In this document: piece after piece, positions 1 to 64,000 of the stretch
How positions within the stretch are numbered: the first letter of the stretch is position 1
Layout of the letters: each line of letters starts with the position of its first letter
From: Priapulus caudatus
Lineage: Eukaryota; Priapulida; Priapulimorpha; Priapulimorphida; Priapulidae
NCBI RefSeq assembly: GCF_000485595.1
Contig: NW_014577178.1
Span: 57,669 to 121,668 of the forward strand
Length of the DNA stretch: 64,000 bases
Direction of reading: 5' to 3'
Translations under genes and position numbers: made by a program
Notes under the pieces: generated by a model
What the model saw: only the letters and a program-made list of their open reading frames with translations
Told to the model about the DNA's origin: nothing
Database searches by the model: none

Positions 1-69
1 ACAGACAGACACACACACACACGTACGCACGCACACACATACAGACACAAACAAGCGAGCACACACGCA

Positions 70-100
<31 letters not shown>

Positions 101-108
101 GTTCTCTC
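1..108. repeat. (CA)n/(CACG)n microsatellite at window edge
   Basis: The first 108 bases are almost entirely alternating CA and CACG units. It is a compound dinucleotide/tetranucleotide repeat that is probably cut by the window edge. No coding potential. Confidence 0.9.
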
Positions 109-2118
109 TGCGTGCGTCTCTTCACGCAAGTCAGACGCTTCTCGAACAATTTCAGAGCTATTTCACTGTCGCGCACACACCTGCGCATGACACAACGTGA
201 ATGTAGTCAAAACTGCCAGAGTATTTAAAACGAAGGCATGTGCGGTTTCAAGTAAATCCATTGTCTGAAAATCGCCGCCGCCTATTTCTGATCATCCGTA
301 CGTGGATCCAAATATTTCAGCTAAAGACTGCTAGCTAAGACGCTGAGGCTAAGCTACTGATGGACATTCTCCATTGTTCGCTCACCTGGGGTAGTACGCT
401 CTGTATAATTCAAGCAAGAAAAATTCCCGTTCGTTGATAATTTCAGGAAATAAAACCTGATATACTGGTTACACGATAAAGCTACATGTATTTTTATTCG
501 ACTCCCCGGCATCATACCAAATAGGCAGAGCCGTCGCTGTCTGGTTAAACTCCGAACTGGAATCGGTAAATTCTCGTGGTATGACGCAACTGTCACTGTA
601 TTTGCCGAGCGTAAACGCCTTGAAGGAATGTCCGTGTCCTCCTGTAAGCCACGTCGCCTACTCTAGGGAGTGGGGTAGGAGCGGAATTAGCATTCAGGAA
701 GGTGGCGGACATGATGGAATAGAGAGTGCTCAGGTTAAAGCCCAGGCAGCTGTGATTGGCTGCAGGGCCAGGGCTCAGATGGCACGCAGATGAAGCTCAT
801 CACTTTGGAGATTGTGGCCGGTGCAAAAACATCGCAAACCCATAAACTCAATATTAATTAAATCCTATCAAAACGGGACTGGCCTATAATGTCGTATTAT
901 GCTAGGCCCTGCTTGTTCGGCTCCCTTGTCGGTCCAATAGCAAGGGAAATCCGCGATGTAGCTTGGCTTGGGTGGAAAGACCACACGCGATGCTGCTCTT
1001 CACAGAAACAACAGAGGGATGAATGCATATACCGTTACACCCATAACAGAACCATTAGAGCTTTTCGCACATGCTGATATCAAAAGGCAGCCGATGACAA
1101 AAAATACTAACATTTCCGCTACGCAATCCGCGAGTGAAGAACGGCATAATTGTTCACACGTTTCTGCATACATTATAATCGTGCACGCAATTTTTTAATC
1201 AATGGCGAATAAAATATTTGATGAAATGAAGCAAATGAGCGTTTTTGTTCAGCTTATTGGTACAAGCCCGGCGCTTAACCAGCCCATTCCGAGGAATACA
1301 CAGCCGTGTGCAGCGTGATTAGATTTACATCGTCATCCCACTGATCATTACGGTAGCGCAGCTACCCACTTTGAATTCTACACAACACGCAGAGCGACAG
1401 ACGCAGACATCTTCATTTCGTTTGCGAGTGTTAGCACCTTACATAGTGCACAAAGTGAAGCCACCTCGGTCGTTACTTGTCCCACGTACACGTGCCGAGG
1501 CCAGTTGCGTGGCATGCAACGTTATCAGCGACACGACCGCAGATGTTTGGAAGACAAGGTTAATATGATTACCGACGAATCTCTGCTCTGAAACTATTAG
1601 CAAATGTCAAGAAAGCTTGCATGTCGCTAATTGTTCCTCTGGGGCACACAAACGCGCAGGCAAATAACGTTCGAGTGTGGCACGGACTCTATTATCCGCT
1701 GGCAGATCACTGTCCTACAATGCCACACAATCACATGTTATTCGAGATAACAGGCAAATAATATGCTCCGCAAGGCAAGTATTTTCTTTCCAGATCCGTC
1801 ACAGCGTTCCTGGGCTTCACATCGCTGCTCTTTATGCGAAGCCATCAACAAGTGAGGTGAAATGCAAGATATAAAGTTTATACGAAAATCTGTGAAAAAC
1901 ATGAACAACACGGAAATTGCACGACGCGCACACAGTGTTGCAAAGTCTAAACACCCGTGCCGATTAGACTTAGTGTCATAGTCATAGCAGATTATTACAA
2001 TACTATTCTTATAGCGCTATACTACGATCCAAGTCGGTACATATTAAAGTTGTGACAGTAAATTAATATTAGAAATTTATGTAATGACATAATGATAATA
2101 TTTTATAGATAGACTTAC
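109..2118. other. No gene recognised; probable intron of the minus-strand gene
   Basis: The open frames here are short and none is bounded by good splice sites or resembles a family I know. The next downstream exon of the minus-strand gene (in vertebrate E-proteins, the one leading to the RRRPLH and KKVRKVPPGLPSS motifs) was looked for on the minus strand and not found. I therefore read this as intron, with the gene continuing to the left of the window. Confidence 0.5.
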
Positions 2119-2186
2119 CTGGGTGGTATTCCCATTGTCCCTACTTGAATATGGCATAGAGGGATAAGGCATCTCTTTACTTTTCC
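2119..2186 (-). CDS. Internal coding exon of E-protein-like (class I bHLH) gene, 68 nt
   Basis: On the minus strand a polypyrimidine acceptor (tttcttatag) precedes the exon and a strong donor (gtaagtc) follows it. The 68 nt read as two bases completing a codon, then 22 codons beginning KSKEMPYPSMP and ending YSSRDNGNTTQ, leaving phase 0. The other open frame gives an unremarkable peptide. From memory, vertebrate TCF4 and TCF12 carry a 22-residue exon at the corresponding place with S.E...S..YSRD.G....Q, and the length, the phase and the final Q agree. The entry phase fits both upstream exons (19319-19388 and 3722-3992), each of which leaves a single G. E-proteins are nuclear transcription factors that dimerise with tissue-specific bHLH proteins on CANNTG sites. 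This segment belongs to the unstructured N-terminal half, so the family call rests on short motifs and gene structure and not on the bHLH domain itself. Confidence 0.66.
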
Positions 2187-3721
2187 CTATAAGAAAAATA
2201 ACAGTTAGACAGTTAGTACAGAGTTATTTACTGAATCTTTAGTGTTAAAATTGTACACATAACAGAAAACGTTTTAAATACAAAATCACAAATGTAAAAC
2301 CCCTGTAACATATATGGCTCCAAGACTCCTACACATAATGTGCTTTACTATCTTAATATTACTGCCTAAGTAATCCCCCCCCCCAATATATAATTTCCCT
2401 CCCTATATGAATTCACACGATTTACAGTGTTCACTGATTAAAGTCAGTGATGTGGATTTCCACACGTTCATGTTCACGCTTATGGTTATAATAGGCTCCT
2501 TAAAATAGAAGTGTCTGTGTGCGGGAAGGACTGGCAAGGATAGCAAGTATTGTTTGGTTTGCAATTACCATTCAGACTAAAAAACGCAACAAGTAAATGC
2601 CGACTATAAATAGGTTATTTCAGTGGTGGTGTTACGGAACTGTAGAAATACAAGGCATTGCCGGCAATTTGCTGACAGAAATAATAAGCTCCCTCCTCCT
2701 AGGTTCTTTGGTGCACGGAAAACAACCGCCTATCCTATTTTAACTTCTATCAATCAACAGCTGAAGAATAACAACTAAACTAAATATTCTAGCAAACTCA
2801 ACATTGTAAACACTACTGTACATCATAATTTTAAACAAATGCGTATTCATACTAAAGTTATCACGAATAACAAACAATTTTAAGAGGAATAGATGGCAAC
2901 TATACTTCACTGTGTAATAAACGGGGAGCCGCAAACGCAGTCTTATCTATAATCTATATGTGCATTTATCTAGGATTTGTTCCATCATAGATTTATATTC
3001 AAGAAAAAATACGGTTTATGACAGTAAGTTTAAATAACAGTTTCTACAAATAGTGGGATGTAAAGTCGTCACATATATATATATTTAGTATATATGCAAT
3101 TATATAATGAAACATGTATGTTACGAAATACTTAGAAATACCTGTACTAGCTAGCATCCTTATTAATTGCATTCACTTCTCAACAGAATAATGTTCATAC
3201 GTCAGATTTCATGACAAAAATATCACAATTTACAATGTGCCCTTTCTGCCTACGTACATATGACATTAAATTATTAAATTAAAACTTAAATTTATATTAT
3301 ACAGAAGAAATGATGGACAGAAAGCATGCAATAGGCGTAACTTCGAGATTGTTGAAGTGCTTTCATTATATTCGTGTAAACAAAAACCCAGCCAACAAAC
3401 TGAACTGTGCCTAAATTTTAGACGAAATTCAACAAGTTAAAAGGGCACAGTTTATTGTAGTAACGCATGACAAATTATTCCTCATGCATATCATGTCAAT
3501 GATTAAAATATGACGGATAGACTTGTAAATGGTTGTTGGTATTTCACATGAATCCACGATAACATTTAAATAACAACGAATAAACATTAAATGTTTGGGA
3601 CTATTGTCGAGAGAAGACTTTAGGTAACTGCATGCTGCAGATTCATTGTTTATCTGATTTCTTTAGAACCGCCAAAGATACAGCCACGATGCGCAACGCA
3701 ATTAAGCGCGAAGAAACATAC
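2187..3721. other. Intron, 1.5 kb, AT-rich
   Basis: This lies between the alternative first exon and the 68-nt exon on the minus strand. It is AT-rich, has a C10 homopolymer near 2374 and a short TATA-type repeat near 3076, and contains no open frame with splice sites that I could support. Confidence 0.6.
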
Positions 3722-3992
3722 CAGTGCACTGTCCATAGAACTGGCCTCCTGGCCCGAACCTACTCTCGATGTTAGGGGTATGATACAGCGGGGGTGGACT
3801 GCTGTAGCCCGGGGGTGGGGAGTACGGCAACACATTGCCACCACCCACAAACGGAGTTCTTCCACTGGCCACAAATCTAATGCCGTTATTCACTGACCGA
3901 TCGCCGCCGCCGCCGTCGTTGTTGTTGTTGTTGTTTACTCTCACAAACGGACCCGCGTTGCCGCTACCGTAGCCCTGACACGGCCACTCCAT
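3722..3992 (-). CDS. Alternative first coding exon of E-protein-like gene (90 codons + 1 nt)
   Basis: The ATG at 3992-3990 opens a frame of 90 codons that starts MEWPCQGYGSG and ends GPGGQFYGQCT, followed by one G and a donor (gtatgttt). In the middle are a run of five or six Asn and a Gly run (GTT/GCC-type triplet repeats), then a Pro/Tyr/Ser-rich stretch (YSPPPGYSSPPPLY). The phase-1 exit matches the 68-nt exon, so the joined protein would continue G-KSKEMP. The in-frame codons upstream of the ATG only offer a GTG, so the ATG is the sensible start. A CpG-rich block lies immediately upstream, as expected of a promoter. Vertebrate TCF4 and TCF12 are known to use several alternative 5' exons giving isoforms without the first activation domain. 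I infer the same arrangement here. I do not recognise the peptide itself as any named domain. Confidence 0.62.
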
Positions 3993-4335
3993 AGCGTAGA
4001 AGCCAACCGAACGCAGAAGTATTGGGGATGCACAGGCTCCCCTTTTCACTCACTCGATGAACTCCCGTGTAAAGTTCAAGTCGTAAACACGCGCGTGCGT
4101 GCGGTCGGGAAGCAGCGTCCGCCGCCCGAGCAGCGGCCTTTTACAGGCAGGCGCGATCACACAGACAATATACACTAGCCGTGCACGTCGACGGCCCTAC
4201 GTGCGTTCTCCTCACTGGCCGTGAGTGTTTTCTCAAGCGACTGCTGAGCCCGGTGCTCACGGAGGACGCTGCGAAGCGGAGAGCAACGAGCGCGGCGTTA
4301 CGCTAGGCGATTCTCTCGTCCCGCGAGCAGCGGGA
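3993..4335 (-). promoter_or_regulatory. CpG-rich promoter/5' leader of the alternative first exon
   Basis: This stretch directly upstream of the ATG (minus-strand sense) is much richer in C, G and CpG than the AT-rich surroundings, with GCGCGTGCGTGCGG-type runs and GCCGCCCG. It also contains a small perfect hairpin near 4319-4337 (GTCCCGC/GCGGGAC). No clear TATA box was seen at a fixed distance. The promoter call is inference from composition and position. Confidence 0.45.
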
Positions 4336-7300
4336 CACGTTAACCCTTTGCGCTAGGCAAAATGGCAGCATCGCTACGCGCCGTGGCTGTATCCAAAAAA
4401 CACTGGTGCCTGGTTGCGCAGTCACTACTGCTGATCGGCGGCTACCGGTAATGCACTGAGGCGGGCGTAGTGAAATGCTAAGTACAACTGACAGATGTTT
4501 TGCTGCTCTGTGTTTTCCGAATGCGTTCAGATCGCAGCTAGACAAGTGCTAGCAGACTGGCAATCGGAAGTCAATTTCAACAAAAACGCCATACGTGTTC
4601 TGTCTGTCACTGGATCGCGATGCGCTCAGCTTCCCTCATCTCACTCATTCTCTATCTCTTCATTTCTACCACTGGCTTGGATAATGGGCACGCAATTGGC
4701 GGAATGCACAATGTACGTTCGTTGCTGGTTGCTAATAGATGCAGACCGCTATTACGAACTATTATTAAACTAATTCTGATCACTTGCCGAGAGCAGCTGC
4801 CAGATGACTGCACGAATCAGTCGAGCTACGCGTTCGACGTGGATAACAAGCAATTTTCACAGCGTCATCACTTGAGCACACCGCTTACATTCCTAGCCTC
4901 ACTTTCGACGAAATCTGTCCACCCTTACTAATGACCACAACTGTCCTCCCCCGCGTCGTTTACACGAGACGAACACGATCGGGCGTCTCCAGGTTAATTC
5001 AATGAAGACTTTCCGTCGACTCGAAAACGGTTACTTTCACAGCTAACAGAACGCTATCCGATAGCGCATAATCCCGCACGCTGTCACTCGTCTCCCAGTG
5101 CACAGGGAAGCAGTGGAACCCGCACACCAACCGGTTACAGACTGAATACGGCTCACAGCGACACACTTATCTACGCACACAATTCTCCGCGGACCTCCAT
5201 GCACCACTTGTCAGGCACCTGGAAGATCAAAGAGGACCTACAACAAAGACACTGCTTCTGGGGCAATTCGCTCAACGTGCGGTAGTTAACACCTTTGCCT
5301 CCATTGAGACACAGCAAGTTCTGCTAAGCACCGGCAAGGAGACGGCAGCAAACACCTGTTTTTTTAATACACGCGCCACGCACTACATTGTGGTGTCTAG
5401 GCGTATTCCCTGCACTTAACAGTCGCACACAAAAGATTATACTACTGGTGGCTGTAGTAATTTTCTATGTGCTCCATGAAACACATAATTATTATGTCCT
5501 AGCCAAATTATGCAGGAAATATGTAGATTGTTAATGCAAATAGGAGATGTTTTCTATACGGTCTACTGCGAAGTAAGAAATGGCAATGCAAACGCAGATG
5601 TTATTTTAGTAATATGTAGGGTAAATTATTATCTCGCTAACGGGCATCATAATATTAATTGGAATAATAAATCTACATACTAGCCTCGTGTAATCAACAC
5701 TAAAATTTGAAAAGAATAACAAACGCTATACAATTACGCGAACCAATGTATATTTTACGATGCGTTTAAAGTAAAATGTTGTGAAAGTTTCAATTAAACA
5801 TGATTACAACAACAATACATGAAATACTGGAAACGCCCGCAAAGTGTAGCAACCAGTCAGACAAGTCTGCAGTAGAGGTGGGCACTATACAATACACAAT
5901 GAAGTAGCCAATCACTGCTTACAGCCATTGGTTTAACATGTACTTTATAAATGGTGACTGCATGTGTTTGAACAAAGCAAGCAGGTCTGAAAATAATAGC
6001 AACCGCGGGTAATTAATTAATTAACCATTACCGGGGGGGGGGGTGCCAGTGTGGATAGAACAGACATGCAAAACTACAAATGTGTATAAAAGTGTAACAA
6101 CACACTCGCGTGTCCTTTAAACTTGGCTACATTTTCGAGGGAAGTAAAATAAATAGGAATATTTCTGGCGATCCTGACATTAAGCAATATATCAATGCGC
6201 CACTGCCCTCGTGCACGCGGGCTGAGAGAATGAATTCGCCGTCCTACATACTTCAGAACAGTCTGCCGTAATATTTTTTTACTGGGCACTACGACATTGT
6301 CGCCGCGGCACTGCGATTACCCGCTCGGTTACGGCCGAGCCCCTTTGATCTGTTAAGTATTGTTCCGGGCACCGACCATGCGCATAATCGGATACTTGAA
6401 ATTAGCGATATACTGTAACTGTGATTGATCGCTGGGAGCTTGAAGATCAACCGCCTGCCCGTGTGAACACGGGTGCGTGTTTGCTCTATCTGCATAGGCC
6501 AACTCGCGAGGAAACCGGCGTGTTATAACAGTTGGCCATGAGCAAACAGCAAAAAATTCCGCCCTGTCAACAGTTCGTGGCTCGGATGTCATGCCTCATT
6601 CAGCACAGAGATCAGTTCAATTGGCTTTTGATGCAGCGAGATTTCACTATCAGGTTAGTGTGTTTTCCATGATAAATGCTAACATGGCCGGGGCGTGCAA
6701 ACCTGATCAATTCTCGGCACAATCAGCCCTAATCAACGCTACACGGGGAGCGCGGAGACAGGCGCAGGTAATGCACACGCCCAGCACACGTAACTGTCGA
6801 TACTGCAATTTGGACTCACCTGACGCCATGCCCCAGGTTAGAAAAGCTCGCACGTCTAATGTTACGTCTAAAGGCATATACATATTGCGTGCGCGCGTTT
6901 CCGCGCGTGTGCTCGGTAGGATATCTAACGTTGTATTATGTATCGGGTTATTTTACACGAGTATCTTATTGTATTTATTTCCGAGGGGGGACGAATCCTT
7001 CATTTGCGGTGACGACACAAACCCTGATAGCACGGAATGTGTTGGCCTAGATCAATCCCAAATGAACATCAGGAGACGGCATCACTGGTAGTGGAAGCCC
7101 GACGATCATCGCTGATAGCATCTCTAGGCATCCCATATGTAGTTACTATGCGCGTATTTACTGTAGCAGCAGACATCTGCGCAGCACGTGAAACTCGCCA
7201 AGGTTTTTTAAGCTATCATACCAGTTTGTTTTGCCAAGTAATATGTGATAATACCTCAGATGCTCTAACAACAAGCAATATGCTGGTGACCAATCAGAAT

Positions 7301-9650
7301 AGATTTCGTGATGTAGGGCTGTGCAACCTGATGCGAAAGGCAGCCACGAATAAACGGCAGGAACAATATGTGTGATGGAAGCTTATTACAGCGCTATCAC
7401 GCACCCACCATGCAACCACGCTGACCTAAGCTACGGGGAATCTAAAACAGTTTGCCAAACATGGAATTTACGGGAACCATAAGTAAAACATCAACAGTCA
7501 AACACTCGTTTTCCACGGCTTAAATTTAGCAAACAGACCGCGCAGCTTTTAAAGCCATTTTGTGTCATTTTGACCCACTAGAGGTCAGCACCTTCTAACG
7601 GCACGTAATATGCGCTAGCAGCGCTCTGACAAACATTGTCCAGCCCAAGCAGTCTGGCCAGCATGATATATAATATGCAGACGAACATAAATGGGTATCA
7701 TACCTAGATATTATTACACACATTACACGGCTGCTTAATTTTCAAGAGACCAAGGAATGTACTGGACGTCATTGCTGGAATGACGAACGAAACTCTGCAG
7801 TCTCTATAGACCCTACAGCATTTATCAGCACAATACCTGACTGACTCACACAATGAGCCATATACAGTAAGTAATACATGTATACACACATGACGCATTT
7901 AGAAGACATATTTCCCATATTATTAATTATAGCGGATACATGTCTCGCAGAGTGAAGCAGTATTATAATGGCTGGGGCATAGATCGGTCGGGGGAGGGGA
8001 CACATACATGTAGTGTGAGCGAATGCAACGAGAGAGAAATGAGAGATGACAAATGCACTACGTTCTTCAGGAAGCAGCTGCTTGCTGCACTCAAATGCCC
8101 GGCCACCAGGGAGATTCCACAAAAGCTATTATGTTATCTTTATCCCGAAGCTGTAAATACAGAGACAGTGAAATGAGATTCCAGAATTACCCTTTGGCAA
8201 GTGTAGAACACGGAGAGACAACCGAAAATCTATTATTGCCACAAGTGTGGCCCTTGATCAAGCTTCGATCTCGACTGATAAACAATCCATCCGTAATTTA
8301 AAAATCCATCAAAGGACGCGTGTGGACCTCAAAAACGAAGACGAATAAAAGACGTACGAGACTGCTCTCACCCCACAAGACACTATATCTTTCCGCCAAT
8401 GTTTCGCCATGCACCACTCACCACCAGCTATACTAATTCAAGCATGCAGGGACGACCCAATGAGGACATAGCGCGTGAAGCTGAAGCGACACAGAGCTCA
8501 CAGAGACCACCTTACTATAATCATGTCTAATGTGCGACAGAGAACATCACCGAGTGATATCCAGACGCTACAAGAAACAAGCACGCCCAGTGCAAACACT
8601 GCACCAGCTTCAGCGACCATAACCACACACAAAGATGCGGCACGCCAGCATTTTGTGTGACTATATACGACTGTGCAAAGCCGTGTAAACAGGATGAGGC
8701 CATCGCCTTGCGACGATGTGCCCGCACACAAAAGTGCGGCAGGGACCGGCACTTTGCTATACTCCTCTCTACGCGTGTATACGGAGTGCGGCAATGCACA
8801 ACGCGTTCATACAGCCGACACGGCGGATCAGTACGGCTCGATGCGTGACGTTTTCATCCGCGATCCTGTCTCGGTTTGGGTGCTGCGAACGGCAGAGATG
8901 CAATTAAGGATCAGTTGCGAGGCTTGCCTGTGGGTCAAGTGCTGCAGCAACGATCCCGCGGCAAAGCTGTGTGCGGCTCACAACATCCGCTTAGCCATTA
9001 AAGCATGATAACATCAAAATTGAAAAATTATAGATTGAGTGACGGTAAGCTGACATTAGCGAAACTTGGTTAATTAGTAGCTACATTACGGCTGATCGAT
9101 ACCAAACACCTTCAGCAAATGTGATCAGAAATATCACCCGATTTAGTATTTAGTGATGATGCAAAACAACCAAACCTTATAACCGTGACAGTAATGCGTA
9201 TAACAGCTCGGCTAGTGTAGGTTAAATTTTAAGTATGGCTTTAAAAAATTTAGGGAAATCTTCAAGAATTCTTGCAAATAAGGCTTTGTGCAAAAAAATG
9301 TTCGAAAGCTCACGTTAGAAAAATTTTGTTGCGACTTCCACCCGACGGCTTATAAATTTGTGAAGTTTTACAAGCAACCGTCTGCTAACTGTTTTCGATG
9401 TACTGTAGAATCCGCTGACCTTTTAACGCAGCAATATCGCACGTGTATAGTAGACACCAAACTGACAGATATAACTTCCAACTCTAGACAATTCCATTTT
9501 TGTGCAGGTTTCTCGTTTCGAGAAGTCAGAAAATGAATCCATCTCAAACATATACGCTGAAAACGCTATAACAAAACTATTATTATTATTATGATGATGA
9601 TTATTATTTTGTTATGTTTGCATTTTATTATTATTTATAATAGTATTAAA

Positions 9651-9651
<1 letters not shown>
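4336..9651. other. No gene recognised; intron-like DNA with CpG-moderate patches
   Basis: Several frames of 60-166 codons exist. The longest is on the plus strand at 6591-7091 and contains three internal donor-like CAGGT sites. None matches a family I know, and frames of this size are expected by chance in 64 kb. Patches near 4.3-5.3, 6.2-7.2 and 8.3-9.0 kb have more CpG than the rest and might hold further untranslated exons or promoters. A G10 homopolymer lies near 6033. Confidence 0.45.

Positions 9652-9699
<48 letters not shown>
9652..9699. repeat. (TTA)n microsatellite
   Basis: An uninterrupted trinucleotide tract of about 16 TTA units, preceded by imperfect copies from about 9577. Translated, it gives a meaningless poly-Tyr frame. 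Confidence 0.9.
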
Positions 9700-9700
<1 letters not shown>

Positions 9701-10467
9701 TGGAGATTTTTCATATAAAGTTTGCTATGACATTTTAAATGTTAGTTTGCTCAGCAAACACTGCCTTGTCGTATCATCACAAAAGCTTGTAAACATACAT
9801 CAAAATACCTTTGTAGACCCGTCAACTCTAAACTAACTCCAGCTGTTGGGTTTTAACATTCAAACTCTGCGATGCAAACAAGTGAGCATTCTCGGAGAAA
9901 ATCTAAGAATAATAAACCCATTTGTTGCCATATATGGCCGTCGTTGCCCGCGGACAAGGCTATGATGCATAAAGCAGATTTCCAAAATTATACTAGGGAA
10001 AGTGATCGACTACTGAATGACGTGCACCACACGATAGGATAGGCAATCGATTAACTACACAAAATGCGCAATTTTGGGTGGTGCTAACCGCCAGAATGTG
10101 ACCTTTTCCGTGAAGCTATGAAAGATGCACTAAACGCATAGCATTGGATGGTATATTAAAGAGTAGAGTTTATTTTTATAGTGACAAGCGTAAGTTAAAC
10201 TCGAACTGTTTCATTGATCTCTGTATAGATAGAAAATAATGAGATAATTCTAGCTGTAATTCAAGAACCGATTTGTTAAGAAGGCGCAGCAATGTAAAAT
10301 ATAATAAAAAATAATGGCACAAAAAGACAGCAGTTATTTAAAGAAGCTTTACAGATATTCCCTATTCCACGAACATAAACGAGCTTCCAGTTCGAAACCT
10401 GACCATGAAAATTGTTTGAAGCCTTTTTATGTTATTTAATTTATAGTAATCACCAACCCATTAAAAT
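9700..10467. other. No feature recognised
   Basis: AT-rich single-copy-looking DNA between two microsatellites. No splice-bounded open frame and no repeat shared with the rest of the window. Confidence 0.5.
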
Positions 10468-10513
10468 CACACGCACGCACGCACGCACGCACTTACACAC
10501 ACACACGTACACG

Positions 10514-10564
<51 letters not shown>

Positions 10565-10568
10565 CACA

Positions 10569-10609
<41 letters not shown>

Positions 10610-10631
10610 AACACACACCACACAGCACACA

Positions 10632-10663
<32 letters not shown>

Positions 10664-10775
10664 GCACAGCACGCACACGCACACGCCGCACGCGAAACTC
10701 ACAACGCGCACACGCACACGCGCACGCGCACACGCGCACGGCGCACACGCGCACACGCACAACCGCACACGCACA
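10468..10775. repeat. (CA)n/(CGCA)n compound microsatellite, Z-DNA prone
   Basis: About 300 bp of strictly alternating pyrimidine-purine sequence made of CA, CACG and CGCGCA units with very few breaks (for example near 10562 and 10610). Frames on both strands read as His/Thr or Cys/Val repeats and are not genes. Confidence 0.92.
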
Positions 10776-11411
10776 GTATATATTATATAGATATCACAGA
10801 TTTCTTGTTTGTAATATAGTCACTCCTAGCATGCTTTCACGGGGTTATAGTCAATATATATAGGAAGTCCCGGTTTTGTCGTTTGTTGCACATACGCATA
10901 CTACATAAATTACTCACGCCGCGAACGCACGCACGACGCACACATGTGTAAGCAACCGAGTGAAAAATAAAATTCATACCGTCGTGCTATAGTTTTAAAG
11001 GTCTTGACCACTTTTATAATATTGCTGTAGAATAACGATTTTTGTAACAAAGCAGTCTCATGCCCTGGGACAATGAACGGAATACAATATCAAAAACTCC
11101 GCTTGTATCCCACGCGAGGTAGGTAAAGAATATGTGAAAAAAATATTTATTTTACATTCGTCAACTAAGACCGGGTGTTTCTGTCAAAGGCACCGCGATA
11201 ATGTAAATTCAATTCTAATCAGACGATTTCATATACAGATGCGTGCGTAGATATGTAAACTAAACTGCGGTGTGGTCACATTGCGAGGATGGAGAAACGA
11301 TATAGGCCTAAATAAAAAATGTAATATTTTAGCATCATGATAAAGAACAAGAAAATAGTAATTACGTAGTTACTACTGTAGCGATCACCTACTCAAATAA
11401 CCAAATAATTA

Positions 11412-11413
<2 letters not shown>

Positions 11414-11478
<65 letters not shown>

Positions 11479-11507
11479 CGTGCGTGCGTGCGAGCGTGCG
11501 TGCGTGT
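11414..11507. repeat. (TG)n/(TGCG)n microsatellite
   Basis: About 30 TG units followed by TGCG/AGCG units. It is the same repeat class as at 10468, in the opposite orientation. Confidence 0.92.
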
Positions 11508-12810
11508 TACACAATTCTACGAATCGCATGTGGGCACTTTTTGTAGAATTGTGCAACCATTGTCTCAATACGTGTATAAATTATTTCACAGCCAGTGGCT
11601 CTACGGTGTTCACCGTCACAGAAATGCTCCTGCTGTCCAAACAAACGAGCTAAAATTTCACATTCTCGCTAGTAACGGTATAGATATACAGCGGGTCGAT
11701 TACCCTCGATCTGATTTTTTTGCAACCCTACGGTAAATGATGCTACAGACGCGTCCAATACGTAGGATGAACAGGTGTATAATATTGCGCGCTGTGTGGT
11801 GTGATTCCAAGTTACATGCTAGGGGCTGCTTATGAATGCTTTCGCACCAGCAGTTGGTTCCAGAGTTGGAGCACGGGAAGCCAGAGAATTCTATCTGGTC
11901 GCGGTAAGTTTGTTCACCAATTTCACTTACTGTCTTCACCTGCGTGGTAACTTGTGACGAATAGCAGAGCAAATCAAAAGATCTACCATAATTAGCATTA
12001 ATTTTTAATCAACTGCGAGTTTAATCCCACATTATGTTTCGTCGCAATGACCACCATCCAGTGCATCGTTTCGTGATCGTGTTAAAGGGGGCACATGCAA
12101 ACGAGACGTCATCTATATTCAATTTAGAGGCCGTGCCGTGCCTATAGAAACTTTTATATAACTCAACCGATCACAGATAAATCAACTCGTGTGAAGGTAC
12201 AGGAAAGGATCTCGAATTGAAACTTAGCTGAAAATTGCAGTGAATTACTGCTTTGGGATTGAGGAGGAACTGTATGAAAATGCATTACACCGTCACCTAA
12301 ACTATCATGCTCGAATTTATCACTCTAAACCAGTTAGTCCCGACCTTTATTATCATCTTTATCGCACGTCTGTGGCATCGCCATCCCATAAATGAGAAAT
12401 TATGCTCAAATACGACCAGAAATGCTATTTCAGAAAACGTTAAGTTCGCAGAATTAATTGAAAACATGGGAATTGCGAAATAAAGCTTTGCACATGCAAT
12501 GAACACAAACAGTATAAAAAAGCAGTCAGGTTACAGAATTACTAACTCTTGGGACGTTTGGTAAAATTTTCATAAAATAATTACGTTATGTTACCCAAGA
12601 GAAGCTTTGCAAGTAAGGATTTTAAAACCACAATACTAAGGACCTTACAAAGACCATTAGGTTATTAGAGAATCGTGTGACGACAGTTTACTACATGATT
12701 TACATATGATTTATGTACCAAGTGTATACTAACTTGTATCGCTTGATCACCACATTGATGCCAACACATATTTGAAGCAATCTGTAGTTTCTGGCCATCA
12801 AATTAGTTGT
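11508..12810. other. No gene recognised
   Basis: Ordinary AT-rich sequence. The few open frames are under 100 codons and lack matching splice sites. Confidence 0.5.
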
Positions 12811-12900
12811 TCGAGGGTCACGTAGTGACCCGAGTTTGCTAGGGGGGTCCGGCATGCCCCCCGGAAATTTTTTTTATTCTGAGATGCAATTTCCTGCATT
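12811..12900. repeat. Double-hairpin repeat core with GGGGGGTCCGGCATGCCCCCC
   Basis: Two hairpins sit side by side: GGGTCAC-GTA-GTGACCC at 12815-12831 and a G6/C6 hairpin at 12842-12862, followed by GGAAATTTTT and GAGATGCAATTTCCTGCATT. From memory, sequence of this form (ggggggtccggcatgcccccc, ggaaattt, tgcattctgg) recurs in interspersed repeats of marine invertebrates. I cannot name the family or fix its ends, though it may run on to about 13080. Confidence 0.45.
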
Positions 12901-16296
<3,396 letters not shown>

Positions 16297-16305
16297 GATA
16301 ATATC

Positions 16306-16351
16306 AGGCGTGTATAATAATAGAGTGTATAGTCTATTATTATACACTCCT
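16306..16351. mobile_element. 46-bp hairpin insertion element (AGGNGTGTATAA family)
   Basis: Two 19-bp arms, AGGCGTGTATAATAATAGA and TCTATTATTATACACTCCT, pair with one mismatch around an 8-nt loop. The 9-bp sequence gataatatc occurs directly on both sides (16297-16305 and 16352-16360), as a target-site duplication would. It has no coding capacity, so any movement would depend on proteins encoded elsewhere. A longer, nested relative lies at 55684-55810. Confidence 0.7.
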
Positions 16352-16420
16352 GATAATATCAATATTGATAATAACAATAACATGATAAGTCAAGTTCAGG
16401 AAGTGAATGTGTTTTTAATG

Positions 16421-16703
16421 CTGATCATGTATCCCTGATACATCCCTTCTATGACTTAAACATTTTTATCACTGATCATATATATCCCTGATACATCCCT
16501 TCTCTGACTTGGTAGATTTTTCATTGCTCACATATCCCTGATACATCCCTTCTCTGACTTAGAAATTTTTTTAATGCTGATCATATATCCCTGATACATC
16601 CCTTCTCTGACTTGGTAGATTTTTCATTGCTCACATATCCCTGATACATCCCTTCTCTGACTTAGATGGATTTATAATTGGTCACGTATCGCTGATACAT
16701 CCC
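16421..16703. repeat. Minisatellite, ~57-62 bp units with core TATCCCTGATACATCCCTTC
   Basis: Five units in tandem each carry the core 'atccctgatacatccc(ttctctgactt)', followed by a T-rich spacer. Alternate units have alternating spacers ('ggtagatttttcattgctcac' and 'agaaatttttttaatgctgatcat' types), so there is a two-unit higher-order period of about 115 bp. Confidence 0.85.
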
Positions 16704-17005
16704 AAATCAGCAAAATCAAATCATATCAGCATATGTTTTTTTTAATTCCATATAGGGATCATTCATTGATAAGGTACGCATAATATTGCTGATTTTTTTA
16801 CCCCCTACCCTGCCGAATGCGTATGTAATAAATGAATGACCCCCATACGAAATACTATCATATATATATATGTTTTACACTTAGAAAACAGTATAGCTAT
16901 GTAGATCTCTTAAATAAACTGTAAGTATACGTAAAAAGCTGCTTTTTGTTTTTGAAGGCTTCCTGTAGTAATTAAGTAGGTATTATTTTTTCATTGGGTG
17001 TTGCA

Positions 17006-17405
17006 ATCCCTTCCATGAAGGGATGTATCGGATCAGGGATATATTCCTGCTATATAATATTATCCCTGTTTCATCCCTGATAAATACCTGTCACATCCCT
17101 GATGAATACCTAGCTGTCATATCCCTGATTTATCCCTAATATGTGGTACACATGACATCCCTGATACATCCCTTCCATAGCATCCCTGAAACATCCCTGA
17201 TGTATATCCCTTCCAGGAAGGGATCTAGGTAATTTACATATTTGGAGCTGCCACATCCCTGATTTATCCCTGTCTATGTATTGGCATACATAGGCAGGGA
17301 TGAATCAGGGAAAAGTATCCCTGCCGCCAGAAGGTATCCTTCCAAGTCAGGTTGGCGCATCCCTGCAAATAACCTGATACATCCCTGCTGTATCCCTGAC
17401 AAAAT
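17006..17405. repeat. Dispersed ATCCCTGAT motif field with three hairpins
   Basis: The core of the upstream minisatellite continues here as many unevenly spaced copies on both strands (ATCCCTGA[TA]...CATCCCT and its complement AGGGAT...). Two near-identical 19-bp hairpins occur exactly 200 bp apart, ATCCCTTCCATGAAGGGAT at 17006-17024 and its ...CCAGG... version at 17206-17224. A longer hairpin with 25-bp arms (two mismatches) and a 6-nt loop spans 17256-17311. Confidence 0.8.
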
Positions 17406-19017
17406 AGCTGGGAGACCCCCTCCTCCAACCAGAGCTCTCGTTCATGGACGGAAATTAAATGCACCCAATATACACTCTCCAACCAAACTAAACGTCATTG
17501 TGTACCATATATGTAACTTTCTGGATATAATATGACACTGGTATCATTTGAATAAATATCGGTAGAACAAGTCAATACAGTACTAACATTTCGCACAATA
17601 TATTGCAAGTAATTTCCACTGACATAACGTCAGTTGTATTTACACACAAACCCTAGTCACGAACCATTATGATGATTAGAAAGGGAAAATAAAACGTCGA
17701 CATTGAATAAATCCACAAACTGGAGAAATGCTCACTATGTACGTTTATTTGAGCATTCCACATTTAACAGCTTCGTGCAGTTAGAACTGTGTAAATTATT
17801 AAAAATTTGTTCAGCCATCAATCGATGGTATAGCCGTATCAAAAACGTGTCACACCCAGCAACATGTAGTCATGTTCGATTCTTAAATAAAGACGGAACT
17901 GTGTATTCTCGTAACCGTCCGCTCAGCGCAAGATAGCTAGTAACAATTCGCCAACAAACGAGAGGAGCTCCAAATACTATTTCGAGCCGGCAGAAGTAAA
18001 TCCAAATAAAGGTTGTGTCACAATAACGGTTCACACGACGAACACTACTACAATCCACACGCATAAGCCCTGATGCATTATATGTTTATATCGAAAGCAG
18101 TACATGAACACGGCCATCTGCAATGCCTTAGACCTCGCTGGGGAGTTCTGCTCAGGTTATTTTTTAATTAATTTACCAGTAACGAGAAAGTCCCGGGCAC
18201 TAATCATTGCATCAAAAATTAATTACATCTACGACATTATCGGAAGTGTCAGGGGAATTGTGCCCGTAAATGAAAATGATAGGCGCTAATGTCGCGTGCC
18301 AAGAGCTTATTAATTACCGCGCGAATCTCAGCCCAATATTGCTGGCGACATAATTTACGGCGGCCAAAAAATTACCGACAATCCAATCAAGGACTGTGAA
18401 GGCACAACCTTTTATTTGGAGACGAATATGTATAATTTGCAGTAGCTTGTACAATTTTTTTACTGGCTATGCCCTCAAGCACTTGGCAATAAAACGCACA
18501 TTTCAACGTTACTTGAATCTTCGTAATGGCCGCTCTTATCATACCGTTATGCGAAGTCAAGTCGACCTTTCTCGCGTCTAATATTTTTTACCAGATTGAG
18601 TGAAATGTGAAAGGCTCGTGGGAGATCTGTCTCCGTGCAATCATAAATTGTTGCTGAGGATAATCTAGAGGATAATTAAAAAGTTTTTGCCAGACTCTGC
18701 CTCAAAGGAAAGCAAAAAATCCCGTAATGATGGCGTATATAATTCAACAGGGACTGCATACAGGACAGTTAACCACCCCAGGTAAAAGTCTCCTGATTAG
18801 ATATATGAACGCGACGCACGGCGCAGATCAGCTTACGGAAAGCAACTTTGGCAAACAACATTATTAAAAGTATTGTTGAACCTAAAAAGATGACAAATCT
18901 TCCACACAACTCGTCTAAAGTCATTACAAACTGAAAATAAACGCAATTTGATTGCATGCCCACTTACTCCCCTGACTATTCGGTATTTGTTCTCTGCCCA
19001 GATACAGATGATATAGA

Positions 19018-19018
<1 letters not shown>
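17406..19018. other. Intron-like DNA, no gene recognised
   Basis: Lies downstream (minus-strand sense) of the exon at 19319-19388. Only short chance frames, and no repeat shared with other parts of the window. Confidence 0.5.

Positions 19019-19064
<46 letters not shown>
19019..19064. repeat. (AT)n microsatellite
   Basis: About 21 AT dinucleotides in a row within an AT-rich intron. Confidence 0.9.
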
Positions 19065-19067
<3 letters not shown>

Positions 19068-19318
19068 GCTTTGATTATAGATTATGCGCAGATATATAAT
19101 TATAGCCCTGGAGTATATTTGCACTTGGTTAGTATCGCTAGTATTGTTATTACTATAATATTGAATGTATGATTTGCTATGTTAATATATAAACCACCAT
19201 AATGTATAGGGACTGTCCCTTTATTTCCACCTCCTGTTTAAATTCGGTTTGTCATGCTATGAACTGCATCCGGTAACATGCTATATAATATTAATAAAGT
19301 CAACATAATGAAACTTAC

Positions 19319-19388
19319 CAACTTCACCAGGGAGACCATTCGTTGTGATGAAAGGACTCAATTGCTCATAACTTGAACCTTCAAATAC
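19319..19388 (-). CDS. Internal coding exon of E-protein-like gene, 70 nt
   Basis: Minus-strand acceptor ...ttgcag and donor gtaagttt bound a 70-nt exon. Only one frame is open: it begins VFEGSSYEQLSPF, continues ITTNGLPGEV and leaves one G (phase 1). Entry is at phase 0, which is exactly the exit phase of the 59-nt exon at 24149-24207. The exit fits the two leading G bases of the 68-nt exon at 2119-2186. The LSP-F...N motif matches the position of LSPTPF/LSPPF..N in vertebrate TCF12/TCF4, just before the SKTERG-type exon. The intron to the next exon is 17 kb and contains the alternative first exon. The exon itself looks very secure and the family is inferred. Confidence 0.7.
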
Positions 19389-19642
19389 CTGCAAGACACC
19401 AGAAAGTCAATGGCAGCAATTAATATAATAATGCAGTAAAATAATATAACACGGTAATCACTGCTCAAACGTCTGACAATCATGACGTACGTGCTTAACA
19501 AAGTATATAGGCCAATCGCGTACAAAATTTATTAATGCATTTAGTTGGCACCCGGCATCATAATTGATAAAAATTACTTGTTTGTTTGTGCGCAAAAGTT
19601 CACTGGATAGTTTTCCAGAACACACATCGTGTTGCATGCTAT

Positions 19643-19679
19643 CAAGAGCGTATAAAGAAGCCTTCTTAATACGCTCTTG
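19643..19679. mobile_element. 37-bp palindromic insertion element (CAAGAGC family), copy 1
   Basis: Arms CAAGAGCGTATAAAGAAG and CCTTCTTAATACGCTCTTG pair with one mismatch and one unpaired central base. The 7-bp direct repeat atgctat flanks it at 19636-19642 and 19680-19686. Ends and inner sequence (GAGC..ATAAAGAAG) are clearly related to the element at 20675-20712. Confidence 0.8.
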
Positions 19680-19686
19680 ATGCTAT

Positions 19687-20600
19687 ATATACGGCCAGTT
19701 TATTACAGAGCAAGTAAGCTAGGGCAGGGGGAACATGGCTGTCATTCTGCATGATACACGCGACTACATACACAGCCATGATAATGGTTATACTAGAGTC
19801 CTGTATTCCGTATATCGCAAGCCACTCAGCGTCGACATATTAACTGTGTAATTGCAAGTCCATGGGGGAGAAGACGGAGTCTGACCTGCACGAGATTTGC
19901 CAATATATTACACAGCTGACAACATCGAATAACATTTTTAAATTGCAGTCGTTTTATTTGCTGGCAGATTACAATAAAACAAATAGTATTCTTTCCGTGA
20001 TTGCGCGCCGTAATCAGAACAAAATCCATTCCATTAAGAAGCCGGATTTGGAAACCAATGTATCGGATGAAACAAAACATGTAAGACGATCTCGACTCAA
20101 TTAGCCGTGCCGGCTTCCTCAACAATTGATTTTCACTGATCTGGCAGCACACACAGCAAGAGCTTGCTGAGATTTTAAACCTTTCAATGGACTCAGCAGC
20201 GAATCCAACTGACTGCCGATGTCGAAGGCTTTCGAACTGCCAGGAACGAGAAAAAAACACCGACCAGGGCTTCGAATCTCACAGTAGCAAATAAGCAGAC
20301 TGTACATTGCGCGTAACGGTTCTCATTGCGCGTGATCGCACGAAATGCGTGTTTACGCATTAAATGTACCTCCTATTACTCCCCCTGCTAAATTCTGTAT
20401 ATGATTGTCTGAAATATTTCCGCTTTGCTATTAGCTCACACGAAAATAGTGAACACGCATCTCTGAAATTTCATTTTCCCCAAGTAGAGGTAGAAGAGGC
20501 TGTGTCCACCAAGGCGTCATGTAGCACGCGTTGTTCACACGCACGTACATTAGTTCGTATAATATGCGACCTATCCAGCCACGTAAGTATGCACATACAC
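19687..20600. other. Intron-like DNA, no gene recognised
   Basis: Overlapping frames on both strands at 19826-20260 show no family resemblance. A stretch near 19890-19850 on the minus strand reads SDSVFSPMDL behind a weak acceptor, but there is no donor after it. Confidence 0.45.
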
Positions 20601-20613
20601 ACACGCACGCACG

Positions 20614-20646
<33 letters not shown>
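20601..20646. repeat. (CACG)n(CA)n microsatellite at left edge of block A1
   Basis: CACG units followed by CA units, the same arrangement as at 32646-32694 before block A2. The two near-identical blocks start to match immediately after this tract. Confidence 0.9.
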
Positions 20647-20651
<5 letters not shown>

Positions 20652-20674
20652 ATAATACTGGAGCAAACTATTAC

Positions 20675-20712
20675 CAAGAGCAGATAAAGAAGGCCTTCTT
20701 TATCTGCTCTTG
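20675..20712. mobile_element. 38-bp perfect palindromic insertion element (CAAGAGC family), with empty site
   Basis: A perfect palindrome of two 19-bp arms (CAAGAGCAGATAAAGAAGG and its complement) without a loop. It is flanked by direct repeats ctattac at 20668-20674 and 20713-20719. The second copy of the block has only one ctattac at 32716-32722 and nothing else missing. The difference is exactly 45 bp, that is 38 plus the 7-bp duplication. This is a filled and an empty site of a tiny mobile element. It encodes nothing, so the mobilising enzyme must be elsewhere. Confidence 0.87.
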
Positions 20713-23419
20713 CTATTACTAATCTGAGTTGATATTTAACTGCATCTGCCAACTGTTACATCTGACACGTTAGGAGATATTAATAAGCCATCAATATGTG
20801 GCAATTTCAGGCGCTTGGCAGGACGTATAACTGCAACCTTATCTTGGAGACAATAAATTCTGCCGCGAGAGCTTGTTTACTGGTCCCCGTAGTGTTGGTT
20901 CTAAGCCGAAATGTGTTAGCACTGTAAGGCAGGCATACAAAGTATCTCATATGAAGGTACTTTTCAAACAAACTGTTTCGCCATATCCCTAAGAAAGCCT
21001 CCAAGCAACAGTATTTGGGAGGTAAAGCTACAACTGCAAACGCAATACACTAGCTATTAACTATTCTGAACAGCAATTCCTGAACACAAACAACAAGGCT
21101 TTGCTAAATCGTGTGGTTTTCATAATAATGAATGTTACTCTGCAATGATTGCGTTCAACTACTATGATAGCAAGAGCTAACAATGAGTAAACTATAAAAA
21201 AAATTACTCCTTATGTAAATCGAGTGTTACTAGTAAGTTACTAGAAAGAACATTGTCACATATTTATAGCACAGAATTTAGAACTATAACTTTATAAAAG
21301 TTAAGTAAAATGGTAAAAATTAAAATGGCCATTTCATTGTAGGAACTACATGCATACTTTGAAGGAACACGACAAACGATGCAACATATATATTATTGTT
21401 TAGGATAACAGATTTAACCAATATTTTTCTCCATAGGCAAAACAGCACGAGTGGTGAAAATGAGGTACGCGATACAAAGAATAAAAATCTACATGTGCAG
21501 CATAGACACTTTCAGTAAGATCCTACAGCTGGCGTTGGCGTCTATAGAAACTTGAGTAACATTTTCCTAACCATGCAGTTATAACCCATATATTACCCTG
21601 TATAAAAATAATTAGGACAGTGATAACAAGCTCAATGGGGCGTTTTTGTACTAGGGAGATGCCGTAAATGACTTTTAAACTACGCTTTGCATTGTCATCT
21701 TCGTTGCATTTCTTTTGTGTAAATGAATGTTTGTTGTGCTTTACATTGTGCCACCCCAATTGAATTATCTGTTTATTTCCTATCCACAGAGACGACTTTA
21801 GGCTTAACATTCACCTGGGGGGGGGGGTGTTCTAAGTTCACTAATGTCTCTCACAAAACCAGCAACAATGATTTCTGCCTGCAGTTTCATCCCCTTGACA
21901 CCCTATACAGGACAGAAAATTAAAAATTCAATGCCAAGAATCTTCTGTTCATTAGCCGAATTATAAAAGCATCGTTAATGGGTCATTGTTTCCCATATGC
22001 AAGACCATAGGCAATTAAATTTTAGCGGGTAGCACGCTTATAGAATTAAATTATGGCTCTATTTCCATATGAATAGGTCGGGGGAAAATGGGTCGTCGAT
22101 CGTTAATAAAATGGCGATTGTAGCTTTTATAAAGGCTTATCAATGCTCGTATGTTTGCGTATAACAAACAATACAAAAACGCATTTTATTATAATAAAAG
22201 CACTACGTTTTAAAGCATATATATATATGCCATATGAATTAATGACAAGACGTTTATCTTACTGTATATTACTATAGTATTTAATCAGGTATTGAAACCA
22301 TAGCATATTAAACCCTAAAACCGCGACCAAGTTTCTAGAATATATAATTAGCTCCTGAAAATTAGCAAGCTCTAATAAAACGCGTGCACACGCGCCGTAC
22401 GGTGGATCAAAAACAGATGAGTTACAAAAATTGACACAGATTTCCCCATTAACATTATATGAATAATTCTGATGAATAGCCGTGAACATTAGAAAACCAT
22501 ATGTGGCAGCCAATATGCTGTGCCCTGCATTAAGAATGCTGTGATCGTATGGTTAGAGACGATGCCTTCTAGCAATTAAACCTTGCACAAAAATAAACCC
22601 AGTAATCACTATAATCACCAAGACAAAAAGAACACCGGTGTGGCCCAGCAGACCATAGCCCTGTATTGCTCTTAGCAAGTAACATACAAAATAGGTTCAT
22701 GACATGACACCACCATACATCAGGGCCACCATACTAGAGAGACAGAAGCGGGTGTTTATTTGCACGATTTTCATCCAACACGGTTCTCTCCTGCTATTAC
22801 TCCCTATAATTAATTCACCACCTTATATACTCAGCTCATCGTATACAATGATCAAGCCGCGTATTCATCAATCTACGCCCATTATCTAGGGCATGAATTA
22901 GACAGTGAGTTAACAGTTAATTTGGTTTCATGAATTCATAACATAGCAACATATGTCCGTGAAAATGCCAGCTAGAATTTGGCTTGTGTAAAAACGGCAT
23001 AGCACGGTAGACATCTGGCTCCCACTGCTCACCAAAAAGCAGTGAGCAACAAAATGAACAATCTCCTCCGGGAGGCAAATAATTACCACTCATTAATAAT
23101 GAAGCCAAATTGATAAATAATAAACTACTTCATTTCCTCTGCAGTACATTTGCACAAAAAGCAACAAAGGTTAAATTTTAAAACAATTTCTCAGGAGACG
23201 CAGACTATGGCCTTCCAATCAAATCCAGTCACAAACATAATTGCAACATTATCTCCGTTTGTCTCACTAGCACGCATATTTTAAAATTCAAATAAACATC
23301 ACAAATGACTCACTAGGAAAATCAGAGCATACAATACATTTATAGTTCCTGATAAACACGGAGCATAACCATGTAATGTTCCTTCTATAGTTAGCAGATG
23401 CACATTGCTGGCATAATCA

Positions 23420-23672
23420 CAGAAATAATACTAAAAGACTATAGAATAAGTTAGACCTATAGAATAGCTATAGAACTACAGAGTAGAATACCATAGATAA
23501 CTATGGAATAGAAATACAGAATAATACTATAGTGTCTCTATGTATTTCTATAGGCACAATGAAAGTAAGACATTGTAATTTGCAACATTGTGGAACATTG
23601 TAAAATGACAAGTAAGACATTGTAACTGGCAACATTGTGAAACATTGTAAAATGACAAGTAAGACATGATAA
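23420..23672. repeat. Short tandem repeats: degenerate CTATAGAATA units and a ~55-bp duplicated unit
   Basis: From 23437 to 23555 there are many imperfect copies of [AC]TATAGAATA. From 23565 to 23672 a unit of about 55 bp (aagtaagacattgtaa...aacattgtaaaatgac) occurs twice with the start of a third. The same structure is in block A2 at 35425-35677. Confidence 0.75.
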
Positions 23673-24148
23673 AGCTGGCCTCATATCCCTTGCTGTTCCC
23701 CTTCTGCGCAGTTATAACAGGTGCGTAAAAATTGAAATATTGTAGACTGCTTTTCTTAACATACACGCACACAGCAATGCACGCACGCTGGGCACGGCAA
23801 AACAGCTAGGGCATCTAAAAAAATTCCATTTAGTCAAACTTAGAACTGTAACTAATAATTTGAAACAAATGGTAGCTGATAAAAGTAGCTTAACAGCTAG
23901 GGCAAGTGCGAGGCAATGAAACCGAAGCCAAACATGCTGTATCATTCTCGCTATGTTTTTGTTCTTGTTGTGAAATTTGTGTAATGCAAGCAAAAAAATG
24001 TGAAAATCCAAGTTCATGAAAATCCCTAAAATAATCCGGTTAAATTTTTAAAATGTTGGGCTGAGAGTGTTCAGGTTTTATGCCAAAACCTCACAATAAA
24101 ACTCCTTTTAACCACATAATAGAAAAAATAAGAGAGCTTCACACTTAC

Positions 24149-24207
24149 CCTTGCATCGTAAGAACTGCTTGTATTGTTTGCAGTCCATGAATCGGACTCG
24201 GGAACAA
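24149..24207 (-). CDS. Internal coding exon of E-protein-like gene, 59 nt (copy in block A1)
   Basis: Minus-strand acceptor gttattgcag and donor gtaagtgtg bound 59 nt. All three frames are open, but only the one that takes two bases to complete a codon and then reads VPESDSWTANNTSSSYDAR leaves phase 0, as required by the exon at 19319-19388. The S-W..N...S-SYD-R pattern matches TCF12 (TSWG.SG.PSPSYDSSR) and TCF4 (GSWGNGGHPSPSRN) at the exon just before the LSP-F exon, and the length is about the same (roughly 20 residues). It expects an upstream exon ending in phase 1, which I could not find in the rest of the window. An identical exon lies 12 kb away at 36154-36212. Confidence 0.68.
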
Positions 24208-25843
24208 CTGCAATAACATAGAAAAATGCCGGCACGTGAGTCACATATATTCAATAACAGAAAATAGCTGGAAAATTCACTGAAACCGTCATGAATTAAT
24301 TCAATATCCATAATAATGTAAATCTGTCATTATAGAAAATGCCAGTTGTCCTTCAAACCCTTTGCCAGTTGATACCGAAATTGGTAATAAGTTCAACTTT
24401 AAAATTTCAGAATTTTAACAAAGATATACATAAATGAAAGCACACACGCGCGCACTCACACACGCACGCACGCATGCACACACATTTTTGTTATAGCTAT
24501 ATACTGCTAAAACAAAATTGTCTGATTATACCCTGCCACAGGAATGCTAAGCTGTCAGAATCAATTCCCAATTTCCTTAAATGTTCAACGCAGAGAACAA
24601 TACTGATGGAGAGCGACCCAGGCAGAAGTACTTATTCCATCAATTCAGCCATTCCAACTGATATGATCCCCTAATGGGGTTATTATCACTGGTAATTCAT
24701 GCAGACAAATTTTTAATTGAATCTGTGGCTGCGAGCTCTGCGCGTAACTCGGCTGGATCAATCTCGCATTATCATAGCCTTTATCTGTCCAGTAGGCAAA
24801 CTCCAGTTTTCTTCGGAAAAGTTTATCCCTTTTCCTATTACGGCTCACAGGAGTGGAGAGACATGCATCTCGGCAAAAATCATTGCTCACGTAAAGCTAC
24901 CCTCGCGCCTATCCTGCCTTCACACTCACGGAGTGTTAGAGTATTTATAAGCTCAATCAACAAGATCGCTGTTGACACAAATCTTACATTCTACGTCATT
25001 CCTCGCAATTCCCCTACCAGAAGCCAGACGCTTCCTTAAAATATTTCACCACATTTATTATATTAAAATGCCATTATATGCACACACGCACACACACGAG
25101 CGCGCGCACGCACACATGCACATGCATACACATATATTTGTTATGACCTCGAGGTATCTCTTAAGGGATAAAACCTGCATATATAAGTTTATAATAACAT
25201 GCCACATTGCAGCATGTTGTACTACAAATGATTACCTATATAATCACACTAAGTTAAGAGTTAATGAAATATGGTATGTCTAGAAGAGGACATTAATTCT
25301 ACGTACAGGTACGACACGAGTTATAATTATATCTGTCTGAGATCTGTAATTAAGCCTGAGAACATGGCTATAGCTGGTAAGTGCTGCTAGAGCATTAATG
25401 TGTTAATTCTCATTAGGTTAAGCTTGGTCGAAAGGGTTTTGCTACATCTTGGGTTTTAGTTTTTCATACAACTAATTCTATATATTATTTATACAATAAA
25501 TAATAAATTAATTATTTTATTTTATTTGTATGAATAACGAAAATCATACACACAGGTAAAATAGCATCGTACCTAAACAAATATACACCCGTTTTCTAAA
25601 CAGGGTCATGTAGCAGTGTAATAAAATCAGGTCTAAGGTTCCTAAAACATAGATAGTTCTCTTATTATAATACATAAAATGTAGAAAGAAAAGGCGTAAA
25701 TGACCTGCAGTGCAAGGTACCTGATAAGGAAACCACCCTTATCAAGTTCAATTAGATCACAGATTCCAGAAGATCTGACACAGGAACAATGCATGGTGAC
25801 ATCGAAAACTGAGACATACCCTAACATTTTTGCAGGGCGCCCT

Positions 25844-25938
25844 AAACTGACCAGTTGTTTTAAAACGCATTTCTCCTATTGCAGCACATGTACAGTGATT
25901 GAACTCACGCGAGTATAGTACTATATATATATATATAC
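25844..25938. repeat. Block B', copy 1 (95 bp)
   Basis: Starts aaactgaccagttg and ends in a TA tract. An identical segment is at 47976-48069, where it continues into single-copy DNA. Here it passes through the TA tract into block C. Confidence 0.8.
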
Positions 25939-26460
25939 AATTCATGCAGACCAAATAATCTTAGAAATAAACAATCGCTAGAAAATGTGCTTGATATAAA
26001 AATGGTTGGTAAGGATTATAGGCAGGCTGTATATTTACAGTTGGCACTTTATACAGTTATTACAGTGGAATATGCCCGACCGCGAGTGGAATAAATGGTC
26101 CATATCAAACAACCAGGTCCAAATAACCCAGTTGAGCCTATAGAACACTGGTGTAAGCAAAATCTTCGCCCGGCATTTGTCGCTTATCGTGATATAATAG
26201 TTTTGGATGGCGTCAATTGCAAACAAAGACGCAAGGGAATACTATAACCACTTTTATTATGTACCATATACACTTACACTATTTTTTTTAATAATGGTGC
26301 AATTTATTAAAACATTATTAGCCAGAAACATCAGTCAATGCAAATGATAATTTTATAAAATACTAGCGGGATACCCGCGGCGTTGCCTGGGGAAATCAGT
26401 GGCGTTACTCAGTTGATGAGCGCTTGGTTGAAAGGAAAATACCCAAAAAATCTAACTATC

Positions 26461-26703
26461 TATCTATCCATGCATCCATGCATGCATCCATCCCCTCCCA
26501 TCCCATCCCACCCCATCCCATCGCATCTCATGCCATCCCATGACATGGCATGGCATGCCGTGCCGTGCCATGCCATATGCCATCGCACCGCATCCCATCC
26601 CATGCCATCCAATGCCATCCCATCCCATCCCATCCCATCCCATCCCATCCCATCCCATCCCATGCCATCGCATGGCATCCCATGCGTTCGCATGCCATCC
26701 CAA
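26461..26703. repeat. (CCATC/GCCAT)n pentanucleotide satellite
   Basis: About 240 bp of CCATC, CCATG and GCATG pentamers. Copies in blocks C2 (30412-30617) and C3 (42495-42735) differ in unit number. The Pro/Ser/His and Met/Gly/Asp frames across it are artefacts. Confidence 0.9.
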
Positions 26704-26831
26704 ACAGTAAAAAATAATAAGAAATCAAAAGATAAAAGACATTAAATATAAAAAATTAAAAATTAAAATAATACATACTAAAGAGGTAGGTAAAGGGAAA
26801 AAAAGGAAAAAAGGGGAAAATAAGTTCCCCA

Positions 26832-26900
26832 GCTGCATGGGACTCGAACCCGGAATCCCGGTGTAGGAAACGGATGTTCTAGCGATTAGGCCAATGCGCC
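26832..26900 (-). ncRNA. tRNA-derived SINE-like head with pol III A and B boxes
   Basis: On the minus strand a 69-nt tRNA-like sequence starts GGCGCATTGGCC and ends ATGCAGC, so the ends can pair as a degenerate acceptor stem. The A box TGGCCTAATCGC matches 11 of 12 consensus positions (TRGCNNARYNGG), and the B box GGTTCGAGTCC is perfect. The T stem and anticodon arm are damaged, so it is not a working tRNA gene. After it comes a T-rich tail, then the GATGG satellite. Repetition at 30748-30820 and 42877-42961 suggests a tRNA-derived SINE, although all three lie within copies of block C and no target duplication was defined. Confidence 0.6.
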
Positions 26901-27135
26901 GTTAAGGGTATACCCCATGGATTCACACGTACGTGATGCTAATCTGTACGCACCGCCATCTATTGATGAATATAATTTTTTTTAATTTCTCCCAGACGTG
27001 CTGATTCTGAAAATATCTTTAGTTTTCCTCTAGGCGGTGGAGTTCTCTAGTTATGCGAGTATGAACTAATTCGGCTGAACAACTTTATATATATAGGCGA
27101 TAAGACACTAGACAGTGAGGAAGAGAGAGAGAGTG

Positions 27136-27893
27136 AATGAAAGTGTCAATGACACTGTAGCTCACCACAAAAAAACACACAAATGAGTGAGTAAGAAGAA
27201 GTCAGTTTTAATTGAGCAACCATCGACGTACATTATAGAAACGATTGCCATCTGTATATCGCAATAATAATTTATAAACCAAAATGAATCACAATTTGTG
27301 ACCGTAGATGGCGCTATACCCGCTTTGTAGTGATGGCGCTTGAAATAAATAGGTTATGCTGCGTTCCGACATGTTTTGTAAATCTTTACTCTAATGTAGA
27401 CGTTTTATCGGCAGAGTGGAGAGGAAATACCAATTTTGCATTAAAGATATTGTCAATGAAATCTTGTAAAACGAACCAGACGAGTGTGCATGACACCACA
27501 GACTGTTTGTGTTTATATAATATGCTATATAATTGCCAAACCCTACCTAATTTGCATAATTTTTTTTTTTAAATATTAAAACCCCTAGCCCTTATTCATT
27601 CACATACCAAAAATGAGCAAAATTCGTTGAACCTGAACTGACTAATGGCAATTCCCATTTTTGCCAAAAAATTGCCGTGGCTCGAAAGTACGTCGACTGG
27701 CGTGCTTCGAAATAGGACGTTCCATATGGGAGCATAGCAGTAACAACTACACCCAATTTCAAACATGTGGGTCAAACGATTCCTGAGTTATCGTTGACCG
27801 AAACCAAATGTTGACGAACGGACGGACGGACGTACGACGGACGACGACCCATGGCAATAGCTCAACTTGACGATGTCAAGGTGAGCTAAAAAT
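27136..27893. mobile_element. Block D: Helitron/HINE-like non-autonomous element, copy D1
   Basis: A 758-bp element also found at 57996-58742 in unrelated surroundings. The left end has a hairpin AGTGTCA-A-TGACACT, then TAGCTCACC. The right end has ACGG tetranucleotide repeats, then a 31-nt hairpin whose outer arm ends GGTGAGCTA, the complement of the left TAGCTCACC, then AAAAAT. Subterminal inverted repeats plus hairpins near both ends and T/A-rich termini resemble helentron-associated (HINE) elements common in molluscs. It has no coding capacity. No target duplication is obvious, as expected for this class. Confidence 0.65.
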
Positions 27894-29848
27894 TAAAGCT
27901 ATCTCTTTAGCAAATCCAAACATGCCAACAAAGGTTAAAACAAATAATGACCAACGTTTTATGATCACATCACAAGTTAAAGACAAATTAACCACTAGCT
28001 CTGCTGCCATGTCTTCCATCGTGGTACACACGAGACATTCTCATTATTCTAAAAGACTGTTATGAATCTATGGTGTAATAAAAAATTTGCACAACTAAAC
28101 ATCTGACATAATTTTCCCTTCTCGTCTTATCGCAATCACTGATGTGTGATGCACGCACGCACGAATGCACGGGCGCACGCGGCTGCACGGGCACACGTTA
28201 ACCCCCCACGAATACACACGCAGCAGTCTATTCTTTACAGTTAATTAACGACAGTATTTCACACGAGTTTATTATGCCGCTGTTCAATTAAAACCTTCTC
28301 GGCATGAATTAGGCTCAAATTATCGAACAGGCACATAGGAGTGCCAGCGCCGAGCGATCGTAACTCTACAAAGTGCCAAAAAACACGAAGCATGGGAGCT
28401 GGCAGCTGTCTGATATGAACTTCCTTGTTAGTTACCTTTTCTTGCAACCAGCAATTAGATGGGATTTTTTTGCATGCATTGGTATAGTAGGTGCAATGAA
28501 AACTACATGATAAAAGCAAGTGTTCAATACTCCGCACAAGAAAAAGAACTCTTGAACAAGTTGTTAAAAATAAATAATAGAGTGCAACCCGCAAAGTAGA
28601 TTTCATTTTTTCATGTCTATATTTTGAGACCAATTAGCTTTCTCGGGTGCTTTTAATGAATTTCTACATGCATTAAAATTCCAGCGCTTTGCAGTAGTAT
28701 CCTTGACGTCTACACACACGCACATGTGCATGCATGCTTGTGGAGCCCGCGTACACATACATACGCACGCCCATAAACACGTGCATGCATGCATGCACAC
28801 TCGTATGCGTCCACACATACACATGAGCTAAACAAGTACACACGCATACATGCATATATCAGTAACGCATAAAAATTGAACAGCACAGCTTCTACTATTC
28901 TTAAACATTGTTTACAATGTTTCACTGTTAGGAATGTAAACAACTGCCTACATAACACATACACACAATGGAATCGCCAGTCATTCTTAGAAAATCATGG
29001 CTTCATGCACATGTTGATTCTACATGTACGTCACAAAGACTCCTGTACGCACACAAACCCATCCGACGCCGAGAACATTTTGAATAGATGCAAGGCAAAT
29101 AACGACATCATTGCGTGCCTAACTTTAATTAAAAATAGCAGCACATTCACTAGGCTCTGACAGCTATTCATATATTCGTTAGTGAGACATTATTGTTCTT
29201 GTCCTGCGTGAATAGAATCAATACGTGGTCGCTGGCAAACGCAGCAGTGTACACCCAGGCCGCATCCAGCGCTGTTTATGATGCATTGAATTGGTCTGAT
29301 CTCGGCAATCGTGTAGCATTTACAGTGCTTTCTGCCAGTTACGTTGCCACGCTTAGCAGATTCATGATAGGATTTCATTCCATGAAATCTGAACTACTAC
29401 AGACATTAGACAAAGTCAAATAAATGTGTTTTTTTGTAGAAACAGTAGACCTGATATTATAATCTATAAGCTGATACACCTATATGAACCGTAAACTATT
29501 TCTAAGTAGAAAGGGATCACAAGTCACTACTAAGGTACGTTTTCTAGAGGTGGTAATCACACACGCGAAAAAAATAGTGAGTCTACGTTAACATACGTAT
29601 AATAGAAGCTACGACAACACACAAGCAGATAAAAACGTTTCTGCATGGCACCATGTAACGGTAAGACGTGTCTTTACTGACTAGACGTAATATAATATCA
29701 ATATTATCTATTTATTTCTATTGATAATAAGTAAGAATAACACGTAAGGTCAGTGGATGGTCGAATTAGGTTATATATGCCTTATATATAGCAAAATTTG
29801 ATAGCCAGCGTCTGATATCTTGATATACGCTTGTAGCTCTTAAATAAA
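27894..29848. repeat. Block F, copy F1 (~1.95 kb)
   Basis: AT-rich DNA with a TGCA/CA-rich stretch (28705-28850). A second, heavily altered copy lies at 44478-46907. The copies share order throughout but the later one has frequent extra bases. Frames at 28259-28964 are not convincing genes. Confidence 0.75.
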
Positions 29849-31059
29849 GATATATATATATATATATATATACAATTCATGCAGACCAAATAATCTTAGA
29901 AATAAACAATCGCTAGAAAATGGGCTTGATATAAAAATGGTTGTAAGGATTATAGGCAGGCTGTATAATTACAGTTGGCACTTTATACAGTTATTACAGT
30001 GGAATATGCCCGACCGCGAGTGGAAATAAATGGTCCATATCAAACAACCAGGTCCAAATAACCCAGTTGAGGCTAGAACACTGGTGTAAGCAAAATCTTC
30101 GCCCGGCATTTGTCGCTTATCGTGATATAATAGTTTTGGATGGCGTCAATTGCAAACAAAGACGCAAGGAATACTATAACCACTTTTATTATGTACACTA
30201 TACACTTACACAATTTTTTTAAATAATGGGTGCAATTTATTAAAACATTATTAGCCAGAAACATCAGTCAATGCAAATGATAATTTTATAAAATACTAGC
30301 GGGATACCCGCGGCGTTGCCTGGGGAAATCAGTGGCGTTACTCAGTTGATGAGCGCTTGGTTGAAAGGAAAATACCCAAAAAATCTAACTATCTATCTAT
30401 CCATGCATCCATGCATGCATCCATCCCATTCCATGCCATCCCCTCCCATCCCATCCCACCCCATCCCATCGCATCTCATGCCATCCCATGACATGGCCAT
30501 GGCATTGCCGTCCGTGCATGCCATATATGCCATCGCACCGCATCCCATCCAATGCCATCCCATCCCATCCCATCCCATGCCATCGCATGGCATCCCATGC
30601 GTTCGCATGCGCATCCCAAACAGTAAAAAATAATAAGAAATCAAAAGATAAAAGACATTAAATATAAAAAATTAAAATTTAAATAATACATACTAAAGAG
30701 GTAGGTAAAGGGAGAAAAAAAAGGAAAAGAGGAAAATAAGTTCCCCAGCTGCATGGGACTCGAACCCGGAATCCCCTGGTGTAGGAAACGGATGTTCTAA
30801 GCCGATTAGGCCAATGCGCCCGTTAAGGTATACCCCATGGATTCACACTCACGTGATGCTAATCTGTACGCAGCCGCCATCTATTGATGATTATAATTTT
30901 TTTAATTTCTCCCAGACGTGCTGATTCTGAAAAGTATCTTTAGTTTTCCCTAGGCGCGTGGAGTTCTCTAGTTATGCGAGATGAACTAATTCGGCTGAAC
31001 AAACTTTGTATATATAGGCGATAAGACACTAGACCAGTGAGGAAGAGAGAGAGAGAGTG
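29849..31059. repeat. Block C, copy C2
   Basis: Same content as 25928-27135, with small indels and a shorter pentamer satellite (30412-30617). It is preceded by gatacgcttgtagctcttaa, the same sequence that precedes the third copy at about 41864. Confidence 0.8.
30748..30820 (-). ncRNA. tRNA-derived SINE-like head, second copy
   Basis: Matches the tRNA-like stretch at 26832-26900 with small insertions (for example atcccctggt and aagccgat). The B box GGTTCGAGTCC is intact, while the A-box region carries an extra base. Confidence 0.55.
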
Positions 31060-31232
31060 AATGAAAGTGTCAATGACACTGTAGCTCACCACAAAAAAAA
31101 ACACAAATGAGTTGAGTAAAAAGAAGTCATTTTAATTGAGCAACCATCGACAGTACATTATAGAAACGATTGCCATCGTATATCGCAATAATAATTTATA
31201 GAACCAAAATGAATCACAATTGTGACCGTAGA
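31060..31232. mobile_element. Block D, truncated copy D2 (5'-most ~170 bp)
   Basis: Follows block C as in copy 1, but after gaccgtagatggcg it switches to a CACATA microsatellite and block E. The rest of the element is absent. Confidence 0.75.
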
Positions 31233-31241
31233 TGGCGACAC

Positions 31242-31300
<59 letters not shown>

Positions 31301-32649
31301 TGCACGCGCGCGCGCAGAGACCCACGCACGCACGAACGCACGCACACACACGTATATATATCAGTCATTCACAGCCTAACACTTAGCATTTTGCTTCAGC
31401 TATCCAACTTCGCTAACCGGTCCTTTAAACACAGTCAACACATGTAGATGTTCCATGCTTGCACTTCTCAATTCGGCATAAAAAGGAGAATGACTTTAGT
31501 CTTTTGAATTGAAACCGGGAGCCTTTTGTGATGTAAATGATGTTAGAAACTAGGATTCATCATCCTTGAGCAGCTTATTCTTCAATAAAAGCCTTCAACT
31601 GGTATTTTTATATTTTCATGCTAATTCTCTCTTTCAGTTTCATATATAACGACCACGTACGCGTCCCTCAAAATACTGTACGAAATAAACAGTATAGCTT
31701 AAAGACGTCCAGGTGTAAGATATGTTGTTTTGCATAGAACGCTAGTGCTTGCAGCAAGAAGTACTAATTGAAGCATTAAGAGGTCAGATAACTACTAGCT
31801 ATTCTCTGCTCAAAATGTACTTAAATCAGCACATACACGTTTGGTAATACATAATAAACTATACTGACTTTACACGCAGCATTTGACTTTGGAATCATGC
31901 ACCTATGCGCCATACACGCATGCACGCAGGCACAACAGATGAGTGCAGGCTCCTCGCCTATTTAACTGAACAGATATGACACGTTATTAGCAGCAATGCA
32001 ATAAATCCGAACTTCTTTGGTAATGACTTGCAATAAATTTTAACATCAATAGATAGGGTAATTTTATAAATTCTTTGCATCAAGGCTCTTTCCTCTCAAC
32101 CAATTTTCGGAACCGCTATTAGGTAGCTATTTATATGGCAAATAACATCACCACACTTTACGACGATTAGCCGACTTTCGTAGACTAAAATGTGCAAATT
32201 AATGACACCGCAATCACAAATCCAAATTGGGAAAGCTGAAATTGTATTACATCTCAAATGATGCGCCTTTCAAATTTTACTATTTCTGTTTCAATGCGCT
32301 TTTGCTAGTCAGAAATAAATTATAGCATGATTACCACATAGCGGTTCGACACTTGCACAATTTACACCTCGTGAGACTTGTTAGCACTTGCCACACACAC
32401 ACACTGGTTCACAATCAGCAGCCCTCGCACTTCACACACGGCCATATTGATTTCCGACGCTTGGTATTCTATTTACAGGGATTTGTCAGAAATGCCATGA
32501 TCTGCCTTTCAGTATAATACACTGAATTTAGTAATGGCGGCCGATAGAGTCGTGGAACCATGGTTTTTCGTGCAGTTACCATTCGTATATGTATACGATC
32601 CAATGACAAGCTGTTATATAATTGTATTATTTGTATATATGTGTACACA

Positions 32650-32694
<45 letters not shown>
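31233..32694. repeat. Block E, copy E2, flanked by microsatellites
   Basis: Starts with a (CACATA)n tract (31239-31297) and ends with a (CACG)n(CA)n tract (32646-32694). The unique part in between recurs at 40196-41815 with many single-base insertions. No gene recognised. Confidence 0.8.
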
Positions 32695-32699
<5 letters not shown>

Positions 32700-35600
32700 A
32701 TAATACTGGAGCAAACTATTACTAATCTGAGTTGATATTTAACTGCATCTGCCAACTGTTACATCTGACACGTTAGGAGATATTAATAAGCCATCAATAT
32801 GTGGCAATTTCAGGCGCTTGGCAGGACGTATAACTGCAACCTTATCTTGGAGACAATAAATTCTGCCGCGAGAGCTTGTTTACTGGTCCCCGTAGTGTTG
32901 GTTCTAAGCCGAAATGTGTTAGCACTGTAAGGCAGGCATACAAAGTATCTCATATGAAGGTACTTTTCAAACAAACTGTTTCGCCATATCCCTAAGAAAG
33001 CCTCCAAGCAACAGTATTTGGGAGGTAAAGCTACAACTGCAAACGCAATACACTAGCTATTAACTATTCTGAACAGCAATTCCTGAACACAAACAACAAG
33101 GCTTTGCTAAATCGTGTGGTTTTCATAATAATGAATGTTACTCTGCAATGATTGCGTTCAACTACTATGATAGCAAGAGCTAACAATGAGTAAACTATAA
33201 AAAAAATTACTCCTTATGTAAATCGAGTGTTACTAGTAAGTTACTAGAAAGAACATTGTCACATATTTATAGCACAGAATTTAGAACTATAACTTTATAA
33301 AAGTTAAGTAAAATGGTAAAAATTAAAATGGCCATTTCATTGTAGGAACTACATGCATACTTTGAAGGAACACGACAAACGATGCAACATATATATTATT
33401 GTTTAGGATAACAGATTTAACCAATATTTTTCTCCATAGGCAAAACAGCACGAGTGGTGAAAATGAGGTACGCGATACAAAGAATAAAAATCTACATGTG
33501 CAGCATAGACACTTTCAGTAAGATCCTACAGCTGGCGTTGGCGTCTATAGAAACTTGAGTAACATTTTCCTAACCATGCAGTTATAACCCATATATTACC
33601 CTGTATAAAAATAATTAGGACAGTGATAACAAGCTCAATGGGGCGTTTTTGTACTAGGGAGATGCCGTAAATGACTTTTAAACTACGCTTTGCATTGTCA
33701 TCTTCGTTGCATTTCTTTTGTGTAAATGAATGTTTGTTGTGCTTTACATTGTGCCACCCCAATTGAATTATCTGTTTATTTCCTATCCACAGAGACGACT
33801 TTAGGCTTAACATTCACCTGGGGGGGGGGGTGTTCTAAGTTCACTAATGTCTCTCACAAAACCAGCAACAATGATTTCTGCCTGCAGTTTCATCCCCTTG
33901 ACACCCTATACAGGACAGAAAATTAAAAATTCAATGCCAAGAATCTTCTGTTCATTAGCCGAATTATAAAAGCATCGTTAATGGGTCATTGTTTCCCATA
34001 TGCAAGACCATAGGCAATTAAATTTTAGCGGGTAGCACGCTTATAGAATTAAATTATGGCTCTATTTCCATATGAATAGGTCGGGGGAAAATGGGTCGTC
34101 GATCGTTAATAAAATGGCGATTGTAGCTTTTATAAAGGCTTATCAATGCTCGTATGTTTGCGTATAACAAACAATACAAAAACGCATTTTATTATAATAA
34201 AAGCACTACGTTTTAAAGCATATATATATATATGCCATATGAATTAATGACAAGACGTTTATCTTACTGTATATTACTATAGTATTTAATCAGGTATTGA
34301 AACCATAGCATATTAAACCCTAAAACCGCGACCAAGTTTCTAGAATATATAATTAGCTCCTGAAAATTAGCAAGCTCTAATAAAACGCGTGCACACGCGC
34401 CGTACGGTGGATCAAAAACAGATGAGTTACAAAAATTGACACAGATTTCCCCATTAACATTATATGAATAATTCTGATGAATAGCCGTGAACATTAGAAA
34501 ACCATATGTGGCAGCCAATATGCTGTGCCCTGCATTAAGAATGCTGTGATCGTATGGTTAGAGACGATGCCTTCTAGCAATTAAACCTTGCACAAAAATA
34601 AACCCAGTAATCACTATAATCACCAAGACAAAAAGAACACCGGTGTGGCCCAGCAGACCATAGCCCTGTATTGCTCTTAGCAAGTAACATACAAAATAGG
34701 TTCATGACATGACACCACCATACATCAGGGCCACCATACTAGAGAGACAGAAGCGGGTGTTTATTTGCACGATTTTCATCCAACACGGTTCTCTCCTGCT
34801 ATTACTCCCTATAATTAATTCACCACCTTATATACTCAGCTCATCGTATACAATGATCAAGCCGCGTATTCATCAATCTACGCCCATTATCTAGGGCATG
34901 AATTAGACAGTGAGTTAACAGTTAATTTGGTTTCATGAATTCATAACATAGCAACATATGTCCGTGAAAATGCCAGCTAGAATTTGGCTTGTGTAAAAAC
35001 GGCATAGCACGGTAGACATCTGGCTCCCACTGCTCACCAAAAAGCAGTGAGCAACAAAATGAACAATCTCCTCCGGGAGGCAAATAATTACCACTCATTA
35101 ATAATGAAGCCAAATTGATAAATAATAAACTACTTCATTTCCTCTGCAGTACATTTGCACAAAAAGCAACAAAGGTTAAATTTTAAAACAATTTCTCAGG
35201 AGACGCAGACTATGGCCTTCCAATCAAATCCAGTCACAAACATAATTGCAACATTATCTCCGTTTGTCTCACTAGCACGCATATTTTAAAATTCAAATAA
35301 ACATCACAAATGACTCACTAGGAAAATCAGAGCATACAATACATTTATAGTTCCTGATAAACACGGAGCATAACCATGTAATGTTCCTTCTATAGTTAGC
35401 AGATGCACATTGCTGGCATAATCACAGAAATAATACTAAAAGACTATAGAATAAGTTAGACCTATAGAATAGCTATAGAACTACAGAGTAGAATACCATA
35501 GATAACTATGGAATAGAAATACAGAATAATACTATAGTGTCTCTATGTATTTCTATAGGCACAATGAAAGTAAGACATTGTAATTTGCAACATTGTGGAA

Positions 35601-37848
35601 CATTGTAAAATGACAAGTAAGACATTGTAACTGGCAACATTGTGAAACATTGTAAAATGACAAGTAAGACATGATAAAGCTGGCCTCATATCCCTTGCTG
35701 TTCCCCTTCTGCGCAGTTATAACAGGTGCGTAAAAATTGAAATATTGTAGACTGCTTTTCTTAACATACACGCACACAGCAATGCACGCACGCTGGGCAC
35801 GGCAAAACAGCTAGGGCATCTAAAAAAATTCCATTTAGTCAAACTTAGAACTGTAACTAATAATTTGAAACAAATGGTAGCTGATAAAAGTAGCTTAACA
35901 GCTAGGGCAAGTGCGAGGCAATGAAACCGAAGCCAAACATGCTGTATCATTCTCGCTATGTTTTTGTTCTTGTTGTGAAATTTGTGTAATGCAAGCAAAA
36001 AAATGTGAAAATCCAAGTTCATGAAAATCCCTAAAATAATCCGGTTAAATTTTTAAAATGTTGGGCTGAGAGTGTTCAGGTTTTATGCCAAAACCTCACA
36101 ATAAAACTCCTTTTAACCACATAATAGAAAAAATAAGAGAGCTTCACACTTACCCTTGCATCGTAAGAACTGCTTGTATTGTTTGCAGTCCATGAATCGG
36201 ACTCGGGAACAACTGCAATAACATAGAAAAATGCCGGCACGTGAGTCACATATATTCAATAACAGAAAATAGCTGGAAAATTCACTGAAACCGTCATGAA
36301 TTAATTCAATATCCATAATAATGTAAATCTGTCATTATAGAAAATGCCAGTTGTCCTTCAAACCCTTTGCCAGTTGATACCGAAATTGGTAATAAGTTCA
36401 ACTTTAAAATTTCAGAATTTTAACAAAGATATACATAAATGAAAGCACACACGCGCGCACTCACACACGCACGCACGCATGCACACACATTTTTGTTATA
36501 GCTATATACTGCTAAAACAAAATTGTCTGATTATACCCTGCCACAGGAATGCTAAGCTGTCAGAATCAATTCCCAATTTCCTTAAATGTTCAACGCAGAG
36601 AACAATACTGATGGAGAGCGACCCAGGCAGAAGTACTTATTCCATCAATTCAGCCATTCCAACTGATATGATCCCCTAATGGGGTTATTATCACTGGTAA
36701 TTCATGCAGACAAATTTTTAATTGAATCTGTGGCTGCGAGCTCTGCGCGTAACTCGGCTGGATCAATCTCGCATTATCATAGCCTTTATCTGTCCAGTAG
36801 GCAAACTCCAGTTTTCTTCGGAAAAGTTTATCCCTTTTCCTATTACGGCTCACAGGAGTGGAGAGACATGCATCTCGGCAAAAATCATTGCTCACGTAAA
36901 GCTACCCTCGCGCCTATCCTGCCTTCACACTCACGGAGTGTTAGAGTATTTATAAGCTCAATCAACAAGATCGCTGTTGACACAAATCTTACATTCTACG
37001 TCATTCCTCGCAATTCCCCTACCAGAAGCCAGACGCTTCCTTAAAATATTTCACCACATTTATTATATTAAAATGCCATTATATGCACACACGCACACAC
37101 ACGAGCGCGCGCACGCACACATGCACATGCATACACATATATTTGTTATGACCTCGAGGTATCTCTTAAGGGATAAAACCTGCATATATAAGTTTATAAT
37201 AACATGCCACATTGCAGCATGTTGTACTACAAATGATTACCTATATAATCACACTAAGTTAAGAGTTAATGAAATATGGTATGTCTAGAAGAGGACATTA
37301 ATTCTACGTACAGGTACGACACGAGTTATAATTATATCTGTCTGAGATCTGTAATTAAGCCTGAGAACATGGCTATAGCTGGTAAGTGCTGCTAGAGCAT
37401 TAATGTGTTAATTCTCATTAGGTTAAGCTTGGTCGAAAGGGTTTTGCTACATCTTGGGTTTTAGTTTTTCATACAACTAATTCTATATATTATTTATACA
37501 ATAAATAATAAATTAATTATTTTATTTTATTTGTATGAATAACGAAAATCATACACACAGGTAAAATAGCATCGTACCTAAACAAATATACACCCGTTTT
37601 CTAAACAGGGTCATGTAGCAGTGTAATAAAATCAGGTCTAAGGTTCCTAAAACATAGATAGTTCTCTTATTATAATACATAAAATGTAGAAAGAAAAGGC
37701 GTAAATGACCTGCAGTGCAAGGTACCTGATAAGGAAACCACCCTTATCAAGTTCAATTAGATCACAGATTCCAGAAGATCTGACACAGGAACAATGCATG
37801 GTGACATCGAAAACTGAGACATACCCTAACATTTTTGCAGGGCGCCCT
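32695..37848. repeat. Duplicated block A, copy A2 (5.15 kb)
   Basis: Counterpart of 20647-25843. It lacks the 45-bp palindromic insertion and has one extra TA near 34220. At its right end it continues from GGGCGCCCT into the GGGCG-type minisatellite. Confidence 0.85.
36154..36212 (-). CDS. Second, identical copy of the 59-nt E-protein-like exon (block A2)
   Basis: Same splice sites and sequence as 24149-24207. Because 59 is not a multiple of three, including both copies in one mRNA would enter the next exon out of frame and reach TGA within about ten codons. If the duplication is real, the two exons must therefore be mutually exclusive or one is skipped. If it is an assembly duplicate, only one exists. 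Confidence 0.55.
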
Positions 37849-38720
37849 TCTCTCTGGAGGGCGTTTGCAGGGCGTTAGAAGGGCGCCCTGCAAACGCCCT
37901 CCATAAGTGCTACGCCCTGCAAACGCCCTCCTGAGACTTAGATATTTTAGCGTATGCCCTGCAAACGCCCTTCTGAAACTTAGATATTTTAGCGTATGCC
38001 CTGCAAACGCCCTTCTGAAACTTAGATATTTTAGGGCAGTATGGCCGCTGGGCAAACGCGGCTCATTGCTGATAACTCGATATTTTAGACGAATTGTAGA
38101 TGCAGCGAAAGATTCCAGAAAGATTACTGAACAGGCAGACAATGCATAGGTGACAGTCGACAACTAGCACATCCGCTAACATTTTTGCCAGGGCGCCCTT
38201 CTCTCTGAGGGCGTTTGAGGGGCCGTTATGAAGGGCGTCCCTGGCAAACGCCGCTCCTGAGACTTAGATATATTTAGCGTATAGCCTGCAAACGCCCTTC
38301 TGAAACTTAGATATTTTAGCGTATGCCCTGCAAACGCCCTTCTGAAACTCAGATATTTTAGCGAATTAGATCACAGATTCCAGAAGATCTGACACAGGAA
38401 CAATGCATGGTGAACATCGAAAAACTGAGACCATCGCTAACATTGTTTGCAGGGCGCCCTTCTCTCATGGAGGGCGTTTTGCAGGCGTTAGCAAGGCGCG
38501 CCTTGCAAACTCCCTCCTAGAGACTAGATATTTTTAGCGTATGCCCTCAAACGCCCGCTTCTTGAAACTTAGATATTTTAGCGTCATGCGCCTGGCAAAG
38601 CGCCCTTCTGAAACTTAGATATTTTTAGGCGAATTAGCGATCAAGATTCCGAGAGAGCAATGGCTGACACCAAGGAACAATTGCACTGGTGTACAACATC
38701 GAAAACTGAGACAATATGCA
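37849..38720. repeat. GC-rich minisatellite with 42-bp units and ~290-bp higher-order repeat
   Basis: The 42-bp unit CTGAAACTTAGATATTTTAG + CGTATGCCCTGCAAACGCCCTT is repeated in tandem. Groups of units alternate with a segment that resembles the end of block A (gattccagaagatctgacac ... aaaactgagac), seen at about 37765, 38110, 38369 and 38645. A 19-bp-arm hairpin built on GGAGGGCGTTTGCAGGGCG spans 37856-37902. Later copies are increasingly interrupted by single-base insertions. Confidence 0.8.
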
Positions 38721-39759
38721 CAAAAGAAATTGTCGTGAAACCCATAAAACTAAATATATCGCGAAACAGTTTAAATAAATAACACCCAACATATACTCGC
38801 ATATCACATGATATTACATTGACAGGGAACAACTTAATTCTTGAAGATGTGATTTAAAATTTCAGTAGTGATAAGCTTTCATTATACGCGTGCAGGCATA
38901 CACCTCAAATTAGGCGAATATTATATAGACTGTGGACGGAGGAAAAGATAGGGCAGGGGATGCAGCGTCACGAAACAAATTTGGCGTGGATGAAAACTTA
39001 GGTGAGAGATGGAACAGGGATATTGATAAGTTGAAGAAGAATAAAGGGGTAGGCGGTAGCGAAAATGCTAGAGGGCAGAGGCATTAAGCGAAAGAAGACG
39101 CAGGTAAATGGTGAGAGCAGGAAAAAATAAAATGGGCATGAAGTTAATCGCAAGAAGAAAAATTAAGTATATATGCGGCAGAAGACGAAAGGGTGAAAAC
39201 AAGTGGATCATGTTTTTAAGTGTGGGAAAGAGAGAAGAGAATAAGACAGGAAGAGGACGATATCGTATGATGATGTCTGGCATTATGATACATTTTGGCT
39301 TCTCGGCGCGAAATCGTGTTAAAGTGTTAAATGAATTATAACAGCGTTCACACACGCGTTTAATATTCTTTGCCGGCTGCTGTCCTGCCTTACGAAACCA
39401 CGCTTCTCTTTCCCAGTCTTCTGATCTCCATAAGTCCCATACAACGCGCTTCCCCGCTTTCCCTCACTCCCTTTTCTCCTTGAGCCGGCGGACTCCCGCG
39501 TCAACTCAGCTGTGTGCTGCCAGTATGACTCGATATACAGAGTCTACCTCTTCCAAATTGAAAAATACGGCTGAGACGCTTTCGTCAAGAAATGAGCATC
39601 GTTATAGTAGCAAAATATAATTTCCTATTTTTGCCCGTAATAGTCTTCGGCAGCTGAGTAATTAGCCCGCAGCGCTAGGCAGGCATCAGTAGTCTGAAGC
39701 ACGCACGTATGCTCCACCAGGCTAGGCTACGGTCCGGCCGCAATCGCACGCAGCCCAAC
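38721..39759. other. Single-copy-looking segment, purine-rich at 38.93-39.3 kb
   Basis: A 1-kb stretch without a counterpart elsewhere in the window. From 38930 to 39260 the plus strand is unusually rich in A and G. No gene recognised. Confidence 0.45.
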
Positions 39760-40195
39760 GCACGCACGAAGCACACAGCGCGCGCGCGGCAACGCAGCGC
39801 ACTGGCCACACACATCCACGTACACCCGCGCCAGCAGAGGCGCACGCACGCACCCATCAGCAGTACACGCTACACACACGACGCACACAAGGCGCAAGCA
39901 CGCACGCACACACACCGGCACACACACAGACCGCAGCGCAACGCGCGCGCCACGACGCCAGCACGCACTGCACAGCACGCACACACGCGTACGCGCGCCG
40001 CAGCAACAGCACGCACGCACGCACGACACACAGCCCAGAGACGCAAGCACACCACACACAGCACACACACACAGACACATACACGCTAGCAACACACATA
40101 TATATACAGCACACGCGCACTAGGCGCAGACACGCACACAGCACACGCACACGCACTACGGCATGTTACGCCGATACGCAACACATATCACATAC
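39760..40195. repeat. Irregular CA/CGCA-rich tract
   Basis: A long CACG/CGCA/ACAC sequence like other microsatellites in the window, but broken by many single-base changes. Frames across it read as His/Thr/Arg or Cys/Val and are not genes. Confidence 0.85.
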
Positions 40196-40204
40196 ACATA
40201 GCAC

Positions 40205-40247
<43 letters not shown>

Positions 40248-41815
40248 TTACACATACACATACACATACACATACACAATACACATACACATACACACAC
40301 ATGCAGCGCGCGCGCTGCTAGATGACCCAGCAGCGCACGAACGCACGCACACCACGTTATATATAATCAGTCATCTACAGCCTAACACTTAGCATTTTGC
40401 TTGCAGCTATCCAACTATGCTAACCGGTCCTTAATACACAGTCAACACATGTAGCATGTTCCATGCTTTGCCCACATTCTTCAATTTCGGCCCATAAAAA
40501 GGAGAATGACTTAGTCTTTTGAATTGAAACGGGAGCCTTATTTGTGATGTAAATGATGTTAGAAACTAGGATCAGTCATCCTTGAGGCAGAGCTTATTCT
40601 CTTCACATAAATACGCCTTCAAGGACTGGTTATTTTATATTTCATGCTAATTCCTCTTTCAGCTTTCTCTACTATATACGACCACGGTACGCGTCCCTCA
40701 AATACTGCTGTACGAAATCAAAGATATAGCTTAAAGCACGTCGCAGGTGTAAGATATGTTGTTTTGCATAGAACGCTAGTGCTTGCAAGCCAAGAAAGTA
40801 CTAATTGAAGGCATTAAAGGTCAGAATAACTACTAGCTATTCTCTGCTCCAAAATTGTACTTGAAATCACCACATACACGTTTTGGTAATACACTAATAA
40901 ACTTACTGCACTTTACACGAGGCATTTTGACTTTGGAATCATGCGACGCTATGCGCCAATACACCGCAATGCACGCAGCAAGTGCAGACGATGAGTGGGC
41001 AGGCATCCTCGACCTATTTAAACTGAACCAGACTATGAACACGTTATTAGCTAGCATGCAATAAATCGAACTTCTTCTGGCTAATGACTTGCAATAAATT
41101 TTAACTTCAATAGATAGGGTAATTTTATAAATTCTTTGCATCATAGGGCTCTTTCCTGCTCAACAATTTGCTGGAACCGCTCATTACGGTAGCTATTTAT
41201 ATGGCAAATAAACATGCACACACTTTAGCGACGATTAGGCCGAACTTTCGCTAGCAGCTAAAATGTGCAAATAATGGACAGCTCGCAATCACGAAATCCA
41301 AATTGGGAAAAAGCCTGAAAATTTGTATTACATCTCAAATGCATGGGCGCCTTTCAAAATTTTAGCTATTTCTGCTGGGTTCAATGGCGCTTTGCTCAGT
41401 CAGAAATAAAGTATAGCATTGATTACCACATTAAGCCCGCGTTCGACACGTTGCACAACTTACACCTCGGTGAGACTTTTTAGCACTTGCCACACACCGA
41501 ACAACACTGCGTCACAATCAGCCAGCCCTTTCGCACTTCACACACGGCGCATATTGTATTATTTCCGCGACGGCTTGGTATTCTATTTACAGCGATTTGT
41601 TCAGAAATGGCCATGATCTGCTTTCAGTTATAAATAACTGAATTTAGTAATGGCGGCGATAGAGTCGTGGAACCATGGTTTTTCGTTGCGTTACGCATGG
41701 TCGTATATGTATACGATCGGCAATGACAAGCTGCTTATGATTAATTTGTATTATTTGTATATATGTGTCACACGCACGCGCACCGCACGCCCACGCACGC
41801 ACACACACACACACA
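40196..41815. repeat. Block E, copy E3 (insertion-rich)
   Basis: Same order as 31233-32694, from the CACATA tract to the CACG/CA tract, with extra bases scattered throughout (for example atgtagcatgttcc where E2 has atgtagatgttcc). Confidence 0.8.
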
Positions 41816-41886
41816 TATATATATTTGTGATGAATACATTATTCCAAAAATTTATTTGGATGATACGCTTGTAGCTCTTAAATAAA

Positions 41887-41918
<32 letters not shown>

Positions 41919-43204
41919 TCATGACCAGACCAAATAATCTTAGAAATAAACAATTCGCTAGAAAATGTGCTTGATATAAAAATGTTGGTAAGGATTATAG
42001 GCAGGCTGTATATTTACAGCTTGGGCACTTTATACAGTTTATTAGGCAAGTTGCGAATATGCCCGACCGCGAGTGCCGAATCAAAATGCGTCCATATCAA
42101 ACAACCAGCCGTCCAGAATAAGCTCAGTTGAGCCTACTAGAACAGCTGGTGTAAGCCAAAATCTTCGCCGCGGCATTTGTCGCTTATCGTGCATATAATA
42201 GTTTGGATGCGTTCAAGTTGCAAAAGCAAAAACGCAAGGGAATAGCTATATAAACCACTTTTTATTATGTAACATATACACTTACAAATTTTTGTTGAAT
42301 AATGGGTGCAATTTATTCTAAAACTATTATTAGCCAGAAACATCAGTCAATAGCAAATTGATAATTTATAAAATACTAGGGGGCATACCCGCGGCGTTGC
42401 CGCGGGGATAATAGTGGCGTACTAGCACGTTGAAGTGAGCGCCTTTGGTTGAACAGGAAAATACCCCAAAAAATGCTAAGCTATTCTATCCTAATCCATG
42501 CATCCATGTCATGCATCCCATCCCATTCCATGCATCCCGCATCCCATCCCATCCACCCCCATCCCATATCGCCATTCTCATGCCATCCCGATGACATGGC
42601 ATGGCATAGCGCGTGGCCGTCCATGCCACTATGCCATCGCACCGCATCCCATGCCCATGGCCACTCCAATGCCATCCCATCCCATCGCATGCCATCGCAT
42701 GCGTCCATGTCCCATGCGTTCGCATGGCCATCCCAAACAGTAACAAAAAGTAATAAGAATCAAAAGATAAAAGACATTAAATATAAAAAATTAAAAAGCT
42801 TAAAATAATGCAGTACATATAAAGAGGTAGGATAAAGGGAAAAAAAAGGAAAAAAAGGGAAAACTAAGTTCCCCAGCCTGCATGGGGACTCGAATCGCGG
42901 GAATCCTGGTTGTAGCCGAGAAAGGCCGGATGTTCTAAAGCGCATTAGCCGCCAATGCGCCCGTTAAGGGTATACCCCATGGATTCAACACGTAGCGTGC
43001 ATGCGCTAATTACTGTACGCACGCCGCCAGCTATTGATGAATATAATTTTTTTTAATTTCTCCCAGACGTGCTGATTGGCTGAAAATATCTTTAGTTTTC
43101 CTCTAGGCGGATGGAGTTCTCTAGTTATGCGCAGTATGACTAATCGGCCGTGAACAACTTATATATATATGGCGCCGATAGACACTAGACAGTGAGAAGA
43201 AGAG
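41816..43204. repeat. Block C, copy C3 (insertion-rich), including a damaged tRNA-like stretch at 42877-42961
   Basis: Preceded, as C2 is, by gatacgcttgtagctcttaa and a TA tract. The pentamer satellite (42495-42735) and tRNA-like part are present, but both pol III boxes are disrupted by inserted bases. Confidence 0.75.
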
Positions 43205-44477
43205 GAGAGAGAGTGAAGTGCAAAGTGTCAATGAACACTCTGTAGCTTCACACAACAAACACACAAATTTGAGTTGAAGTAGGAGAAGCAGTCCAGTTTT
43301 AAATTAGAGGCAACCATTCGGAGCCGAACAGTTGAAAATCGAGAAAGCTATTGACCTCATCTGTTATATGATCTGCCCCCAGAGTAATTATTTCAAAACC
43401 AAAATGAATCACAATTCTGAGTGATCCGTAAGATGGCGCGTATACCCCCGCTTTTAGTCGATTGCGCAGCTTGAAAAAATATTTATTGCTGCCGTTTCCG
43501 ACATTTTGTTTTGTACAATCTTTACTCTAATGTAGAGCGTTTTATCGGCAGAGTGCGACGAGGAAATACCAATTTTTGCGAATTAAAGATATGTCAATGA
43601 AATCATTGTAAAACGAACCAGACGAGATGTGACACCGACAGACTGTTTGTGTTATAGTATTAATTGTTATTATTAATTGCCAATACGCCTACCTATTGCC
43701 GATAATTTTTGTCTTCTAATTAAATATTAGAACACGCGCGCTAGCCCTTAGGCCGCCATAAAAAAAATGTTAGTTTATTCATCCTTGTCATCTAAAGAAA
43801 AGTGATGAGGGAGGGCGGTTTTTTTTTTTTATTTTTTTTTTTTCCGAAGACACAACACAAACATGGAATTAAACAACTAGAATGTAAAACGAAAGAGTTA
43901 CAGCTGGGCCCGTGGGCACAAAAAACAATCACAGAAAGGTAGGCTCGAACCACAGCACCAGTTATGATTGGACTTAGGCGCTAGAGAACTTCATGGAATA
44001 ATTTTTTCGTTGAAAAATAAATTATTATTAAAAATTATTCAAAAATTATTCAAAAAACGTGAATTAAAAAATATAAAAAAATTTGATGCGGGCGGAAAAA
44101 GTGATGCGGGCGCAGGGATGATAAACGAAACATCTTTTTTTATGGGCCCTTTATTCATTCACATACAAAAAGTGAGCAAAAATTCTGTTGAACACTGAAC
44201 TGACTAATGGGCAATCCTGAGTTTTTGCCCAAAAAAATTGCGGTGGCTCGGAAAAGGTACGATCGCACTGTGGCGTGCGTCAAGAGAGAGCGAGGAGAGC
44301 GGGGCATAGCAGTAACGAACTACACCCAATTTCAAACAATGTGTCAAAAAGCGATTCTGAGTATCGTGGACGGCAGGGACCAAATGTTGAGCGAACGGAC
44401 GGGACGACGTGAGCGACGGACGTAACACGACCGCATGGCAAATAAGCTCAATAATGACGATGTCAAGGTGAGCTAAA
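43205..44477. mobile_element. Block D, copy D3 (insertion-rich, with a foreign ~0.4-kb stretch inside)
   Basis: Follows C3 and matches the start of D1 (cactgtag..tcac, caaccat) and its end (ccaaatgttgagcgaacgga ... gatgtcaaggtgagctaaaa). Between about 43750 and 44140 there is AT-rich sequence that D1 lacks, including a T-run and a frame at 43968-44198, so something is inserted or misjoined here. Confidence 0.65.
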
Positions 44478-46907
44478 AATTAAAGCTATTCAGGTTAGGC
44501 AAATCCAGGAAGGCGCAACAAAGGCGGTATAAAAACAGAATAATGATGCCAACGTTTTATGATCAGCAATAGCACAAGTTATAAGACAAATTAACGCACT
44601 AGCTGGCTGGCTGCGATGTGTTCCATCGGTGTAAACACACGAGACATCGTGCATTATATCGTAAAAGACTGTTATGAATCGTACATGTGTATAAAAAATT
44701 TGCACAACTAAACATCTGACATAATTTTCCTTCTCGTCATTCTGGCAATCAGCTGGATGTGTGATGGGCAGCGGCAACGCACGAATGCACGGGCGAGGCA
44801 CGCGGCTGGCAGGGCACAGCGGTTAGAGCTCCCCCACGAAGTACACACGCAGGGGCAGTCTAACATTCTTATTAGCAGTTAATTAAACGGACAGTGAGTT
44901 GTCACAGAAGTTTATAGGCCGCTGTTCATGATAATAACGTTCTGCGGCATGAGGTAGGCTCAATTATCGAAGGCACAGTCGGAGTGGGCCAGCGCCGAGC
45001 GATCGTAAGCTCTCTACAAAGTGGCGCAAAAAACACGGGAAGGCGATGAGGCGGAGAGGGAGGGAGGAGGAAAATGAGGGGGAGGTGGCTGGGGGGGAGT
45101 TGGGGGGGGGGGGAGAAGGGGGATCAAGGGGAAATGGGGGGCAGAGGGGAAGGGGGGGAGAGGTAAGAGTAGGCGGGGCAGGTGGGGGAGGGGAGGGGGA
45201 GAGAGGGAAAGAGCTGGCAGGCTGTCCTGATATGAGCTTCGCCTTGTATCGGCTTTTCTTGCAAGCGCAGCACTTAGATGGATTGTTTTGAGCATGCATT
45301 GTAATAGTAGGTGCAATGAAAAACTACATGATAAAAGCGAGTGTTCAATACTCGGCACAAGCCAAAACAAGAAAAAAAAAAGAAAAAAAAAAGGAGGAAG
45401 AAAAAGAACTGCTTGAACAATGTTGTTAGAAATAAATTAAATGAGGAGTGCAGACCCGCAAAATGTAGATTCATTTTTTTCATGTCTATATTTTGAAGCC
45501 ATTAGCTTCTGGCGGGTGGCTTTTAATGAGTTTCTTACATGCAGTTAAAATCTGTCCAGCAGCTTCTGAGCAGTAGTATCCGTTGACGTCTACACACACG
45601 GCAGCATGTGCAGTGCATGGCTTTAGTGGAGCCTGCCCGCGGCAGTACACGCATGACGTACGCAACGCCGCATAAACACGTGGGCAGTGCATGCATGCAC
45701 ACTCGTATGGCGTCGGCACAGATAGCACATGAGCTAAAGCAGAGTACACAGCACGCATACATGGCATAGTATGCAGTAACGGGCATAAAATTGAAGCACA
45801 GCGAGCTTCTACTAGTGGCTAAAACGAGTGTTTAGCAAGTGATTCAGCTGGGTAGGAATTGGTTTAGAGCAACGCGGCCTAACATAACACATAGCCACGA
45901 ATGGAATCGGCGCAGTCATTCGCTGAGAAGAAAGGGAGGGACTGTATCATGGCTATCGATGTTGATTCGTACATGTAGAGAGGAGCGCCTGTAGCGTGTG
46001 CACAAACCCAATGCGGAGGAGGGAACACTTTTGGGAAATAGGATGCCAAGGGCAAATAACGAGAGTCGAATTGGCGTGCCGTAACTTTGGAAGTTTAAGA
46101 AACATAGCAGGCACATGCACGTAGGGGCTGCTGACAGCTATTCATATATTGCGTTAGTGAGGACATTATTGTTCTATGTGTGCCTGCGGTGAATAGAGAT
46201 GCATGGGAGAGAGTGGCGTGCGAAAACGCAGGCAGTGTAGCACGCGGGTTCCGAGCGCGCATCCAGCGGCCTGTTTTATGAGGCATTGAGAGAGGTCTGA
46301 ATCTGCGCCCAGGGGTGGGGTGTAGCATGTTACGCAGTGCTTGTCTGGGGCGGGCAGGTGACGGTTGCGCAGGCATTAGGATGGTCGTGATTGAGGAGTT
46401 TCATTCGCATGACAATCTGACGTACGTACGAGACATTGAAGAGTCAAAGTCAAGATAAATGTGTTTTTTTGTAGTAAAGCAGTAGGAGACCTGATATTAT
46501 AATCTATAAGCTGATACACCTATATGAACGGCGTGGTAAATACTAGTTTCAATAGAGAGGGATCACAAAGTTCACTACTAAGGTAGCGTTGGAGTGGTAG
46601 GATGGACACACGCGAAAAAAAATAGTGAGTCTAACGTTAACATACGGTATAATAGACAGCTACGAACAACACACATGGAGCAGTAAGTGAAAGAAGCGTT
46701 TGCTCAGGCAGGCCATGTAAACGGTAAGACGTGGTCTGTTAGCTGACTAGACGTAATGAGTGAATATGCAATATTATCTGAGTGTTGATGTTGCTATTGA
46801 TGAGATAAGTAAGGAATGGAGGAGCAGGCGTGAAGGTGAGTCGAGTGGTCGAATAGTTATAGTACTGCGCGTATTATTATAGCGAAGAGATTTGATAGCC
46901 CAGCGTC
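44478..46907. repeat. Block F, copy F3 (insertion-rich)
   Basis: Can be followed segment by segment against 27894-29830 up to 'gcgtctga', with frequent added G, C or GC bases. A G-rich purine stretch at about 45040-45220 has no counterpart in F1. Confidence 0.7.
45040..45220. other. G-rich homopurine stretch absent from the sister copy
   Basis: About 180 bp of almost only G and A on the plus strand, with G runs of up to 11. In F1 the flanks are contiguous (aaacacgaagc next to atgggagctggcagctg). The Pro-rich frames on the minus strand are by-products. Confidence 0.7.
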
Positions 46908-47175
46908 TGAAATTATTAAAATTAATGGCGCAAGTGAACCTTGTGAAAGATGTTCTACGAGGCAATGCACGAGTGATGATATCGTGATGTATATCGTCCG
47001 ACTAGTAACGAGCGTGGGGACGGATAGGTCATTTAATGGGGGAATAATGGTAGGGCACAGCGAGCAGCGCCACGCAGCGGCACGAGCGGCGACGGGGCAA
47101 CCGCGGCGCAGCACGACACATAGTACACAGCACGAGTATAGCCAGAAGGCTATGCGAATGGCGAGTACATGACAT
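46908..47175. other. Insertion-rich segment without counterpart, no gene recognised
   Basis: Begins where F3 stops matching F1 and runs up to a TG microsatellite. It still has the irregular, G-inserted texture of the preceding blocks. Confidence 0.4.
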
Positions 47176-47279
47176 AGTGTGTGTGGTGTGTGTGTGTGGT
47201 GTGTGCGTGCGTGCGTGCGTGGCGTGCGTGCGTGGCGTTGCGTGTGTGTATGTGTGTGTGGTGTGTACGCGCGGCGTGT

Positions 47280-47350
<71 letters not shown>
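47176..47350. repeat. (TG)n/(GTGCG)n microsatellite
   Basis: Irregular TG/TGCG units followed by about 35 pure TG units. It marks the end of the error-rich part. Sequence to the right is clean. Confidence 0.9.
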
Positions 47351-47351
<1 letters not shown>

Positions 47352-47455
47352 TGTCTTTACATAACAATATGAAAGCAGTTAGCGCTCTCCGATAAGAGCG
47401 GTTTCTACAACTAGCTGTTTCGACTATTTGGATTTCTCGTATTTCCTTGCTTTAG

Positions 47456-47631
47456 AATTAGGATCGACGCAACCCTCAGCCGCAGCTACTACATCCTCAT
47501 CGCAGAATGCTGCGCCGCTCAACGAGACTTCAATAGCAGCTAATGCCATGAAAGCACACCGATTCTTTGCAGGCGGGGGGCTGCAGCAGACAGCAACACC
47601 ACCACCTGTAGCAGGTGCATTGCATCTATAA
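47456..47631 (+). CDS. Possible terminal coding exon, unknown product (candidate)
   Basis: A strong polypyrimidine acceptor (ttccttgctttag) precedes a GC-richer open frame of 58 codons that starts GSTQPSAAATTSSSQNA, continues with AMKAHRFFAGGGLQQ and stops at 47629-47631. A possible AATAAA-like signal (aaaataaaag) follows near 47885. The low-complexity Ala/Ser/Thr/Gly composition looks protein-like, but there is no homology I can name and no partner exon was found. The opposite strand is also partly open, so coding is uncertain. Confidence 0.28.
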
Positions 47632-47975
47632 CGGAAAACACTTACTGATCAGCGGGCCTTTTTACTAACCGCTTTCAGACCGCCTCATCGGTGCAGAAGT
47701 CTATCGTTTCACGCAAGGCCTTATTTGTTTCCATGCAATATTAATGAATGACAGCATGTATTACTCAACTAAATCTAAAGAGCAATTCAATTGGATACTA
47801 CTCAAGCGGAAATTGTGAGATTCCATTCTTCAGCGATGCCAACTCGGAGTTCACATTAATTGTTCATGAGATTTTTTAAATTTTAAAATAAAAGTAGTTA
47901 TTTTATTTTAATGAAGTGTTTTACAAGAAATGCATGGTTATTTGATCCTATTGCCTAATAGGTAAGAAGTTAAAT

Positions 47976-48069
47976 AAACTGACCAGTTGTTTTAAAACGC
48001 ATTTCTCCTATTGCAGCACATGTACAGTGATTGAACTCACGCGAGTATAGTACTATATATATATATACA
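47976..48069. repeat. Block B', copy 2, continuing into single-copy DNA
   Basis: Identical to 25844-25938 up to the TA tract, after which it continues cagacgtacggg. This is probably the original position of the segment, since its right neighbour is clean single-copy sequence. Confidence 0.8.
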
Positions 48070-49944
48070 GACGTACGGGAATTCACTACGCTATTTTTTT
48101 CATGACACCTGCCATTAACGTGGATAATGCTCGCCCACACCTCCTACCTGTTATCATTGCTGTAGTATTAAAACATGTTTCCGTGAATTTGGAGTTGGAC
48201 ACTACGAATTTCATCATGACGATATTTTAACATGCAGATATTGGGCGAAGCAGTAAAAATAACCGCACGACAGATAATAGTAGCCATATATAAGTATAAT
48301 TGCGAGATAGTGATTTAGAATAGAACAAACACACTCTTACTGTAAAAGTAATTTAGAACACATTACTTAAACAGTCACATAATTTCATAATGAATAAGCT
48401 TTGAGTAATAGGTTTAGCTTGTTTTATCATCGCTCAGTTGTATCTGGATTATCGTAATGCTAAAGTGTTAGCATATAGTACTATATATACTTTAAGGCTA
48501 TACACGCGGATTTTCATGTTATGAAAGCAGAAATACAAATTCATCTGAATTTAAGTGCTGTTTTTTTCAACATAGACGAGAGATCACAGCAGGTCTAAGT
48601 AAGGCAGACAGTGGGAATTTAAACGTTTCCTTGTGAAATTTTCTTTAATTACACACGGCTTCTTAAAACGACAACAGAAAATACATGAAGGCTGTGCGCT
48701 ATCTGTTCACGTGCGGCCTCTCTCTATTTCGCATACAAGATATATTATAGGAATCAATAGTAATGATAGACGACATGAAGCAGGATGCCTCTATGTCAAA
48801 CATAACATAATTCATGATATCGGCTACTTTACGAACACATCCACTATAGCTGACTGCCTGATGCCTACATTGTTTTCTAGATGCTCGTTTTCCCCTATAT
48901 ATTCCAACATTAGTTCATAATTAGTATACAATGGAGAGGATTCGTTCCAGCAATGGGCTAGCCTTGGTATTGGCTTCAAAGTCGTGCGCGTGTGTATATG
49001 CGTGCGAGTAATTATGTGGTCTGCTTCAAAATTTAACCCAGTTTAGTGGAGAAGTAGTGATATCAGCAAGCTCTTTACTCATGGGCGAATCAATACGCCT
49101 GGTTGGGTAAACATTTGCACATTCCACTGGCACAATGGCCATCACGACTCCCAATTATAGTCTCCAGCATAATTATATTTCTGCCTTAGTCTAAATCAAT
49201 GGTCATCTTTACTGTTGTATAATAATTACACGAAAAACACGAATTAGCTGTTATCATAATTTACTAACCAGCACCGACCTCTCTACGGCTATGCACCAAT
49301 GAAAATCAGAAAAGAGCATCCTCAATCATGGGCGTCAACGACAATAAAAATTGATTGCGGTTCAAAGCGGAGAGCTATACGTGTGCAAAGCCACGTACTA
49401 CCAGATTTACACGCTATTCCATACAGCGCATATAAGCAAACCAAGTAACTGTAATGTTAATCTGGACATAAATGCATGCATCAATTCTTCAATATCTTTA
49501 AAGCTATTAATCAGTTGAATAATTGCTAAACTGGCAATCACGGTTGATTAATTATCATTAGTTTAGGAGCCCTGTGAGACTACTATGCGATTACATGTTT
49601 TGATAATTCAGTAACGTATCACACATTACCAACACGGTACGGTGGTGGTTTAAAGCTTTCCAAACTCTCATTCAATTAACGCGATTGTAGATTCGTATAC
49701 AAACACGAGCTCTCTCACTATTTCTCTCATTTAGCACGTTGCATTTGTTTATAACTGTGGTTGCTATGAACTTGTACCGATATCTAGAATTTCGGCAGAC
49801 AGAATTTGTTGTCGTAACGGCGCATTTACGTGTCTTTTGCTGGCTTACAGATTGCAGGCTACAAATGTATACTACCATCAACATTGATGCTGGAGTTGAG
49901 TCACAAGCATTAATGGTCGTGCAACTGACCTGACTTGCTTGTAA
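48070..49944. other. No gene recognised
   Basis: AT-rich single-copy-looking DNA. A donor-like GTTAGTAAA on the minus strand near 49270 has no adequate acceptor before it. Open frames are short. Confidence 0.5.
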
Positions 49945-50125
49945 ACAACCGATCTTGTCATCACAAACTATTTAATCTATAAAGCTATATTTTGTGAACA
50001 ATCATATATATAATTAGCTATATATGTATTTTGTGAACAATTGAATATAATTATATATACATATTTAATTGTTCACAAAATATAGCTTTATAGATTGAAT
50101 AGTTTGTGATGACAAGATCAGTTGT
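49945..50125. mobile_element. Long palindrome / foldback MITE (~181 bp)
   Basis: Arms of about 57 bp (left 49945-50002, right 50068-50125) pair with very few mismatches. Their outer parts are ACAACCGATCTTGTCATCAC and its complement. The central loop is AT-rich and itself contains TTTTGTGAACAAT half-repeats. This fits a foldback MITE, but no clear target duplication is visible. Confidence 0.7.
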
Positions 50126-50142
50126 AAAGTAATTTTATTGCT

Positions 50143-50152
50143 GTATATATAT

Positions 50153-50185
<33 letters not shown>

Positions 50186-50219
50186 ATAATATATATATAT
50201 ATATATACATATATATACG
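50143..50219. repeat. (AT)n tract with TAATAAT breaks
   Basis: About 75 bp of TA dinucleotides immediately after the foldback palindrome. The whole 49.95-50.22 kb segment is strongly cruciform-prone. Confidence 0.88.
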
Positions 50220-53200
50220 ATAGGAACTGTTTTGGCCACGCTGTACCAGTGCAATGACCGGTTGCTCACTACCAGCACAATTATTTGTAAAAAATGACTA
50301 AATACAATTAAATGGTAATAAAAGCAAAAGTATACTACTTGTGAATTGCTTTTATTGTTATATTAAAACTTCAAACTACTGCTGACTGTTACTGTGATCC
50401 ATAGCCTGTCATACCAAACGTTAACTGCAAAGAATCCTAGGAACATATAAGCAGTTGAATGACTATATAGGAACCAAACACACTACGATATATAATGCCA
50501 ATTCCTCCACATATATTCCTTGATGGTGGCAAAAATAAGACTGGTCTCCTAAATATAAACGAGCAAGGCTCTATTGAGGAACGAGGCACACGGTCCCAAC
50601 CATGAGATCATGATGTAGGCAAGGGCATAGGCTATATTTGTAATTCCATAGTTCCAGTATTCCGCAGCAACTAGCAGAGGCATACATATATGTATGTGGA
50701 AGCCACCTGCTACATTTCCACAACAGTCTATAGTTTAAAAGTCACGATGTTTCCTGAGAATAATTATACATCAAGGAATCAATCCACGTATATTAATATC
50801 AATGTAGCTACCACCGACTCACGTTTCAGTCTTACTAGAATTATCCTAACCAGTATCTAGCGGGTATTATCTCCATTACACAATGTTTGGACGTCTATAC
50901 CAACGCACAAATTTTGAATAATTACAAGCACGATGATATCATTCAGGTTCCTTGAATCGTACAGTCATCCCACCAATGCCCCTCCCAGAACCTAAACGAA
51001 ACTGTGTACATGAGTGTATTGACTGCGTGAATTGGCAGATTTTTATTTATAATAACTTTTAAAAATTCAGCATAAAAACACATTGGGAACTGCACGTACG
51101 TGACAATCTGCATAAAGTAGCAAGTTAACAATGAAAATAAAAATTGTGTTTTTAAAACCAACAATCAAACAAAAAATAGGCATGCATAAACATACGAAAA
51201 CGACAGAATTTCTGTCACAACCACCTTGTGAACTAGATACTATACACAACTAAAATGCAAACTGTCATTTGCCAGCATTATAGAAGCGCACTTCCACAGT
51301 TAGCATGCAGGTTTCCTTTGTTGCACGGCAACCGATTTGCCAATTGAAATCAACTTCCTCAGATGAAAAAAAGACAAATTTATAAATTTGCTGCGCTTCG
51401 TCTGACAAAGTTTGATGCAGAAACAATTGATATTATTGCCGAGCTCCTGTCAAAGTCTAATGGATGTCGCTTACAATAGCCATAGACGACACAAAAGATG
51501 GATCACTTTTCAGTAAATTACCTCAGTGTATCGTGATCGCGGTAAATACAGTTTCCATTAGCCTAGACAAAGATTCCGTTCATTGCCGCTTCCATTATTT
51601 AAAGATGAAAATATTTCCCGAGAGATAAGATAGCGTGATGCCAACAAATGATGCTGCTTTCCTAATATGCTGCAGGCATGTCAGCATCTCCTGCCATTTG
51701 CGGCTAAATTGTTCAAATGTTGCATTTAAAAACGCAACAGTTTCCCACCAGTGAAATATCCTACATTTCCTCACGACGAAGATTCGTCAAAGTGGCTAGC
51801 ATGCAGTCAGTCCATTTCAACTATTGGCTTATACATTCATTTAAATTCTGTCACTACTTAATTATTAGACTACCAACATCAGAGCTCATGTTTCCACTAG
51901 CTCTCGACAGTACATTTTCAATCATATGCAAAATGAACCTCGTTGCACCACCAATTTCTTACAAATTCACACAACTGCTCACGCACACTCACACGCGTGT
52001 GCACACAAGAATTGTCAGTCTGCGAGACGCACTTCATAACAATGATGGTCATCATGTGAGAATATCTTCAAGTTGAACTGTATCCGTAAACATGTTTAAA
52101 TCATAGTAGAAAAGCAATTGCAGTTACATAGGCAAAACTCATTGCTAAGACATGTACCTTAATTGACCTCTATAGAGATGAATGGCTCCGTCCTTCATCT
52201 TTCATTACAGAGGAAATTTGCGTAATGTCCTATATGGTCATTTACCTCACGTTCTTTACTTCAACTCACCTCTTACCTCTATTTGCTAAACCATTATTTT
52301 AATCGAGTAGTTAACAAAAGGACAAACTGGCAAACTAAAATTGTGCATGGTGCTCACACTGGGTTCACACAAATTTGCAGGAATCTATGCTAAATTGCTA
52401 ACCAATGTTTTTAGTACAAAACGCATTTTTATTTTGTTCTCTATTATCGCATGTTAAATATTGGCGTTCAAAATCACCATTACATATTTTGACAGATATC
52501 GGTATTTACATACAGCAAACCACAGCAAACATGGCGCAGAGGTGATGCGGTAATGCAATCACGTTGCAGACCCCTTTTGCGTACGATAGCCTGGTATTTT
52601 ACATGCTTTTAACTCGTCTTGAATAATGTAATTTAGCAGCTTTAATATGCACTCATGCCATTGAGATAATGTGATTGTTTAAATGTGTTTGTAAAAGACA
52701 TTCGGCCTAATATGGGCTGTGTGTGCTTTGTTCATCTTGTTTACTCAGCCAAATGCTTATTCAGGAGCACTTGCCCATGTTTTTTCAAAATTAAAATCAG
52801 CAGCAGAAATGGGAAGCCATGTCTATCATCGCAAGGAGGGAGCGCCTAGACTCTAGTTGTTAAAGTGACTCATCGTACGGGTTAAATCACCTGGCTGTAC
52901 ACAACCATAACGCACAATGGTAAGGGATGTGATGTGGTCATGCATGCAGCCTCTAATCTGCTACTCATCGCGTGCTACTCTCTATATAGAACGTTGCTCA
53001 CTTCGTGGAGTCCATTCTCAGGAACTTACTACATATGAAATGAGTTTCAAATGTGTCATAAAACTGCAGCTACTTGTTACTTGGTTCGCCAATTAAAACG
53101 GCCAGTTCTCGCAGCAAAATGCATAGATATAGCTACTGTGAGCTCGTCTATGTTGTAAAAATTCACTACGACATTTGTATTGCTAATTTTATTATAGCTT

Positions 53201-55683
53201 TTTTTTTTAATTAGCATATCTAAACGAAAGTACTCCTCTCACGAAAGTAGTACCACAGGATGTTTACACATCCGGGACACAGCCGAGCGAGCACAGTTTT
53301 CATTAACATTTCTTTTCTATGATAAAACAAGTTATAATTTATTATTCGATGTTTTTTTCAGTACAAAATTGTGAAATTTGTTCAAATAATAGGTTATCTA
53401 TGTACATTACTTATGCAATCAGCAAACAAATATAGTGTTTTCTTTCCAGAAACTATTTGCGCTAGCGTAGGCCTACTATTAGCGTTCTCAGTCGCTTCAC
53501 TGTACACAATTTATGTGTATCTATACGCCAAAACTTTCTCCGAGAAAGTTTTCAAAATGCTCTACTTCGGAGCAAATTTCTGGCTTAATCAGAACATTTC
53601 ATGTATTCATACTGCAAGTATGCTCACAGTAGGTGTATTTAGGCATTTTGTTGCGAGGATTATCCACTTTAAAACGCTAGATGTGCCGGGGCCGGTACTC
53701 TCGTGCAAGTGCAAACAGCAGTCACTCTTTATGCAATCCTAATTAATCATACAGGGCAATTTTCTTCGCATTTCACTGTCTCACATGTGTGAAATACGTT
53801 TTTAACATGTGCCACAAGAAAAAAAATACTGCAAATAATTGGGGCTCTACGAATTTTGTCCAAACGCAAGTAAACAGCCTCGTTTTAACATTATTAATGC
53901 TATTTGAGCCTCATATGAGCGGTTCAGTAAAGAATCTCTGATAGGGTTGTGCTTAGATTTATTACACCTGCTAATGTAAGATACGTACACCAGGTGCTCA
54001 GCGTGAAGGACATTGTAGAAACCCCAAATCACCCTCCGTCAAATAAATGGTATGGTCCAACGAGGGGAAAGATGCACACACATATGTACAGCTGACACTG
54101 TATTTTCTCCCTGCACCCATGGCGCGTATAATGAATGGGGAGACCTCTTTTGCACCGAGCAAGAAGTGTGGGAACGCAACAGCTGTAGCCATTGATTACG
54201 ATTACTGAACCTGTGTTGTTTGAAGAACCGCACACATGTTCTATATAGTGTGTGCGCTACATCTACGTTTTGCTCACTGTGCAATTTCTGGCCTAAACGC
54301 AAAGTTCAGCCAGGTACGTGCGGCGAGACATTGACCACAGCAAAACATAAACACTCACACGTCAACTTGCATGTCAGACGCCAGTGTGCAGGCAGGCCAT
54401 GCAACGATGCCGGACCGGCCGCCAATTAGATGCCTGCAAGCAAGCACTGCGAAAACCAGTGCTCAGCAATCCACTTATTTACCTACGACAAGGTTTGCAG
54501 TAAGTAAAAATAACCAAGTTCTGTACGTGTTAAATTTGCTGCAGTGTTATCCCGCAACGATCGCCTTATCGCAAAATATATGAGCTTGTTATATAAACTT
54601 TTTAGCATCTTTTGCGGAACGCGGTACACCTCGCGCCATACATTCACAACGACATGTATACGCAATATTCCTCGTTTACTTTGTCTACGAATATCAATAG
54701 TCCGTCCAGGCACTACGACTGTGCTACGTAGTGAGAAGCGAGAAGGTAACTTGTGGCTACGAATACCAACAACAAAGTAACTGTTGAGCAGATATAACGA
54801 AAATTAGGTTGCACAGCGCATGTGTACCGTGTGACAGCATGCAACTACAGAACACACGTTCACATCCAGCATTCGGCGCGATGAATGACATTCATCATAG
54901 CTTGTATTTGTAGCTTGGAATTAAATTACGAACTATCCGAAGAAGTAAACGCGAGACATTACGCAGCATAGAATGCCAGTGTGAAGTCGGCACAGCGTAT
55001 ATAGCAGGACGATCGCCTAGAGTTATAAGCAAGCAATCGCTGGCTTCCGCATGAAGGAAGAGTCTGAGCCACACGAGACATCTGACTGCAACAACTACGA
55101 AATTGTACACCAAGAATTCTCACTTATACCGCCAGACCCAAAAAGCTGGATTCCTAGCTGGCAGACCCTCTTACATGTAGTTGGAAGCACAGAAAAACAG
55201 TCTACATGCTCAGGAGAAGAGTGTAACGCATACAGTAGCAAAGTGTTTATTGCAACAACATGATCAAGTGCGAGTTTGGAATCCTAACAGCTGGCTACAC
55301 ATGTCTGCCAATAAAGCACCATATGTACAATATGCAAACCACTGTCAGCCTCCAACTGCTCTTAATTACATTTTACAAACCTAGGACCAAATCGTTACGC
55401 TGAAATAATATTACACGCCGGCATTTTCATGCAAAATTTGCACCCAATTCTGAAAATTTAAAATAATGAAATTTCATTCGAAATATATTGGTTGTGGTAC
55501 TGGTAATAAATTACCTGATATAAAGCTCTGCGTTGATTTAACAATTGTTACTTTTAATTAAAAAATAATAAAAGGTTATACTAAAAAACTGTTACTTGAT
55601 GTTAGTAACTAGTAAGCAGGGATATATTTCGCTATAACCCTCAACCATGAGATGAGTGAGCCAGGTGGCATCGTAATAATATC
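50220..55683. other. No gene supported; one long frame and one weak exon candidate
   Basis: A plus-strand frame at 53371-53742 (123 codons) begins with GTG behind a good acceptor-like ttttttcag and contains a hydrophobic stretch (LLLAFSVASLYTIYVYLYA), but one or two frames of this length are expected by chance. At 54236-54314 a possible plus-strand exon (acceptor tctatatag, donor CCAG|gtacgtg) is open in two frames, without homology. The 54.0-55.2 kb part has more CpG than its surroundings. Confidence 0.4.
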
Positions 55684-55810
55684 AGGTGTGTATAAACTAT
55701 AATATAGACTATATCAGGAGTGAATAATAATAGACTATTTATAGAATATAGATCTATAAAGTCTATAGTCTATAATACAGTCTATAATATAGTCTATATT
55801 ACACACGCGT
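55684..55810. mobile_element. 127-bp hairpin-rich element of the AGGNGTGTATAA family, nested
   Basis: Starts AGGTGTGTATAAACTAT and ends ATATTACACACGCGT. Its interior contains a second start (AGGAGTGAATAATAATAGAC at 55715) and many TATAGACTAT/ATAGTCTATA half-sites that fold back on each other. Flanks share ataatat. It is related to the 46-bp element at 16306-16351 and looks like one copy inserted in another. Confidence 0.6.
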
Positions 55811-57995
55811 GATAATATAAATATTTTTCTCACTTCAATTAGTGGCACCTACACCACACACTATTTCCGATGAACATTCCGTCTGTTCTTGGTGGCAGGT
55901 AGACTTGGCTTCATCCACAGAAGCCTGCCTGTGACCAATTGCTCAACACAATCATGACAATTAATTGGTCAGTCATGTCAAATGTAACCAACATTTATTA
56001 AGAACCTGGCAACTATAAAATGCCTATAATCCTCGTAATCCTACTAAATCCCAGTGTGGAAACCGTGAATAACTCATACGAACATTTTATCCTTCCTGAA
56101 GAAACTCTGGCCATCGCAACTGTTCACAGAAACTAGGTCGACTTCACATTGTGACTAACATCATTTATTGTATCATATTGTATCATTGCATCATAACATG
56201 TGATTATATAACATTAACAGCTGCTCGTCGAGACCTTTGCAAGTTTAAGCGATATATGTTGAATAAGTTGAAATAATTTGAAGTAAATAATTCAATTTTA
56301 ATTGAATTTTTTTGAATTTTTTAGTAAATAATTAAGTTTTAATTGAAGTAAATAATTGAAGTAATAAGTTGAATAAGTTGAATATATTGATATAAGTTGA
56401 ATATGTACATCCAGTCATCGCGACCCTTACCACTACAATTAAACGAAGACACGTACGCCCACCACACGTGTAAACCGTGAATAACCCACAGAGCTCTACG
56501 AACCCTGCCCATGCTCCACGGATACTTTGCTGACCCCCCCTCGTAGGAAATATGGGCACGGTTAATGGAAAGTGTGACGACCACTTACTGTGCCCACTCA
56601 TCGAAACATTGACCAGCGCCCGTGGACACCGTGCTCACTGACCTGCTCATTGTAACATTGACCACTGTACTGGGTAATCCCAGCCTCAAGACTGCCATCG
56701 CGGGCAAATGTAGAAAAACGTACAGCTCAGTTCATTGGCTGGCTCGGTTCTGGGAAACAGCTGCTGCCACACATCAGAGCACAGCTGCTGCAGGCAACAG
56801 AAGGACCAGCCGAGCGCGCATCTGCTCACCCGGATTCCAAATAACTGTATAGATGTAATGCGCTTGTACATTTCTAGACGTTTACATCAGCTATAGCTTT
56901 TGGACACCGTGAGAGACTAGCCTGAAGAAGGTAATATACTCAGTGTGATAAAATTCAATAGTGGTATCACTTTTTTTTTTATATAACACTATTAACAGCA
57001 AACAATCAAAGTATACTACCAAACCAACATGTGGGTCTTTGGTTGTGAGAGATTTATCAGAAAATTAATGTTAGTTATGAAAGACTAGCTTTATAGATTG
57101 TGTACACAAAAGATGTTCACCCCGATAAGAAAAATGTTTCTCTAGACCGTTTTAACTGTATAAACTCAAACCTATATATATTTACCTTACAATACATGAA
57201 CTAATATAAGTTCTTAATCAATTAAAATTTTAAATGTAAATTTTAAGGAGATACTATATCTGACACAATAACAGTTCGTGTAGCTAACGGATGGCATGGA
57301 TAGGTGGCATTTCACTAATGAAGCACATAAGAAAAAGCTTCGAAACATTTCGGTGAATTTATCATCCACAAATCAACCAGCAATCTCCAGGGAGTACACC
57401 TACAGCCAATGTTAAATTTAGACTAACTGTTGGGTTCTGGAATGGTGTCAGCATATCTCGCATTCTTAAAATGCCACCTTTAGCTAAAAATACAAACTTG
57501 ATTTCATAGTTTTGGGTTGCTGCTTAGGATCATGAGTATGATGACATGTGCAGGTTCTACTGTGCTGTTTTACACACACCATGCATATCCCCATCTTCAT
57601 AACGCATGCACATGAACATGAAGGATTTCCACAAACTCAAATCTAAGAAAAAGGCAGACGAATAATAACACATGATATAAGGGTGCCACACACACAATAT
57701 TTCAGATCATGTGATTTTCAAATATTTTTAGTACTGTTATTAGTTGCTCACTATATATATATATATATAATCCAAAAGGTAATCTCATCTCTAGAAGCAG
57801 GGCAAAAACCAGTAGAACTACAGATGAGTTCTTTATCGTTGTAGAGTTTTACACTTACAGTTACAGCTTCAGATATTTATTAAACTGAAATCCCAAAGAA
57901 TTCTATAAAATCTAGCAACCAATGAGAAACCACTTTAGTACTTAATTTCAATATAAGAATCATGATCAGGAAGAAGGACAGCAATGGATTCCAGA
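55811..57995. other. No gene recognised; degenerate AATTGAAGTAAATAATT repeats at 56255-56402
   Basis: AT-rich DNA. Between 56255 and 56402, short words such as gaataagttgaa and aattgaagtaaataattg recur several times in direct and inverted form. A GC-richer patch at 56400-56860 has short frames only. Confidence 0.45.
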
Positions 57996-58742
57996 AATGA
58001 AAGTGTCAATGACACTGTAGCTCACCACAAAAAAAGGACACAAATGAGTGAGTAAGAAGAAGTCAGTTTTAATTGAGCAACCATCGACGTACATTATAGA
58101 AACGATTGCCATCTGTATATCGCAATAATAATTTATAAACCAAAATGAATCACAATTTGTGACCGTAGATGGCGCTATACCCGCTTTGTAGTGATAGCGC
58201 TTGAAATAAATAGGTTATGCTGCGTTCCGACATGTTTTGTAAATCTTTACTCTAATATAGACGTTTTATCGGCAGAGTGGTGAGGAAATACCAATTTTTC
58301 ATTAAAGATATTGTCAATGAAATCTTGTAAAACGAACCAGACGAGTGTGACACCACAGACTGTTTGTGTTTATATAATATGCTATATAATTGCCAAACCC
58401 TACCTAATTTGCATAATTTTTTTTTAAATATCAAAACCCCTAGCCCTTATTCATTCACATACCAAAAATGAGCAAAATCCGTTGAACCTGAACTGACTAA
58501 TGGCAATTCCCATTTTTGCCCAAAAATTGCCGTGGCTCGAAAGTACATCGACTGGTCAAAATAGGACGTTCCATATGGGAGCATAGCAGTAACAACTACA
58601 CCCAATTTCAAACATGTGGGTCAAACGGTTCTTGAGTTATCGTTGACCGAAACCAAATGTTGACGGACGGACGGACGGACGGACGGACGTACGACGACCC
58701 ATGCAATAGCTCAACTTGACGATGTCAAGGTGAGCTAAAAAT
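57996..58742. mobile_element. Block D: Helitron/HINE-like non-autonomous element, separate insertion D4
   Basis: A 747-bp copy of the element at 27136-27893, in unrelated flanks, which defines both ends. The left hairpin is at 58002-58016, TAGCTCACC at 58018-58026, the ACGG repeats at 58664-58688, and the right 31-nt hairpin at 58707-58737. It differs from D1 by scattered substitutions and small indels only. Confidence 0.72.
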
Positions 58743-58910
58743 GGAGTCACCATCAGCATCTTAGAAGACACACACAGCATTATAGTATAGCCCCTACATG
58801 GTTATTCAAAACTGAGCGAATTTGGATGGAATCATATAATTTGCAATAACTGTTAACTTTAGAGAATTTCCGCGTGTCTCCTGATGAACCATGAAACCAA
58901 ACATAAATAT

Positions 58911-59750
58911 TAGGGGTGCACCGGATCCAACTTTTTAAGTTCAGGCCGGAACCAGAACCAGCCGGAACTTGAAAAAAATTTCTGCCGGAACTACCTGGCT
59001 GGAACCGGAACTTAAGCTGGGAATAAACTTGACAGTTTTAATTGGCCCAGTATTGCGCAAACTCACTCGGCCTGAACGAAATATTGGCAGGCACATCACT
59101 CAGGCGAGTAGGACAATGCTCATTGTTCTACATGTTCTCATTATATGTCACATGTTCTCATCTTCTCATGTTCTCATGTCTCATGTTCTCATTATATACA
59201 TGTTCTCATTGTCTACATGTTCACATTCTACATTGTTCTCAATGCTACAAAGTTCTAATTACAGGATGGTTGTTAGGTGTATGATCGAATCATCTGCTTA
59301 CAGTGCATAATTCTGGCATCTTATTCGCGAGCGAATTGTGTGGCAAAACCTGCATGTTGCAGTATCCCTGGTTTTGGTCGATTATTTTCAAGTTCAACTA
59401 ACAAACATATGCCATTCCTGTGGCTCTAAGAGCATTTTATTTTAAAGGAAAATCTCGTGAATCACCTAACATCAGTTAGGTTCGATCAGTTCAGTTAGTT
59501 AGCCGATGTTCAAGTGGCAAACGTTTTCGAGGCATAATAGTGTGAAGTTGTTAAAACACTATATTTTCAGCAAGTTGACTCTATATATTGACATAACTAC
59601 ATTCCGTGACTGATCTTTTGATCTTGATGAAGCTTGTAGCAGAAATGAAATTATGAAAAATTCCGGTTCCGGCCAACCTTTTGTGAAGGGTTCCGGCCGA
59701 AACCGGAAAAATTGGGGATCCGGCCGGATCCAAGTTCCTGTGCATCCCTA
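58911..59750. mobile_element. hAT-type non-autonomous transposon, 840 bp, complete
   Basis: The inverted ends TAGGGGTGCAC and GTGCATCCCTA are flanked by an exact 8-bp direct repeat ataaatat (58903-58910 and 59751-59758), the hallmark of hAT insertions. Subterminal regions are rich in GGAACC/CCGGAA words on both sides, which pair with each other. No transposase frame survives. The longest frame (58969-59310) only reflects the internal repeat. Confidence 0.82.
59119..59240. repeat. ACATGTTCTCAT tandem array inside the hAT element
   Basis: About ten imperfect copies of (AC)ATGTTCTCAT with short TATAT or TCT spacers. They give the Cys/Ser/His-rich frames seen here. Confidence 0.8.
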
Positions 59751-59976
59751 ATAAATATCACAAACAATCATATGCTATGACGCTGCCTTTACCACCATCA
59801 TCTTCTTAAATTAGTGATACTGTCTGGAAATTCAAATTTGCACCGAATGAGTTGTGATGAACATGACTAATAAAACCTACTTCCAGCAGCTCCTTGTCTA
59901 TATGTAAAAATCAACTTAGTATCTACATAAATAATATAACTACACGTGACCGTCTATCTACTTGCATGTAATAATA

Positions 59977-60161
59977 TACTGTATACGCTGAATATTTAGC
60001 GGTGGTTTAATTTTTGCAAATTTAGCGAACGCGTCTCTGACCGCAAAAATAACAACACGAGAATAATTCATAATTCACCGACCGCGAAATTAACCACTCG
60101 CGAAATTGTCTGTCAAGTATGAAGTCGCGAAAATTACGCGAAAAATATGGCGTATACAGTA
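59977..60161. mobile_element. TA-flanked MITE, 185 bp, TACTGTATACGC ends
   Basis: Perfect 12-bp inverted ends (TACTGTATACGC, continuing imperfectly to AGCG/CGCG) are flanked by TA on both sides. The inside repeats TTCGCG/CGCGAAA words (for example cgcgaaattaac, cgcgaaattgtc, cgcgaaaattac). This is compatible with a Tc1/mariner-type MITE. Confidence 0.7.
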
Positions 60162-60247
60162 TAGGCCCTACGCGTCTATGTGAGAGACCCATGCGTCTGT
60201 GGGTGCATGCATATAAGTATGAGTTGCACGCGTGCATACATGTATAT

Positions 60248-60277
60248 CAAGAGCTAATAAGGTATTATTAGCTCTTG
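60248..60277. mobile_element. 30-bp palindromic insertion element (CAAGAGC family), copy 3
   Basis: Perfect 13-bp arms CAAGAGCTAATAA/TTATTAGCTCTTG around GGTA. It is flanked by the exact 8-bp direct repeat atgtatat (60240-60247 and 60278-60285). The ends match those of the elements at 19643 and 20675, while the centre is different and shorter. Confidence 0.8.
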
Positions 60278-60683
60278 ATGTATATATATACATGTGCGAT
60301 GTATGGAAGCATGCGCACAGATAATAGAAGTGTATTATCTCGTGTTTCCATTGCTTCCTACTTGACCTCTCCCACACAATCCGACAGCAAAACTCACCAA
60401 CCAGGCTAGGCGAATAGATTATAAATAAACAATAATTTGCCAGAAAAAAACATCAACAGAATATTCAGACCAATATTCACGCTCGCATATGTAATACATT
60501 CCCGTTTCAATACTACAACGTTTGCCTATAACATTACAAAAATTGTCTAATGTATGCATATATCTATAATATCAAGAAATATTCATTGGTGCAAACACAC
60601 ACACACAATAAAAAATCAGTTCATTATTAAAGTCTTTAATTTTGCAACTACGTGGACTATATATATATTCGGTGGAAGCAATA

Positions 60684-61467
60684 AGCCACTTCGTAGTGGA
60701 GCCCTATGACGTCATCGGGTTATAGGTCATTTGTACATAGCTGAAACGTTGGATCGCGCGTTCGCTCGTAAAAATGTATCATAATTTCTTATATTTCTTA
60801 TTATTAATATCTATGAAAACCTTCAATTCAAGTACCATTTGATATTAATAATAAAAGATATATGCGTGACTCCTGTTTCGTGTAAATGGTATTTTAGCTG
60901 GCATAGTATGGGCGTATAATTATTGTAATCACAATACTAATAACTGAAATAGTAAGCATTCAAACAATGTTATGTTTATTAATGAATGCAATTTAATTAT
61001 TGAATGTTCGTTGCTTTATTAAGTATATAATTGAGAATGAGATGTAACTGCATGTGTATGAATAATGCAATGAGAAAATGGTGATTGAGACGTCAGATGT
61101 CCATGATGACAATTACAGAAACTTTGGTGAGGATGAAAAATATTAAGGGAACCTTTCAATAAATGATGGACTTAAAATTGTTTTAGAATGTCTTAATTCT
61201 CATGTGTACAAATAGCTACTAGGTAAACTCGAAAGTTGTTCACACATGCATCTTTACGTTATTGGCATAATTAGTACTGAAATTATTCCATGGGTCCTTT
61301 ATAAACATGTATCCCTATACCTAAAAGACAGGATATCAATTATAACCAAGTATTTTTCCATTTATCAACTAAGTAACAGACAACAAAATTGAACAAATAA
61401 CATGTATTCGCATGTATCGCGATCTACAGAATCTCGCGCATGCTCAATGCGTAACTACGAAGTGGCT
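60684..61467. mobile_element. TA-flanked non-autonomous element, 784 bp
   Basis: The 18-bp sequence AATAAGCCACTTCGTAGT at 60680-60697 returns as a perfect inverted copy at 61454-61471. Taking TA as target, the element starts AGCCACTTCGTAGT. The left end also contains the small palindrome CCACT-TCGT-AGTGG. The interior is AT-rich without a transposase frame. Only the ends and TA flanks support the call. Confidence 0.6.
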
Positions 61468-61471
61468 TATT

Positions 61472-64000
61472 ACCATGATTTACTCTGCATTATACATCTC
61501 TGCATATTTAAAACACCTGTCACGGCTATCCGACTACATCCGGACTGTAGCACGTAAACGCCAATCGTCAAACTCTTTTTCTCAGGTATATCTAAGAAAC
61601 TCAAAGGAGGTACATATTGTTGCTAAGTGTGTCTGAAAATAGATTAGATGCGCTTTACCGACTTGCCTGTTCATAACACAAATAAACTTGTAAGTAAGCA
61701 CATACGTTCTACTACGAGCATTCATAAAACTTCAAACCCTTACATTGAGCTTACATTCAGCAGTTTTGCTATTTTTACAGTTATCACATACGATTAAAAG
61801 CTGAATATCGGTGTATCTTCTAACCTTGACCTTCACATAACCTGACAGTCACCATATGTTCTACATTGACATGTCAACAAAATATCTAGAATGCATAGTC
61901 AAGTGTGCAGATTGTGTCCCCAGATGCTACTGTATTGCAGGCCATATGTTGCAGATGCTATTTAACAGCAGACATAGGCCAGTGTACTGTAAACACCTGC
62001 ACCACGTCAGTGCTGAATTGCAGCTGCTTCTGATACAAATCCACAGTACAGATGATAGACAACTATGTGTACTGATGGCCGATGCAAACTGGCAGCAGAA
62101 ATCTGACAATTCACTGAGCAGCTGATTGCGTAACATTTACAAATAATCATTGTTTACATTTCTCCCTACGTTAGAAGAAGCCAGCTCCCATGTAACTGCA
62201 GAGGCTTCTGCATTATATATTACAAGAAAAAATATTTAGTAGGATTAGAAACTCATTTTTATAAAGTTTGTCTAATAGGTTATATGAAATACGTACGCTC
62301 CTTAACGAATGGCTATAGTGCTAAAAGTGCTAGCAGAAGACGTGTGTCAGTGATAAAGAGAGCAGATCGTAGAGTGAGAAGTTATGTTACACATGTAAAG
62401 TTATGACAATAATGTAATTCATTTGACACATATAATACTATTATGGAAATTACGATCGTTTGCTGGCAACTAAAGTGATTATAATTAACAAACATTCTGT
62501 CACAGAAACCCACACAGGGTTTAGTGCAGTACAGAGTAAGGCATTATCTTCAGCGTTTCTAATTAAAATTACTCTAATTAAAATTAAAAGTTTCTAATTA
62601 AAACCAAATATACAAGGGCTAGGGGCGAACCTTAACTGTTGATTTGTATTTGGTTGTGTATGCTAAGCCTGAAGTATAGTCTACAGTATGAACCACGTCC
62701 ATTTAAGGCAGCTGAATAAACGCGTCGAATAGCAATTTCAAGACATTAAATTGAGGATTACTTTAGTTTTTTCTATCCGTTTTCAAATTTTCCCAACCGT
62801 TCTGATACTTACTGGAACTCCTTGCATAACGCCAATTGTATACAGTAAGGCTAACACACCATAGAACACTCGCACATCATTCTTTTCATCAATATGTGCA
62901 CTGGTCTGGTTTTTTTTAAATTTGATTTGTTTACATATGTCAACAAAACTTGCGCAAAATTTTCGCTCTCGGGAGATGCCATCGACCGGTACTCTGTCTC
63001 TACGCTATATTACCTAAGTTGTCTGCATTTCGAGATAGGTACCACTCTATACAAATTTACGTCACGTAACTACAAGCACTTGTTTTGTGGGACTATTTGA
63101 AAATTCCATTCTCGCGAATCTACAGATAGAAGCACGTTTGCTGTTCATTTGCAGTTTCATAGCCTATAACACAACCAACTCTTACAATTTTTGAGCTGAG
63201 GTAATCAGTAATATGTACGCTGACAGGTGAGACTAAATTTGTCTCAATTTACTGATTTATTGATTTAGTTGTGAGATGATCGTTTTAAATTATTTATTTC
63301 GAAATCATTCCTCAAAAACGCATAATCTGGAAAAGTATACCTAAATATAGTCCTACCTAATAGTAATAGCGGATATTACTGATTACACCAACTTGAAAAA
63401 CACTAAGAATTCATGCTGTTATAGCATAGCAAATTGGAATTGAACACGGCGTAACACCTTGGCATATTTGATTATAGCAACAATTACTTTGCAAATGGCA
63501 CATTAATAATAAGTGCAGCCACAGTGCACCTAAGTGACCTAATTCAAACAAAGAGACATCTAGACTAATTCTGTTTAGTGAACTATAGGTGCGATCTAAA
63601 ATATTAGCTTCGCAAGAAATGGCAGTGGAAATCAAAACGAGTAATCAAAATTCAAATCGTGCATGTTTTGGTAAATATAGCTAAGTACGAAGGTTCTAAT
63701 GCATGTTAGCATTACTCTAGACAGTAACTGTTGCTGTTACTCAAGCAATAACGGTAAGTATCGTAAAACTGGGGAAAACACGAGACTGGTCGGAAATTAT
63801 TTTCGAAATCCTGGCTTTAACACAAGATTACCCCAGACCTTGAAAAGATCGCATGTATAATACATGTACTAAATAGAATTAAGAAGAAAAGTTATTATGG
63901 CACTGAAATAAGGAAAACGTTCGTATTAAACTACCGCAACCCGGTAGGACACATTTAAAAAATATCAATATTTATAATTACATTCTCATTTCTACATCCA
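61472..64000. other. No gene recognised
   Basis: AT-rich DNA with short frames such as 61856-62125 (89 codons, Cys-rich, no family recognised). A short direct repeat TTTCTAATTAAAA occurs near 62557 and 62589. No exon of the E-protein-like gene was found here. Confidence 0.45.

Follow-up and report, generated by a model that had tools for sequence, protein, structure and literature searches.

Loopless palindromes between short target duplications as probable excision footprints of a P-superfamily-like transposon

The window analyzed here, a 64-kb stretch of genomic DNA (G000:C118:57669-121668), contains two nearly identical blocks, A1 and A2, of which A1 carries a 38-bp perfect palindrome without a loop (20675-20712, CAAGAGCAGATAAAGAAGG followed directly by CCTTCTTTATCTGCTCTTG). 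The locus raises the question whether so short a palindrome is itself mobile or is what remained after a larger element had left. The sequence-only reading of this DNA had taken the first view, describing the two blocks as the filled and empty sites of a 38-bp mobile element, possibly the substrate of a hairpin-processing enzyme. Comparison of the blocks confirmed the underlying difference. BLAST found no mismatches across 5249 aligned columns, and the internal differences in a MAFFT realignment are one 45-bp indel, made up of the palindrome and a second ctattac, and two 2-bp indels (CA in a microsatellite and AT at 22217); the single substitution in this realignment, at 20601, falls in a CA/CG microsatellite at the A1 edge. 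The ctattac duplication in A1 is exactly 7 bp long, and A2 has a single copy (Table 1). We conclude that the palindrome is very probably a footprint left by the excision of a P-superfamily-like transposon whose tails measure 18-19 nt, and not a 38-bp element that moves by itself. This conclusion rests on the filled and empty sites, the thousands of similar palindromes in the genome, the 7-bp duplications around most of those checked, the diversity of their centers, the 18-19-nt boundary of their arms, the longer spans with the same ends, and the presence of P-type transposases in the genome.

Table 1. Features of the A1/A2 pair and the other putative footprints (window positions)
Feature	Position	Strand	Remark
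Target duplication, left copy	20668-20674	.	ctattac
Left 19-nt arm	20675-20693	+	CAAGAGCAGATAAAGAAGG; putative kept end (3' tail) of a departed element
Right 19-nt arm	20694-20712	-	CAAGAGCAGATAAAGAAGG on the opposite strand; center, between GG and CC, read as an end-joining junction
Target duplication, right copy	20713-20719	.	ctattac
Empty site in A2	32716-32722	.	single ctattac
Block A1 (filled)	20599-25843	+	
Block A2 (empty)	32645-37848	+	
Second footprint	19636-19686	.	7-bp duplications atgctat
Third footprint	60240-60285	.	8-bp duplications atgtatat
Fourth footprint, CAGG-ended	16298-16359	.	7-bp duplications ataatat

The proposed mechanism would start from a cut-and-paste transposon with ends CAAGAGCAGATAAAGAAGG... 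that inserts at ctattac and duplicates its 7 bp. On excision, the transposase would make staggered cuts, one at the element border and one on the opposite strand 18-19 nt further in, so that each chromosome end would keep an 18-19-nt single-stranded 3' tail of the inverted end. Since both tails would have the same sequence, full pairing would be impossible, and they would be sealed by microhomology- or Pol-theta-type end joining, in some cases with the addition of filler templated by neighboring sequence. The predicted product is target, tail, reversed tail and target, that is, a loopless palindrome. The perfect 38-bp copy is read as a case where both tails were kept and joined either bluntly between GG and CC, or via GC or GGCC if the tails were one or two bases longer.

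In the window, the ends CAAGAGC and GCTCTTG separated by 10-40 nt occur three times, and not once in any of 40 order-3 Markov versions of it, which excludes a chance origin. A genome-wide search for further copies, suggested in the sequence-only reading, was made in the assembly of 385,217,808 bases with the reversed pattern as control; exact 7-base ends were required, and all counts are lower bounds. For the CAAGAGC class it returned at least 540 matches to CAAGAGCN{16,24}GCTCTTG (control 10), at least 795 to CAAGAGCN{25,50}GCTCTTG (control 14) and at least 58 to CAAGAGCN{100,130}GCTCTTG (control 20), and for a CAGGAGT class at least 2141 to CAGGAGTN{10,40}ACTCCTG (control 6). Such scars thus appear to number thousands in the genome. 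After subtraction of the controls, the density of CAAGAGC-class matches per bp of spacer is about 59 in the 16-24 range, 30 in the 25-50 range and 1.2 in the 100-130 range, a few loci being counted in both CAAGAGC spacer ranges. At G000:C4:1030354, C4:1297540 and C12:822537, which matched in both ranges, a scar is followed by, or filled with, another end copy. A palindrome scan of viral contigs gave only two loose, unrelated matches, and 88 stretches there carry one arm.

Besides the palindrome of A1, the window contains three further footprints of the same kind. One, detected with a three-mismatch pattern, holds a 37-bp palindrome (19643-19679; arms of 19 and 18, one arm mismatch). Another, from a palindrome scan, holds a 30-bp palindrome (60248-60277), which can be read as two copies of the end CAAGAGCTAATAATACC joined directly, the left one contributing 13 nt and the right one 17 nt. 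The CAGG-ended palindrome (16305-16352) is 48 bp long and consists of two 20-nt arms and an 8-nt center, GTGTATAG, 7 nt of which (GTGTATA) recur in the left arm; this spacer, initially taken as a loop, is now read as filler. An additional scan, blind to the end sequences, covered the window and about 121 kb of readable sampled genome and sought palindromic inserts 24-60 bp long between duplications of 6-9 bp. It yielded 15 rows against none in six Markov controls, and 11 of these belong to the CAAG/CAGG-ended class (among them two rows that repeat another in shifted form and one, C1:89052, with a mutation in one end). The remaining four comprise a 55-bp CATAG palindrome (two rows), a CCGG palindrome and a GC microsatellite. 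The three CAAGAGC scars of the 64-kb window compare with about 0.22 expected from 540 + 795 copies per 385 Mb; this excess could be due to the choice of window, masked sequence or local hopping.

Examination of the palindrome centers involved the first 50 listed of the 540 shorter copies and the first 49 listed of the 795 longer ones; arm classes were set after inspection of the first list, and the two arms of one palindrome are non-independent. Among the first 50 listed, 44 are distinct sequences, five are perfect palindromes and five more are perfect except for the central base. The arms are constant and the centers vary by small deletions, blunt joins and filler: an AAGAAGG-type arm on both sides is associated with 10 distinct centers in 17 copies and a TAATAA-type arm on both sides with 13 in 16, and many longer copies have both arms intact with differing short sequences between them. 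In the 31 AAGAAGG-type arms (CAAGAGCNNATWAAGAAGG) of the 49 longer copies, positions 16-19 are occupied by A (31), A (30), G (29) and G (27), and position 20 of the same arms by A in 5, C in 7, T in 16 and G in 3. Similarly, 15 of the 16 TAATAATACC-type arms (CAAGAGCTAATAATACCT) of longer copies have T at position 18, and position 19 is A in 8, T in 5 and C in 3. The 50 shorter copies show a less sharp edge, as one arm runs straight into the other: of 41 arms, 25 carry G at position 19 and 26 carry C at position 20. From these base counts the break would lie 18 or 19 nt inside each end, and the constant arms, variable centers and 18-19-nt boundary together make the centers resemble a repaired double-strand break. 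Two expected marks of a P footprint, a fixed long end boundary and end-joining diversity at the center, were therefore found. Templating of the filler is modest, which counts against the excision reading: the mean longest match is 7.4 versus 4.9 in shuffles (20 fillers from 99 palindromes), and the excess is carried by five fillers, of which three contain an additional copy of an end, in whole or in part. At C2:283869 the filler consists of three TAATAATACC units, repeating the arm.

The flanks were examined for 44 of the first 50 listed of the 540 shorter CAAGAGC copies. An exact 7-bp duplication is present in 25 and one with at most one mismatch in 32; five more copies, two of them in AT repeats, have 8 bp with at most one mismatch, giving 37 of 44 with a 7- or 8-bp duplication at this tolerance. 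Exact 8-bp duplications occur in just four copies (two in AT repeats) and exact 9-bp ones in none. The sequence-only reading was right in regarding the A1 palindrome as a product of transposition with a true target duplication, and in anticipating flanking repeats of 7-8 bp at further copies. Six of the 44 fit none of these lengths and one other fits 6 bp only, which weighs against excision; among the six, L117 resembles a chance match. For the CAGGAGT class the check was confined to the few copies lying in sampled DNA, and all three listed there (C1:114631, 191869 and 310301) have an exact 7-bp duplication. A hAT element, with its 8-bp duplication, was rejected on the counts of exact 7- and 8-bp duplications. 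The consensus of the 25 exact duplications is roughly ATANTAT. They agree with GTANTAC at 3.08 of the 6 positions, and shuffling of their letters gives 1.88 with a maximum of 2.68; in 15 duplications collected by hand earlier, two of them with one mismatch, the agreement was 3.47 against a shuffle maximum of 3.0. The palindromic target preference like GTANTAC expected of the P superfamily is therefore present.

Excision footprints of P elements were described in Drosophila by Chan, Yu and McVey (2010). According to the available part of this study (PMC2895639), P excision leaves 17-nt non-complementary 3' overhangs in the chromosome, and Rad51-deficient flies yielded the target, CATGATGAAATAAC(AT)GTTATTTCATCATG and the target again in 14 isolates, with a 32-bp sister in five. 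By our own tally of its Table 1, 19 of 66 isolates consist of a perfect 30- or 32-bp palindrome between two targets; the same 66 divide into 27 with short microhomology, 20 with long microhomology, one blunt join and 18 insertions (PMC2895639). In the 20 long-microhomology isolates most of both tails was lost and the product is non-palindromic, which argues against the excision reading. The likeness to our palindromes, as far as the study is available (PMC2895639), extends to the target duplication, the kept inverted ends, blunt joins, short templated fillers, and perfect palindromes that arise from a self-complementary 2-nt microhomology. The difference is that the Drosophila tails are 17 nt long with 8-bp duplications, whereas here they are 18-19 nt with duplications mostly of 7 bp, a boundary that likewise speaks against a P origin; furthermore, the Drosophila footprints were induced in the laboratory, and those here number thousands in a sequenced genome.

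In the available sections of a review (PMC7776569), the Drosophila P transposase is described as cutting one strand 17 bp within the element, which produces 17-nt 3' extensions, and this stagger is named among the features that set P elements apart from other characterized cut-and-paste transposons. Galileo, a member of the P superfamily, has 7- or 8-bp duplications with the consensus GTATTAC, according to the available part of its description (PMC4168063), in which we found no palindromic scars. It resembles our palindromes in having 7-bp and sometimes 8-bp duplications and a palindromic target, GTANTAC, close to the consensus here; it belongs to another host and other elements, and the comparison covered duplication and target. 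The 7-8 bp duplications and the Galileo-like target of our palindromes agree with the P superfamily. Zebrafish Pdre2/THAP9, in the part of its description available (PMC10983969), is similar as a non-insect P-type transposase with internally deleted copies and ends that begin with CA, and different in its 13-bp ends (CATACCTGTCAAC) and 8-bp duplications.

Genes for such transposases are present in this genome, where PF12017 has 14 matches. An 827-aa open frame of P/THAP9 type (L118:837-3317, minus strand) carries PF12017, PF21787, PF21788, PF21789 and THAP9_C; it has 482 relatives among 7988 scored candidates, with 67-69% identity to the two best database relatives, and the named ones among the 120 listed are from sea spider, coral, limpet, tick and hagfish. 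At three of the 14 loci, read over about 5 kb each, no P transposase was seen between CARGAGY ends; these regions contain isolated CARGAGY heptamers and no end pair flanked by a duplication, which counts against the P reading. Alignment of L119 with L120 gave no boundaries of P-transposase elements, and no P-transposase relative was found in viral contigs. There is good support for a departed element that behaves in the manner of a P element; its identity as a P element we infer. Probably a P-type transposase made the cuts, and the scars presumably arose by excision.

The existence of complete CAAGAGC-ended elements was a prediction made beforehand. The exact 19-base end CAAGAGCGTATAAAGAAGG occurs 314 times on one strand of the genome and 288 times on the other, with none in the control. 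Among its first 100 listed places we paired neighboring inward-facing ends and obtained short spans of 38, 38, 39, 40, 40, 48, 53, 66 and 70 bp and longer ones of 283, 654, 690, 707, 718, 730, 731 and 742 bp, with one of 15.8 kb. In the same 100, outward-facing neighbors within 20 kb form three spans (3.3, 9.5 and 13.0 kb) and same-strand neighbors four spans of 1.6-7.2 kb, none being shorter than 1.6 kb. The short spans look like scars and the eight end pairs of 283-742 bp, known by position alone, look like elements; those at G000:C24:330815-331545 and C17:514410-515099 are two examples from the 654-742-bp group. The longer spans may be MITE-like, and a number of the palindromes with long spacers could be true elements of small size. 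Two elements from sampled DNA have ends related to the scar ends. At G000:C1:151361-152195, an 835-bp element with ends CAAGAGTAGATAATAACG and the 7-bp duplication atattat carries 318-bp inverted repeats that are 97% identical, with another CAAGAGT lying 18 bp in from its ends. A 1246-bp element (L110:4841-6086) has ends CAAGAGCCCATT mirrored over 12 bases and the duplication atacaat, and its left end CAAGAGCCCATTAACCCC matches the arms of scar L127, CAAGAGCGCATTAACCCC, at 17 of 18 bases. Inspection by eye showed that it contains a hAT-like element with TAGTGCTGTGC ends and what appears to be an 8-bp duplication, atatggat. The 64-kb window was also searched for a long parent element, and none was found; a 2119-bp span was rejected because its right end, CTCTCCTG, does not mirror the left.

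MITEs are non-coding and have inverted ends and target duplications. The palindromes share these traits and differ in having no body and mostly no common center; a MITE with a common body was rejected, as 44 of the 50 listed copies are distinct and their centers differ. We consider it very improbable that the palindromes of 24-60 bp are ultra-short MITEs, themselves cut and pasted by a transposase acting in trans. Target duplications, thousands of copies and the filled/empty pair would agree with such elements, and against them stand the mostly unshared centers, the arms that stop at 18-19 nt, and the bimodal spacing of paired exact ends in the 100 listed arms (38-70 versus 283-742 bp). Moreover, a 38-bp duplex leaves little room for pairing two ends in a transposase complex. 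The mobile 38-bp element and the substrate of a hairpin-processing enzyme proposed in the sequence-only reading are most likely wrong: centers that vary in the way of end-joining junctions, and the presence of longer spans bounded by these 19-bp ends, point to a remnant left by a larger element. Footprints of a non-P transposase that evolved a long staggered cut independently are a more serious, though still unlikely, alternative. The tail of 18-19 instead of 17 nt and the three loci without a P transposase between CARGAGY ends agree with it; the Galileo-like duplications and target in the available part of PMC4168063, the P transposases of this genome, and the distinctiveness of the 17-nt stagger in the available sections of PMC7776569 do not. 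More broadly, either a non-P transposase or a novel P lineage whose tails are 18-19 nt long might have cut this genome until recently, its offset readable from thousands of natural scars, a proposal that we offer tentatively and hold to be rather less than an even chance. If true, the host end-joining repertoire of blunt joins, microhomology and templated filler would be recorded genome-wide without experiment.

The A1/A2 pair itself admits several histories. Slippage readily deletes hairpins that lie between short direct repeats, and a precise loss in A2 by slippage between two ctattac copies would reproduce its single target; we regard this as improbable, as it leaves the origin of this and the other palindromes unexplained, and it bears only on the direction of one pair. 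Since A1 and A2 are substitution-free over 5.2 kb, one of them could be a duplicated assembly haplotype, and a library or assembly artefact was accordingly considered; as an account of the palindromes it is scarcely credible, because sequences and duplications differ at most sites checked, and for the class as a whole the 44 distinct sequences among 50 listed, with their duplications, refute it. For the pair, a duplicated haplotype, gene conversion or slippage loss from A2 may each apply. Should the two blocks have arisen by genuine duplication, then A2 with its one ctattac represents the unoccupied form, and insertion into A1 and excision from it took place within a time that left no substitutions in 5.2 kb outside the edge microsatellite; the pair would then represent one insertion-excision cycle, too brief for substitutions to accumulate. 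The left breakpoint of the pair falls in a CA microsatellite. At the right end of A1, an adjoining 93-bp sequence (25843-25935) recurs with 100% identity at 47975-48067 and may mark a recent rearrangement or an assembly join. Around the two blocks, positions 25900-47000 form a mosaic of partly repeated blocks (25.9-29.8, 29.8-32.7 and 40.2-46.9 kb) with 74-93% identity.

A short palindrome between small direct repeats can easily pass for one of the smallest mobile elements. If such palindromes are instead scars, the cutting offset of a transposon and the break-repair habits of its host can be read from sequence alone, and past excisions can be counted, those of lost elements included. In literature titles and the openings of abstracts we found no genome-wide account of such scars outside laboratory P-element assays, which is not proof of absence.

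The window as a whole has a eukaryotic non-coding look and is rich in microsatellites; scans of it detected no Rfam families or tRNAs, and Pfam comparison of 10 of its 62 listed open reading frames gave a single match, below its cut-off. Three inverted repeats with arms of 20-26 bp (17256-17311, 37855-37903 and 50027-50082) have no directly flanking duplication. The CCGG-ended palindrome at 59656-59713, 44 bp long (CCGGTTCCGGCC...GGCCGAAACCGG) with aaaaatt on both flanks, is possibly another element type. In sampled DNA, the 55-bp palindrome at L110:9896-9966 (G000:C1:309896-309966), CATAGAAATAG...CTATTTCTATG with the exact 8-bp duplication GTTCCCAC, may be a scar from a second P-like element with different ends. 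Finally, nested copies were noticed by eye at two places: a CAAGAGC element of about 114 bp lies inside a 43-bp CAGGAGT palindrome at G000:C1:193819-193982, and a 45-bp CAGG palindrome lies inside a 193-bp one at C1:188263-188455.
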